Origin: Chloroflexota bacterium
Lineage (GTDB): Bacteria; Chloroflexota; Anaerolineae; Aggregatilineales; Phototrophicaceae
Reading direction: 5' to 3'
DNA length: 44,298 nucleotides
Assembly (NCBI GenBank): GCA_026709625.1
Contig: JAPOSR010000022.1
Coordinates: forward strand, 1-44,298
Position 1 is the first letter of the stretch; each line of letters opens with the position of its first letter. The notes beneath the pieces were generated by a model. The model made no database searches, was not told where the DNA came from, and worked only from the letters and a program-made list of their open reading frames with translations. Of this stretch, positions 1 to 44,298 are shown in pieces. Position numbers and translations under genes: made by a program.

Positions 1-1206
1 GCGCCCGCCGCGCCGACCAGCTTGACCACCAGCGGCATCACCCAAACCGCCATCACGCTGAACTGGACAAAATCCGCCACCGCGACAACCTACGAGGTCA
101 ATGGCGGCGCGCTCACGGAATGGACCGATGTCGGCGATGTCGCCACCTATCAGTTCACGGGCTTGACGGCTGATACCGCTTATACCCTGCAAGTCCGCGC
201 CAGCAATGCCGGCGGCGACTCCGCGGCTGCGTCCGTCATCGCCAGGACGTTGGTTGAGCCTGAGCAAGACGTGCCAGATCCGCCAACCGACTTGGTCGTC
301 AACGTCATCGGCCAGAACAGCGCCACGATGTCCTGGGAGAAATCCCCCAACGCAGATAGCTACGAGGTCTTTGCCGCAGAAATAGGCACGACTGTGGACT
401 GGCAGGATGTGGGCGATGTCGACAACCATGTGTTCAGTGATCTCAATCCTGACGAGGATTATGCTTTGGGAGTCCACTCGGTAAGCGCTATGGGTATGGT
501 TTCCGAGACCCGAAGTGAAATGATCCATACGATGCCAATGCGCGAGTCAAGCCGCCAGTCTGCGCCAGCCAGGGATGATGGCGGCGGCGGTGGCAGCGCT
601 TATGAGCGATATGTGCCCAAGCCCACCGCCACGCCCATCCAAGACACGTTGAATCGCCTGCCGCCGGGCATTCAAGTCAACAACTGGGTGTCCGGCGCTC
701 AAGGACGGCGCGTAGGGCTGGCTGGCGTGGGCAGAGCCGACCTCATTGAGCGGGGCGTCCTGGACGCGATTGATATCTGGGGCTATGTCACGCCGGGCAC
801 CGAAGTCTGCTTCCAGCAATCCGGTCAAGCCGTTTTTCTGGATGCCGCCTACATGCCGCGCAGATTATTCGACCTGCGGGCGTTCAGCCGCAATGGCATG
901 ACCTGCGCGCGCATCGACCGCGCTGGCACTGTCGTCTTGCTGCGTGGCGACCCGCCGCCTCCTCAGTCGGTGGTTGCGCTGCCGCTCAATCTCGGGGTGA
1001 TGCTGGACGGCTGTGAGGTGAAGCCTTGGGACGCGCTCAACTTCCGCGAGAGCCCGCCCAATGGCGCGATCATCGGCGTGACGAGCCATCGCGACTGGCT
1101 GCCCGCCAGCGAAAAGCGCGCCGGCTATTTTAAGATCCGCATGTGGGGGAGGGCGGGCTGGATCAGCGGCGATTATGTCTACACGCGCGGAAATTGCGGC
1201 GGCTGA
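1..1206 (+). CDS. FN3-repeat protein with C-terminal SH3-like domain (5' truncated by window)
   Basis: The frame is open from the first base, so the start lies outside the window; a TTG at 22 is just an internal codon. The visible 401 residues hold two fibronectin type III-like repeats (about residues 5-83 and 95-175), each with the pattern of alternating hydrophobic strands, a conserved Tyr-Glu-Val and a Tyr-x-Leu-x-Val strand. A Gly-rich linker (GGGGGS) and a Pro/Thr spacer follow, then a conserved-looking region with two cysteines, and finally an SH3-like module (about residues 335-400) that starts with a LNFRESP motif and ends GWISGDYV, as in bacterial SH3 domains. No catalytic motif is visible. 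It is probably an exported or cell-surface binding protein. The ffh promoter starts only 18 bp after its stop. Confidence 0.8.
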   Translation, partial: APAAPTSLTTSGITQTAITLNWTKSATATTYEVNGGALTEWTDVGDVATYQFTGLTADTAYTLQVRASNAGGDSAAASVIARTLVEPEQDVPDPPTDLVVNVIGQNSATMSWEKSPNADSYEVFAAEIGTTVDWQDVGDVDNHVFSDLNPDEDYALGVHSVSAMGMVSETRSEMIHTMPMRESSRQSAPARDDGGGGGSAYERYVPKPTATPIQDTLNRLPPGIQVNNWVSGAQGRRVGLAGVGRADLIERGVLDAIDIWGYVTPGTEVCFQQSGQAVFLDAAYMPRRLFDLRAFSRNGMTCARIDRAGTVVLLRGDPPPPQSVVALPLNLGVMLDGCEVKPWDALNFRESPPNGAIIGVTSHRDWLPASEKRAGYFKIRMWGRAGWISGDYVYTRGNCGG

Positions 1207-1223
1207 GGCGGCAAAGCCCAATC

Positions 1224-1252
1224 TTGACAGCTGCCCAGCCAGCCTGTAGACT
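1224..1252 (+). promoter_or_regulatory. sigma70-type promoter of ffh operon
   Basis: TTGACA at 1224-1229, a 17-bp spacer and TAGACT at 1247-1252. The predicted start is near 1259, giving a leader of about 23 nt before the ffh ATG at 1282. It sits in the only gap before the operon. Confidence 0.65.
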
Positions 1253-1281
1253 GATTTTTCGCAATCTGCCGAGCGAGGCTT

Positions 1282-2619
1282 ATGTTTGATTCTCTGACAC
1301 AAAGACTGGACACCGCCTTTGAAGGGCTGCGCAAGGGCGGCACCGTCAAAGAAGCTGATGTCAAAGCGGTCATGCGCGAGGTGCGGATGGCGCTGCTCGA
1401 GGCGGATGTCGCGTTGCCCATCGTCAAAGACTTCATCAAGCAGGTTCGTCAGCGCGCCCTGGGCGAAGAAGTGCACAAGGCGCTGAAGCCCAGCGAGCAG
1501 GTCGTCAAAATCATCCATGAAGAAATGGTGGATATGCTTGGCGAGGCGGGCCGACTTAGCTTCAGCGGCAGCTATGCGCCACATGTCATCATGATGGTGG
1601 GGTTGCAAGGGGCTGGCAAAACGACCAACACCGCCAAGCTCGCCCTGCACCTGCGCTCCAGCGGTCGCAAACCCCTGATGCTGGCAGCCGATACCTATCG
1701 CCCGGCGGCTGTCGACCAGTTGGTCACCTTGGCAAAGCAGATCGGCGTGCCTTATTACGAAGAAGGCGCCAGCGATAAGCCGCCCAATATCGTGAGGCGC
1801 GGCCTCAAGCATGCGCGCGCGAACAATGCCGATGTCGTCTTGATCGACACAGCCGGGCGCCTGCAAATTGATGATACCAAGATGGAAGAATTGCAGGAGA
1901 TCAAGCGCATCTCGTCGCCAGCGGAGATCCTGCTGGTGGCTGATGCCATGACCGGGCAAGAAGCGGTCAATATCGCGCGCGGCTTCAACGAGAGCTTGGG
2001 CATCAGCGGCTTGGTTCTCACGCGCGTTGATGGCGATGCCCGTGGCGGCGCAGCCTTGTCGATGCGCGCGGTGACGGGCGTACCTATCAAATACATGGGC
2101 ACGGGCGAAAAAGTCAGCGCCGACACGCTTGAACTGTTTCATCCCGACCGCATCGCCCAGCGCATCCTCGGCATGGGCGACATCATGTCGTTGATCGAAA
2201 AGACCGAGACGCTCTACGAAGAAGAAGAGGCGATGCGCCTGCAAAGCAAAATCATGAAAAATGAATTTACTTTGCAAGACTTCCTCGAACAGCTGCAAAA
2301 GATCCGCCGCATGGGGCCACTGGGCAAGGTCATGGGCATGATCCCTGGCATGTCGAAGCTGCAAGCGCAGGCCGAGATCAACAGCGATGATATGGAAAAG
2401 CGCGTCCGCAAGGTCGAAGCCATCATCAATTCCATGACCCCGCACGAGCGCCGCCATCCGCGCGTATTAAAAGCCAGCCGCAAAAAGCGCATCGCCGCTG
2501 GCAGCGGGGTAGAAGTCAGCGAAGTGAATGAGCTGCTCAGGCAATTCCGCCAGATGAGCAAGCTTATGAACCAAATCAGCCGCGGGAAGATGCCCAATAT
2601 CCCAGGCTTGACCGCCTAA
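1282..2619 (+). CDS. ffh: signal recognition particle protein Ffh (SRP54)
   Basis: SRP GTPase that, with 4.5S RNA, binds signal sequences emerging from the ribosome and delivers the complex to FtsY at the membrane. The 445 residues show the full family order: N domain (1-95), G domain with P-loop GLQGAGKT (107-114), the DTYRPAAVDQL insertion-box region, DTAGRLQ (189-195), TRVDGDARGG near 247-256, and a C-terminal M domain from about 325 with the Met-rich MGPLGKVMGMIPGM finger loop. Length matches the family. ATG at 1282 follows a weak GAGG. It is the first gene of ffh-rpsP-khpA-rimM, with 18 bp to rpsP. Confidence 0.97.
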   Translation: MFDSLTQRLDTAFEGLRKGGTVKEADVKAVMREVRMALLEADVALPIVKDFIKQVRQRALGEEVHKALKPSEQVVKIIHEEMVDMLGEAGRLSFSGSYAPHVIMMVGLQGAGKTTNTAKLALHLRSSGRKPLMLAADTYRPAAVDQLVTLAKQIGVPYYEEGASDKPPNIVRRGLKHARANNADVVLIDTAGRLQIDDTKMEELQEIKRISSPAEILLVADAMTGQEAVNIARGFNESLGISGLVLTRVDGDARGGAALSMRAVTGVPIKYMGTGEKVSADTLELFHPDRIAQRILGMGDIMSLIEKTETLYEEEEAMRLQSKIMKNEFTLQDFLEQLQKIRRMGPLGKVMGMIPGMSKLQAQAEINSDDMEKRVRKVEAIINSMTPHERRHPRVLKASRKKRIAAGSGVEVSEVNELLRQFRQMSKLMNQISRGKMPNIPGLTA

Positions 2620-2637
2620 ACTTTCAGGAGAAAACAG

Positions 2638-3051
2638 ATGGTTCGCATTCGTCTACGCCGCCAGGGACTGAAGCGCCAGCCGACTTATCGCATCGTCGTC
2701 ATCGACCAGCGCAAGGCTCGCAATGGCAGCTACCTGGAACACATCGGGCACTACAACCCGCGCACACAGCCAGCCACCGAAATCATCGCAGAAGACCGAG
2801 CTCTGTATTGGCTTTCGGTCGGCGCGCAGCCCAGCGATGCCGTCCGCCGCCTGCTGGCGCACACCGGCACCTGGGCGCGTTTTGAGCGGCTGCGGGCTGG
2901 CGAAAATATAGAAGACCTGGTGCGCGAAGCCGAAGCGACCCGCCCGCCGCTGCCCAGCCCCAAGACCAATTATCCAGCGCCTGGCGACGGCGAGAGCAAG
3001 ATCAAGGCGCGCGAGGCTGCTCGCCTGGCTGCCGCCGAAGCCGAAAGCTAG
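2638..3051 (+). CDS. rpsP: 30S ribosomal protein S16
   Basis: Component of the small ribosomal subunit that binds 16S rRNA during assembly. The start ([21 protein letters not shown]) and the motif [11 protein letters not shown] are diagnostic of bS16. A CAGGAG Shine-Dalgarno lies at 2625-2630, 7 nt before ATG 2638. The protein has 137 residues, against about 80-90 in most bacteria: residues from about 90 on form a Pro/Ala/Glu-rich tail with no recognised fold. Position between ffh and the KH-domain gene is the conserved arrangement. Confidence 0.96.
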
Positions 3052-3067
3052 GGCGGGAAGGCGGCGC

Positions 3068-3316
3068 ATGGAAGAGCAACTGGTTCAATACATCGCTGAA
3101 AACCTGGTCAGACACCCCGACCAGGTGCGCATAAGCCGCAAAGACACCAGCCGCAATATCGTGCTGGAGCTGTCGGTCGCCTCGGGCGATATGGGGCGCG
3201 TCATCGGGCGCAACGGTCGTGTGGCCAATTCCATCCGCTCGCTGCTGCGCGCCATGCCCGAACACAGCGAGCGCGGACGTGGGCGCCGCCGCCGCGTTAT
3301 CCTGGAAATCGAATAA
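3068..3316 (+). CDS. khpA: KH-domain RNA-binding protein KhpA
   Basis: 82-residue single KH domain protein of the KhpA (YlqC) family, a small RNA binder linked in other bacteria to cell elongation and RNA chaperoning with KhpB. The GxxG RNA-binding loop is present as GRVIGRNG near residues 41-48, preceded by the typical GDMG. The C-terminus is very Arg-rich. It lies 16 bp after rpsP and 6 bp before rimM, the common rpsP-khpA-rimM order. Confidence 0.92.
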   Translation: MEEQLVQYIAENLVRHPDQVRISRKDTSRNIVLELSVASGDMGRVIGRNGRVANSIRSLLRAMPEHSERGRGRRRRVILEIE

Positions 3317-3322
3317 GCTCTC

Positions 3323-3859
3323 GTGACAAACTCGTCCGAGCCGCGCCAACTGGTCATCGGCGAGATTTTGCGTCCGCACGGCGTGCGTGGCGAATTGCGT
3401 ATGCGCGTGCTCAGCCACGACCCGCCAGCGCTCAAAAACCTGGAATACATCTATTTGGCCGGCAGCGAATCCAGCCAGGCGCGCGCGCGCGTCGCTGTGC
3501 AACATGTCCGCTTTAACAAAGCCTATGCCCTGCTCTCGCTGGACGGCTGCAACCGCCGCGAACAGGCTGATGAATTGCGCGGCAAGCTCGTATATTGCGA
3601 TATTGAACAGTTGCCGCCGCTGAACGAAGGCGAATACTTTCTGTTTCAGTTGATTGGTCTGCGGGTTGTCGCCGATGGCGGCGAGATCGGACGCATCCGC
3701 GATGTGCTGGAAACTGGCGCCAACGATGTCTACATCGTCGACAGCGCGCAATATGGCGAGCTGCTCATTCCCGCGCACGACGAGACGATCGACCAAATCG
3801 ATTTTGAAAGCGGCGTCGTTCGCATGACACTGCCCGAAGGTTTGCTCGCCCAACGCTAA
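3323..3859 (+). CDS. rimM: 16S rRNA processing protein RimM
   Basis: Assembly factor for the 30S head that binds ribosomal protein S19. The N-terminal RimM barrel begins at the motif IGEILRPHGVRGELR (about 13-27), and the C-terminal PRC-barrel contains EYFLFQLIGLRVV and LIPAHDETI. 178 residues is normal. The start is GTG at 3323, 6 bp after khpA. In many bacteria trmD and rplS follow directly; here neither is present and a separate promoter for dprA follows instead. Confidence 0.93.
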   Translation: MTNSSEPRQLVIGEILRPHGVRGELRMRVLSHDPPALKNLEYIYLAGSESSQARARVAVQHVRFNKAYALLSLDGCNRREQADELRGKLVYCDIEQLPPLNEGEYFLFQLIGLRVVADGGEIGRIRDVLETGANDVYIVDSAQYGELLIPAHDETIDQIDFESGVVRMTLPEGLLAQR

Positions 3860-3873
3860 AGCCGACGCTCGCC

Positions 3874-3903
3874 TTGACAGCCCTTTGCCCACGCTGATAT
3901 GCT
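3874..3903 (+). promoter_or_regulatory. promoter of dprA-manC-topA
   Basis: TTGACA at 3874-3879 and TATGCT at 3898-3903 with an 18-bp spacer; the -10 is extended (TGATATGCT). It lies between rimM (stop 3859) and dprA (ATG 3935). Confidence 0.55.
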
Positions 3904-3934
3904 TTCTGCCAATTCGCCACCGCAATGAAACCGC

Positions 3935-5059
3935 ATGCGCGATAATCCACAGCATCGTTATTGGCTGGGCTTGCACCTGCTGCCCAATTTCGGCATCGTC
4001 AAGCTGTCGAGGCTGCTGGCGCATTTTGACTCGCCAGAAGCGCTCTGGCGCGAGACAGATGCCGCTATGCTGGGGCTGCCTCTGCCACCCAAGCTGCTGA
4101 GCAGCTATTGCGCCGCCCGCAAAACAATCGACCTGCAACGCGAACTGGACAAGGTCGCGGCGGCGGGAGCGAGCCTGGTGACCCAAGACGACGCGGCCTA
4201 CCCCGCCCTGCTGCGCGAATTGGACGATCGCCCGCTGCTGCTCTATGCGCGTGGACAATTTGCGGCGGATGACGACAAGCGCCTGGGCGTGGTCGGCACG
4301 CGCAAAGCCAGCAAACGAGGCTGGGATGCAGCGAACGAGCTGGCGCAGGAGCTGGCGCGGCACGGCATCACGATTGTTTCGGGTTTGGCGCATGGCATCG
4401 ACGCGGCGGCGCATCGTGGGGCATTGGCGGCAGGCGGTCGCACGATTGCTGTGATGGGCGCCGGCATCGACATCATCTACCCCCGCGAAAACAAAGACAT
4501 CGCCGAAGAGATTTTGGAACAGGGCGCGATAATCAGCGAGTTGCCGGTTGGCTCGCCGCCTTTGCGCAGCAATTTTACGCAGCGCAACCGCATCATCAGC
4601 GGGCTCGCGCATGGCGTGCTCGTGGCAGAAGCGCCAGAGCGCAGCGGCGCGCTGAACACCGCCAACCACGCCCTCGCGCAGGGGCGAGATGTCTTCGCGG
4701 TCCCACACAGCTATCACAGCATCAGCGGGCGCGGCTGCAACCGGCTAATCCAAGACGGCGCAAAACTGGTCATGGATGTCCGCGATATTTTAGACTCCCT
4801 GAACGTAACGCATCTGGCCGCCCAATCACAGCGGCAGGCAGAGCGCATCCAGCCAGCCAATGAGACCGAAAGCGCGATCCTGGCGCAGCTCGACAGCGAC
4901 CCAAGGCATGTCGATGAGGTCGTCCGCGCGACGCAGCTGCCCGCCGCCACTGTCTCGGGCACCTTGGCGCTGCTGGAATTAAAAGGACTTGTCGAGAGCG
5001 CTGGAGCTATGCAATACTGCCGCCCGCGAAATCTCAACTTGCAAAGGCAGAAGCGATGA
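3935..5059 (+). CDS. dprA: DNA-processing protein DprA
   Basis: Binds incoming single-stranded DNA and loads RecA in natural transformation; widely kept even in bacteria not known to be competent. The 374 residues contain an N-terminal helical region, the Rossmann-like DprA core with GVVGTRKAS, SGLAHGIDAAAHRGAL, GAGIDIIYPREN, RNRIISGLA and SGALNTANHALAQGRDVFAVPH, and a C-terminal winged-helix segment (about 315-365). It has its own promoter at 3874-3903. Its TGA overlaps the manC ATG in an ATGA tetranucleotide, suggesting translational coupling. Confidence 0.95.
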   Translation: MRDNPQHRYWLGLHLLPNFGIVKLSRLLAHFDSPEALWRETDAAMLGLPLPPKLLSSYCAARKTIDLQRELDKVAAAGASLVTQDDAAYPALLRELDDRPLLLYARGQFAADDDKRLGVVGTRKASKRGWDAANELAQELARHGITIVSGLAHGIDAAAHRGALAAGGRTIAVMGAGIDIIYPRENKDIAEEILEQGAIISELPVGSPPLRSNFTQRNRIISGLAHGVLVAEAPERSGALNTANHALAQGRDVFAVPHSYHSISGRGCNRLIQDGAKLVMDVRDILDSLNVTHLAAQSQRQAERIQPANETESAILAQLDSDPRHVDEVVRATQLPAATVSGTLALLELKGLVESAGAMQYCRPRNLNLQRQKR

Positions 5060-6141
5060 AAAGCTATTATGCGTTGATAGCCGCGGGTGGCCGCGGCACG
5101 CGCCTGTGGCCCCTCAGTCGCGCCGACATGCCCAAGCAGCTGCTGCCGCTTATCGACGATCACAGCATGTTTCGCACCAGCATCGAGCGCGTTCGGCCGC
5201 TCTTCGCGCCAGCCGATATCTTTGTCGTGACCGGCGCGCAATACGCCGACCAGCTGCAAGCCGAAGCGCCGGCTATTCCGCGCGAAAACTTCATCGTGGA
5301 ACCCTACCCGAAAAACACCGCGCCGGCCCTGGCGCTGGCATTAAGCGTCATCCAGCAGCGCGACCCAGACGCGACCGTCGCCGTTTTGACCGCCGACCAC
5401 CACATCAGCCAACGCGATACATTCCGCGATGTGCTGGGCGCGGCTTGGCAGCTGGCGCAAGATGGCCGCATTGTCACGCTGGGCATGGCACCCTCGTATC
5501 CGTCAACTGGCTTTGGCTATATCCAACATGGGCAGCCACTGGGCGATTGTCGTGGCTTCCCAGTGTACAAGAGCCGCCGCTTCACAGAAAAACCGGATAT
5601 CGTGCGCGCGACGCATTTCCTCGCCGCGGGCGACTACAGCTGGAATTCAGGCATGTTCATTTGGCGCGTCGACCGGGCTATGCAAGCCCTCGAGCGCCAC
5701 CAGCCAGGCATGTACGCCATGTGCGCCTATTTGCAGTCGGTCAGCCAAACACCCGACTATCAGACAAAGCTGCGCGATATCTGGGAAACGATGCCGACTC
5801 TGTCGATTGATTTCGCCATCATGGAAAAAGCGGACAATATCGCCGTCATTCCCATCGATATCGGCTGGAGCGATGTCGGCACCTGGGCATCGCTGTATGA
5901 TATATTGCCTCAAGACAACTTTGGGAACTGCGTCAAGGGCAAAGCGCGCGAAAACCGCGTCATCCTGGATACGCGCGATACACTGGTCTTCAGCGATCGG
6001 CTGGCGGTCGCCATCGGCGTAGAAGATGTCGTGGTGGTCGACTCGGGCGATGTGCTGCTGGTTTGTCATAAAGACCGCACCGAAGATGTCAAACAAGTGG
6101 TGGATTACCTGCGCGAAAATGGCAACCATGAAGTTCTCTAG
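5056..6141 (+). CDS. manC: mannose-1-phosphate guanylyltransferase
   Basis: Makes GDP-mannose from GTP and mannose 1-phosphate for polysaccharide, glycoprotein or glycolipid synthesis. The nucleotidyltransferase signature GGRGTRLWPLSR is at residues 12-23 followed by PKQLLPL; VEPYPKNTAPA, TADHHI, FTEKPD, NSGMFIWR and IDIGWSDVGTW follow in the family order. At 361 residues it is the short, single-function form, without the fused phosphomannose isomerase cupin. It sits between dprA and topA, which are neighbours in many bacteria, so it seems to be an insertion into that pair. Confidence 0.93.
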   Translation: MKSYYALIAAGGRGTRLWPLSRADMPKQLLPLIDDHSMFRTSIERVRPLFAPADIFVVTGAQYADQLQAEAPAIPRENFIVEPYPKNTAPALALALSVIQQRDPDATVAVLTADHHISQRDTFRDVLGAAWQLAQDGRIVTLGMAPSYPSTGFGYIQHGQPLGDCRGFPVYKSRRFTEKPDIVRATHFLAAGDYSWNSGMFIWRVDRAMQALERHQPGMYAMCAYLQSVSQTPDYQTKLRDIWETMPTLSIDFAIMEKADNIAVIPIDIGWSDVGTWASLYDILPQDNFGNCVKGKARENRVILDTRDTLVFSDRLAVAIGVEDVVVVDSGDVLLVCHKDRTEDVKQVVDYLRENGNHEVL

Positions 6142-6171
6142 CATCTTCCACGCATCCTATCAGGAAGGGAT

Positions 6172-8541
6172 ATGACTGACTCAAGCACGCTGGCCGTTGA
6201 AGCCTATTGCATGAAGTGCAAGACCAAGCGGGCTATGAGCGCTCCCCAAGCCGTATACACGCGCACCGGCGTGCCAGCTGCGCGTGGCGAGTGTGGCGAA
6301 TGCGGGACGACGCTCTTTCGCATGGGCTATACGCCCGCCCACGAAAACCTGCCCAAACCACAAGTCGTGGCAAAGCCCAAGCGCAAAAAAGCCGCGAAAA
6401 AGCCGCGAAGCAAATCCCGCGCCTCCAAATCCAGGTCCAATGGGGAGCGCGCCGCCAAACGCGAGAATGTCGGCAAGCTCGTCATCGTCGAATCGCCCGC
6501 CAAAGCGCGCACCATAGGCGGCTTCCTCGGCAAGGGCTACACCGTGATGTCGTCCGTGGGGCATGTGCGCGACTTGCTCAAGAGTCGGCTTTCGGTCGAC
6601 ATTGAAAACAACTTTGAGCCCGAATATCGCGTGCCCAACGAAAAGCGCGCCACCGTCAAAGATCTCAGAGCGGCAGCAGCTGGCGCAGAAGAGATCTACC
6701 TGGCAACAGACCCCGACCGCGAAGGCGAGGCGATCGCCTGGCATCTGGTGGCTGCGGCAGAAATGCCCGAAGCCAAAATCAAGCGCGTTGTCTTTCATGA
6801 AATCACCGACAGCGCCGTGGCGACAGCGTTCTCAAACCCGCGCGACATCAATATGGATCTGGTCGATGCCCAACAGGCGCGCCGCATCCTCGATCGACTG
6901 GTTGGTTATCAGGTATCGCCGCTGCTGTGGAAAAGAGTCCGCAGCGGCTTGTCAGCCGGGCGCGTGCAGAGCATCGCCCTGCGTCTGGTGGTCGAGCGCG
7001 AACATGCGATCAAAGGCTTCGTGCCAGTCGAACATTGGACGATCGACGCGCTGCTCGCAAACGGACAAACCCAAGCCGACGCGCCATTCAAAGCCCGCTT
7101 GGCCAAAATCGGCGCTGTCAGCGTTAGCTTTGATGCCAAAAGCGGCAACCCGCCCGCGCTGGATGCGCAAGCGACCGCGCAGCCACATGTCGATAATCTG
7201 CGCAACAGCCTGTTCAAAGTGACCGCCGTCAAACGCGGCGCTCGCCAAGCCAAGCCGGCTGCGCCCTTCACCACCAGCACGCTCCAGCAGGCGGCGTCTT
7301 CACGGCGTGGCATGAGCGCCAGCCGCACCATGCGCCTTGCCCAGCAGCTCTACGAAGGCATCGACATCGGCGCTGGCAAAGCGATCGGCTTGATTACTTA
7401 TATGCGCACCGACAGCGTGCAGGTCTCGCGCGAATCGCAGCAAGCGGCGCGCAGCTACATCGCCGACAGATTTGGCGATGCGTTCGTGCCCAAGTCGCCC
7501 CCAAAATACAAGACCCGAGCCAAAGGCGCGCAGGAAGCCCACGAAGCCATCCGCCCCACCAGCATCCAGCGAACGCCAGAATCGCTCGCGAGGTATCTGG
7601 ACAAGGCGCAGCTCGCCATCTACACGCTGATATGGCAGCGATTTGCCGCCAGCCAGATGGCGCCGGCTGTCTATGACACCTTGCGCATTGAAATCGCCGC
7701 CGGCTTGACACCCGCAGATATGCCCTATCTGCTGCGCGCATCGGGCAGCAAGCTGAAATTTAGCGGCCACCTGGCTGTTGCGGGCAACGCCAAGGCTGGC
7801 GCCGAGCCCGAGCAAGACTTCCCCGCCCTGCAAGAGGGTGACATGCTCGAGGGCAGGCAGATTGTTCCTGAACAGCATTTTACCCAGCCGCCGCCACGCT
7901 ATACCGAAGCCACGCTCATCCGCCAGCTGGAAGACAGAGGCATCGGCCGGCCCAGCACCTATGCGCCCACGGTCAGCGTCATCCAGACGCGCGACTATGT
8001 GACCCAAGAACAGCGCCGTCTGAAGCCGACCAAGACGGGCTTTGTCGTCTGCGAACTGCTGTCGGAGTTCTTCGCCGAAGAGATGGACTACGCCTTCACG
8101 GCGCGCATGGAAGACCAACTGGACGCGGTGTCGAACGGCAAGCTGCCCTGGAGGCCGATGCTGGGCGAATTCTATGCCCCATTTGAACAGCGGCTGCAAT
8201 ATGCCGAGCAAAATATGCCACGGCGCGATGTCGCAGAGAAGGTTGGCCGCGGCTGCCCCCGCTGTGAAGAAGGCGAACTGCTGGTCAAACATTCGCGTTA
8301 TGGCAAATTCATCGGCTGTTCCCGCTATCCCGAATGCAAACACACCGAGCGCTACCTCGAACGCACGGGGCATCTGTGTCCGACCTGCGGCGAAACGCAT
8401 CACGGCGAGGTAGTCCGCCAGCGCAGCCGCAAGGGGCGCGCATTTTATGGCTGCAGCCGCTATCCAGACTGCGACTATACGACCTGGCAGCTGCCGCGCG
8501 ATCTCAAGCCAGTCGCAGCGCCAGAGCCAGCCACTGCCTAA
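6172..8541 (+). CDS. topA: DNA topoisomerase I with N-terminal DUF5679-type zinc domain
   Basis: Type IA topoisomerase that relaxes negative supercoils. Residues about 8-55 form a four-Cys domain (CMKC and CGEC pairs) resembling DUF5679, and a Lys/Arg-rich linker follows (56-100). The TOPRIM domain starts at KLVIVESPAKA (about 102) and holds DPDREGEAIAWHL; SAGRVQSIALRLVVERE follows, and the catalytic tyrosine is Tyr410 in GLITYMRTDS. Two C-terminal zinc ribbons (CPRC...CSRYPEC and CPTC...CSRYPDC) complete the 789 residues. A Shine-Dalgarno AGGAAGGG precedes ATG 6172, 30 bp after manC. Confidence 0.96.
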   Translation: MTDSSTLAVEAYCMKCKTKRAMSAPQAVYTRTGVPAARGECGECGTTLFRMGYTPAHENLPKPQVVAKPKRKKAAKKPRSKSRASKSRSNGERAAKRENVGKLVIVESPAKARTIGGFLGKGYTVMSSVGHVRDLLKSRLSVDIENNFEPEYRVPNEKRATVKDLRAAAAGAEEIYLATDPDREGEAIAWHLVAAAEMPEAKIKRVVFHEITDSAVATAFSNPRDINMDLVDAQQARRILDRLVGYQVSPLLWKRVRSGLSAGRVQSIALRLVVEREHAIKGFVPVEHWTIDALLANGQTQADAPFKARLAKIGAVSVSFDAKSGNPPALDAQATAQPHVDNLRNSLFKVTAVKRGARQAKPAAPFTTSTLQQAASSRRGMSASRTMRLAQQLYEGIDIGAGKAIGLITYMRTDSVQVSRESQQAARSYIADRFGDAFVPKSPPKYKTRAKGAQEAHEAIRPTSIQRTPESLARYLDKAQLAIYTLIWQRFAASQMAPAVYDTLRIEIAAGLTPADMPYLLRASGSKLKFSGHLAVAGNAKAGAEPEQDFPALQEGDMLEGRQIVPEQHFTQPPPRYTEATLIRQLEDRGIGRPSTYAPTVSVIQTRDYVTQEQRRLKPTKTGFVVCELLSEFFAEEMDYAFTARMEDQLDAVSNGKLPWRPMLGEFYAPFEQRLQYAEQNMPRRDVAEKVGRGCPRCEEGELLVKHSRYGKFIGCSRYPECKHTERYLERTGHLCPTCGETHHGEVVRQRSRKGRAFYGCSRYPDCDYTTWQLPRDLKPVAAPEPATA

Positions 8542-8596
8542 AGCCAGCGCCGCTATCTACACAGCGAATTATGCGCTAAATTGCCGCGCAGGGCAT

Positions 8597-8625
8597 TTGT
8601 TGCCATTTTGCAACCAGCCTATAAT
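8597..8625 (+). promoter_or_regulatory. promoter upstream of the membrane protein at 8669
   Basis: TTGTTG at 8597-8602, a 17-bp spacer and a perfect TATAAT at 8620-8625. The predicted start near 8632 gives a leader of about 37 nt to ATG 8669. Confidence 0.6.
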
Positions 8626-8668
8626 GCTGTCCAGCTATCATGTTGCAGACTCGGAAAGGTTGCCCCGT

Positions 8669-10042
8669 ATGAGTCTTCAGGCTGGCAATTCTTCTCAACC
8701 ACAGCCTTCGCCGCCCGCCACTGAAAATCCCCGCCAGTTCAGTTGGTCCAATCCCCGCATCCAAAGCCTCGTTGCGGCGGCACCCCAGCGAACCACCATC
8801 GCCCTGCTGATGAGCGGCATGATCATTGGGCTGGTTGTCGCCTATGTCATCATCCCCACCGAGCTTACCGGCGCTTCGCCACGCCATATGAGCCAACAAG
8901 CCATCGAGCAGTGGGTGCGGATGGTGGCGGTGGGCCACGCAACAGCAATCAGCTATGACGACGGCAATGCCCTGCTCGTCTTGCAGCAGATACCCGAGCC
9001 GCAAGCGACCGTCCGCAGCTTGGCCGCCAATGTGCAGATCCCCTTGGCAGAGCGGCAGGCGCTGGAAGCCATCACGCGCATTCCCGGCTTCAATGAGCTG
9101 CGAGGCGCAGACGCTCCCCAAGATCCAGGCGCGGTGGTCAGCAGCCTGCAGGTCATCGCCGCACTGCTCATCGTGGCGCTGGGCGCGGTCATTGCCGCTA
9201 TAGCTGGGCGCGGACTGTTTGGCTTTGGCGAGCGCGCAGCCACCCCAGAGGATGCCTCGCGCTTGGCAGAAACATCCGCCGCCCCTTTGGCAGCCGCGCG
9301 AGCCCATAACGACTTCGCCAATCCCTCGTCTGCGCCACAGCCGCAAAGAGCCAGCGCGCCAGCCAGCGGCACGATGCACCCGCAATTTGGCGCGCCCGTC
9401 TTGCATATCCTGTCGACCTTTGTCAAAGGCAGCAATTATGATGATTCGTTCGCGATTGAACTAAGCCATGCGCAGAACAGCGATTTCTTGGGCGAATGCG
9501 GCTTATCCGCGGCATCGCAGGTCGCGGGCGAGCTGCAATCCGTTGAATTCTGGGGCTTTGATATTCAGACCCAAGAGACGATCTCAAAATTTTTCGCTGC
9601 GCCAGCGGCTGTGGGAGATCCCACCGTGTTGGCCGCCGTCGGCGAGCGAGTAAGCGACATCGCCAATGACATCGTGGCGACCGAGGCCGGCGCGCTGCAG
9701 GTTGTCGAGAGCAGCGCCTTGATCATCCAGGCAGAGATCAAAGCGGTGGTTTGCAATTATGGCGGCGGCCTGCCCAACAGCGGCATCGAATCGCTGCAGA
9801 TCGAGCTGATGGCTTGGTACAAAGGCCTGGGACAAGCGGCTGTTCCCGCAGACAGCTATCCCGGCGCCACCGCCTCGCCATTCAACGAATATGCCGAAAT
9901 GCCAACTGCGCCATCCGCTCAAAGCGCCTCGCCACCGCCTCCGCCAAGCGCCAGCGCAGCAGCATCAAAGCCCAAAAAGCGCCCAGAAGACGAAGAAGAC
10001 GACCCCTTCGGCGGCACAGGCAACTTCATGCCTTACTCGTGA
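8669..10042 (+). CDS. uncharacterised membrane protein with Pro-rich tail
   Basis: I do not recognise a family. The frame is open from inside topA, but ATG 8669 is chosen because GGAAAGG (8653-8659) lies 9 nt before it and a promoter with TATAAT lies at 8597-8625. The 457 residues show a Ser/Pro/Gln-rich start, a first hydrophobic helix near residues 38-58, an extracytoplasmic-looking stretch of about 90 residues, a second helix (SSLQVIAALLIVALGAVIAAIAG), a Pro/Ala spacer, a folded-looking domain from about 235 (ILSTFVKGSNYDDSFAIEL, then GECGLSAA) and a Pro/Ser/Lys-rich acidic tail. It could be a membrane-anchored scaffold. It converges with greA. Confidence 0.75.
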   Translation: MSLQAGNSSQPQPSPPATENPRQFSWSNPRIQSLVAAAPQRTTIALLMSGMIIGLVVAYVIIPTELTGASPRHMSQQAIEQWVRMVAVGHATAISYDDGNALLVLQQIPEPQATVRSLAANVQIPLAERQALEAITRIPGFNELRGADAPQDPGAVVSSLQVIAALLIVALGAVIAAIAGRGLFGFGERAATPEDASRLAETSAAPLAAARAHNDFANPSSAPQPQRASAPASGTMHPQFGAPVLHILSTFVKGSNYDDSFAIELSHAQNSDFLGECGLSAASQVAGELQSVEFWGFDIQTQETISKFFAAPAAVGDPTVLAAVGERVSDIANDIVATEAGALQVVESSALIIQAEIKAVVCNYGGGLPNSGIESLQIELMAWYKGLGQAAVPADSYPGATASPFNEYAEMPTAPSAQSASPPPPPSASAAASKPKKRPEDEEDDPFGGTGNFMPYS

Positions 10043-10080
10043 TCTTGAAGGCAAACTGCGAAACTGAGAGACCCCACAGG

Positions 10081-10551
10081 TCAGCGGACTGAGACAATTT
10101 CAAACTTGATGATGCCGTCGGGAGTCCGCACTTTGATTTTGCGACCTTGGCGCTTGCCCAGCAACGCAGCGCCGATGGGACTTTCCAATGAGATCCTGCG
10201 CTGACGCGGGTTGGCTTCAGCGCTGCCCACGATCTGGTATTCTTCCGTCTCGTCTTCGCCAGCTTCCAAAATTACGACGGTCGAGCCGACGCGCACTTCA
10301 TCGTTGCCGACGCCCGCTTCGACCACAACCGCATCGCGCAAGATAGCTTCCAACTGGCGAACGCGCCCCTCAACGAAGCCCAGCTGTTCTTTTGCATCGT
10401 GATAATCGGCATTCTCTTTGAGGTCGCCCTGCGCCACCGCAACTTTCAGCTTTTGCGCCAGCTCTGGACGCCGCACCTCAATCAAATGCTTCAGCTCGGC
10501 GCGCAAGCCCGCTTCGCCGGCGCTGGTCAAATAATTCGCTTTTGCATCCAT
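10081..10551 (-). CDS. greA: transcription elongation factor GreA
   Basis: Rescues backtracked RNA polymerase by stimulating transcript cleavage through the secondary channel. The 156 residues match the family: an N-terminal coiled coil with the tip motif GDLKENADYHDAKEQ (about 42-56), bearing the acidic residues that reach the active site, and a C-terminal FKBP-like domain with GSTVVILE and SPIGAALLGKRQG. AAGGAA precedes the ATG (10549-10551). The start lies inside the end of the metallo-hydrolase gene (25-bp overlap), so the two are probably co-transcribed. Confidence 0.96.
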   Translation of the reverse strand: MDAKANYLTSAGEAGLRAELKHLIEVRRPELAQKLKVAVAQGDLKENADYHDAKEQLGFVEGRVRQLEAILRDAVVVEAGVGNDEVRVGSTVVILEAGEDETEEYQIVGSAEANPRQRRISLESPIGAALLGKRQGRKIKVRTPDGIIKFEIVSVR

Positions 10552-11408
10552 AGCTCTTTTCCTTGATTTGTCGATTGTGCCGCGGGGGTCTCCGCCAGCA
10601 GCTCGCGGACAAGCGCCTGTATATTCTGACGATGCAGTTGATCAACAAGACCCTGCAGCAGATCAAAGCTCTTGCCGCAATCCGACAGGCTCAGGCGCTC
10701 TTCGATATCTTCATCGCCGCGTTGCAAAGCGCTGCGAACGCCATCATGCAAGCGTTGCAAATAATCCAGATCGCTGGAGATCTTCGCGGACGCTTCGCCT
10801 CGCAAAATGACATCGCCATGCCCTTGCACCAGATATTCGCATTCGTCCGTCATCAACCCGCGCAGCGAATCAGCCAGCTGCTCAACATTGCCGTCGACGA
10901 AGTAGGGAACTGGCATCAACGTGTCGGCGGCAAAAAGCGTGTCGCCGTCCACGCGGCAAGTGATGGAATCGGGACTGTGTCCTGGGCTGTGCCACAGTTC
11001 AAAGCGGCAGCCGCCCAGCTCCAGCAGCATGGCGTCTTCGAAAGTGCGCGTCGGCAAGACAACTTGCGCCGCGTCAAAGTCGCCGCTCGCCGCTTGCATG
11101 CGCCGCAAGCCCTCGTGCCCGCGCTCTTGCAGCAGCTGCCGGCAAAGCCCGTGAGCGACCACCTCGGCATCAGGGAAAAAACAACTGCCCGTGGTGTGGT
11201 CGGCATGATAATGCGTGTTGATGATATAGCGGACGCGCGACCGCAGGCCCTGTTCGACGTAGCGACGGATGCGCAAGGTCTCTTCGGGATACAGCAACGT
11301 GTCGATCAACACAGCGCCATCAGTGGTGAGCACCAAGCCGGCTGTAACTTGCGCATACAAGGCGCTGCGGAAGACAAATATGTGATCCGTGATTCGTTCG
11401 CGCTGCAT
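10527..11408 (-). CDS. metallo-beta-lactamase-fold hydrolase
   Basis: Cytosolic-looking metallo-hydrolase of unknown substrate. The zinc-binding HxHxDH is present as NTHYHADHTTGS, followed by HSPGHSPDS (third His) and ADTLMP (bridging Asp), and a late QGHGDV His. The 293 residues fit single-domain MBL proteins. An upstream in-frame ATG at 11453 is less likely because a good promoter (TTGAAT, 16 bp, TATACT at 11456-11461) would start transcription within or after that codon; ATG 11408 leaves a leader of about 40 nt. It overlaps greA by 25 bp. Confidence 0.85.
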   Translation of the reverse strand: MQRERITDHIFVFRSALYAQVTAGLVLTTDGAVLIDTLLYPEETLRIRRYVEQGLRSRVRYIINTHYHADHTTGSCFFPDAEVVAHGLCRQLLQERGHEGLRRMQAASGDFDAAQVVLPTRTFEDAMLLELGGCRFELWHSPGHSPDSITCRVDGDTLFAADTLMPVPYFVDGNVEQLADSLRGLMTDECEYLVQGHGDVILRGEASAKISSDLDYLQRLHDGVRSALQRGDEDIEERLSLSDCGKSFDLLQGLVDQLHRQNIQALVRELLAETPAAQSTNQGKELWMQKRII

Positions 11409-11455
11409 CTGTCGGCTCGCTGGTTGGACTGCGCCTGGATGAAGATGAACCATGC

Positions 11456-11483
11456 AGTATAGCAGCAGAGTGGTGACATTCAA
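11456..11483 (-). promoter_or_regulatory. promoter of metallo-hydrolase-greA
   Basis: Reading the minus strand: TTGAAT (11483-11478), a 16-bp spacer, TATACT (11461-11456), with an extended -10 (TGCTATACT). It decides the start codon of the metallo-hydrolase (11408 rather than 11453). Confidence 0.55.
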
Positions 11484-11560
11484 GATGCGCGACGGCAAGG
11501 ACAATCGCTTGAAAAAAATCACAGGGCGGGCTGGGCGAAAAGCCGCTGCCGCATCGTCCG

Positions 11561-12445
11561 CTAATCCAGCGCGACAGTTACGAAGGTCGCGCCCAGCGGA
11601 GCGACCGTCACCATTTCGCGGTAGGCGATGCCGCCCGTGTCGCTCAAGACGGCCAATTCGTATTCGCCAGCCGGCAGGTCGCTGACGGTGAAGTTCTCGC
11701 CCCAGACAGCGTCGGGGTTCACCAGCGGGCTGGCATAGGTGTAGACCTCGCGCGTTCGCTTGTGATTGCGAAGCGTCAGCCGCTTGCCATACATAAACTC
11801 GCCATGCGCGTCCTGCACCGCGCCCATCAGCAGGCCGCGCCCGTCCGTATGCCGCAGCCACAGCGCCGGGTTGCGAGTAGCGCGGTAGTCGAATGGAGCA
11901 TTGGCGCGAACCTCATAATGCAGATGCGCGCCAATGGCAACGCCGCTGGAGCCAACGTGTCCGATCAACTCCAGGCTGCTGACCTGTTGCCCAACCACGA
12001 CAGCGAGACTCTCCAGATGTCCATACAAGGTAAATATCCGCTCGCCAGCCAGCGACTCGACCGTGTGGGCAATGATGACTGCCTTGCCATAATAATTCAG
12101 TTTCGGCCCCAACCGCATCTTGTCATCTTTGCCAGCAAAGACAATCTTGCCCGCCAGACTCGCATGGATCGGCGTGCCGCGCCGATTGACAAATTCCACG
12201 CCCAGATGCACGGCGCGCCGCCCGTTCTGCGTGCTGCCATAGGGATAGGTGCGCTCGGCCAAATGCGCCAAGCCATCGCCAGGCTGGATAGGCCGAAACA
12301 GCAAATTATGTTCGCTAGGCGCGATCGGCGTCACTGTAGGCGGGGCAGTCGGTCCGGATGGCTGCGCCAAAATGCCCAGCCTGGCCATGCGCGGACCCGC
12401 CAAAAGCGCCAAGAGAATCAACAGATGGGCGAATCGTCTGGTCAT
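11561..12445 (-). CDS. M23-family (LytM-type) peptidase-like exported protein
   Basis: Predicted cell-wall-directed endopeptidase or its inactive relative. The start ATG 12445 overlaps the TGA of the upstream lipoprotein gene (ATGA) and gives an N-terminal hydrophobic signal helix (FAHLLILLALLAG). The M23 domain spans about residues 75-200: HLGVEFVNRRGTPIHA holds the first zinc His, but the usual Asp of HxxxD is Glu, and the HxH motif is HLHYEV. A C-terminal beta-rich domain of about 80 residues follows. The Asp to Glu change may keep or weaken zinc binding. It is paired with a lipoprotein. Confidence 0.85.
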   Translation of the reverse strand: MTRRFAHLLILLALLAGPRMARLGILAQPSGPTAPPTVTPIAPSEHNLLFRPIQPGDGLAHLAERTYPYGSTQNGRRAVHLGVEFVNRRGTPIHASLAGKIVFAGKDDKMRLGPKLNYYGKAVIIAHTVESLAGERIFTLYGHLESLAVVVGQQVSSLELIGHVGSSGVAIGAHLHYEVRANAPFDYRATRNPALWLRHTDGRGLLMGAVQDAHGEFMYGKRLTLRNHKRTREVYTYASPLVNPDAVWGENFTVSDLPAGEYELAVLSDTGGIAYREMVTVAPLGATFVTVALD

Positions 12446-13137
12446 TGCGCGGCGATTGCGAAGGGGACAGCGCCAGCCAGCGCGCCATCGACATACAGCT
12501 GCGCGGTGTAATCGCCGGCCCGAAAGGCGAAATCGGCAGGCGTGGCATAAAACCAGATGCACAAGAAATCGCGCGAGGCCTCGGCGCGCCAAGCATGATT
12601 ATAGACCTCTTGGCCTTCGTACCGCCAAAGCGACGAGAATTGTGTGCCGGCGCGAAGATTGCTTACCTGCCCGGTCAGGTAGATGCGCTCGGCGGCGGTC
12701 GTAAAAGTAGTCTGCGGCGCATCTGCGCAGCCGTCGTGTACGTTCGTTCGAGCCGCCATCGCCAGCGAAGACACCTGCGTAGCGAGCAGCGCTTGGCTGG
12801 GGGGTGCATCATCCAGTGTGCCGTCGGCCAGCGAGCTGCCCATATCGTCGGCGCTGACCACGACAGCCCGCAAGACTGGCGTCGCTGTGTAGCTGGGTCG
12901 CAACGTCGCTGCCAATGCAGCATTCACGCGCGACAACTGCGCGACTCGCGTGCCGGCCGCAGCGACAGTCGCGACCGCCATATTGCGGTCGGCTGTGGCA
13001 GCCACATGGATGCGTTCGCGCTCAGCAGCTAGGTCGGCCAGGCTGATATCGATGGTCGCGAGGGCATCGTTGCCTGTGAATGCCTGGCAGCCCGCCGCGA
13101 GCAAAAGCAAAAGCAGCCAAACTGCCTTGAAGATCAC
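12442..13137 (-). CDS. lipoprotein of unknown function
   Basis: GTG 13137 gives a textbook lipoprotein signal: Lys4, a run of leucines and the lipobox LAAGC with Cys17. Starting further upstream would translate through the tRNA-Arg gene in antisense, giving the familiar spurious peptide GFEPV, so the longer frame is rejected. The 231-residue product has a central region rich in Ala/Thr/Val and a C-terminal beta-sandwich-like part (YTAQLYVDGALAGAVPF). I recognise no family. It is translationally coupled to the M23 peptidase gene by ATGA, so both may act at the cell envelope. Confidence 0.75.
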   Translation of the reverse strand: MIFKAVWLLLLLLAAGCQAFTGNDALATIDISLADLAAERERIHVAATADRNMAVATVAAAGTRVAQLSRVNAALAATLRPSYTATPVLRAVVVSADDMGSSLADGTLDDAPPSQALLATQVSSLAMAARTNVHDGCADAPQTTFTTAAERIYLTGQVSNLRAGTQFSSLWRYEGQEVYNHAWRAEASRDFLCIWFYATPADFAFRAGDYTAQLYVDGALAGAVPFAIAAQ

Positions 13138-13155
13138 GCGGTTGTCTGCTAAGGT
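13127..13155 (+). promoter_or_regulatory. possible promoter of tRNA-Arg with overlapping dyad
   Basis: TTGAAG (13127-13132), a 17-bp spacer and TAAGGT (13150-13155) lie 15 bp before the tRNA. A 6-bp inverted repeat TTGTCT...AGACAA (13142-13147, 13156-13161) brackets the -10. The matches are weak, so this is tentative. Confidence 0.3.
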
Positions 13156-13169
13156 AGACAATGCGGATT

Positions 13170-13241
13170 GCCCCCGTAGCTCAGGGGATAGAGCGCTGGT
13201 TTCCGGAACCAGGCGCACAGGTTCGAATCCTGTCGGGGGTG
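13170..13241 (+). tRNA. tRNA-Arg (anticodon CCG)
   Basis: The cloverleaf can be drawn by hand: acceptor GCCCCCG (13170-13176) with CGGGGGT (13234-13240), closing with a G-U pair at the top; D arm GCTC/GAGC; anticodon stem CTGGT/ACCAG around loop TTCCGGA, anticodon CCG at 13203-13205; four-base variable loop; T arm ACAGG-TTCGAAT-CCTGT. Discriminator base G; CCA is not encoded. It reads the CGG arginine codon. Confidence 0.95.
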
Positions 13242-13264
13242 CTTTTCTCGCCATTGCGCTGGCT

Positions 13265-14551
13265 TTATTCGGCTGCGCGGCTGGTCAGCTGCTCGAGCCG
13301 CTGGCGAAACTCCGGCATATAAATGACCGATTTTTCTTTGCGCGACTCTTCGGCTGCGAAAGCCAGCAAGTGGCTTTCCAGCGATTCGCGCGCGGTGGTG
13401 ACGCTGTCGTCGGGCCGGCCGCGCAGGGCGTTGACGAAGCTGCGCATGATGCCTTGGTCGCCACCGCCATGCCCGCCGTCCGTATTGCTGATATCGGGCA
13501 CGGGCTCCACCGCGCCAGTCAGATGATCGTGGACAGTCATTTCGTTGCCGCTGTGGGTGAACTTGCCAATCAGCGTGGCTTTGCTGCCGTCCCAGCGCAT
13601 GGTGCGCCCCTCGATATCGCTTTGCCCGTTCATGACCAGCGTGACAGTCGTGCCGTCATCCATCTCCATGTTGACCGATTGGTGGTCGACCACATCGTTG
13701 TCGCAGAAATAGACGCAGCGTCCATACCAGCCCGTTTTAAGTTCTTGCAGGCGCGCCTCTTTGCTGGGCACCCAGGTAACGGCATTTTGCGGCCAGTCCA
13801 CACCATCCTGCGCATAGCGTTTGGTTGCTTCATATTTGCAGGTGTCGGCGGCGGGACAGCCATCCGTGCAGCGCATAGTCGCACCTTGCGGGGCATTTTC
13901 GGGGCGGAAGTGCGACAGGCTGCCAAATGAATTGAGATAGACCACCTGGCGGCGCAAAATCCACAGCAAGATGTCAAAGTCGTGGCAGCACTTGGACAAG
14001 ATCATCGGGCCCGAGGTGGCTTCGTTGCGCCAGTTGCCGCGCACAAAACTGTGCGCCATGTGATAATAAGCCAGGTTCTCGCGATGGGTGACGCTGATGA
14101 TGCGCCCCAGCCGCCCCGATTGCACGACCTGCCGCAGCGCCTGCCAAAACCGCGTATAGCGCAAGACATGACAGACTTGCAGCAAGCGCCCGCTGGCTTC
14201 TGCCTTTTGCACCAGCCGCGCATTTTCCGCCAGCACCGGCGTCATCGGCTTTTCCAGCAGCACATCATAACCAGCGTCCAGCATCTGCAAGGTCGATTCG
14301 TAATGCGCGCGGTCCATCGTGGCATTGATGATGGTTGGCGCCAGCCGCTGCCCCGCAGCCAGCAGTGACCGCCAGTCGTTAAAGACCCTATCAGGTGGAA
14401 TATCATGCAGACGCACGAACCGCTCGCGGCGAACTGGGTCGGGCTCGGCCACCCCGACGACATTGACTTCGTGCGGATTTTCCAGCGCGAATTGTCCATA
14501 GGCATTGCCGCGTCCACCAGCGCCAACCACGATGGTCTCGATTGCTGCCAT
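13265..14551 (-). CDS. Gfo/Idh/MocA-family oxidoreductase
   Basis: NAD(P)-dependent dehydrogenase of the glucose-fructose oxidoreductase/inositol dehydrogenase family, normally acting on sugars or sugar derivatives. The 428 residues show the Rossmann GAGGRG (about 10-15), the family's EKPM (100-103) that carries the catalytic-site Lys, and HMAHSFVRGNWRN and SKCCHDFDILLW (substrate domain). A Cys cluster CTDGCPAADTC sits mid-protein, as in a subset of the family. AGGAGG precedes the ATG at 14551. It is divergent from the transporter operon at 14966, suggesting a role in using the imported compound. Confidence 0.9.
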   Translation of the reverse strand: MAAIETIVVGAGGRGNAYGQFALENPHEVNVVGVAEPDPVRRERFVRLHDIPPDRVFNDWRSLLAAGQRLAPTIINATMDRAHYESTLQMLDAGYDVLLEKPMTPVLAENARLVQKAEASGRLLQVCHVLRYTRFWQALRQVVQSGRLGRIISVTHRENLAYYHMAHSFVRGNWRNEATSGPMILSKCCHDFDILLWILRRQVVYLNSFGSLSHFRPENAPQGATMRCTDGCPAADTCKYEATKRYAQDGVDWPQNAVTWVPSKEARLQELKTGWYGRCVYFCDNDVVDHQSVNMEMDDGTTVTLVMNGQSDIEGRTMRWDGSKATLIGKFTHSGNEMTVHDHLTGAVEPVPDISNTDGGHGGGDQGIMRSFVNALRGRPDDSVTTARESLESHLLAFAAEESRKEKSVIYMPEFRQRLEQLTSRAAE

Positions 14552-14628
14552 ATTTGCTCCTCCTTAAATAGCCCCTTGCCGGTTTGTACCCCGACCTTGC
14601 ATTCACAGCCTGGTGTCTGGCGAAGCGC

Positions 14629-14634
14629 ATTTTA
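14629..14634 (-). promoter_or_regulatory. possible -10 element for the oxidoreductase gene
   Basis: TAAAAT on the minus strand, 78 bp upstream of the ATG at 14551; no convincing -35 is seen. Confidence 0.3.
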
Positions 14635-14670
14635 CAGCATTTTGGCGCGCTGTGTTGGAGCTGGCGCAAC

Positions 14671-14699
14671 TTGACAGCGACTAAAATGGCGCGTATACT
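14671..14699 (+). promoter_or_regulatory. strong promoter of the transporter operon
   Basis: TTGACA (14671-14676), a 17-bp spacer, TATACT (14694-14699): one of the best consensus matches in the window. The predicted start near 14706 leaves a leader of about 260 nt before the solute-binding protein gene. Confidence 0.7.
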
Positions 14700-14705
14700 T
14701 ATTCT

Positions 14706-14965
14706 CAAGATTAATTGCTGTTTAATGCGGTGTGCGCAGGCAGACAGTTTGTGTGCTGCGCAAGCGATTTAAGCGTGTCTTGGGCAAGCAACGACGATCC
14801 GCGCCACGCATTTAAAAGTGGTGATGTCAGCTGCAATTTAGCCAACTTGTCACCAGTGATTGGCGAAACCTCTGCCCGGTTAATTGGAGGCGACAACTAT
14901 CGAAAGCTGAACCGCATCACCGAATCGCACTGCAATGACCGACCTAATCTATGGAGGATTTCCCA
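14706..14965 (+). promoter_or_regulatory. long 5' leader of the transporter operon, no recognised element
   Basis: About 260 nt of untranslated leader. It holds two TGCGCA palindromes (near 14733 and 14756), a GGTGA...TCACC inverted repeat (about 14819-14853) and a 15-codon frame at 14725-14772 with no clear ribosome site. I see no terminator, riboswitch motif or leader-peptide pattern. GGAGG at 14953-14957 is the Shine-Dalgarno of the next gene. Confidence 0.35.
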
Positions 14966-16699
14966 ATGTTTAGACGAATCCTACTCGTATCCGCCCTGCT
15001 TTGCGCCTTGGGCTTGCTGGCGTTCGCGCCGGTGCAGGCTGAAGACGACATGCTCAGCGTCGCTTGGCCCTATCAGGTGCCGCCGACCGGACACTTCAAC
15101 ACTTTCGCTTCTGGCGGCATCACCCTGGGGCAATATATGGACCTGCACGAACCGCCGCTGGCTGTCCTGATGTGGGCGACTGGCGAATATGAAGGCATGG
15201 TCGCCGAAGAATTTGGCTGGGATGACGATGGCAATTATGTCATCAAGGTCGCGGATGGCTATAGCTGGAGCGATGGCAGCCCCATCTCCGCCGACGATGT
15301 GATGGCGACGTTCAACATCTTCCGGCTGCGCGGCGATGCAGTTTGGGCGAATATGACCGGCATCGAGAAAGTCGATGACCACACAGTCAAATTCCACATG
15401 AGCGCGCCGTCCAGCTTGGCTGAGCGCATCATCTTGACGACCAACCTGCGCCCCGCCAGCGTGTTTGGCGATATTGCCGACCGCGCAGCTATGATGAGTC
15501 CCGATGATGACGGCTGGAACGCGCTGCTGCAAGAATTGACCGAGTTCCGCCCCGAAACGCCCGTCTCTGGCGGACCCTATACCATCTTGCCCGACACCAT
15601 CACCGAAGCCAGCTTGATGCTTACGCTGAACCCCGATGGCTTCGCCGGCGGCATTCAGAATTATGACATGGTGCAGATGTGGAATGGCGAGACTGAAGTG
15701 GTTACGCCGCTGGTCGCCAATGCCGAGCTGCATTACATCACGCATGGTATCCCGCCCACAACCGAAGAAGATTTCGCCAACCGCGGCATCGACATCGTGC
15801 GTTCGGGCATGAACAACGGGCCTGGCTTGTATGTCAACCACGCCGTCTATCCGCTGAACATGGTCGAGGTGCGCCAGGCGATCGCCCATGCGATTAACCG
15901 CGTACAAAATGGCTTCGTCAGCCTGGGCGAATCGGGCGTGGCGGTCGAATATATGACAGGCATGAGCGACGGCTTGTCGGAAGCCTGGCTGAGCGATGAC
16001 ACGCTGGACAGCCTCAACACCTACGACTACAACCGTGAGGGCGCGGCGGCATTGCTGGAGAGCGTCGGTTTCAGCCGCAATGACGACGGGCACTGGGTGG
16101 ATGAAAACGGCGAGACGCTGTCCTTCGAGCTGACCTTCCCGCAGGAATATGCCGACTGGTCGGCGGCCGCGGAAAATGCCACGGCGCAGCTGAATGACTT
16201 CGGCTTTGACATCACGGCGCGCGGCGTGCAATTCCAGCAGCACCCGCAGGATATCTACTCAAGCAACTTTGAAATGGCTATCCGCAACTGGGGCTTGGGC
16301 GATCCCATTCCTGGGCGCAGCTACCTGCAAGCCTACAACCGCTACAACGGTCAAGGCGAGGTGGCTGGTGAAGGCGGCGGCGCTGGCATGAACTTCGACA
16401 ACGATGTCAGCTTCAGCGGCGGCATGATCAATGTATTTGATGTGTCCAACGCCAGCTCGCAGGGGACAGACGCCATGGCGCAGGCTGAACTGGTGACGCA
16501 CCTGGCTGTCTCTTACAACGAACTGCTGCCCGCTATCCCGCTGTGGGAGCGCTATACCAACAACGCGCTGAACCGCAACTTCATCAGCGTGCCCGATTCC
16601 AGCGAAGCGATCTTCGCCAACTTTGGCGGCGGCGCAGACAACTGGATGACCTACCTGATCCTGACTGGCGTGACCGCGCCAGCCGACATGGACATGTAA
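14966..16699 (+). CDS. ABC transporter solute-binding protein, Dpp/Opp type (SBP_bac_5)
   Basis: Extracytoplasmic receptor that captures peptides, or in many environmental bacteria oligosaccharides, for the permease encoded next. ATG 14966 is preferred over ATG 14951, because the latter overlaps the GGAGG ribosome site. The N-terminus is a Sec signal (RRILLVSALLCALGLLAFAP, cleavage after VQA). The family pattern is clear: LADGYSWSDGSPISADDVMATF-like region (here VADGYSWSDGSPISADDV), VDDHTVKFHM, GGPYTI, VRQAIAHAINR and a C-terminal IPLWERY. 577 residues fits the family. A 10-bp hairpin follows the stop codon. Confidence 0.92.
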   Translation: MFRRILLVSALLCALGLLAFAPVQAEDDMLSVAWPYQVPPTGHFNTFASGGITLGQYMDLHEPPLAVLMWATGEYEGMVAEEFGWDDDGNYVIKVADGYSWSDGSPISADDVMATFNIFRLRGDAVWANMTGIEKVDDHTVKFHMSAPSSLAERIILTTNLRPASVFGDIADRAAMMSPDDDGWNALLQELTEFRPETPVSGGPYTILPDTITEASLMLTLNPDGFAGGIQNYDMVQMWNGETEVVTPLVANAELHYITHGIPPTTEEDFANRGIDIVRSGMNNGPGLYVNHAVYPLNMVEVRQAIAHAINRVQNGFVSLGESGVAVEYMTGMSDGLSEAWLSDDTLDSLNTYDYNREGAAALLESVGFSRNDDGHWVDENGETLSFELTFPQEYADWSAAAENATAQLNDFGFDITARGVQFQQHPQDIYSSNFEMAIRNWGLGDPIPGRSYLQAYNRYNGQGEVAGEGGGAGMNFDNDVSFSGGMINVFDVSNASSQGTDAMAQAELVTHLAVSYNELLPAIPLWERYTNNALNRNFISVPDSSEAIFANFGGGADNWMTYLILTGVTAPADMDM

Positions 16700-16737
16700 C
16701 GCGCCTGCAAGCTGTTTAGCAGCCGGCAAGGCAATCT

Positions 16738-16763
16738 GGGGGTGGGCAAGACTGTCCGCCCCC
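16738..16763 (+). other. stable intercistronic hairpin after the solute-binding protein gene
   Basis: Ten base pairs (16738-16747 with 16754-16763, including two G-U pairs) close a 6-nt loop. There is no U tract, so it is more likely an RNA-stabilising or partial-termination structure that favours the binding-protein message than a full terminator. Confidence 0.55.
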
Positions 16764-16782
16764 GCTGCTTGCGGAGACGACC

Positions 16783-17892
16783 ATGTTAAACGATCAGCAG
16801 CCACTAGCCACGAACCGACAGCTGCCAGCGACCAATATGTCGTTGATGGCGGCCCAGCTCTACGACTCTCTGCTGAAGATCTATCGCAATTATACCGTTC
16901 GCGTATTTTTGCAAGCCATTATTACAATTTGGGCGGTGATGACCCTGACCTTTGTGCTGGTGCGGCTGATGCCGGGCAACCCCGTCGACGTGCTGGTCGA
17001 GCAGATTCTTACAAATGAAGGCATTTCGTATCAAGAAGCGTATGAGCGAGTCGCCGCCAGCTTCAATATCGACAGCGACGCCACGCCTCTCGACCAGTAT
17101 TTTCAATGGCTGGGCGACCTGCTGCGCCTGGACCTAGGCATATCCATCACATCGCCGGGCACCAAGGTTATCGATGAAATCGCCCGCTTCTTGCCCTGGA
17201 CAGTCTTCGCTGTCGGCAGCGGCTTGCTCATCAGCTTTGTGCTGGGCATCTTCGCCGGCATGCCCATGGCCTATTATCGCGGTTCAAAGCTGGATCATAT
17301 CCTCTCATTCTTCAGTTCTTTTTCGACTGGCGTGCCCAATTATATTTGGGGCTTGCTGATTATCATCGTGCCCGGCATCGCCTGGCGCTGGTTTGATATC
17401 GGCGCGCTGCGCGGCACCTACGATGCCGGCCTCACGCCGGGCTTGAACGCGGAATTCATCCTGAGCGCCCTGGAGCATGCCGCCTTGCCCGTGTTTACCT
17501 ATGTCATCGCCATCCTGGGCACTTGGATGCTTAGCATGAAGAGCAGCACGACCGGCGTGCTCAACGAAGATTATGTCAATGTCGCCGAGGCGCGCGGGCT
17601 GAAGGAGCGCACCGTCATCAGCTCGTATGTCGGCCGCAATGCCGCGCTGCCCCTGTTCACGCAGCTGACGATCAGCATCGGCTTTGTGCTGTCCAGCGGC
17701 GTCGTGGTCGAAGAGATCTTTGTCTATTGGGGAATCGGCCACCACCTGTTCCAATCAATCACCGTGCGCGACTACACCTCCCTGCAAGGCGTCGTGCTGC
17801 TGCTGACGGCGGCCATCGTCTTTTCCAATCTCTTCGCCGATTTGACCTATGGCTTGCTGGATCCACGCGTGCGCGTTTCTGGGGAGAAGTGA
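16783..17892 (+). CDS. ABC transporter permease, DppB type
   Basis: First membrane subunit of the importer. The 369 residues have the DppB layout: TM1 near 40-60 (AIITIWAVMTLTFVLVRLMPGNP), an extracytoplasmic loop, TM2-TM6, and the cytoplasmic EAA loop (VNVAEARGLKERTV) that docks onto the ATPases. The N-terminus is about 25 residues longer than usual. GGAG at 16773-16776 supports ATG 16783. Only 2 bp separate it from the second permease. Confidence 0.92.
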   Translation: MLNDQQPLATNRQLPATNMSLMAAQLYDSLLKIYRNYTVRVFLQAIITIWAVMTLTFVLVRLMPGNPVDVLVEQILTNEGISYQEAYERVAASFNIDSDATPLDQYFQWLGDLLRLDLGISITSPGTKVIDEIARFLPWTVFAVGSGLLISFVLGIFAGMPMAYYRGSKLDHILSFFSSFSTGVPNYIWGLLIIIVPGIAWRWFDIGALRGTYDAGLTPGLNAEFILSALEHAALPVFTYVIAILGTWMLSMKSSTTGVLNEDYVNVAEARGLKERTVISSYVGRNAALPLFTQLTISIGFVLSSGVVVEEIFVYWGIGHHLFQSITVRDYTSLQGVVLLLTAAIVFSNLFADLTYGLLDPRVRVSGEK

Positions 17893-17894
17893 GC

Positions 17895-19130
17895 ATGGCG
17901 GGATCGCCACTATTAGAAGCGCTCGTGTCGCTGCCGCTGGATCTGCTGCGCGGGCTGGTTCGTTTTTTGCGCCGCCTCAGCACAAACAAGCCAGGCTTTG
18001 TCGGCTTTTTGGGGCTGCTGCTCTATTTCTTTGCCACCTTCATCATGCCTGGCTCTGTGGAGTTTGACAATGAGCCCAAACTGGACCAGATCACTGGGCC
18101 AATCGGTTCGCGCATTCAGCTGGCAGTGCATCGCGACAACCCGCAATGGGACAGTCTCGAGGCGCTGGCGGGCAGGACTGTCGGCGTTGTTGACCAAACA
18201 GGCGGCCCCAGCTTCATCGAGCCGTACAAAGAACAATTCACTGTCGAAACGTATCGCTGGACGAGTCGCCGGCAAGGCCCGGGCATTCTGGCTGCGCTGA
18301 CCGACCTCGCCAACCAAGAAATCGATGCCTTGCTGATATTCTCCAAGACCGTCAGCCAAGTCATCGACAAGCAAGAAGACGAAGAATTGCGGGGTCGATT
18401 CCAAGACCATATCCTCATCTCCAATCCCAGCCTGGGTCAGCCGCATCTGCTAGGCACCGACACGCAGGGCCGCGATATCGCCTCGCATATGGTGCATGGC
18501 GGCCAAATTCTCATCTTGACCGCGCTAATTGGCGGAGTCATCGGCACTTTAATCGCGCTCTTCTTTGGATCGCTTTCGGCGCTGGTGGGCGGATTTATCG
18601 ACAAGTTCTTCACGGCGCTGGCGAATCTGTTTCTCGCCATCCCTCAATTTATTTTGCTGGTCGTGCTGGCTGGCACGATCCGTTTTGACAGCACGCTCTA
18701 TCTTGGCGTGATCATCGGCTTTTTGATCTGGCCTGCCCTGCTGCGCGCGATCCGCGCTCAGGTGCTCAGCTTGCGCGAGCGAGATTTTGTAGAAGCGGCG
18801 CGCTCGCTCGGCTTGAGCATGAATCACATCATCTTCCGCGAGATCCTGCCCAATATGAGCAGTTATGTGCTCATCAATTTGATCTTCTCCATCACAATCG
18901 CTATGTATTTTCAGATCGGCTTGGTTGTGCTGGGCTTGGCGCCGATCAGCGATTACACCTGGGGCGTGATGATCTATTTCGGACGCTCGCGCGGGACGCT
19001 GTACAACCAGGATGGCGCGACCATGGCGCTGGCGCCCGTGCTGGCTATCGCCTTGTTTCAAGTGTGCCTGGTGCTGTTTGCGCGCGCCGTCGAAGAAGTC
19101 TTTGACCCGCGTCTGCGCAGCGCCGCCTAG
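17895..19130 (+). CDS. ABC transporter permease, DppC type, with a solute-binding-like insertion
   Basis: Second membrane subunit. ATG 17895 follows GGGGAGAAG and gives 411 residues, roughly 100 more than usual DppC proteins. TM1 is near residues 33-53 and the DppC-specific LLGTDTQGRDI is at about 185-195, followed by TM2-TM6 and the EAA loop (FVEAARSLGLS). Between them, residues about 72-178 are inserted; SLEALAGRTVGVVDQTGG and the pattern LAALTDLANQEIDALL resemble one lobe of a type 3 (amino-acid) solute-binding protein. By topology the insertion would face the outside. ATP-binding subunits follow 11 bp downstream. Confidence 0.9.
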   Translation: MAGSPLLEALVSLPLDLLRGLVRFLRRLSTNKPGFVGFLGLLLYFFATFIMPGSVEFDNEPKLDQITGPIGSRIQLAVHRDNPQWDSLEALAGRTVGVVDQTGGPSFIEPYKEQFTVETYRWTSRRQGPGILAALTDLANQEIDALLIFSKTVSQVIDKQEDEELRGRFQDHILISNPSLGQPHLLGTDTQGRDIASHMVHGGQILILTALIGGVIGTLIALFFGSLSALVGGFIDKFFTALANLFLAIPQFILLVVLAGTIRFDSTLYLGVIIGFLIWPALLRAIRAQVLSLRERDFVEAARSLGLSMNHIIFREILPNMSSYVLINLIFSITIAMYFQIGLVVLGLAPISDYTWGVMIYFGRSRGTLYNQDGATMALAPVLAIALFQVCLVLFARAVEEVFDPRLRSAA

Positions 19131-19141
19131 GGAATAGACCG

Positions 19142-20158
19142 ATGTCAGACCTGTCGCCTGAAACTGTCTTGCGCGTTGACGACCTTTCAATTGTTTATCG
19201 CACCGACCGCGGCGATGTGCGAGCGACCAACAATGTCTCGTTTGACCTGAAACGCGGCGAGGCGATGGCACTAATCGGCGAGAGCGGCAGCGGCAAGACC
19301 ACAATCAGCCTGGCGCTCATCCGCAAGCTGCCCAAAAACGCCGTCGTTACCAACGGACATATCCTCTATCAGCACAAAAACAAGGTGCAAGATGTGCTGG
19401 GGCTCAGCCGCCGGCAGCTGCGGGGCTTTCGCTGGAATGATTGCGCGATGGTCTTTCAAGGCGCGCAGAATGCCTTCAACCCGGTGTTAAAAATCCGCAA
19501 GCAATTTGAAGATACCGCTCGCGCCCATGGCTGGACAGATAAAGACGCTATCCGCAAACGCGCGCTTTCGCTGCTAGAGCTGGTGCGGCTCGACCCCGAG
19601 CGAGTGTATGAATCCTTCCCGCACGAACTGAGCGGCGGCATGAAACAGCGTACCCTGCTGGCGCTGGGCGTGCTGCTCAATCCGCAGGTTGTCATCCTGG
19701 ACGAGCCGACCACCGCGCTGGATATTTTGACGCAGCGCGCCATCATCGATGTGCTCAACGACATGCAGCGGCAGTTGCTGTTCAGCATCATTTTTATCAG
19801 CCACGATCTGTCGCTGGCGGCAGAAATGGCGGATACAGTCGCCACTGTCTACGCTGGCGAAATTGTTGAAATCGGCGGGGTGGACGATATCTTTTACCGC
19901 TCGCTGCATCCCTATACGTATGGATTACTGACATCCGTGCCGACTCTGGATCATGCGCAGGATGTCTTGCAGAGCATTCCGGGCTCGCCACCCAATTTGA
20001 TCGCGCCACCCAGCGGCTGCAAGTTTCACCCGCGCTGCAGCTTTGCCAGCGACCAATGCCAGGTGGAAGGTCCGCTTTTGGAGTTGGGCAGAGAAACGCA
20101 CCTGGCGGCTTGCTGGCACAAAGACCGGCTGCTGGCCAGTCGCAAGGAAGTCGTCTGA
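19142..20158 (+). CDS. ABC transporter ATP-binding protein, DppD type
   Basis: ATPase subunit of the importer. Walker A GESGSGKT is at residues 46-53, the Q-loop near VFQGAQNAF, signature LSGGMKQR, Walker B VVILDEPTTALD and switch His in ISHDLS. The C-terminal oligopeptide-type extension has Cys residues in SGCKFHPRCSFASDQC, which in relatives bind an iron-sulfur cluster. 338 residues. Its TGA shares a base with the next ATG (TGATG). Confidence 0.93.
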   Translation: MSDLSPETVLRVDDLSIVYRTDRGDVRATNNVSFDLKRGEAMALIGESGSGKTTISLALIRKLPKNAVVTNGHILYQHKNKVQDVLGLSRRQLRGFRWNDCAMVFQGAQNAFNPVLKIRKQFEDTARAHGWTDKDAIRKRALSLLELVRLDPERVYESFPHELSGGMKQRTLLALGVLLNPQVVILDEPTTALDILTQRAIIDVLNDMQRQLLFSIIFISHDLSLAAEMADTVATVYAGEIVEIGGVDDIFYRSLHPYTYGLLTSVPTLDHAQDVLQSIPGSPPNLIAPPSGCKFHPRCSFASDQCQVEGPLLELGRETHLAACWHKDRLLASRKEVV

Positions 20159-21171
20159 TGCCCGAACCAATCATCGAATTGCAAGGCGTCTATCGAGATT
20201 TCAAAAAAGGGCGCGAAGTCGTCCCGGTTTTGCAAGATATTAATTTCGCTATCAACAAGTTGGAATTTTTGTGCCTGGTCGGCGAAAGTGGCTGTGGCAA
20301 GACCACCACTGGCAAGATCATCTGCGGCTTGCTGCCACCCAGCAGCGGCACAATCCACTTTGAAGGGCAGGATATCGCCACATTGCGCGGCGCAGAAAAA
20401 CGGCGGCATCGGCGCAATGTGCAGATCATCCATCAAGACCCCTACGCTTCGCTCAACCCGACTCAGACTGTCAGCGAAATGTTGGGTTATCCCCTGCTGG
20501 CGCATCGCCTGGTCAATGGACGGCGCGGCACAGACAGTCGGGTGAAGGAGCTGCTTGACCTGGTCGACTTGACGCCGGTCGAAGACTTCATCGACAAATA
20601 TCCACATCAGCTGAGCGGCGGGCAGCGCCAGCGCGTCAGCATCGCCCGCGCTTTGACCACCGAGCCATCGGTGATTGTCGCCGACGAATCGGTGAGCATG
20701 GTCGATGTCTCGATCCGCATCGGTTTGTTGCAAATGATGATGGACCTGCGCGACCGGCTGAATGTGACCATCGTCTTCATCACGCACGACCTCGCTTTGG
20801 CGAAATACTTCGCCTGGGATGGACGCATCGGCGTGATGTACCTGGGCCGGCTGGTCGAGATCGGCGCGACCCAGCAGATCATCGCCGCGCCTCAGCACCC
20901 TTATACAAAAGTCTTGCTTTCCGCCATTCCCGAGCCCGACCCGCAGAAAACGCGCAGCAAACAGCATATCCAACTGCGCAGTGAAGATATTCCGCGCTTG
21001 ACCGAGCTGCCGCCGGGCTGTTCCTTCCACCCGCGCTGCCCCTGGTATGTGCCCGGTGCCTGCGATGTCGCTGTGCCGCAGCTGGCGCAGCCGGCCCAAT
21101 CGCTGGTCGATACCAAGGTCGCTTGCGTTCCCTTGGAGCGCGGCGACAAGCTGGTTTTGCATGACTCCTGA
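20158..21171 (+). CDS. ABC transporter ATP-binding protein, DppF type
   Basis: Second ATPase subunit. Starting at ATG 20158 gives 337 residues beginning MPEPIIELQGVYRDF. Walker A is GESGCGKT (about 43-50), signature LSGGQRQR, Walker B VIVADESVSMVD (the usual DEP is DES, seen in a subset of these proteins), switch His in ITHDLA, and a C-terminal GCSFHPRCPW Cys motif. Overlaps both neighbours by a few bases, so all five transporter genes look like one transcript. Confidence 0.93.
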   Translation: MPEPIIELQGVYRDFKKGREVVPVLQDINFAINKLEFLCLVGESGCGKTTTGKIICGLLPPSSGTIHFEGQDIATLRGAEKRRHRRNVQIIHQDPYASLNPTQTVSEMLGYPLLAHRLVNGRRGTDSRVKELLDLVDLTPVEDFIDKYPHQLSGGQRQRVSIARALTTEPSVIVADESVSMVDVSIRIGLLQMMMDLRDRLNVTIVFITHDLALAKYFAWDGRIGVMYLGRLVEIGATQQIIAAPQHPYTKVLLSAIPEPDPQKTRSKQHIQLRSEDIPRLTELPPGCSFHPRCPWYVPGACDVAVPQLAQPAQSLVDTKVACVPLERGDKLVLHDS

Positions 21172-21343
21172 GATGCTGCAAGCATTTTATCGCATGGGCG
21201 TGTTTGTGCTGGGCGTGTCGCTCTTGCTCTTCTTCCTGGTCGAGCCAGACAGCGCCGAGTATGTCATTAGCATCCTATCAGCTGGGATCGGGGCTGCGCT
21301 GGTGCTGCTGGTCGCGCTGGCCAGCTGGCTGATGAATCGCTGA
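21161..21343 (+). CDS. small two-helix membrane protein
   Basis: A 60-residue frame starting at ATG 21161 (10 bp inside the DppF gene) or at ATG 21173. It is almost entirely two hydrophobic helices (about residues 12-28 and 34-56) separated by EPDSAE. No ribosome site is obvious, so translation probably depends on coupling to the upstream gene. No family recognised; it could be an accessory subunit or a chance frame, but the hydrophobic pattern and the tight fit between genes favour a real gene. Confidence 0.5.
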   Translation: MTPEMLQAFYRMGVFVLGVSLLLFFLVEPDSAEYVISILSAGIGAALVLLVALASWLMNR

Positions 21344-21360
21344 GGCGCGCAAGCACCTGT

Positions 21361-22317
21361 ATGCCAGAAGAACTCGCGATCGGGCTCGACATCGGCGGTA
21401 CGAAGATGGCATTCGTCCTTGCCGACCGCGCGGGACGCATCTATGCAGACAGGACCCTGCCCACCAACAGCGGCGCGGGGTCCGAAGACATGTTCAACCG
21501 CATCGCCAGTCAGCTCAATCAGTATATGCAGCGCAGCGCGAATATCCGTGGCATTGGCATTGGCCTGCCAGGCCCCGTCGAGGCACAGCGCGGGGTTGCC
21601 TTGCAGGCCGCCAACCTCGGCTGGAAGGATGTCCCGGTGCGCGATGTGGTAGCTGCCCGGCTCGCGCGCGCGCTGCCTATCTTTGTCGACAACGATGTTA
21701 ACTGCGGCGCTATCGGCGAGCAGGAATTCGGCGGCTTGCCAGATGTTGCGCATTTCGTCTATCTGACGGTCGGCACCGGTTTGGGCGGAGCAGTCATGAT
21801 CAACAATCGGCTGATGCGCGGCGCGGCGCATTCGGAAATGGAGATCGGGCATGTCTCGCTAGACCCCATCAATGGACTGCCCTGCTCCTGCGGGATGCGT
21901 GGCTGCCTGGAAATGACGGTTTCTGGCAAAGGCATTGTCGCCCAAGCCCAACATCATCTCAGCGACTATCCTGATTCGCTCTTGCGCCGAAGCGAGATTA
22001 CAACGCGCGAGATCATCAAAGCGGCAGAAGCGGGCGACTCGCTGGCAAGCGATGTCATGCGCGAGGCGGGCCGCGCCCTGGGCATCGCCTGCGCCTGGTG
22101 TGTGAATCTCTTCAATCCACAACAGATCATCTTGGCTGGGGGGCTGATGATGGCTGCCTGGCATCTGCTGGAAGCGCCCCTGCAGCGCGAAATGCGCGCC
22201 CGCAGCCTGCCCCTCAACAGCGCGGCAGTCGATATCAAGCTGGGGAAGCTGAGCAATGCGGCGCTGGGAGCGTCGGCGCTGGTATGGCATCATTCGCAAT
22301 CGAGAGGCTTGAAATGA
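21361..22317 (+). CDS. ROK-family sugar kinase (glucokinase-like)
   Basis: ATP-dependent kinase of hexoses or N-acetylhexosamines. Seen: phosphate loop LDIGGTK (residues 9-15), catalytic Asp in FVDNDVNCGAIGE, the ROK zinc motif with His164 (GHVSLDP) and cysteines 175, 177 and 182 (CSCGMRGC), and LTVGTGLGG. No N-terminal helix-turn-helix, so a kinase and not a ROK repressor; 318 residues is the kinase size. Its stop overlaps the next start (ATGA). Placement behind an importer suggests that the imported substrate contains sugar. Confidence 0.92.
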   Translation: MPEELAIGLDIGGTKMAFVLADRAGRIYADRTLPTNSGAGSEDMFNRIASQLNQYMQRSANIRGIGIGLPGPVEAQRGVALQAANLGWKDVPVRDVVAARLARALPIFVDNDVNCGAIGEQEFGGLPDVAHFVYLTVGTGLGGAVMINNRLMRGAAHSEMEIGHVSLDPINGLPCSCGMRGCLEMTVSGKGIVAQAQHHLSDYPDSLLRRSEITTREIIKAAEAGDSLASDVMREAGRALGIACAWCVNLFNPQQIILAGGLMMAAWHLLEAPLQREMRARSLPLNSAAVDIKLGKLSNAALGASALVWHHSQSRGLK

Positions 22318-23738
22318 AAATCGCTATTGGCGGCATCGCCACAGAAAGCTGCACCTTCTCGCCCTTGCCGACGCGGCTGGCAGACTTCCGCATCGTCCGC
22401 CAAAGCGATGCGCAGTTCGCCGCGCTCTATCCCTTTCTGGCTGATCACCCGCAGGTCGATTTTCATGGCACAATCACAGCCAAAGCCATGCCCGGCGGAC
22501 CTGTCGAAGCCAGCGCCTACACTGCGCTAAAAGACGATCTGCTCGCGGGTCTGCGCGGGTTGCTGCCACTAGACGGCGTCTACCTGGACATGCACGGCGC
22601 GATGAATGTGCAGGGCATGGATGATGCCGAAGGCGATCTGATCGGCGCGGTCCGCGAGCTGGTCGGGCATGACTGTCCGATTGCCGCCAGTTATGACCTG
22701 CACGGCAATGTCAGCCCGCGCATCATGAAGCGACTGGATATGATCAGCGGCTATCGCACCGCCCCGCATATCGATACGATTGAAACGCGCGCGCGGACGA
22801 TGTCGCTGCTGCTGCGCTGCCTGCGAGCAGAGGCGCGTCCACACAAAGCCTTTGTGCCGATCCCAATCGGCTTGCCCGGCGAGAAGACCAGCACGGAATG
22901 GCAGCCGGGCAAAGACATCTATGCGGCGATCCTCGATGAAATTGATGGCGAGCGAGTCTGGGACGCCACCATCCAGGTCGGCTATGTCTGGGCGGACGAA
23001 CCGCGCATGACCGCCTGCGCCATCGCCATCGGCAGCGAAGCGAGCGCAATCGTCCAGGCGGCGAACCGACTGGCGCAGCGCTTTTGGGACCGGCGCGCTG
23101 AATTTCAGTTTGGCGTGGCAGCGCTTTCGATTGACGAATGCATCCGCCGGGCGCTGGCTGTAGAAGCGGGCACGACGCTAATCAGCGACTCGGGCGACAA
23201 TTTGACAGCTGGCGGGACTGGCGATGTAACGGCGTTCCTCGAGCGCGCGCTGGAACTCCAGCCCCCCGACCTGGTTTACGCCGGCATCACCGATGCAGCG
23301 GCTGTGCGCGCCTGTTTGGATGCTGGCGCAGGCAGTGAAGTCTCGCTGACGCTGGGCGGCAAGCTGGACAACCGCAACTCGCAGCCCCTGGCCCTGCGTG
23401 GCGAAGTTGAGTTCATCAGAGCAGATGCCGAAAATCCACAGGTGGTGCTGAAAATAGGCGGAGTTCGCGTTTTGCTTTCAGCGCGGCGCACATCATTCCA
23501 ACGCCGGCAGCAGTTCCTCAACCTCGGAATCATACCTGAGCGGCACGCGATCATCGCTGTCAAGATTGGCTATCTGGTGCCCGAGCTAAAAGCCATGGCG
23601 ACTGGCGGCTCATTCCTGGCGCTTTCGCCCGGCGCAGTCAACCAGGACATCGCCACCCTGCCCTTCCAGCGCATCCAGCGACCCTGCTATCCCTTCGACG
23701 CTGACATGCAGTGGACACCAGACGCGCAGCTTGTATAG
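22314..23738 (+). CDS. M81-family metallopeptidase (MlrC/DUF1485-like)
   Basis: Member of the family named for microcystinase C, a zinc-dependent hydrolase of linearised microcystin and, in most genomes, of unknown small peptides. ATG 22314 (in ATGA with the ROK stop) begins MKIAIGGIATESCTFSPL, the expected N-terminus. Metal-site motifs are visible: LDMHGAM, SYDLHGNVS, SGYRTAPHIDTIETR and SDSGDNLTAGGTGD. 474 residues is normal. With a Dpp-type importer upstream, a peptide or amino-sugar-peptide substrate is a reasonable guess. Confidence 0.9.
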   Translation: MKIAIGGIATESCTFSPLPTRLADFRIVRQSDAQFAALYPFLADHPQVDFHGTITAKAMPGGPVEASAYTALKDDLLAGLRGLLPLDGVYLDMHGAMNVQGMDDAEGDLIGAVRELVGHDCPIAASYDLHGNVSPRIMKRLDMISGYRTAPHIDTIETRARTMSLLLRCLRAEARPHKAFVPIPIGLPGEKTSTEWQPGKDIYAAILDEIDGERVWDATIQVGYVWADEPRMTACAIAIGSEASAIVQAANRLAQRFWDRRAEFQFGVAALSIDECIRRALAVEAGTTLISDSGDNLTAGGTGDVTAFLERALELQPPDLVYAGITDAAAVRACLDAGAGSEVSLTLGGKLDNRNSQPLALRGEVEFIRADAENPQVVLKIGGVRVLLSARRTSFQRRQQFLNLGIIPERHAIIAVKIGYLVPELKAMATGGSFLALSPGAVNQDIATLPFQRIQRPCYPFDADMQWTPDAQLV

Positions 23739-23740
23739 CG

Positions 23741-23890
23741 TGAGCCCCTGCCTGTACATCTCTATGCAATGTCGCGGCTGTTCGCGCGCCTCTGCCAACG
23801 CCCGATAGTCGCTGAACTGCGCTTCCTCTGCCTTGGATGGCGCGCATAAACCGCTCGGCGAAGCCATTCTCACTCAGCTTGCTCCGCCAC
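23741..23890 (-). pseudogene. frameshifted remnant of a transposase/integrase C-terminus
   Basis: The 233-bp gap after the M81 gene holds, on the minus strand, two fragments in different frames that together resemble the end of an IS3/IS481-type rve integrase: SENGFAERFMRAIQ in one frame (23883 down to about 23833), then after a shift AEEAQFSDYRALAEAREQ and EMYRQG (to about 23741). In intact relatives the same order NGYAERFMRTIKEEE...DY...AREQI is continuous. No upstream catalytic part and no terminal repeats are seen. Confidence 0.5.
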
Positions 23891-23971
23891 GTGCGACCAA
23901 CCCTGTCATGCCAGCCAAAAGCGGCTACACTGGGCGGCTGAAGCGAAGCGGCAAAGAGATGAGGACGAGCA

Positions 23972-25150
23972 ATGCCATCACCAACCCAACTGGCAAAGCG
24001 CATCGGCAAATCGCCGACTATCGCCATGAATGACAAAGCCAAACAACTCGCGGCTGAGGGACATGCGGTTATCGGCTTGGCCGGTGGCGAGCCAGACTTT
24101 GATACGCCAGCGCATATCGTCGAGGCGGCAATCAAAGCCATGCGCGATGGCAAAACCCGCTATGCCGCGCCATCCAAGGGCATCCGCCCGCTGTTGGAGG
24201 CGATCGCCGACAAAATGCAGCGCGAAAACCAGGCGCGCGTCGACCCCGGCAGCGGCATAGTCGTCACGCCCGGCGGCAAGCTGGCGCTCTTCTTGGCGCT
24301 GAAAGCCATGCTCGATGCGGGCGACGAAGTCCTTTTCCCCGCGCCCTACTGGGTCAGCTACCCGTCTATCGTCACGATGGTCGGCGGCGCGCCCGTTCCT
24401 ATCGAGACCAACAGCGCCGATGGCTACAAACTGGGCATCGAGCAGCTGCGCGAGCATATCACCCCACGCAGCAAAGTCATCATTGTCAACTCGCCCTGCA
24501 ACCCGACCGGGCACATGCTGTCATCGCAGGAACTGGAAGCAATCGCCAGCCTGGCGCTGGAACACGACCTATACATCATCTCGGACGAGATTTATGAAAA
24601 GCTCAATTATGACAGCCGGCCGGCAGTGTCGCTGGCCTCCATCCCGGAAATCGCTGAACGCGTGGTGGTCATCAATGGCATGTCCAAAGCCTATGCCATG
24701 ACGGGCTGGCGTTTGGGCTGGCTGGCGGGACCAAGCTCGCTGATCAATGTGGCGAGCATGGTCAATTCACAGACCGCCACCTCAGCCGCCACCTTCACCC
24801 AGCATGCCGCCGTGGCCGCTCTGACCGGCCCCCAAGATTGCGTCGGAGTCATGCGCCGCGCCTATGAAGAACGCCGCGACTATATGGTCAGCGCCTTCAA
24901 CAGCATCCCCAATATGTCGAGCCCGGCGATTGAAGGCGCGTTTTACGCTTTCCCCAAGGTCGACGAGACCAGTAAATCCAGCGTGGAAGTAGCGAATATC
25001 ATTTTGGAAGAAGCAGTCGTGGTTGGCGTGCCCGGCAGCGCATTTGGCGCCACCCGCGATGCGCACATTCGCTTCTCCTTCGCCGACGACATCAACAAGC
25101 TGAAAGAAGCGGTCGAGCGGATCCGCGGCATCGCCCACTTGCTGGCATGA
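23972..25150 (+). CDS. class I pyridoxal-phosphate aminotransferase (aspartate aminotransferase-like)
   Basis: Transfers amino groups, most likely between aspartate (or an aromatic/prephenate substrate) and 2-oxoglutarate. Fold type I motifs: SPCNPTGHMLS, SDEIYEKLNYD (Asp that binds the pyridine nitrogen) and SKAYAMTGWRLGW with Lys239 as the Schiff-base lysine. 392 residues. A GAGG ribosome site at 23961-23964 sits 7 nt before ATG 23972. An aspartate kinase gene lies nearby on the other strand, so the region may favour aspartate-family metabolism, but the substrate cannot be read from the sequence. Confidence 0.92.
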   Translation: MPSPTQLAKRIGKSPTIAMNDKAKQLAAEGHAVIGLAGGEPDFDTPAHIVEAAIKAMRDGKTRYAAPSKGIRPLLEAIADKMQRENQARVDPGSGIVVTPGGKLALFLALKAMLDAGDEVLFPAPYWVSYPSIVTMVGGAPVPIETNSADGYKLGIEQLREHITPRSKVIIVNSPCNPTGHMLSSQELEAIASLALEHDLYIISDEIYEKLNYDSRPAVSLASIPEIAERVVVINGMSKAYAMTGWRLGWLAGPSSLINVASMVNSQTATSAATFTQHAAVAALTGPQDCVGVMRRAYEERRDYMVSAFNSIPNMSSPAIEGAFYAFPKVDETSKSSVEVANIILEEAVVVGVPGSAFGATRDAHIRFSFADDINKLKEAVERIRGIAHLLA

Positions 25151-25172
25151 GCGGCTGCGCAAATTTGGCATC

Positions 25173-25979
25173 GTGAATCGGCGGCGGCGGCAAAACAATT
25201 TGCAATCCAGACTCGAGATTGCGTCCTTGGTCGCGCGCTTGGTCTGCTTGGCGGTCATGCTGAGTTTCTTGGCGGGTTGCAGCCTGGCCAACCTGCCTTT
25301 CAGGCTGATGCCTTCGCCTTGGCAGCATGTCGCGCCGGGTTTGCAGGTCCGCGTCATGCTGCCGCGCGCCGACGCCAGCTCGCAGTTGTTTGTCACGCGC
25401 ATCGACCCAGAGCGCTATCGATTTCGCGCCATCTATCAGCCTGGCGCTGCGCAGAGCCTGGCTGCCTGGCGGGCGCAAGAGCCAGATGCCAGCCTCATCG
25501 TCAATGCCAATTACTTTGACGCGGCGCGGCGGGCGATCGGGCTGGTCGTCAGCGATGGCAGCGCGCATGGCGAAGCCTATCGTCAGCTTGGCGGCGCCTT
25601 CCTGGTTCGCAATGGCGAGGCGGCTGTCGTCGCCAATCATGCCGGGCTGCGGATGCGTCCCAGCGAACAAGCTGTGCAAGGCTATCCGCTGCTGGTCGTG
25701 AACGGCAAGCAGGCGTTCACCGACACGCGCGGCGCAGAGCGCAATCGACGCAGCGTCATCGCACAAGACAGACAGGGTCGCATCCTCATCATAATCGCGC
25801 CTTATCTGGGTCCGTCCTTGGCGCAGCTGAGCGCATTCCTGGCGGCAAGCGACCTGGATATCGTCACGGCATTCAACCTGGACGGCGGCCGATCGACCAT
25901 GCTGGCGCTGCCCGATGCGGAGTATATGCAGCCGTCTTTTCAAGCTGTTCCGACCATCCTGGCTGTCTATAAGCGCTGA
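25173..25979 (+). CDS. phosphodiester glycosidase-family (NAGPA/DUF2233) lipoprotein
   Basis: Resembles the domain of human uncovering enzyme NAGPA and bacterial exopolysaccharide-associated proteins. GTG 25173 is 22 bp after the aminotransferase gene. The N-terminus is basic, then hydrophobic, ending in the lipobox SFLAGC, so the protein should be membrane-anchored outside the cell. Typical family features are NANYFD near residue 110, GYPLLVVNG and NLDGGRSTML near the end. 268 residues, one domain. The substrate is unknown. Confidence 0.85.
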   Translation: MNRRRRQNNLQSRLEIASLVARLVCLAVMLSFLAGCSLANLPFRLMPSPWQHVAPGLQVRVMLPRADASSQLFVTRIDPERYRFRAIYQPGAAQSLAAWRAQEPDASLIVNANYFDAARRAIGLVVSDGSAHGEAYRQLGGAFLVRNGEAAVVANHAGLRMRPSEQAVQGYPLLVVNGKQAFTDTRGAERNRRSVIAQDRQGRILIIIAPYLGPSLAQLSAFLAASDLDIVTAFNLDGGRSTMLALPDAEYMQPSFQAVPTILAVYKR

Positions 25980-26048
25980 GGCCTTTGGGCTTTCGCGGTT
26001 GGGCAAGTTCAGTTACCCTGCTGGGGCATTGGGACGGATGGACATGGC

Positions 26049-26939
26049 ATGCCGCATTTGGCGCAAGTCGCGACAGCACGCACCGCCAAGCTCAGCGATG
26101 GGCGTCAGTTGGGATTCGTCGAGCATGGCGATCCAGCCGGGACGCCGGTTTTCTTCTGCCACGATCTGTTTGGCAGCCGCAACCTGCGCCACCCTGATGA
26201 CAGCATTCTCAAACGACTGGGCATCCGACTCATCGGCATCGATCGGCCTGGGTATGGGCTGTCTGGGCGCAAAGCCGGTCGCAGCGTCTTTGATGGCGCT
26301 GAGGATATGGAGGCGCTCTTCCGCGCGATGGAACTAGAGCGCTGCGCCGTGCTGGGTTATTCGGCTGGAGCGCCCTATGCGCTAGCCTTTGCCCATCGCT
26401 ATCCCCAGCAGGTCAGTCGCTGCGCGGTGGTGGCCAGCCTGCCGCCGTTGGATCAAGCGCAGAGTTTCCGCTTCATACATCCGGTTTATGGACGGCTGAT
26501 GCAGCTGGCGCATAGCAACCCCTGGCTGTTTCGCCTGCTGCTGCGCGGCTATCTGTTCTACGATTCGCAGCGCAGCCCCGACCAATTCATCCGTGATTAT
26601 GGCAGCTTGCTGGCGCAGGTCGACCGCCATGCGCTCAGCCAGTTGGCGCTTTTTAACCTGCGCCGCGACATCTGGGATGAGATCCGTCAAACCGGCGGCG
26701 AGACAATCGGCGATGAGCTGGCGGCATTGTCGCGCTCGTGGGGCTTTCATCTGCAAGCGCTGCGTGTGCCGGTCGATATCTGGTGGGGCGAAGCGGATGC
26801 CTATGCCGCGCCCATCGTGGGCAAGCGCATGACCGAGCTAATCCCGCAGGCCAACCTGCGCCTGGAAGCCAAAGCCGGACACCTCATCTTGTTCACGCAT
26901 TGGGAGGCGATTCTGCGCCAGTTGAATTCGCCCGCCTAG
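26049..26939 (+). CDS. alpha/beta-fold hydrolase
   Basis: Serine hydrolase of unknown substrate. The nucleophile elbow is GYSAG with Ser105, the oxyanion region is around FFCHDLFGSRN, and the catalytic His is His278 in AGHLILF; the acid is probably the Asp in GEADAY. 296 residues, no signal peptide, so cytosolic. Its TAG stop shares the palindrome CTAG (26936-26939) with the stop of the convergent aspartate kinase gene, leaving no room for a terminator between them. Confidence 0.88.
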   Translation: MPHLAQVATARTAKLSDGRQLGFVEHGDPAGTPVFFCHDLFGSRNLRHPDDSILKRLGIRLIGIDRPGYGLSGRKAGRSVFDGAEDMEALFRAMELERCAVLGYSAGAPYALAFAHRYPQQVSRCAVVASLPPLDQAQSFRFIHPVYGRLMQLAHSNPWLFRLLLRGYLFYDSQRSPDQFIRDYGSLLAQVDRHALSQLALFNLRRDIWDEIRQTGGETIGDELAALSRSWGFHLQALRVPVDIWWGEADAYAAPIVGKRMTELIPQANLRLEAKAGHLILFTHWEAILRQLNSPA

Positions 26940-28381
26940 CAATAGCTGCCCTGCCCGTTTGCGCGGTCGATCTCGGCTGTTTCCAGCGCCAGCGAGTGCA
27001 GCTCGACGACCGCCCGCTCCACATCGGCTTCTGACACCACAAAAGAAATGCTGCATTCGGACGAGCCTTGGGCGATCGCCAACACATTGATCGCGCGCTC
27101 GCCCAACAGTGAAAATACACGGCCCGCCACGCCCGGCGTCCCGCGCATGCCACTGCCAACCACCGTGATAATGACGATGTCGGAGCGGGTATCGACGCTG
27201 TCGATGGCGTTGTGCTGGATCTCGTCCCGCAGCTCGGCTTCGACAGCGACTTTCACGCTGGGTGCCAGCGGGTCGACAACAGTGAAGCAAAAACTCTGCT
27301 CGGATGAAGATTGCGAGATCATCAAGATGCTGGCACCGGCTTGCGCGGTCGCCAAAAAAGTCCGCCCGGCGATACCCGGCACGCCCAGCATGCCGCGCCC
27401 GCTGACCGTCAGCATAGACACATCGCGAATGCAGGTTACGGCTTTGATGACAGTGGCGCTGGGCCGGGTGCGCCCGCCGATGAGCGTGCCCGTATGAGCA
27501 GGGTTAAATGTGCTGCGGACGCGCAGAGGAATGCCGCGATTGACGATCGGCTGCACCGTCTTTGGGTGCAGAACCTTCGCGCCATAAAATGCCAATTCAC
27601 CGATTTCTCGATACGACACATAGGGCAGTACGCGAGCGCGGGGGTCGAGGCGCGGGTCGGTGGTCATCACGCCTTCGACATCGGTGTAGATATGCAGTTC
27701 GTCGCTATTGAGGCAGGCGGCAAAAATAGACGCGCTATAGTCGCTGCCGCCACGCCCCAACGTTGTCAGTGTGCCATCGGGCGTCGCGCCGATGAAGCCG
27801 GTGATGACGAGGACGCGGCCAGCATCGAAGGCGGGCAGCAGCTTGCGGCGGATGCGCGCTTCTGTCTCTTCCCACAAGGTCTCGGCATTCTGGAAGTTGT
27901 TGTCGGTGACGATGCAGGCATGTGAATCAACTTGCAGCGCGTCGATGCCTCGTTCGCGCAGCGTCATCGCAAGCACCCGGCTGCTCAGCCGCTCGCCAAA
28001 GGATACGATGGCATCGGTGATGCGCGGGCTGGCTTCGCCCAAGGCGCGCAGCGCCTCGCACAGCGCCAACTGCTGCTGCAAGAGTCCGCGCGCAGCTGCC
28101 AGCGCCTCGTCACGCGCCGCAGGCGAGCCGACAAGCTGATTGATGACCGCTTCGTGTCGAGACAACAGGTCGGTGTTGATGGCTTGGCAGGCAGCCTGGT
28201 CGCCCGCCACAGCCACAGCCGCCGCCTGGAGAAGCTGGTCGGTGACACCCGACATAGCCGAGACGACCACAGCCAGCTGGTGCCCCTGGCGGCGCTGGTC
28301 GCTGACAATCTGCGCCACCTGAGCGATTGCCTCTGGCGACCCGACCGAAGTGCCGCCAAATTTCAAGGTTAGTCTCGCCAT
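26936..28381 (-). CDS. lysC: aspartate kinase (monofunctional, ThrA-like regulatory domains)
   Basis: Phosphorylates aspartate, the first step to Lys, Thr and Met. ATG 28381 is chosen over an upstream in-frame ATG (28438), which lies inside the terminator hairpin; GGGGGAAG precedes it. The 481-residue protein starts with the kinase motif KFGGTSVG (about 6-13) and contains FGERLSSRV and GRGGSDYSAS. Two C-terminal ACT domains carry ISQSSSEQSFCF and IAQGSSECSISF, wording typical of the threonine-sensitive ThrA kinase, though no homoserine dehydrogenase is fused. Expression is probably controlled by the Met/Thr leader attenuator at 28411-28564. Confidence 0.94.
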   Translation of the reverse strand: MARLTLKFGGTSVGSPEAIAQVAQIVSDQRRQGHQLAVVVSAMSGVTDQLLQAAAVAVAGDQAACQAINTDLLSRHEAVINQLVGSPAARDEALAAARGLLQQQLALCEALRALGEASPRITDAIVSFGERLSSRVLAMTLRERGIDALQVDSHACIVTDNNFQNAETLWEETEARIRRKLLPAFDAGRVLVITGFIGATPDGTLTTLGRGGSDYSASIFAACLNSDELHIYTDVEGVMTTDPRLDPRARVLPYVSYREIGELAFYGAKVLHPKTVQPIVNRGIPLRVRSTFNPAHTGTLIGGRTRPSATVIKAVTCIRDVSMLTVSGRGMLGVPGIAGRTFLATAQAGASILMISQSSSEQSFCFTVVDPLAPSVKVAVEAELRDEIQHNAIDSVDTRSDIVIITVVGSGMRGTPGVAGRVFSLLGERAINVLAIAQGSSECSISFVVSEADVERAVVELHSLALETAEIDRANGQGSYC

Positions 28382-28410
28382 GATTCTTCCCCCGCATTCC
28401 CCATATAAAC

Positions 28411-28448
28411 AAAAAAAGGGCGTCTGGAGGTTATCCACACGCCCTTTT
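28411..28448 (-). terminator. attenuator terminator upstream of aspartate kinase
   Basis: Minus-strand hairpin: 28448-28439 pairs with 28423-28414 (10 bp, AAAAGGGCGT with ACGCCCTTTT), then a G-G mismatch, three more pairs and a 7-nt loop; the run of seven U is 28417-28411. It ends 29 nt before the kinase ATG, so unless disrupted it should stop transcription of the gene. Confidence 0.8.
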
Positions 28449-28490
28449 GCTGTTTCGTCTGTTTCGGACTACAACAAGCGGAAACCTCCA
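28425..28490 (-). promoter_or_regulatory. antiterminator pairing in the aspartate kinase leader
   Basis: TGGAGGTT at 28490-28483 (within codons 25-28 of the leader peptide) is perfectly complementary over 8 nt to AACCTCCA at 28432-28425, which is the loop and inner 3' side of the terminator hairpin. The two helices are mutually exclusive. A ribosome on the leader stop codon (28471-28469) would cover the first strand; one stalled at codons 10-19 would not. Confidence 0.7.
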
Positions 28491-28564
28491 TGCTGCGCGG
28501 CTATGCGCATCATAGTCATCGTCATCATGGTGGTCATGCCCGGCGTCGCGCTGTCCAAGAACAT
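28469..28564 (-). CDS. Met/Thr leader peptide controlling aspartate kinase
   Basis: A 31-codon frame, ATG 28564-28562 to TAG 28471-28469, too short for ordinary gene calls. Codons 10-19 are MTTMMTMTMM: ten Met or Thr codons in a row, followed by Arg-Ile. In all it has 7 Met and 5 Thr. Met and Thr are both end products of the pathway begun by the downstream aspartate kinase, as with the Thr/Ile-rich thr leader of enteric bacteria. The predicted transcript start (near 28590) lies about 26 nt before the ATG. A good Shine-Dalgarno is not seen; ATG 28537 is an alternative start. The terminator begins 20 nt after the stop. Confidence 0.78.
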   Translation of the reverse strand: MFLDSATPGMTTMMTMTMMRIAAQHGGFRLL

Positions 28565-28597
28565 GATTTTGCCCGCTGTCTGTCAATGCAACAGGAG

Positions 28598-28624
28598 ATT
28601 ATCGCCACTCGCGCGCGGTGTCAA
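28598..28624 (-). promoter_or_regulatory. promoter of the aspartate kinase leader transcript
   Basis: Minus strand: TTGACA (28624-28619), a 15-bp spacer and GATAAT (28603-28598). The short spacer is a weakness. A second TTGACA (28586-28581) has only a poor -10 (TGTTCT) and would start downstream of the leader ATG. Confidence 0.5.
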
Positions 28625-28660
28625 GGGCAGAGCGCAAGGCAATTTATGCCGAGCCGCAAC

Positions 28661-29012
28661 CGGGAATGGTGAATGCGTGGATATGGCAATCAAGCCCCCA
28701 TCCCCCGGCCCCTTGCCCCCAGAACGAGGGAAGGGGAGTTTTGCCATCGCCTCCGCAGTATGTAAGCCCCTTGCCCCCAGAGCGAGGGAAGGGGGTTTTG
28801 CCATCGCCTCCGCAGTATGTAAGCCCCTTGCCCCCAGAGCGAGGGAAGGGGGTTTTGCCATCGCCTCCGCAGTATGTAAGCCCCTTGCCCCCAGAGCGAG
28901 GGAAGGGGGTTTTGCCATCGCCTCCGCAGTATGTAAGCCCCTCCCTCTTTTTGGGAGAGGGGTTTGGGGTGGGGGCAAAGCAACGCATATCCACAAAAAT
29001 CACCATTGCCCG
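28661..29012. repeat. palindromic dispersed (MITE-like) element, copy 1
   Basis: About 352 bp bounded by imperfect inverted ends: the left end (28661-28685) reads CGGGAATGGTGA then GTGGATATG, and the right end (28986-29012) reads the same on the other strand with TTTTT in the middle. The inside is CCCC/GGGG-rich with hairpins and a 57-bp tandem array. A shorter copy of the same element lies in opposite orientation at 35110-35286. It contains no gene of its own; frames through it on both strands are repeat artefacts. It lies exactly between the divergent promoters of aspartate kinase and the LamG-like gene. Confidence 0.7.
28749..28943 (+). repeat. 57-bp tandem repeat array
   Basis: Units start at 28749, 28806, 28863 and 28920: three full identical units and a partial fourth, preceded by a diverged unit from about 28692. 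Each unit carries an inverted repeat (CCCCTT...AAGGGG). 57 bp is 19 codons, which keeps frames open and makes misleading repetitive peptides. Confidence 0.9.
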
Positions 29013-29044
29013 CAAGCAGCAGCCTTATCCGCGCAGAGACCATG

Positions 29045-29053
29045 TGCTACAAT
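29045..29053 (+). promoter_or_regulatory. extended -10 element of the LamG-like gene
   Basis: TGCTACAAT just outside the dispersed element, 26 bp before ATG 29079. The -35 (TTATCC at 29025-29030) is poor. Confidence 0.45.
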
Positions 29054-29078
29054 CGCGCTTTCGCCCGCAAGTTGCAGG

Positions 29079-29999
29079 ATGCAAACAGTGGCGACAGCCA
29101 TTTTGAGACCTTCTGCCAAAAGCGCGTTGCATGGGCGCAGGTTGCCGCTGCTTTGTTTTACGTTGCTGGTCGCATTGGTCGTCTTCAATCTTTTGCATGC
29201 CGGGCTCGCTCGGCAAGACAAGCTCATGATTGGCGCGCCCGGCGCTCTGCTCTTCGCCGCCGGCTTCGATGGCTTCCTAGACGACTGGTCGCTCTATGAA
29301 GGGACGCAGCGCGCGACGATTGTGAATGGCGAGTTGGAGTTGGCCGTCAATGCGGCGCAAACAGCAGCCTGGTCGACAGCCCAGTACAATTTCGGCGACT
29401 TTGACATGCAGGTAAGGGCGCGAGCAGTCGCCGGACCAGTCGACAATGGTCTTGGCATCGTGTTTCGTTTGAACGACGCCCGCGGCGATGGGTGCGAGCT
29501 GCCCGCCATCGTCCTTTGCGGCTTAGAAGCGCTGCTGCCCTTGGCTGGGGCTGCGCTGCGCCAGACGCTGGTCGCCGCTCCCGCCGACCGCTATTATGCC
29601 TTTTTGATCAGCAGCGATGGCTTTTATTCGCTTTGGCAGGCCGAAGCTGGCTCGGCGCGTTTGCGCAGCGCCTGGATCGCCTCGCCGCATATTCGCCAAG
29701 GGCTTGATGCGGAGAATGTTATCCGGGTTGTTGGCGCTGGCGGGACATTTCGCTTCATGATCAATGGCGCGCCCGCTGTGCTCTGCCTGCCCGATGCCGC
29801 CGATGGAGCCAGCACCTATTATGCTGGCGAGTGCTTGGGTGGCGCGATGAGTGACAAGTTCGTGGACGACTCGCTATCATCAGGAGCGCTGGGCGTAATC
29901 GTCCAATCGACAGCCAGCGGCGGTGGCGGCGTGGTCGCTCGTTTCGATCGCGCGTTGGTCTATGCGCCGGGCGAACGCAGTGAGGATGCCAGCTTATGA
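29079..29999 (+). CDS. membrane-anchored LamG/concanavalin-like domain protein
   Basis: 306 residues from ATG 29079. The start has a signal-anchor helix near residues 24-42 (LPLLCFTLLVALVVFNLL). From residue 55 comes a jelly-roll domain with GFDGFLDDWSLYEG, VNGELELAVN, YNFGDFDMQVRARAVAG, NGLGIVFRLND and YYAFLISSDGFYSLW, a pattern seen in LamG and 3-keto-disaccharide hydrolase-like domains that often bind sugars. No catalytic residues are evident. It overlaps mtaB by ATGA and heads the mtaB-yqeY-pgpH-ybeY-dgkA run. Confidence 0.8.
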   Translation: MQTVATAILRPSAKSALHGRRLPLLCFTLLVALVVFNLLHAGLARQDKLMIGAPGALLFAAGFDGFLDDWSLYEGTQRATIVNGELELAVNAAQTAAWSTAQYNFGDFDMQVRARAVAGPVDNGLGIVFRLNDARGDGCELPAIVLCGLEALLPLAGAALRQTLVAAPADRYYAFLISSDGFYSLWQAEAGSARLRSAWIASPHIRQGLDAENVIRVVGAGGTFRFMINGAPAVLCLPDAADGASTYYAGECLGGAMSDKFVDDSLSSGALGVIVQSTASGGGGVVARFDRALVYAPGERSEDASL

Positions 30000-31300
30000 A
30001 AGTGCATTTGCGCATGGTCGGCTGCCGCCTCAACCAGAGCGAAATCGAGACAATGGCGCGGCAATTCCAGCAACTCGGGCACGAGGTGGTCGATAATCCT
30101 GAAGAAGCCGACCACTTTGTGCTGAACAGCTGCGCGGTCACGCAGGAAGCCACCAAGACGAGCCGCAAGCTGATCCGCGACTTTCATCGCGCGAATCCAC
30201 AGGGCGAAACGACGGTGACTGGCTGCTATGCGGAGATCGCGCCGGGCGAGATGGCCTCCCTGCCTGGCCTGCGCGGCATCATCGGCAACCAAGACAAAGA
30301 CCAGTTGGTAACGCAGATCACCGGACAGCCCCTAGAAATTTATGACAGTGAGCCATTTGAGCGAGGTAGGATGCCGGGCGGGCTGGGACGGACGCGCGCA
30401 TTCGTCAAGGTGCAGGATGGCTGCGACAATGCCTGTACATTTTGCGTCACGACGATCGCGCGCGGAGCGGGGCGCAGCCGACCGCTGGCTGAGGCAGTGC
30501 GCGAGGTGAATGCCCTGCATGAAAGCGGCTGTCAAGAGGCGGTGCTGACCGGCGTTCATCTGGGCAGCTATGGGCATGATCGAGGCGAGCGCCAAGGGCT
30601 GACAAAGCTGGTGAAAGCGCTCTTGCGCCACACAGCCATGCCGCGCCTCCGCCTGTCGTCGCTGGAGCCGTGGGATCTGTCGCCCGAATTTTTCGCGCTG
30701 TGGGCAGACCGCCGTTTGTGCCGCCACCTGCACCTGCCCTTGCAAAGCGGCTGCGATGCCACATTGCGGCGGATGCGGCGCAATACCGATCAACATCGTT
30801 TCCGCGCGCTCGTGGGGGCTGCCCGCGCCGCCATTCCAGATTTGCGCATCACCACCGATGTCATTGTCGGCTTTCCGGGCGAGACCGATGAAGAATTTGC
30901 TGAATCCGAGCGTTTCGTCCGCGAGATGAACTTCGGCGGTTTACATGTGTTTCGCTATAGCAGCCGGCCCGGCACAGCCGCCAGCCGCATGCGCGGTCAA
31001 ATCAGCAGCGCGGAAAAGAAACAGCGCAGCGCCCGCTTGCTGAGCCTCTCGACGACGCTCGAACGCGACTTTGCGGCAACCCTGCTGGGCAGCGCGCAAG
31101 CGGTATTGTGGGAACAAGTCATCGGCGCGACCCCAGCAGGCTTCGTGCTGAGTGGCTATACCGACAATTATATGCGCGCGCAGACAACACACCCGCGCGA
31201 TTTGTCCAATGTGATTACACGCTTTGAGCCCCGACAGTTCATTGACGGCGCGATTCATGGTAAAGTGAAAGCAGTGGTCGATACTCCTTGCCAAGTTTAG
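29996..31300 (+). CDS. mtaB: tRNA t6A37 methylthiotransferase MtaB
   Basis: Radical SAM enzyme that converts t6A to ms2t6A at position 37 of ANN-decoding tRNAs. N-terminal UPF0004 domain with cysteines in MVGCRLNQSE, LNSCAVT and VTGCYAE; radical SAM cluster CDNACTFC with Cys143, Cys147 and Cys150; C-terminal TRAM-like region. GCRLNQSE and the lack of the MiaB-specific N-terminus favour MtaB over MiaB or RimO. 434 residues. Confidence 0.9.
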   Translation: MKVHLRMVGCRLNQSEIETMARQFQQLGHEVVDNPEEADHFVLNSCAVTQEATKTSRKLIRDFHRANPQGETTVTGCYAEIAPGEMASLPGLRGIIGNQDKDQLVTQITGQPLEIYDSEPFERGRMPGGLGRTRAFVKVQDGCDNACTFCVTTIARGAGRSRPLAEAVREVNALHESGCQEAVLTGVHLGSYGHDRGERQGLTKLVKALLRHTAMPRLRLSSLEPWDLSPEFFALWADRRLCRHLHLPLQSGCDATLRRMRRNTDQHRFRALVGAARAAIPDLRITTDVIVGFPGETDEEFAESERFVREMNFGGLHVFRYSSRPGTAASRMRGQISSAEKKQRSARLLSLSTTLERDFAATLLGSAQAVLWEQVIGATPAGFVLSGYTDNYMRAQTTHPRDLSNVITRFEPRQFIDGAIHGKVKAVVDTPCQV

Positions 31301-31317
31301 ACTGTGGGCGCGGGCTG

Positions 31318-31764
31318 ATGACTTCGCTAACAGCGAGACTGAATGACGAACTCAAAGCCGCTATGCGCGCGCGCGACAGCCAGCGCCGCAATGCCATCCG
31401 TCTGCTGCAAAGCGCCCTCAAACAAGTCGAGATCGACACGCGGTCGGCGCTGGATGCAGAAGCGGAATTGACGATTCTGCGGCGCGAGGCAAAACAGCGC
31501 CGTGAGACCATCAGCGAACTGGAAGCGGCCGGGCGCGCGGATGCCACTGTCGACGCGCGCTATGAACTGGGCTTGATCGAATCTTTTCTGCCCCAGCAAT
31601 TGACCAGTCAAGAACTCATGCCGATCGTATCGGCGGCAGTGGCGGAGGTCGGCGCGACATCGGTGAAGCAGATGGGCGAAGTCATGCGCGTCGTTATGCC
31701 ACAGGTGCAGAGCCGCGCCGATGGCAAAGCAGTCAGCGAAATCGTCAGGGAGCTGCTGAGATAA
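31318..31764 (+). CDS. GatB/YqeY domain protein
   Basis: 148-residue all-helical protein of the YqeY family, related to the tail domain of the amidotransferase GatB; the exact function is unknown, probably linked to tRNA handling. ATG 31318 gives the expected start MTSLTARLNDELKAAMRA, then RLLQSALKQVEID, ELGLIESFLPQQL and a GKAVSEIVRELL end. It lies between mtaB and the HD hydrolase gene, a common arrangement. Confidence 0.9.
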   Translation: MTSLTARLNDELKAAMRARDSQRRNAIRLLQSALKQVEIDTRSALDAEAELTILRREAKQRRETISELEAAGRADATVDARYELGLIESFLPQQLTSQELMPIVSAAVAEVGATSVKQMGEVMRVVMPQVQSRADGKAVSEIVRELLR

Positions 31765-31768
31765 GCGC

Positions 31769-34192
31769 GTGGTCTACCAACTTTCCAACTGGTTCGGCGA
31801 CCGCTTCGATGTGTTGACAGCGCGCTCGCGCAGAGCCATCAGCTTTGCGGTCTTGTGCGTGGCTGGCGGTGTCTTTGCGCTGCTGTGCACATTGGTCGTG
31901 GCTTTTGATGAAATCGCGCCCGGCTTCAACAGCGTCGCCAACCTGACATTGGGCTCGGTACCCACCGAAGACATTATCGCCCGCGAAGAAGGCTCATTTG
32001 TCAGCGTCATCCTCACTGAACAAGAACGCGCGCAAGCCCAGGAGCAGGTGCCCACTGCATTCTACCCGCCCGACCCCAATGTGGCGCGACAGCAGCGCGA
32101 GCTTGCGGTGAAGATTTTGGCCTACATCGACAATGTGCGCGGCGACAGCTTTGCCACCCTCGAACAGCAGACCGACGATATCAAAGCCATCACTTCGCTG
32201 CAGCTGCCCGAAGACACCATCAACGCTATTTTGCAGCTGCCCGAAGACAACTGGCTACAAGTGCGCAGCGACATTGTCTCTGTGCTCGAACGTGTGATGC
32301 GCAAAGAGATCCGCGAAGGCGGCTTGGCGCGCGAACGCGACCAACTGCCGGCGCAGGTCAGCTTGCACATGACGCCGCAAGAGAGCCAGATCGTCACCGC
32401 CGTCACCGCCGATGTCCTGCGCGCCAACACCTTTGTCAACCCCGAACAATCGGCGATCGACCTGGCGGCCGCGTTGGAAAGCGTGGAAAACCAGCAGCGG
32501 CAGTTTATCGCTGGCCAGACAGTCGCCCCAGCCAACCAGCCCATCGATGCGCTGTCATTCGAGGCATTGAACGAACTGGGCTTGCTCACCCAGCCCGGCA
32601 GCCGCAGCATCCGCATCCTGCGCGCCTTGTTGGCAAGCCTGCTGGTGGTCATGCTGCTGGGCTTGTATATGGGACGGTTCGAGCCACAGACCCTGCGCAG
32701 CCCTCGCGATTTGCTTTTAATCGGCGCGCTTTTTTTGCTGGCGCTGGCTTTGATGCGCGCCTTCGGCATCAACAATATCTATCTGATGCCAGCGGCGGCG
32801 GTCGCCATCGTATATGCGGCTGTCGGCACGCCCAACCTGGCGATTATCGCGACCGTAGGGTTCGCTTTTCTGTGCGGGTTGCTAAGCCGCAGCCCGTCGC
32901 TGGAGATCGTCAGTTTGGTTGCGGCTGGCGGCATCAGCGCGATATTAACCCTGCGCAATGCCGGGCGGCTGAACAATTACTTCATCGCTGGCGCGGCAGC
33001 TGGCTTGGCAAATGCGGCTGTCGTAGCGATATTCGCCATGCAAGCGGGTGTCGAAGCGGCCGACATCGTCAATATCGGGCAAGCCTTTCTGAGTGGCTTG
33101 GCGCTGGCGCCGACCATTGCTTTCGCTGTCATGTATGGGCTGACCATTTCGCTGAACCTGCCAACGCCTTTCAAGCTCATGGAATTGAGCCAGCCCAGCA
33201 AACCCTTGCTGCAGCGACTGCTGCGCGAGGCGCCGGGCACCTATCAACATTCGCTGCAAGTGGCGAATCTGGCTGAACAGGCGGCGGCTGCGATCGGCGC
33301 GGACGCCCAGCTCACCCATGTCGCCTCGCTCTATCATGATATCGGCAAGGTGAAAGACCCCTTCTTTTTCACGGAAAATCAACAGCACATTCATAACCCG
33401 CACGACACGTTGAACGATCCGCATCGAAGCGCCGCAATCATCATTAATCATGCCACCGAAGGCGACCAAATCGCCAAGATGTATAACCTGCCCAATCGCA
33501 TCCGCGACTTTATCCGCGAGCATCATGGCACGACGCGGGTTTTCGTATTTTATCAGCGAGCGCTGACTGAGGCTGGCGGCGAAAGTGGCATCGACCCTGC
33601 CGATTTCACCTATCCCGGACCGCCACCGCAGAGTCGAGAAACAGCGATTTTGATGATGGCGGACAGCTGTGAATCGGCTATCCGCGCTGTCCAGCCCGAC
33701 AGCAACGCCAAAATCGCGGAAGTCGTGCACAACATCATCGAGGGCAAGCGAAATGATGGCCAGCTGGATGCCAGCAGCCTGACATTGAACGACTTGCGGA
33801 AAATCGAAGACACCTTCATCGATATTTTCCGAGGCTTGTTCCATCCGCGCATCGATTATGCCCGCGCCGTCCGCCCCGTCAGCAGCCCACGCAGCGAGCC
33901 AGCCAGACGGCCTGAATCGCCGCGACCCGCCGCGCCTGCGAATGGCCATCGTGAAACCGCAAGCAGGCCTGCCGCGCCCAGCGACAAGGTCAAAAAGCCG
34001 GCGACAGCCAACGCAGAGCCCGCGCCGGCAGAAACAACAGCCAATGCAGCCGGCAACGCAAATGCCGCCCGCCCGCCATACGACAACGAGCCGGTCTTTG
34101 AAGTGCCGCCCCTGCCCAAACGCAATGGCAGCAAGGCAAACAGCCAAGCCACGCCGCCGCCACAGCCCGAAGAAGCAAGTCCCGCAACGTGA
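31769..34192 (+). CDS. pgpH: 7TM-HD family phosphohydrolase (PgpH-type)
   Basis: Membrane HD-domain hydrolase; in Listeria the relative PgpH degrades cyclic di-AMP. GTG 31769 lies 5 bp after the yqeY-like stop. Layout of 807 residues: N-terminal membrane helix (about 22-46), extracytoplasmic 7TMR-HDED domain (50-280), a block of about seven helices (285-470), and the cytosolic HD domain with His494 (HSLQVANL), His523-Asp524 (LYHDIGK), HEGDQI-like NHATEGDQ and REHHGT. The last 110 residues are a Pro/Ala/Asn-rich tail absent from typical members. The stop overlaps the ybeY start (GTGA). Confidence 0.9.
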   Translation: MVYQLSNWFGDRFDVLTARSRRAISFAVLCVAGGVFALLCTLVVAFDEIAPGFNSVANLTLGSVPTEDIIAREEGSFVSVILTEQERAQAQEQVPTAFYPPDPNVARQQRELAVKILAYIDNVRGDSFATLEQQTDDIKAITSLQLPEDTINAILQLPEDNWLQVRSDIVSVLERVMRKEIREGGLARERDQLPAQVSLHMTPQESQIVTAVTADVLRANTFVNPEQSAIDLAAALESVENQQRQFIAGQTVAPANQPIDALSFEALNELGLLTQPGSRSIRILRALLASLLVVMLLGLYMGRFEPQTLRSPRDLLLIGALFLLALALMRAFGINNIYLMPAAAVAIVYAAVGTPNLAIIATVGFAFLCGLLSRSPSLEIVSLVAAGGISAILTLRNAGRLNNYFIAGAAAGLANAAVVAIFAMQAGVEAADIVNIGQAFLSGLALAPTIAFAVMYGLTISLNLPTPFKLMELSQPSKPLLQRLLREAPGTYQHSLQVANLAEQAAAAIGADAQLTHVASLYHDIGKVKDPFFFTENQQHIHNPHDTLNDPHRSAAIIINHATEGDQIAKMYNLPNRIRDFIREHHGTTRVFVFYQRALTEAGGESGIDPADFTYPGPPPQSRETAILMMADSCESAIRAVQPDSNAKIAEVVHNIIEGKRNDGQLDASSLTLNDLRKIEDTFIDIFRGLFHPRIDYARAVRPVSSPRSEPARRPESPRPAAPANGHRETASRPAAPSDKVKKPATANAEPAPAETTANAAGNANAARPPYDNEPVFEVPPLPKRNGSKANSQATPPPQPEEASPAT

Positions 34193-34665
34193 GCGGCTGC
34201 GTTTTGCTGCGCCTCGACCAGCAACTTGCCATCGACGAAACCCGCCTGATACGCGCAGCCCATATCGTTTTGGAACAGCATGACAAGGCGGGCTGCCTGA
34301 GCATCGTCATCCAGGACAGCGTGGCGGTCGCGGCGCTCAACCGGCAGCATCGCAGCCTGGATTCGCCGACTGATGTGCTGGCTTTCCCCGCCGCCAGCCT
34401 GCCCAAAGAAATCGCAGCCGAAAGCCACTATCTCGGCGATATCGTGATCGCGCTGGATTATGTAGCGGCGCGCGCCGGATCCAGCGGTACAGACCTCGCC
34501 GATACGCTTTGCTTGCTGATAGCGCACGCGACCTTGCACTTGCTAGGCTATGCGCACAAAACCAAGACCGAGCGCGCGTCTATGTGGGCAGCGCAGGCGA
34601 GAGCTTTGCGCAAACTGGGCATCGACGACAGCCTCGTGACACAGTACGGCGGCGGCGATGCTTAG
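34189..34665 (+). CDS. ybeY: endoribonuclease/rRNA maturation factor YbeY
   Basis: Zinc-dependent endoribonuclease in 16S rRNA 3'-end maturation and ribosome quality control. The metal motif is HATLHLLGYAH with His113, His117 and His123; the usual GYDH reads GYAH here, but all three zinc ligands are kept. Also typical are SPTDVLAFP and LGDIVIALD. 158 residues, start GTG 34189 within GTGA. Position between pgpH and dgkA is the conserved order in many bacteria. Confidence 0.93.
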   Translation: MSGCVLLRLDQQLAIDETRLIRAAHIVLEQHDKAGCLSIVIQDSVAVAALNRQHRSLDSPTDVLAFPAASLPKEIAAESHYLGDIVIALDYVAARAGSSGTDLADTLCLLIAHATLHLLGYAHKTKTERASMWAAQARALRKLGIDDSLVTQYGGGDA

Positions 34666-35089
34666 GCGGCTGCGGCGAGAATGGCAGCGCGGCCAAGGTG
34701 CCGACCCGCGTCTGCACAGCCCGATGACCAGCGAATCACGCGGCGACAGCTTGGCCTATGCTTTGGCTGGCTGTGCGCACATGCTGCGGCATCAAAAGAA
34801 TACGCGCATCATGGCTTGGTCCAGCGCCGCTGCGATCATCCTGGGCATCTGGCTGGAGATCGAGTGGCGCGACTGGGCGATATTGACATTGGCGATCGGG
34901 CTGGTGTGGTTCGGCGAATTTGTAAATGCCGCCATCGAAGCTGCTGTCAACCTGAGCGCTCCACAGCTTCATCCCTTGGCTCGGCTGGCGAAAGATGTAG
35001 CTGCTGCCGCCGTCTTGCTGGCCGCTTTGGTCGCCGCGGTTGTCGGCGCGTTGATCCTGCTGCCGGCGCTGCTGAATCAACCTGCCTAG
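34658..35089 (+). CDS. dgkA: diacylglycerol/undecaprenol kinase, DgkA family
   Basis: Small membrane kinase; in Gram-positive-type relatives it phosphorylates undecaprenol, in Gram-negatives diacylglycerol. The signature is visible as GEFVNAAIEAAVNL...LAKDVAAAAVLL, with Glu and Asn residues of the active site and the metal-binding Glu; the expected Asp after the second helix reads Asn (AVNL). Three hydrophobic helices. ATG 34658 overlaps ybeY by 8 bp; a later ATG at about 34724 (MTSESRG) is possible. 143 residues. Confidence 0.87.
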   Translation: MLRRLRREWQRGQGADPRLHSPMTSESRGDSLAYALAGCAHMLRHQKNTRIMAWSSAAAIILGIWLEIEWRDWAILTLAIGLVWFGEFVNAAIEAAVNLSAPQLHPLARLAKDVAAAAVLLAALVAAVVGALILLPALLNQPA

Positions 35090-35109
35090 GCGGCCGCCTG
35101 TCAAGATAC

Positions 35110-35286
35110 CGGGGATTGGCGATTTTTTGTGGATACGCGTTACTTTACCCCCCAAGCCCCTTCCCCAACAATGAGGGGGGCTTAGATGCTGTGGGCGCGC
35201 AGGAAAAACTCCTCTTCCCTCGTTCTGGGGGCGAGGGGCCGGGGACGGGGGGCTCGGCTGCCATATCCACGCAAATAGCCACGCCC
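35110..35286. repeat. palindromic dispersed (MITE-like) element, copy 2
   Basis: About 177 bp, inverted relative to copy 1 at 28661-29012. It shares the ends (CGGGGATTGGCGATTTTTTG then TGGATACGCGTTACTTTA, and GCCATATCCACGCA at the other side), the hairpin CCCCTT...GGGGGG followed by CTTA, and one unit of the inner hairpin (CTTCCCTCGTTCTGGGGGCGAGGGG). The 57-bp expansion of copy 1 is missing. No gene is seen from 35090 to 35370. Confidence 0.68.
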
Positions 35287-35322
35287 AGATACCGCGCCAA
35301 CGCCAGCCAGAAACATCATTCA

Positions 35323-35331
35323 TGCTATACT
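35323..35331 (+). promoter_or_regulatory. extended -10 element before the TIM-barrel-like gene
   Basis: TGCTATACT; no good -35 at the expected position. The predicted start near 35338 is 33 nt before ATG 35371. Confidence 0.45.
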
Positions 35332-35370
35332 GAATACTAGGGTCGCTGGAATAGATTGGTGGGCATTCCC

Positions 35371-36525
35371 ATGTCGATGACAAGCAGGCCAAGCCAGGCG
35401 CAATCGTCGACTCGCTTCGGGCTATGGCGACGCATCAAGGCGCTCTTCACGCCAGCCAGCGATGCCGCGCAGAGCAGCTCGCCAAGCGACAGTCGTGACC
35501 GCCGCGGCTTCAGCGCCTTGCGCCGAACATTGCCGATTGGCGCGGCCTTGCTGGGCGTTTTGCTTGTGGGCGCTGTGACGAGCCAACTGCTGCTGCCCGA
35601 AAGCGAGGCGCTGCCCCGCAACAATGCCATCTGGCTCGACCGCGCCTGGACATTCGGCGAGATAGAAGCGAGCCAGTTGGACGCGGCGATTGCGGAAATG
35701 AGCGAAAATGGCATCGGCAAGATTTACACCTATACCAGTACGCTTGGCTTGACTGGCCGCTGGGAAAGCGGCGCGGATGGCCGCAGCTTTATGGACTCGC
35801 GAAGCGAAATCTCGGACTTCGTAGCAGCTGTGCGCAGGATAGACGAGTCTATGACTCTGTATGCCTGGGTAGAGATTTGGACGCACGACAACACAGCGAA
35901 TGGGTATCGCTTGGATGACGAGGCGCTGCACGAAAATATCGCCGACTTCGGCAAGCTGCTGGTCGACCAGTTGGGCTTCGATGGCTTGCTGATGGATATC
36001 AAGCCGATGTTCACCGATAACAGCGATGTCATCAGTTTGATTCGGCGTGTACGCTCGGCAATCGGGCTGGAAAAGCCGATCGCCATTGCCGTGACTGCCG
36101 ACCTGACGCCGCACAACTTGCGCACGCAGAACATCACCTCGATTGCGCCTGGCACCATGTGGTCCGACAATTTCAAGAAACGCATCGCGGTCTCCGCCGA
36201 TGAAATCGTGCTGATGCTGTACCAGAGCTACCGGCAGCAGGCGCAGGATTATATTGAATGGGTTGCCTACCACATTGAAACGTATATCAATCTGCTGGAA
36301 ACCACCACCGAGGTCTACGCCAGCATCCCACATTACGCCAGCGCCAGCGCCGCGCATAATCCCGAAATCGAAACGATGACAACTGCCTTGCAAGGCGTCG
36401 GTCAAGGGCTGGGGCAACTGGACGAAGACGCGCGCGCGCTGCTCACCGGCGTGGCGATTTATGCCGACCGGCGACTGTCTGAAGCCGACTGGAGCGACTT
36501 CCGCGCAGCCTGGCTGCAAAGCTGA
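35371..36525 (+). CDS. membrane-anchored glycoside-hydrolase-like (TIM-barrel-like) protein
   Basis: No sure family. ATG 35371 is chosen over TTG 35356; ATG 35377 is also possible. A Ser/Arg-rich cytosolic start is followed by one hydrophobic helix (about 56-72, PIGAALLGVLLVGAV) and an extracytoplasmic domain: NNAIWLDRAWTFGE, IGKIYTYTSTLG, MTLYAWVEIW, LLVDQLGFDGLLMDIKP, IAIAVTADL and IVLMLYQSY. The regular beta-strand spacing and the FDGLLMDIKP strand resemble TIM-barrel glycosidases of the GH18-like clan, where an acidic residue at that place is catalytic. 384 residues. The aminotransferase gene follows at 3 bp. Confidence 0.72.
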   Translation: MSMTSRPSQAQSSTRFGLWRRIKALFTPASDAAQSSSPSDSRDRRGFSALRRTLPIGAALLGVLLVGAVTSQLLLPESEALPRNNAIWLDRAWTFGEIEASQLDAAIAEMSENGIGKIYTYTSTLGLTGRWESGADGRSFMDSRSEISDFVAAVRRIDESMTLYAWVEIWTHDNTANGYRLDDEALHENIADFGKLLVDQLGFDGLLMDIKPMFTDNSDVISLIRRVRSAIGLEKPIAIAVTADLTPHNLRTQNITSIAPGTMWSDNFKKRIAVSADEIVLMLYQSYRQQAQDYIEWVAYHIETYINLLETTTEVYASIPHYASASAAHNPEIETMTTALQGVGQGLGQLDEDARALLTGVAIYADRRLSEADWSDFRAAWLQS

Positions 36526-36528
36526 GCG

Positions 36529-37359
36529 ATGCCCGCCATCATCAAACGGCTAAACCCAAGCAGCTTGCGCGAAGTCAGCTATCATGCCGACAGCCTGGCT
36601 GGCGCAGCCGAGTTCGAATCTCGCGACGGTGTCTACACCGTCAGCAACACCGTCAACCACACGCAGACGCTGCTCTTCGACGCTCATCTGGATCGCCTGG
36701 TCGATTCTGCGCGGCGCGAGGGCATTCCGCTTGAGCTTGATCGCCAAGGGCTGCGCGCGGCGCTGCGCCAGATGATCCTTGAGTCTGGATTCGGCGATGT
36801 TCGTTTTCGCATCTCGGCGCAGGCTGCCCAGCCAGACGAACTGCTCTTGTCGATTGAACCGTATGCGCCGCCAGCAGCCTCTCTCATCAAGCGCGGCGTT
36901 CGCTGCAACACATCATCACGGCTGGCGCGCCACAATCCAGCCGCGAAATCGAGCGAGTGGATGCACCAGCGGCGAAGTTTGGAAGCCGCCAGACCAGCCG
37001 ATCTGTATGAGACTTTCCTGCTTGATGACGAAGGCGCTGTCCTGGAAGGGCTGGGCAGCAATTTCTATGCGATCATCGATGGCGAGCTGCGCACGGCTGG
37101 CAGTGGCGTGCTGGCTGGCATCGCGCGGCGGGTTGTTATTGCGGTTTGCGCTGGCAGCCTGCTCGTCCGGCAAATTGCGCCCAAGCTGCGTGAACTGCCG
37201 CGCTATGACGAAGCTTTTTTGAGCAGCAGCAGCCGCGGCATTATCCCCGTCGTGGCGATTGATGGGATCGCGATTGGCGCTGGCGAGCCCGGCGAGACAA
37301 CCCAGTGGCTGCGCAAAGCCTATCAACGCTGGGTGGCTGCGCGCCTGGAAGAACTCTGA
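36529..37359 (+). CDS. class IV aminotransferase / aminodeoxychorismate lyase-like
   Basis: PLP enzyme of fold type IV (branched-chain or D-amino-acid aminotransferase, or 4-amino-4-deoxychorismate lyase). Lys140 in NPAAKSSEWMHQR is the expected Schiff-base lysine; LLDDEGAVLEGLGSNFYAI holds the Glu that binds the pyridine nitrogen; EAFLSSSSRGIIPV is the phosphate-binding end. 276 residues, 3 bp after the preceding gene; its TGA shares a base with the next ATG. The sequence does not decide among the subfamilies. Confidence 0.85.
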   Translation: MPAIIKRLNPSSLREVSYHADSLAGAAEFESRDGVYTVSNTVNHTQTLLFDAHLDRLVDSARREGIPLELDRQGLRAALRQMILESGFGDVRFRISAQAAQPDELLLSIEPYAPPAASLIKRGVRCNTSSRLARHNPAAKSSEWMHQRRSLEAARPADLYETFLLDDEGAVLEGLGSNFYAIIDGELRTAGSGVLAGIARRVVIAVCAGSLLVRQIAPKLRELPRYDEAFLSSSSRGIIPVVAIDGIAIGAGEPGETTQWLRKAYQRWVAARLEEL

Positions 37360-37766
37360 TGGCGCAGTTGGACAGGCTGGGTGACGCGCTGAAATTGCTG
37401 GGCGCGGCGCGAAACCTGGCGGTAGAGAAACGCCGGTATCAGTGGGATGTCCAACCGCCCAACACATTCTTTTTGCATGCCGAACACGCCGATATCCATC
37501 TGAAGCCACATGACCAGGCGCGCGCTGTTGCCACAATCGAGCTGCGCGGCGGTTTTGTCTGGCAGGTCGCCACCGAGCAAGACGCGGCTGGGGTATACAT
37601 CATCGCGCGGCGCAAACGTCTCGTCGGCAACGTCGGGCTTGGCAGATTCACCGTGCTGCTGCCGCCGGGCATCCACATTTCACTGAAGCTGACAAATTGT
37701 CGGCTGCGCATGGATGGCTTGAACGGGGACATCGACTTCCCGCCCAGTCTGTATGAATCATCATAG
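37359..37766 (+). CDS. uncharacterised small protein
   Basis: 135 residues from ATG 37359 (TGATG with the aminotransferase). No family recognised. The first 45 residues look helical and basic, the rest is rich in beta-strand patterns (ATIELRGGFVWQVA, GVYIIARRKRLVGNVGLGRFTVLLPPGIHISLKLTNCRLRMDGL), perhaps a small beta-sandwich or adhesin-like fold. No signal peptide. The close coupling suggests co-expression with the aminotransferase. Confidence 0.65.
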   Translation: MAQLDRLGDALKLLGAARNLAVEKRRYQWDVQPPNTFFLHAEHADIHLKPHDQARAVATIELRGGFVWQVATEQDAAGVYIIARRKRLVGNVGLGRFTVLLPPGIHISLKLTNCRLRMDGLNGDIDFPPSLYESS

Positions 37767-37781
37767 ACTCGCCACCCAGTC

Positions 37782-37810
37782 TTGAAGCGCGCCGGCTGCT
37801 GTGCTATCGT
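37782..37810 (+). promoter_or_regulatory. promoter of the cysteine-leader/sulfurtransferase transcript
   Basis: TTGAAG (37782-37787), a 17-bp spacer, TATCGT (37805-37810), extended to TGCTATCGT. A 10-bp imperfect palindrome (37802-37811 with 37829-37838) overlaps the -10 and start region and could be an operator. Predicted start near 37817. Confidence 0.5.
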
Positions 37811-37846
37811 GTGGATATGGCTACATTACATGATAGCAAAATCAAC

Positions 37847-37879
37847 ATGAATAGCTGTTGTTGGAGCGTTGACTGCTAG
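37847..37879 (+). CDS. Cys leader peptide controlling the sulfurtransferase operon
   Basis: A 10-codon frame, ATG 37847 to TAG 37877-37879, encoding MNSCCWSVDC: three Cys codons, two of them adjacent. It lies about 30 nt after the predicted transcript start and 42 nt before a terminator hairpin, and the downstream genes encode a sulfurtransferase and a SufE-like protein, i.e. cysteine and sulfur handling. No strong Shine-Dalgarno is seen. The layout is that of a classic amino-acid leader peptide, sensing charged tRNA-Cys. Confidence 0.75.
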   Translation: MNSCCWSVDC

Positions 37880-37931
37880 GCGAGCGTGTCGCGTCGATGC
37901 GTGTACGCTGGTCGAGCAGCAGAGAGTCAAC
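37868..37931 (+). promoter_or_regulatory. antiterminator pairing in the sulfurtransferase leader
   Basis: GTTGACT (37868-37874, leader codons 8-10) is perfectly complementary over 7 nt to AGTCAAC (37925-37931), which is the 5' arm of the terminator. A ribosome at the leader stop codon would mask the first strand; one stalled with codon 4 in the A site would leave it just exposed. Between them lies a third possible hairpin around AGCGT...ACGCT (about 37883-37909). Confidence 0.65.
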
Positions 37932-37952
37932 CCAAGGCGGTTGGCTTTTTTT
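37921..37952 (+). terminator. attenuator terminator upstream of the sulfurtransferase gene
   Basis: CAACC (37928-37932) pairs with GGTTG (37939-37943) around a 6-nt loop; outward the stem continues with AGT/GCT-type and G-U pairs, ending in a run of seven U (37946-37952). It lies 75 nt before the sulfurtransferase ATG and within its only apparent transcript. Confidence 0.7.
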
Positions 37953-38027
37953 ATGCGAGCCGAAGCGCGAAAATCGCCAATCGGTCATGCAGACAATAGC
38001 AGGCAATAGTAGAAAAGGAACAAGACC

Positions 38028-38888
38028 ATGAGCGACATCACGAGCCGCGGTTATGCCAATGCCGACAAACTGGTCAGCACAGACTGGGTCGCCGCGCACC
38101 TGAATGATGACAATGTGCGCATCATCGAATCGAATGAAGACCCCCTGCTCTATGCCAGCGGCCACATCCCTGGCGCCGTCGAAGTCGATTGGGTCAAAGA
38201 CCTCAACGATCCGCTGCGCCGCGATTATCTGGACAAAGCCGGCTTCGAGTCGCTGGCGAGTCGCATTGGCATTAGCCCCGACACAACCGTCATCTTCTAT
38301 GGCGACAAGAGCAACTGGTGGGCGACCTATGCGTTATGGGTTTTCGAGCTTTTTGGGCACACCAATGCCAAAATCATGGATGGCGGACGGCTGAAGTGGG
38401 CGGAAGAAGGGCGCGGCCTCACCCGCGAAAAGCCGGTTATCACGCCAACCAGCTACGACGCGCCCGAACGCGATGACGGGCAGATCCGCGCTTTCCGCGA
38501 TGGCGTCATGCAGCACATCGAAGCGGGCGGACAACTGGTCGATGTACGCAGCCCCGGCGAGTTCAGCGGCGAAACATTGCACATGCCTGGCTATCCACAA
38601 GAAGGCGCGGTGCGTGGCGGGCATATTCCCGGCGCAAGCAGCGTGCCTTGGTCACGCGCGGCCAACGAAGACGGCACATTCAAAAACGCCGCTGAGCTGC
38701 GCGCCATCTATCTGGACGAAATCGGCTTGAATCCCGAAGAGCCGACTGTCGCCTATTGCCGCATCGGCGAGCGCAGCAGCCATACCTGGTTTGTGCTGAC
38801 AAACCTGCTGGGCTTTGGCGATGTGCGCAATTATGACGGCTCGTGGACAGAATGGGGCAACAGCGTCGGCTTGCCGATCGAAAAGTAA
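38028..38888 (+). CDS. thiosulfate sulfurtransferase (rhodanese, two-domain)
   Basis: Transfers a sulfane sulfur from thiosulfate or 3-mercaptopyruvate to acceptors. Two rhodanese domains: the N-terminal one (about 15-130) with [12 protein letters not shown] and no active cysteine, and the C-terminal one (150-285) with [23 protein letters not shown] and the active loop [10 protein letters not shown] with Cys244. The CRIGER loop is the thiosulfate type; mercaptopyruvate enzymes have CG[ST]GVT. 286 residues. AAAGGAAC precedes ATG 38028. It is followed by a SufE-like gene and preceded by a Cys-codon attenuator. Confidence 0.93.
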
Positions 38889-38922
38889 GCGCGCCTTGCG
38901 CCACAGTCAGAGTGAGGCAGCC

Positions 38923-39375
38923 ATGGCCGCTCTTCCAGCGAAACTGCAAGACTATCTGGACGACTTCAGTTTTATCGCTTCGCGTGAAGAGCGCGCCGAC
39001 TTCCTCATCGATATCGCCGACAGCTTCCAGCCGGTGCCGCCAGATGTCGCCACCAAGCCTTATGACGAAGCCTATCGCGTCATCGGCTGCGAGTCCGAAG
39101 CCTTCGTTTGGGCGGTTGCTCGTCCCGATGGCCGGCTGAATTACTTTTTTGATGTGTTGAATCCGCAGGGACTTTCCGCCATGGCCCTGTGCGTCATCCT
39201 GGACGAGGCATGTTCGGGCGCGCCGCTCGAGCAAGTGGCGACTATCACGGGCGATGTCGTGTTTGCATTCTTCGGGCGCGACATATCCATGGGCAAGGGC
39301 CGCGGGCTGACCGAGTTGATCAACGCCGTTGTCTATCACGCGCGACAGCAATTATCAGTCGCCGTCCAGGAATGA
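38923..39375 (+). CDS. sufE: SufE-like sulfur acceptor protein
   Basis: Accepts persulfide sulfur from a cysteine desulfurase or, here perhaps, a sulfurtransferase, for Fe-S cluster assembly. The family features are YRVIGCESEAFVWA with the acceptor Cys56 and SAMALCVILDEACSGAP. 150 residues from ATG 38923, with GAGG 5 nt upstream. It lies 34 bp after the sulfurtransferase gene, so both should be under the same attenuator. Its last 21 bp overlap the end of the convergent GNAT gene. Confidence 0.9.
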   Translation: MAALPAKLQDYLDDFSFIASREERADFLIDIADSFQPVPPDVATKPYDEAYRVIGCESEAFVWAVARPDGRLNYFFDVLNPQGLSAMALCVILDEACSGAPLEQVATITGDVVFAFFGRDISMGKGRGLTELINAVVYHARQQLSVAVQE

Positions 39376-39882
39376 ATCGTCAGGCGCACGTTCATGAAAG
39401 GTCGCATGCGTGCCCAGCATACCGCGGTAACTGCCAGGTGGCTCGCTGTCGGGGATGCTGGCGGCGCCCACTATTTTTTCATAATACGCGGTTGGGCCTG
39501 CCCAGCCGATAATGCCATACATATAGCCAGCGCTGCGCATATCATGCAATGCCGCCAGCAGCAGCGCCGCGCCAATGCCCCGCCCACGCTCGGCTTCATC
39601 AACGCCAGTCGGGCCAAAGAAATTCTTGTGCGTGGTATCATAACAAGCGAACCCCAGCAGCTGCTCGCCCCGTTGCGCGAGCATGATCGTGGGCGGCTGG
39701 CGTGAAAAAGCGACATCTGCCTCACTGACCCAGTATTCGTTGAATCGCTCGCGGATCCAGGGCAGCACCAGCGCTTTTTCGGGCGCCAAGCCGCGCCGGA
39801 TGCCGATGTCTCGCTCGCGCTGACGAGCCACAGCCGGCTCCAGAGGAGGGAGATCATACAGTTTCACCAGCATGTCGGGCAT
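39355..39882 (-). CDS. GNAT-family N-acetyltransferase
   Basis: Acetyl-CoA-dependent acetyltransferase of unknown substrate. The CoA-binding motif A is VDEAERGRGIGAALLLAAL (loop RGRGIG), with the preceding strand LLGFACYD; the last strand includes AYYEKIVG. ATG 39882 has AGGAAG 8 nt upstream, so the longer frame to 39912 is not used. 175 residues. It overlaps the sufE end by 21 bp, tail to tail. Confidence 0.85.
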   Translation of the reverse strand: MPDMLVKLYDLPPLEPAVARQRERDIGIRRGLAPEKALVLPWIRERFNEYWVSEADVAFSRQPPTIMLAQRGEQLLGFACYDTTHKNFFGPTGVDEAERGRGIGAALLLAALHDMRSAGYMYGIIGWAGPTAYYEKIVGAASIPDSEPPGSYRGMLGTHATFHERAPDDSFLDGD

Positions 39883-40224
39883 GGCGCGCTTCCTTTCTGC
39901 CGAGACAAGCACGACAGCTTAATTGTACCCGCAGCCCGCTCCAGTTGGCGAGTCAGGCATGTTTGCGCATAGAGCGCAGAAGCAAGTGCAACAAAAGCAT
40001 GCTAATGTACGCGCAAAGCTGTCTTGTCGAACAAGCCAGTGAGCCGCCCGCCGAAGTGAGGTTGGGTGACAACCCTCTTGGCAATGAATCGTTGTGCGCT
40101 CCGCGTTCTTTTGCGTCTTTGCGATGAGCTTTGGGTCGACTCGTTATGAGCCGCTGCTGCCGCGGCGCTGTGTTACAATCCGCGCAGAATAGGACAAAAT
40201 GCGAAAAATACCAAAGGAACCAGC
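39883..40224. other. intergenic region between GNAT and PLP-enzyme genes
   Basis: 342 bp, divergent promoters. A minus-strand TACAAT (39927-39922) may serve GNAT. An imperfect inverted repeat GAGGTTG...CAACCCTC (40058-40064, 40070-40077) has no U tract. A plus-strand extended -10 lies at 40171-40179. I see no gene or RNA family in the rest. Confidence 0.4.
40171..40179 (+). promoter_or_regulatory. extended -10 promoter element of the PLP enzyme gene
   Basis: TGTTACAAT, no clear -35. The predicted start near 40186 is 13 nt before a short upstream frame and 39 nt before GTG 40225. Confidence 0.45.
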
Positions 40225-40228
40225 GTGA
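40199..40228 (+). CDS. short upstream frame coupled to the PLP enzyme start
   Basis: Nine codons (MRKIPKEPA) with AGGA 4 nt before the ATG; the TGA overlaps the GTG start of the next gene (GTGA at 40225-40228) and the Shine-Dalgarno of that gene (AAAGGAA) lies inside it. It may couple initiation, or be chance. It shows no amino-acid bias. Confidence 0.3.
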   Translation: MRKIPKEPA

Positions 40229-41349
40229 AGCTCCGACCAGAAACTGCCGCCGTGCACAATTCGCTGGGCGATACCAGCAACAGTGCAATCGTGCCGCCTA
40301 TCGTACTGAGCACCACCTTCCAATACGAAACGACCGGGCGCGAGCATGACCCTGACGAACTGATCTATACGCGCTATAAAAACCCCAACCGCGCCGCGCT
40401 CGAGGCGACCCTGGCGCAGATGGAAGGCGGCGCAGTGGCGCACGCGGTTGCCAGCGGCTCGGCAGCCATGCTGACTTTGTTCCAGGCGCTGCGCCCCGGC
40501 GACCACATTGTCGCCAGCGATGACATGTACTTCGGCATCCGCGTGCAGCTCAACGAGTTCTTCGCGCCTTGGGGCTTGCGGACAAGCTATGTCGATATGA
40601 GCGACCTGGATGCCGTGCGCGATTGCCTGCGTCCCCAGACGAAACTGGTGATTTTGGAATCCCCGACCAATCCGCTGATTCGGCTGGCGGATATCGCCGC
40701 GGTTGCCAAAATCGCCCATGCAGCTGGCGCGCAGCTCATGGTAGACAACACAGTCGCCACGCCAATCGCGCAAAACCCGCTTGCCTTGGGCGCGGATATG
40801 GTTGTCATGTCGCTGACGAAATCCATCGCCGGACATCATGATGTGCTGGGCGGGGTCATCATCTTCGCCGAAGAAGACGACTTTGCCGAACGCGTGCACA
40901 GGCTGGTGCGGATTGGCGGAGCGGTGTTATCGCCTTTCAATAGCTGGCTGGCGCTGCGTGGCTTGCAGAGCCTGGCGTATCGCGCGCGCGGCATCAGCGA
41001 AAATGCCCGGCAAGTGGCGGACTACCTGGCAGCCCATGAAAAAATCGCGCAGGTGCTGTATCCACATCATCCCAGCCACCCGCAATACGACCTGGCGCGC
41101 CGGCAAATGCGTGTGGGCAGCGGCTTGATGTCCATCCTTGTCGCGGGCGGGCGGCAAAATGCCATCGACCTGGTCAACAAGCTGCGCCTGTTCAGCAGCG
41201 CCACCAGCTTCGGCGGCACCCACAGCTTAATCGAGCATCGCGAGTCGATCGAAGAAGACTCAGCCACGCCCGCCAACCTGCTGCGCATCGCCATTGGCTT
41301 GGAGCACCCGGCCGACTTAATCGCCGATTTGCAGCAAGCGCTGGCATGA
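40225..41349 (+). CDS. Cys/Met metabolism PLP-dependent enzyme (cystathionine gamma-lyase/synthase family)
   Basis: Trans-sulfuration enzyme: forms or cleaves cystathionine, or sulfhydrylates a homoserine ester. Family motifs: YTRYKNPNR, ASGSAAML, VVDN-like MVDNTVATP, SLTKSIAGHHDVLGG with Lys199 as the Schiff-base lysine, and SFGGTHSLIEHR near the end. 374 residues. Sequence alone does not tell lyase from synthase. GTG 40225 has AAAGGAA at good spacing. The stop overlaps the next ATG (ATGA). It follows the sulfurtransferase-sufE genes, giving a local sulfur-metabolism cluster. Confidence 0.92.
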   Translation: MKLRPETAAVHNSLGDTSNSAIVPPIVLSTTFQYETTGREHDPDELIYTRYKNPNRAALEATLAQMEGGAVAHAVASGSAAMLTLFQALRPGDHIVASDDMYFGIRVQLNEFFAPWGLRTSYVDMSDLDAVRDCLRPQTKLVILESPTNPLIRLADIAAVAKIAHAAGAQLMVDNTVATPIAQNPLALGADMVVMSLTKSIAGHHDVLGGVIIFAEEDDFAERVHRLVRIGGAVLSPFNSWLALRGLQSLAYRARGISENARQVADYLAAHEKIAQVLYPHHPSHPQYDLARRQMRVGSGLMSILVAGGRQNAIDLVNKLRLFSSATSFGGTHSLIEHRESIEEDSATPANLLRIAIGLEHPADLIADLQQALA

Positions 41350-41699
41350 TTTATCACATCGCCGAGCGCGACGACTGGGCGGCGGCGCAACAAAGGGGCA
41401 GCTATCGGGCGGCATCGTTGGCTAGCGATGGCTTCATACATTGTTCGACCTGGCAGCAAGTTCGCTTGGTTGTCAAGGATTTCTATCGCGGGCGAAGCGA
41501 CTTGCTGCTGCTGTCCATTGACGAGAGCCGCTTGCATGCGCCACTGATATGGGAAGCGGCAACGCACCCGGACCCAGCCAGCGCCGAGTTCACAGTCAGA
41601 GCGGGCGCGTTCCCGCATATTTATGGCGTCATCAACCTGGATGCTGTGCGGGCTGTGGCAAGCCTGCGCGAGGAGCTGGATGGGTTTGACTCGGCTTAA
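41346..41699 (+). CDS. DUF952 family protein
   Basis: 117 residues of the DUF952 family, unknown function, distantly related in fold to ADP-ribosyl-type domains. Typical motifs: MIYHIAERDDW at the start, YRAASLASDGFIHCSTWQQV, and FPHIYGVINLDAV near the end. Translationally coupled to the PLP enzyme gene by ATGA. Its TAA shares TTAA (41696-41699) with the stop of the convergent SDR gene. Confidence 0.88.
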   Translation: MIYHIAERDDWAAAQQRGSYRAASLASDGFIHCSTWQQVRLVVKDFYRGRSDLLLLSIDESRLHAPLIWEAATHPDPASAEFTVRAGAFPHIYGVINLDAVRAVASLREELDGFDSA

Positions 41700-42559
41700 C
41701 CGACGCCGCTGAGCTCCGCGCTGTATTGCCATAATTGTCGCTGCTGGTCGCGGTTATACGAGATGGCGCTGGAATCCTTCTGCTGTTTGTCTGCCCAGTA
41801 TTTGCCGCTGATGCCAGCGACTTCGGGCGCAGTGGCGAGGTAGACCAGTGTCTCCGCGCCTTTTTGCGGTGTCCGCCCCATAACGATTTTCATCAGTTTG
41901 AAGAAATGGCGAATCCACCCGGACATATTGTCGCCAATGCGGGTATTCACCAAACCGGGATGCACAGCATTCACAGTGACCCGCGTGTCTGTCAAGCGGC
42001 GGTCCAACTCATAGGTGAAGAGCAAGTTGGCCAGTTTGCTGCCGCCATAGGCGCGAAAAGCCCTGAACTGATCGGGGTCGTTCAGCGCGTCCACTTGCAA
42101 ACCGGCCGGCCCCGCTGCGCTGTGGGCGCTGGATGATACATTGACCACACGAGCCTCGCCCTGGTCGGCGGCGGTCGTTTTTAACATATCCAGCAGCAGG
42201 TTGCTTAGCAGGTAATAGCTGAAGTGATTGAGCGCGAAGGTCATCTCAATGCCATCGACCGACTCGGCATACGATGAAAAAGACGCGCCGGCATTGTTCA
42301 GCAGCACATCCAGTCGGTCGTGCCGAGCCCGAAATTCATCAGCGACGCCCCGCGCCTCCGCCATCGACGACAGGTCGCCCAAGAGCCAGTCGATGTCCGC
42401 ATTGCCCGTTTGCGATTGCAGTTCGCCGCAGACAGCGCGTGTTTTGGCTTCGTTGCGCCCGACCAGCGTGACAGCCGCGCCCATGCCAGCGATCGCCAGC
42501 GCGGCCTGCTTGCCGATGCCGTCTGTCGCGCCGGTGATGAGCGTCCGTTTGCCTTGCAT
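41696..42559 (-). CDS. short-chain dehydrogenase/reductase (paralogue 1)
   Basis: NAD(P)-dependent SDR of the retinol-dehydrogenase-like type. Seen: TGATDGIGK cofactor loop (about 8-16), LLNNAGA, Ser in NVSSSAHS, and YGGSK as the YxxxK catalytic pair. 287 residues from ATG 42559. It is 45 bp downstream of a paralogue. The first roughly 90 residues are almost identical between the two, the rest clearly diverged, because a 258-bp block (42285-42542) differs at a single base from 43185-43442. Confidence 0.9.
   Translation of the reverse strand: MQGKRTLITGATDGIGKQAALAIAGMGAAVTLVGRNEAKTRAVCGELQSQTGNADIDWLLGDLSSMAEARGVADEFRARHDRLDVLLNNAGASFSSYAESVDGIEMTFALNHFSYYLLSNLLLDMLKTTAADQGEARVVNVSSSAHSAAGPAGLQVDALNDPDQFRAFRAYGGSKLANLLFTYELDRRLTDTRVTVNAVHPGLVNTRIGDNMSGWIRHFFKLMKIVMGRTPQKGAETLVYLATAPEVAGISGKYWADKQQKDSSAISYNRDQQRQLWQYSAELSGVG
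42285..42542. repeat. 258-bp near-identical block shared by the two SDR genes (copy 1)
   Basis: Matches 43185-43442 at an exact 900-bp offset with one difference (G at 42503, A at 43403). Flanking coding sequence on both sides is diverged. Confidence 0.95.
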
Positions 42560-42604
42560 GGATTTCGCCTCCAGCGGGATTTGTATCCGTCGAAACAGGA
42601 TTCG

Positions 42605-43459
42605 CTAGCCGAGGCCGGTAACTTCCGCGCTGTATTCCCACAAGGCGCGCTGCTGTTCGCGGTCGTAGGAATTGCCGCTGGATTGCTGTTGCCGCTTGTC
42701 GTTCCAATACTTGCCGCTGATGCCGGCGGCATCGGGCGAAGCTGCCAGGTAGACCAAGGTCGCAGCGCCCCGCTCAGGCGATATAGCAACCAGCCGCTGG
42801 ACGACTTTGAGAAAGAGCGACCAAAAGCGGTTTGTATCGTGCCCAAAGCGCGTCCTGACCACGCCAGGGTGCACAGCATTCACGGTGATGGCTGTATCAG
42901 CCAGCCGCCGCGCCAGTTCATAAGTAAAGAGTACATTCATCAATTTGCTCGCGCTATAGCGGCTCATCATACTGAAGCCGCTGGAGTCGCGCAGGTTGTC
43001 CAGCTGCAAGCTGCCAGTGCGGTGCGCGCTGGACGATACATTGATGATGCGCGCTTCGCCCGCTGCCTGCGCTGTGTCGACCAGCCTATCCAGCAACAAG
43101 TGGGTCAACAGATAATAGCTCAGATGGTTGAGCGCGAAGGTCATCTCGAAGCCATCAGCCGATTGCTGATACTCCGAAAAGACTGCGCCGGCATTGTTCA
43201 GCAGCACATCCAGTCGGTCGTGCCGAGCCCGAAATTCATCAGCGACGCCCCGCGCCTCCGCCATCGACGACAGGTCGCCCAAGAGCCAGTCGATGTCCGC
43301 ATTGCCCGTTTGCGATTGCAGTTCGCCGCAGACAGCGCGTGTTTTGGCTTCGTTGCGCCCGACCAGCGTGACAGCCGCGCCCATGCCAGCGATCGCCAGC
43401 GCAGCCTGCTTGCCGATGCCGTCTGTCGCGCCGGTGATGAGCACCCGTTTGCCGTTCAT
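42605..43459 (-). CDS. short-chain dehydrogenase/reductase (paralogue 2)
   Basis: 284-residue SDR. TGATDGIGK loop, LLNNAGA, NVSSSAHR and YSASK (YxxxK). AGGAG precedes the ATG at 43459 and a TGGTATACA extended -10 lies further up. It is upstream of paralogue 1 on the same strand and likely co-transcribed. Substrates are unknown; after the shared N-terminal third the two proteins differ, so substrate ranges may differ while cofactor binding is the same. Confidence 0.9.
   Translation of the reverse strand: MNGKRVLITGATDGIGKQAALAIAGMGAAVTLVGRNEAKTRAVCGELQSQTGNADIDWLLGDLSSMAEARGVADEFRARHDRLDVLLNNAGAVFSEYQQSADGFEMTFALNHLSYYLLTHLLLDRLVDTAQAAGEARIINVSSSAHRTGSLQLDNLRDSSGFSMMSRYSASKLMNVLFTYELARRLADTAITVNAVHPGVVRTRFGHDTNRFWSLFLKVVQRLVAISPERGAATLVYLAASPDAAGISGKYWNDKRQQQSSGNSYDREQQRALWEYSAEVTGLG
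43185..43442. repeat. 258-bp near-identical block shared by the two SDR genes (copy 2)
   Basis: Partner of 42285-42542; see there. Confidence 0.95.
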
Positions 43460-43489
43460 GCGATTCTCCTAACTCGTCTTCTGCGCCAT

Positions 43490-43498
43490 TGTATACCA
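43490..43498 (-). promoter_or_regulatory. extended -10 element before the SDR pair
   Basis: Minus strand TGGTATACA (TGnTATACA), about 31 nt upstream of ATG 43459; the -35 is unclear. The rest of the gap to 43693 holds only weak hairpins (GGCTCA...TGAGCC and CCTGCC...GGCAGG, both on the RraA side) and no gene. Confidence 0.4.
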
Positions 43499-43693
43499 TG
43501 TCCATCCTGAAATAAACGACTCAGACGACAGGGGCATTAGAAATTTGCAGGAAACGCGCTGTTCTGCCCCCAAACGGCTATCTGGAGGAGCCGCGGGTTC
43601 ATTTCATAGACGAGGCGCTCCTTTGCTCCTGCCAAAAAGTCCAGGCAGGGCTCAAGGGAATAAAACCAAGTGAGCCAGAGCGCAGCAGCGCCC

Positions 43694-44298
43694 TCATGCT
43701 TCGTCTTCGCCATAACTGTGACCAGAGAAGATCGCGCGCAGCTCGGCAGCGGATTTGGCGTTTTGCAAGGCGGTCATGCGAGCGGCTTCTTCTTGCTGCA
43801 GGGCGCGGGCATTCTCCAGGACAGCGGCCAGCTTGTCGGCGGGGAACTTGCAAGCGCCGTTTTCGTCCATGTGGATCAGCTCGCCCGGCGCGACATCCAT
43901 GCCGCCGACAGACACCGGCACATTGACAGCCTGCACAGCCATCGCGCCATGCCCAGCTGTGACGCCGCTAAGCATGTATTGAAAGTCCATTCCGCGCACT
44001 TCGTCCAAATCACGCGAAGGCCCATTGGAAATCAGCCCCTGACAGCCCAGCGCGCGCATAGCGGAGACCATGTTGCCGCCAGCCAGCCCGACCTTGCCTT
44101 GCAAGCGGCGCGGGAACTTCTGCTGAATGACCAAAATAGTCGGCTGTGGCGAGGCTTCAAGCGCATCCAGCACATCCAGAAAGCTGAGGCGGTTGAAGTT
44201 GGGGTCGGGCAGGCTGTATACTGCCGTGACCGCATAGCCAATGCGGCGGCGGAATTGCGGGTAGATGGAGGGAATGGGCTGGTGGGTATACCAGGTGT
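43694..44298 (-). CDS. RraA-like family protein (5' end outside window)
   Basis: Member of the RraA/4-hydroxy-4-methyl-2-oxoglutarate aldolase family. The frame is open to the window edge, so the start is missing; a GTG at 44173 is internal. Motifs seen: GGNMVSAMRALGCQGLISNG followed by PSRDLDEVR (the family's R..D metal/substrate motif) and GELIHMDENGACKFP. These fit enzymes acting on oxo-acids (HMG/oxaloacetate aldolase type) more than the RNase E inhibitor, but the distinction is not safe here. It ends with a helical Ala/Glu-rich stretch. Confidence 0.85.
   Translation of the reverse strand, partial: TWYTHQPIPSIYPQFRRRIGYAVTAVYSLPDPNFNRLSFLDVLDALEASPQPTILVIQQKFPRRLQGKVGLAGGNMVSAMRALGCQGLISNGPSRDLDEVRGMDFQYMLSGVTAGHGAMAVQAVNVPVSVGGMDVAPGELIHMDENGACKFPADKLAAVLENARALQQEEAARMTALQNAKSAAELRAIFSGHSYGEDEA

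What the first reader, a model, noticed from the sequence alone, without database searches (positions are those of the whole stretch)
28411..28624. Met/Thr leader-peptide attenuator in front of aspartate kinase
Seen: a 31-codon frame (28564-28469, minus) with ten consecutive Met/Thr codons (MTTMMTMTMM), a terminator (10-bp stem, U7) starting 20 nt after its stop, and an 8-nt segment in the last leader codons that is perfectly complementary to the terminator loop and inner arm. A ribosome at the stop codon would mask that segment, so termination; one stalled at Met/Thr codons leaves it free, so read-through. Known: thr operon leaders in enterics use Thr/Ile codons. Inferred: this organism senses charged tRNA-Met and tRNA-Thr to control entry to the aspartate pathway. 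I know of no described Met/Thr leader for a stand-alone aspartate kinase.
Basis: partly seen in the sequence, partly recalled or inferred. Interest (0 to 1): 0.93.

Follow-up and report, generated by a model that had tools for sequence, protein, structure and literature searches.

The report
Met/Thr attenuator for aspartate kinase
In front of the aspartate kinase gene of these Anaerolineae bacteria sits a conserved tiny reading frame packed with methionine and threonine codons, followed by a predicted transcription terminator whose loop is complementary to the end of that frame, so that shortage of charged methionine or threonine tRNA would likely stall the ribosome and switch the gene on; our literature searches showed no report of such a methionine/threonine switch.

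Summary
The leader precedes lysC in 34 of 34 genus genomes, by my reading in 84 of 89 readable loci of the family, and in 7 of 14 of a second family with unrelated sequence. Within the run, codons swap between ATG and ACN while staying Met or Thr. The antiterminator pairing co-evolves: over 23 genera, permuted leader/terminator partners never matched the true ones in 2000 trials. Two more families of the class have Met/Thr leaders; elsewhere the same gene carries a SAM riboswitch or a T-box. Best reading: ribosome-mediated transcription attenuation, known in kind, with a Met/Thr specificity and a phylum for which seven searches showed no precedent. Against: no expression data, and full-length folds favour the terminator even with a stalled ribosome in 63 of 86 loci, the window's own included, so the switch would have to be kinetic.

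The parts
28596..28624 (-). sigma-70-like promoter: TTGACA (28624-28619), 17 nt, TAATCT (28601-28596)
   Evidence: TTGACA/T/G + TANNNT with 16-18 nt spacing in 33 of 34 genus loci; function predicted
28469..28564 (-). leader reading frame, 31 codons plus TAG
   Evidence: homologous frame in 34 of 34 genus loci
28508..28537 (-). control codons MTTMMTMTMM
   Evidence: columns -13 to -22 before the stop are 62-100% Met/Thr in 34 loci, with ATG/ACN swaps
28494..28509 (-). small hairpin P1 between control codons and region 2 (TGCGCATAGCCGCGCA)
   Evidence: RNAalifold pairs 63-74, 64-73, 65-72; GC to CG change in 7 of 34 at one pair; register ambiguous (a slide of +2 pairs more cells, 91.8 against 87.1%)
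28483..28490 (-). region 2, antiterminator 5' strand TGGAGGTT, inside the last leader codons
28425..28432 (-). region 3, antiterminator 3' strand AACCTCCA = terminator loop and inner 3' arm
28411..28448 (-). intrinsic terminator: AAAAGGGCGT...ACGCCCTTTT with T7
   Evidence: 98.2% of cells paired and 3 pairs with two-sided changes over 34 loci
26936..28381 (-). lysC, aspartate kinase, 481 aa, with plus-strand open frames on both sides
   Evidence: NCBIfam TIGR00657 418 bits, over its cut-off of 208.7

Best explanation
This is a predicted leader-peptide attenuator that likely controls a stand-alone aspartate kinase by ribosome stalling at a conserved run of methionine and threonine codons: when charged tRNA-Met or tRNA-Thr is scarce the ribosome would stop in the run, leave the downstream segment TGGAGGTT free to pair with AACCTCCA in the terminator loop and 3' arm, and so let RNA polymerase read on into lysC; when both are plentiful the ribosome would reach the stop codon, cover TGGAGGTT, and the terminator would form. 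Shown here: the frame, the run, the terminator sequence, the complementary pair, their conservation and their co-variation. Inferred: transcription from the TTGACA/TANNNT promoter, translation of the leader, stalling, antitermination, and control of aspartate flux. Because methionyl-tRNA is also needed to start translation, lack of methionine would give the same ON state by leaving the leader untranslated, unless another fold hides region 2 (inferred).
For: Leader, control codons, complementary segments and terminator upstream of lysC in 34 of 34 genus genomes, one strong model match per genome (33 of the 34 were in the model, G022 was not). Amino-acid-level selection: at codons -14 and -16 to -20 before the stop, ATG and ACN (all four Thr codons) replace each other across 34 leaders; 85 of 86 scored leaders have at least 2 Met and 2 Thr in the best window. 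Antiterminator: 93.2% of cells paired, 0 of 500 shuffles as high, slid versions 29-60%; alignment-free test over 90 loci: the cognate duplex beats at least half of non-cognate ones in 21 of 23 genera; genus-level permutation 0 of 2000 as good, mean -15.8 against -11.9 kcal/mol. Rewritten but still pairing segments: TGGGGAT/ATCCCCA in L035, GGAGGTC/GACCTCC in L025, gccggttgcttc/GGAGCAACCGGC (one G-U) in L048. Fold snapshots of 86 loci: with a ribosome stalled in the run and RNA made to just past the loop, the antiterminator forms in 78 of 86 (310 of 860 in mononucleotide-shuffled controls); with a ribosome at the stop it forms in 3 of 86, and the finished terminator in 86 of 86. Same gene under a SAM riboswitch (L040-L042, L199, L208, L212, L220) or a T-box (L210) in other families, so this gene is a repeated target of RNA control from the Met/Thr side.
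Against: No expression, Ribo-seq or 3'-end data. In the full-length fold the terminator wins even with a stalled ribosome in 63 of 86, the window's own leader included (antiterminator kept in 22 of 86). Shuffled controls form an antiterminator-like pairing in 36%. In the cognate test 11 of 90 loci do no better than half of the foreign partners, L086 and L088 among them (0.83 and 0.98), and the window's own pair is unremarkable there (0.43); the four f3 genera alone do not reach significance (278 of 2000). L007 has two mismatches inside the pairing segment. In A1 the antiterminator's count of pairs with two-sided changes (51 of 500 shuffles as high) and of further pair types (404 of 500) does not clearly exceed shuffles. 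A structure-blind alignment of 48 other family members pairs poorly at several antiterminator columns (16 of 48 at the worst). Five of 89 family loci lack a clear leader (L036, L133-L135, L159). The leader's Shine-Dalgarno looks weak (sequence).
Confidence: 0.88

Rival explanations
1. Thr-only (or Met-only) attenuation: only one of the two residues is regulatory and the other is filler that happens to be tolerated.
For: The E. coli thr operon leader uses Thr codons (PMC1183508 passage, notes eight ACC codons; Ile recalled). Class relatives L215 (f61) and L228 (f34) have Thr but no Met in the run, and L202 (f62) only one Met; a T-box whose specifier I read as ACC, Thr, precedes the gene in f50.
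Against: 85 of 86 scored leaders of the order keep at least 2 Met and 2 Thr in the best window, mean 3.4 and 4.7; positions swap between Met and Thr more than to third residues; other families put the gene under a SAM riboswitch, i.e. the Met side.
Confidence: 0.1
2. Nascent-chain arrest: the conserved peptide end (RGGF-LL in the genus, RG-F-RLP in many other genera) stalls the ribosome by sensing a free metabolite, as TnaC does, rather than by codon hunger.
For: The peptide end is well conserved within groups, and 17 of 45 scored family leaders outside the genus end in Pro before the stop.
Against: The conserved end codons are those that encode the pairing RNA (GGA GGT TTC), the peptide changes when the RNA segment is rewritten (L035, L048, L087), and some leaders stop at or just before the segment (L096, L114, L123).
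Confidence: 0.05
3. A constitutive upstream terminator plus an incidental low-complexity ATG/ACN repeat, without regulation.
For: ATG-AC repeats are simple sequence; there are no functional data. In one search the terminator is the best full-length fold in 63 of 86 even with a stalled ribosome.
Against: Conserved in place, frame and composition across a family and again in unrelated sequence; no other such run in G000 outside His/Asp-rich genes; co-varying antiterminator.
Confidence: 0.03
4. Translational coupling: the leader mainly passes ribosomes on to lysC by reinitiation.
For: Leader genes have been proposed to raise translation by reinitiation when close to the structural gene (PMC4833913, passages).
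Against: In the order's leader-bearing loci the leader stop lies 74-165 nt from lysC with a terminator between; that paper ties reinitiation to short distances and attenuation to longer ones (passages).
Confidence: 0.03

Closest known systems
thr operon attenuator of enterobacteria (thrL; Rfam Thr_leader RF00506)
   Same: Leader peptide with control codons for pathway end products, in front of an aspartate kinase gene, followed by an intrinsic terminator with a competing antiterminator (recalled).
   Different: Control codons are Met and Thr, not Thr and Ile (recalled); the target is a stand-alone aspartate kinase, not thrABC; no Rfam match to it at the gathering score in the window; region 2 pairs with loop and 3' arm; phylum Chloroflexota.
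trp/his/leu/ilv leader-peptide attenuators of Proteobacteria and Actinobacteria
   Same: Logic of stalled against terminating ribosome choosing antiterminator or terminator.
   Different: No 1:2 protector helix pairing with region 2 was found; specificity for Met is not among those named in the passages read.
SAM riboswitch RF00162 and T-box RF00230 upstream of aspartate kinase in other Anaerolineae families
   Same: Same gene, same presumed regulatory goal, element in the 5' leader.
   Different: They sense SAM or an uncharged tRNA directly; no translated leader. The window's genome does carry a SAM riboswitch at a metK-like gene and T-boxes at genes that read as trpE, valS and pheS (the last below the gathering score), but none at lysC.

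Membership tests
Ribosome-mediated transcription attenuation (leader peptide) | Short leader frame with control codons for the pathway's end product | tested here: met
   Met/Thr run in 34 of 34 genus and, by reading, 84 of 89 family loci; both are end products of the aspartate pathway
Ribosome-mediated transcription attenuation (leader peptide) | Intrinsic terminator between leader and structural gene | tested here: met
   sequence and fold; termination itself untested
Ribosome-mediated transcription attenuation (leader peptide) | Antiterminator that competes with the terminator and starts in a segment a ribosome at the stop codon would cover | tested here: met
   at equilibrium it is often the weaker fold (terminator in 63 of 86)
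Ribosome-mediated transcription attenuation (leader peptide) | 1:2 pause/protector hairpin that sequesters region 2 in untranslated RNA | tested here: inconclusive
   P1 hairpin lies between run and region 2 but does not pair with region 2; intermediate helix P2 not clearly above shuffles
Ribosome-mediated transcription attenuation (leader peptide) | Leader is translated and read-through responds to charged tRNA | not testable with these tools
   no expression data
Rfam Thr_leader RF00506 | Match to the covariance model at the gathering score | tested here: not met
   the window scan gave only a tRNA at 13170-13241
SAM riboswitch, T-box, lysine riboswitch | Match to the Rfam models upstream of this lysC at the gathering score | tested here: not met

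The most novel reading that the evidence does not exclude
Aspartate kinase in the class Anaerolineae is governed by a dual-amino-acid ribosome sensor, Met plus Thr, that arose or was rebuilt several times (by eye three RNA layouts: family f1; f3 with f28; f34) and trades places at the same gene with SAM riboswitches and a Thr T-box. Met would be a control codon, and since initiation also needs methionyl-tRNA, Met hunger would act through both missed initiation and stalling.
Probability: 0.55. Interest if true: 0.75.

Novelty: new variant of a known kind. Interest (0 to 1): 0.62.

Why it matters
It would add Met as a control residue of leader-peptide attenuation, show that one leader can watch two branches of one pathway, bring ribosome-mediated attenuation to Chloroflexota as a family-wide feature, and give a natural series in which one gene swaps among riboswitch, T-box and leader peptide. 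Any genome of the family can be checked by the same simple signature.

Tried and rejected
P2 helix (TTGTTG/CAGCAA between region 2 and terminator): not clearly above shuffles in any of five measures (45-254 of 500 shuffles as high), not claimed. Further copies of the element in the genus: besides 34 strong matches, one per genome, there are three weak ones (E 0.016-0.099); the best of these lies in a His/Asp-rich protein gene, the other two were not looked at. Other Met/Thr/Ile runs of 8 codons in G000: two His/Asp-rich protein genes only. Homoserine dehydrogenase and the second aspartate kinase of the genome show no Met/Thr leader (best windows 5 and 3 of 10). A family-wide structure-blind alignment was out of register at the antiterminator, so the alignment-free cognate test was relied on instead.

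Rows dropped: L007 was missed by a regular expression and is not in alignment A1 (34 rows: L001-L035 less L007); it is in the later counts. G113 and G070 were not fetched because their hits start inside the gene (126 of 154 order genomes matched, 124 loci read). The 90-locus set keeps loci with score 5 or more, stop within 200 nt of lysC and a hairpin found; L112 and L113, which have leaders by eye, are not in it. Fold snapshots and one search used the 86 of these with score 6 or more. A2 used 48 loci. In the class search (396 genomes drawn from a larger group, 287 with a match, match list cut) I read 56 upstream regions from 32 families, all outside the order, chosen one or a few per family; 38 of those 56 were scanned with Rfam. 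Of the order's loci without a clear leader, L158 and L159 were not scanned with Rfam. The pairing in f28, f34 and f62 was judged by eye only.

Literature: seven searches, judged by listed titles and abstract beginnings; four lists were capped (25 of 100, 25 of 112, 15 of 38, 15 of 22 shown). None of the listed papers was about a Met/Thr leader or leader-peptide attenuation in Chloroflexota. Passages, not whole texts, were seen of PMC4833913, PMC1262725, PMC2965389, PMC3766115, PMC4239095 and PMC1183508. The large comparative surveys of attenuation of 2004 (recalled) and 2010 (seen only in a reference list), and the downloadable leader-gene tables of PMC4833913, were not seen and could contain it.

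Full report
What is there. On the minus strand, a TTGACA-17-TAATCT promoter-like pair (28624-28596) precedes a 31-codon frame (28564-28469) with ten Met/Thr codons in a row, a terminator starting 20 nt after the stop with seven Ts, and lysC (28381-26936). lysC is an aspartate kinase (TIGR00657, 418 bits) with plus-strand open frames on both sides, so it seems to stand alone. TGGAGGTT in the last leader codons is the exact complement of AACCTCCA in the terminator loop and 3' arm.

Taxon. Close relatives of this lysC lie in MAGs titled Anaerolineae, Anaerolineales, Chloroflexi or Chloroflexota bacterium (34 of 34 loci). Family and genus labels below (f1, g1 and so on) are the tool's anonymous labels.

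Conservation in the genus. All 34 genomes of the genus have the frame, run, complement and terminator in front of lysC, the complement with two mismatches in L007. A covariance model built from 34 leaders (33 of the genus and L035; L007 not used) finds one strong copy in each of the 34 genomes, G022, whose leader is L007, included. Over 34 leaders, codons -13 to -22 before the stop are 62-100% Met or Thr; at -14 there are 21 ATG and 13 ACN, at -16 21 ATG and 11 ACN, at -18 20 ATG and 10 ACN. ATG and ACN differ at the second base and mostly the third, so the kept property is 'Met or Thr', not an RNA motif.

Beyond the genus. The order search covered 154 genomes; 126 have the kinase at E 1e-100 or better and 124 upstream regions could be read. 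A window with 6 or more Met/Thr of 10 is present in 87 of 124. Read one by one, the leader is in 84 of 89 loci of family f1 (80 with score 6 or more) and 7 of 14 of f3; it is absent from L036 and L133-L135 and degenerate in L159 (f1), and no leader was seen in the 21 loci of f2, f4, f7 and f8. In f3 the leader, pairing segment and terminator loop are unrelated in sequence (gccggttgcttc / GGAGCAACCGGC in L048, one G-U), yet pair in the same way. In three of four f4 loci the kinase has a SAM riboswitch.

Wider class. I read 56 upstream regions from 32 other families. In f34 13 of 13 have a similarly placed Thr-rich short frame, mostly with Met (score 6 or more in 9; L228 has no Met in its window); in f28 4 of 4 have Met/Thr runs (score 7-9); the single f62 locus has a Thr run with one Met and the single f61 locus an all-Thr run; the other 37 score 5 or less. 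In f34 the pairing segment matches the terminator's 5' arm instead (CCGCGAGGCGTT / AACGCCTCGCGG in L200, read), which is the classical layout (recalled). Of the 38 regions scanned with Rfam, four have a SAM riboswitch in the gene's direction (L199, L208, L212, L220) and one a T-box (L210) whose specifier I read as ACC, Thr, from the alignment.

Pairing evidence. Over the 34-row alignment A1 the antiterminator pairs in 93.2% of cells (0 of 500 shuffles as high; slid versions 29-60%), with two-sided changes at three pairs; two of its five measures do not clearly exceed shuffles. The terminator pairs in 98.2%. The alignment-free test is stronger: duplex energies of leader end with own terminator against those of other genera, 21 of 23 genera better than half of the others, mean fraction as good 0.19; permuting partners among genera never reached the true mean in 2000 trials, with all 23 genera, with the 19 of f1, and with f1 less the genus. 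In the same test 11 of 90 loci, L086 and L088 among them, do no better than half of the foreign partners, the window's own pair stands at 0.43, and the four f3 genera alone give 278 of 2000.

Mechanism model. With the RNA masked up to a ribosome stalled in the run and made to four bases past the loop, 78 of 86 loci fold the antiterminator (310 of 860, 36%, in shuffled controls); with a ribosome at the stop 3 of 86 do; the completed terminator then forms in 86 of 86. With the full RNA and a stalled ribosome the terminator is the best fold in 63 of 86, L001 (the window) among them, so antitermination would need the early pairing to persist until RNA polymerase has passed. The mask positions (14 nt from the first base of the A-site codon) are assumed.

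Setting in the genome. The same genome has a SAM riboswitch at a metK-like gene and T-boxes at genes that read as trpE, valS and pheS, the last below the gathering score (names by my reading of translations), and a second aspartate kinase near genes that read as aroB and glnA, without such a leader. Its homoserine dehydrogenase has none either.

Against what is known. [quoted passage not shown] A 2005 survey names attenuators for His, Thr and Phe and riboswitches for Met and Lys in other bacteria (PMC1262725, passages). A 2013 survey with five Chloroflexi genomes speaks of T-boxes there; the passages seen mention no leader peptide of that phylum (PMC3766115). None of the papers listed by seven searches concerned a Met/Thr leader (several lists capped); broad surveys of 2004 and 2010 could not be read. 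So the kind is known, and the specificity and phylum appear new.

Noticed in passing
window 28708-28942: Tandem array of a 57-bp unit, 4.1 copies, 98% matches, beginning about 84 nt upstream of the lysC -35 box; a similar unit may occur near a T-box locus of the same genome (L246 translation).
   Followed up: partly
L026 (G020) leader region: The TTGACA box is missing and the first codons read as the start of the neighbouring MtaB-type gene (MKVHLR), suggesting a deletion or an assembly join.
   Followed up: no
L210 (G386, family f50): T-box, specifier read as ACC (Thr), between a tRNA gene and aspartate kinase.
   Followed up: partly
L126 (G106): The antiterminator complement has moved to the 5' side of the terminator loop (GACCCCG) yet still matches the leader end (cggggtc), by eye.
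   Followed up: no
family f1 leaders outside the genus: 17 of 45 scored leaders end in Pro before the stop; slow release at Pro-stop could prolong masking of region 2 (idea, untested).
   Followed up: no
L133-L135 (g23), L036 (g3): Family members without the leader; no Rfam element at the gathering score upstream of their kinase.
   Followed up: partly
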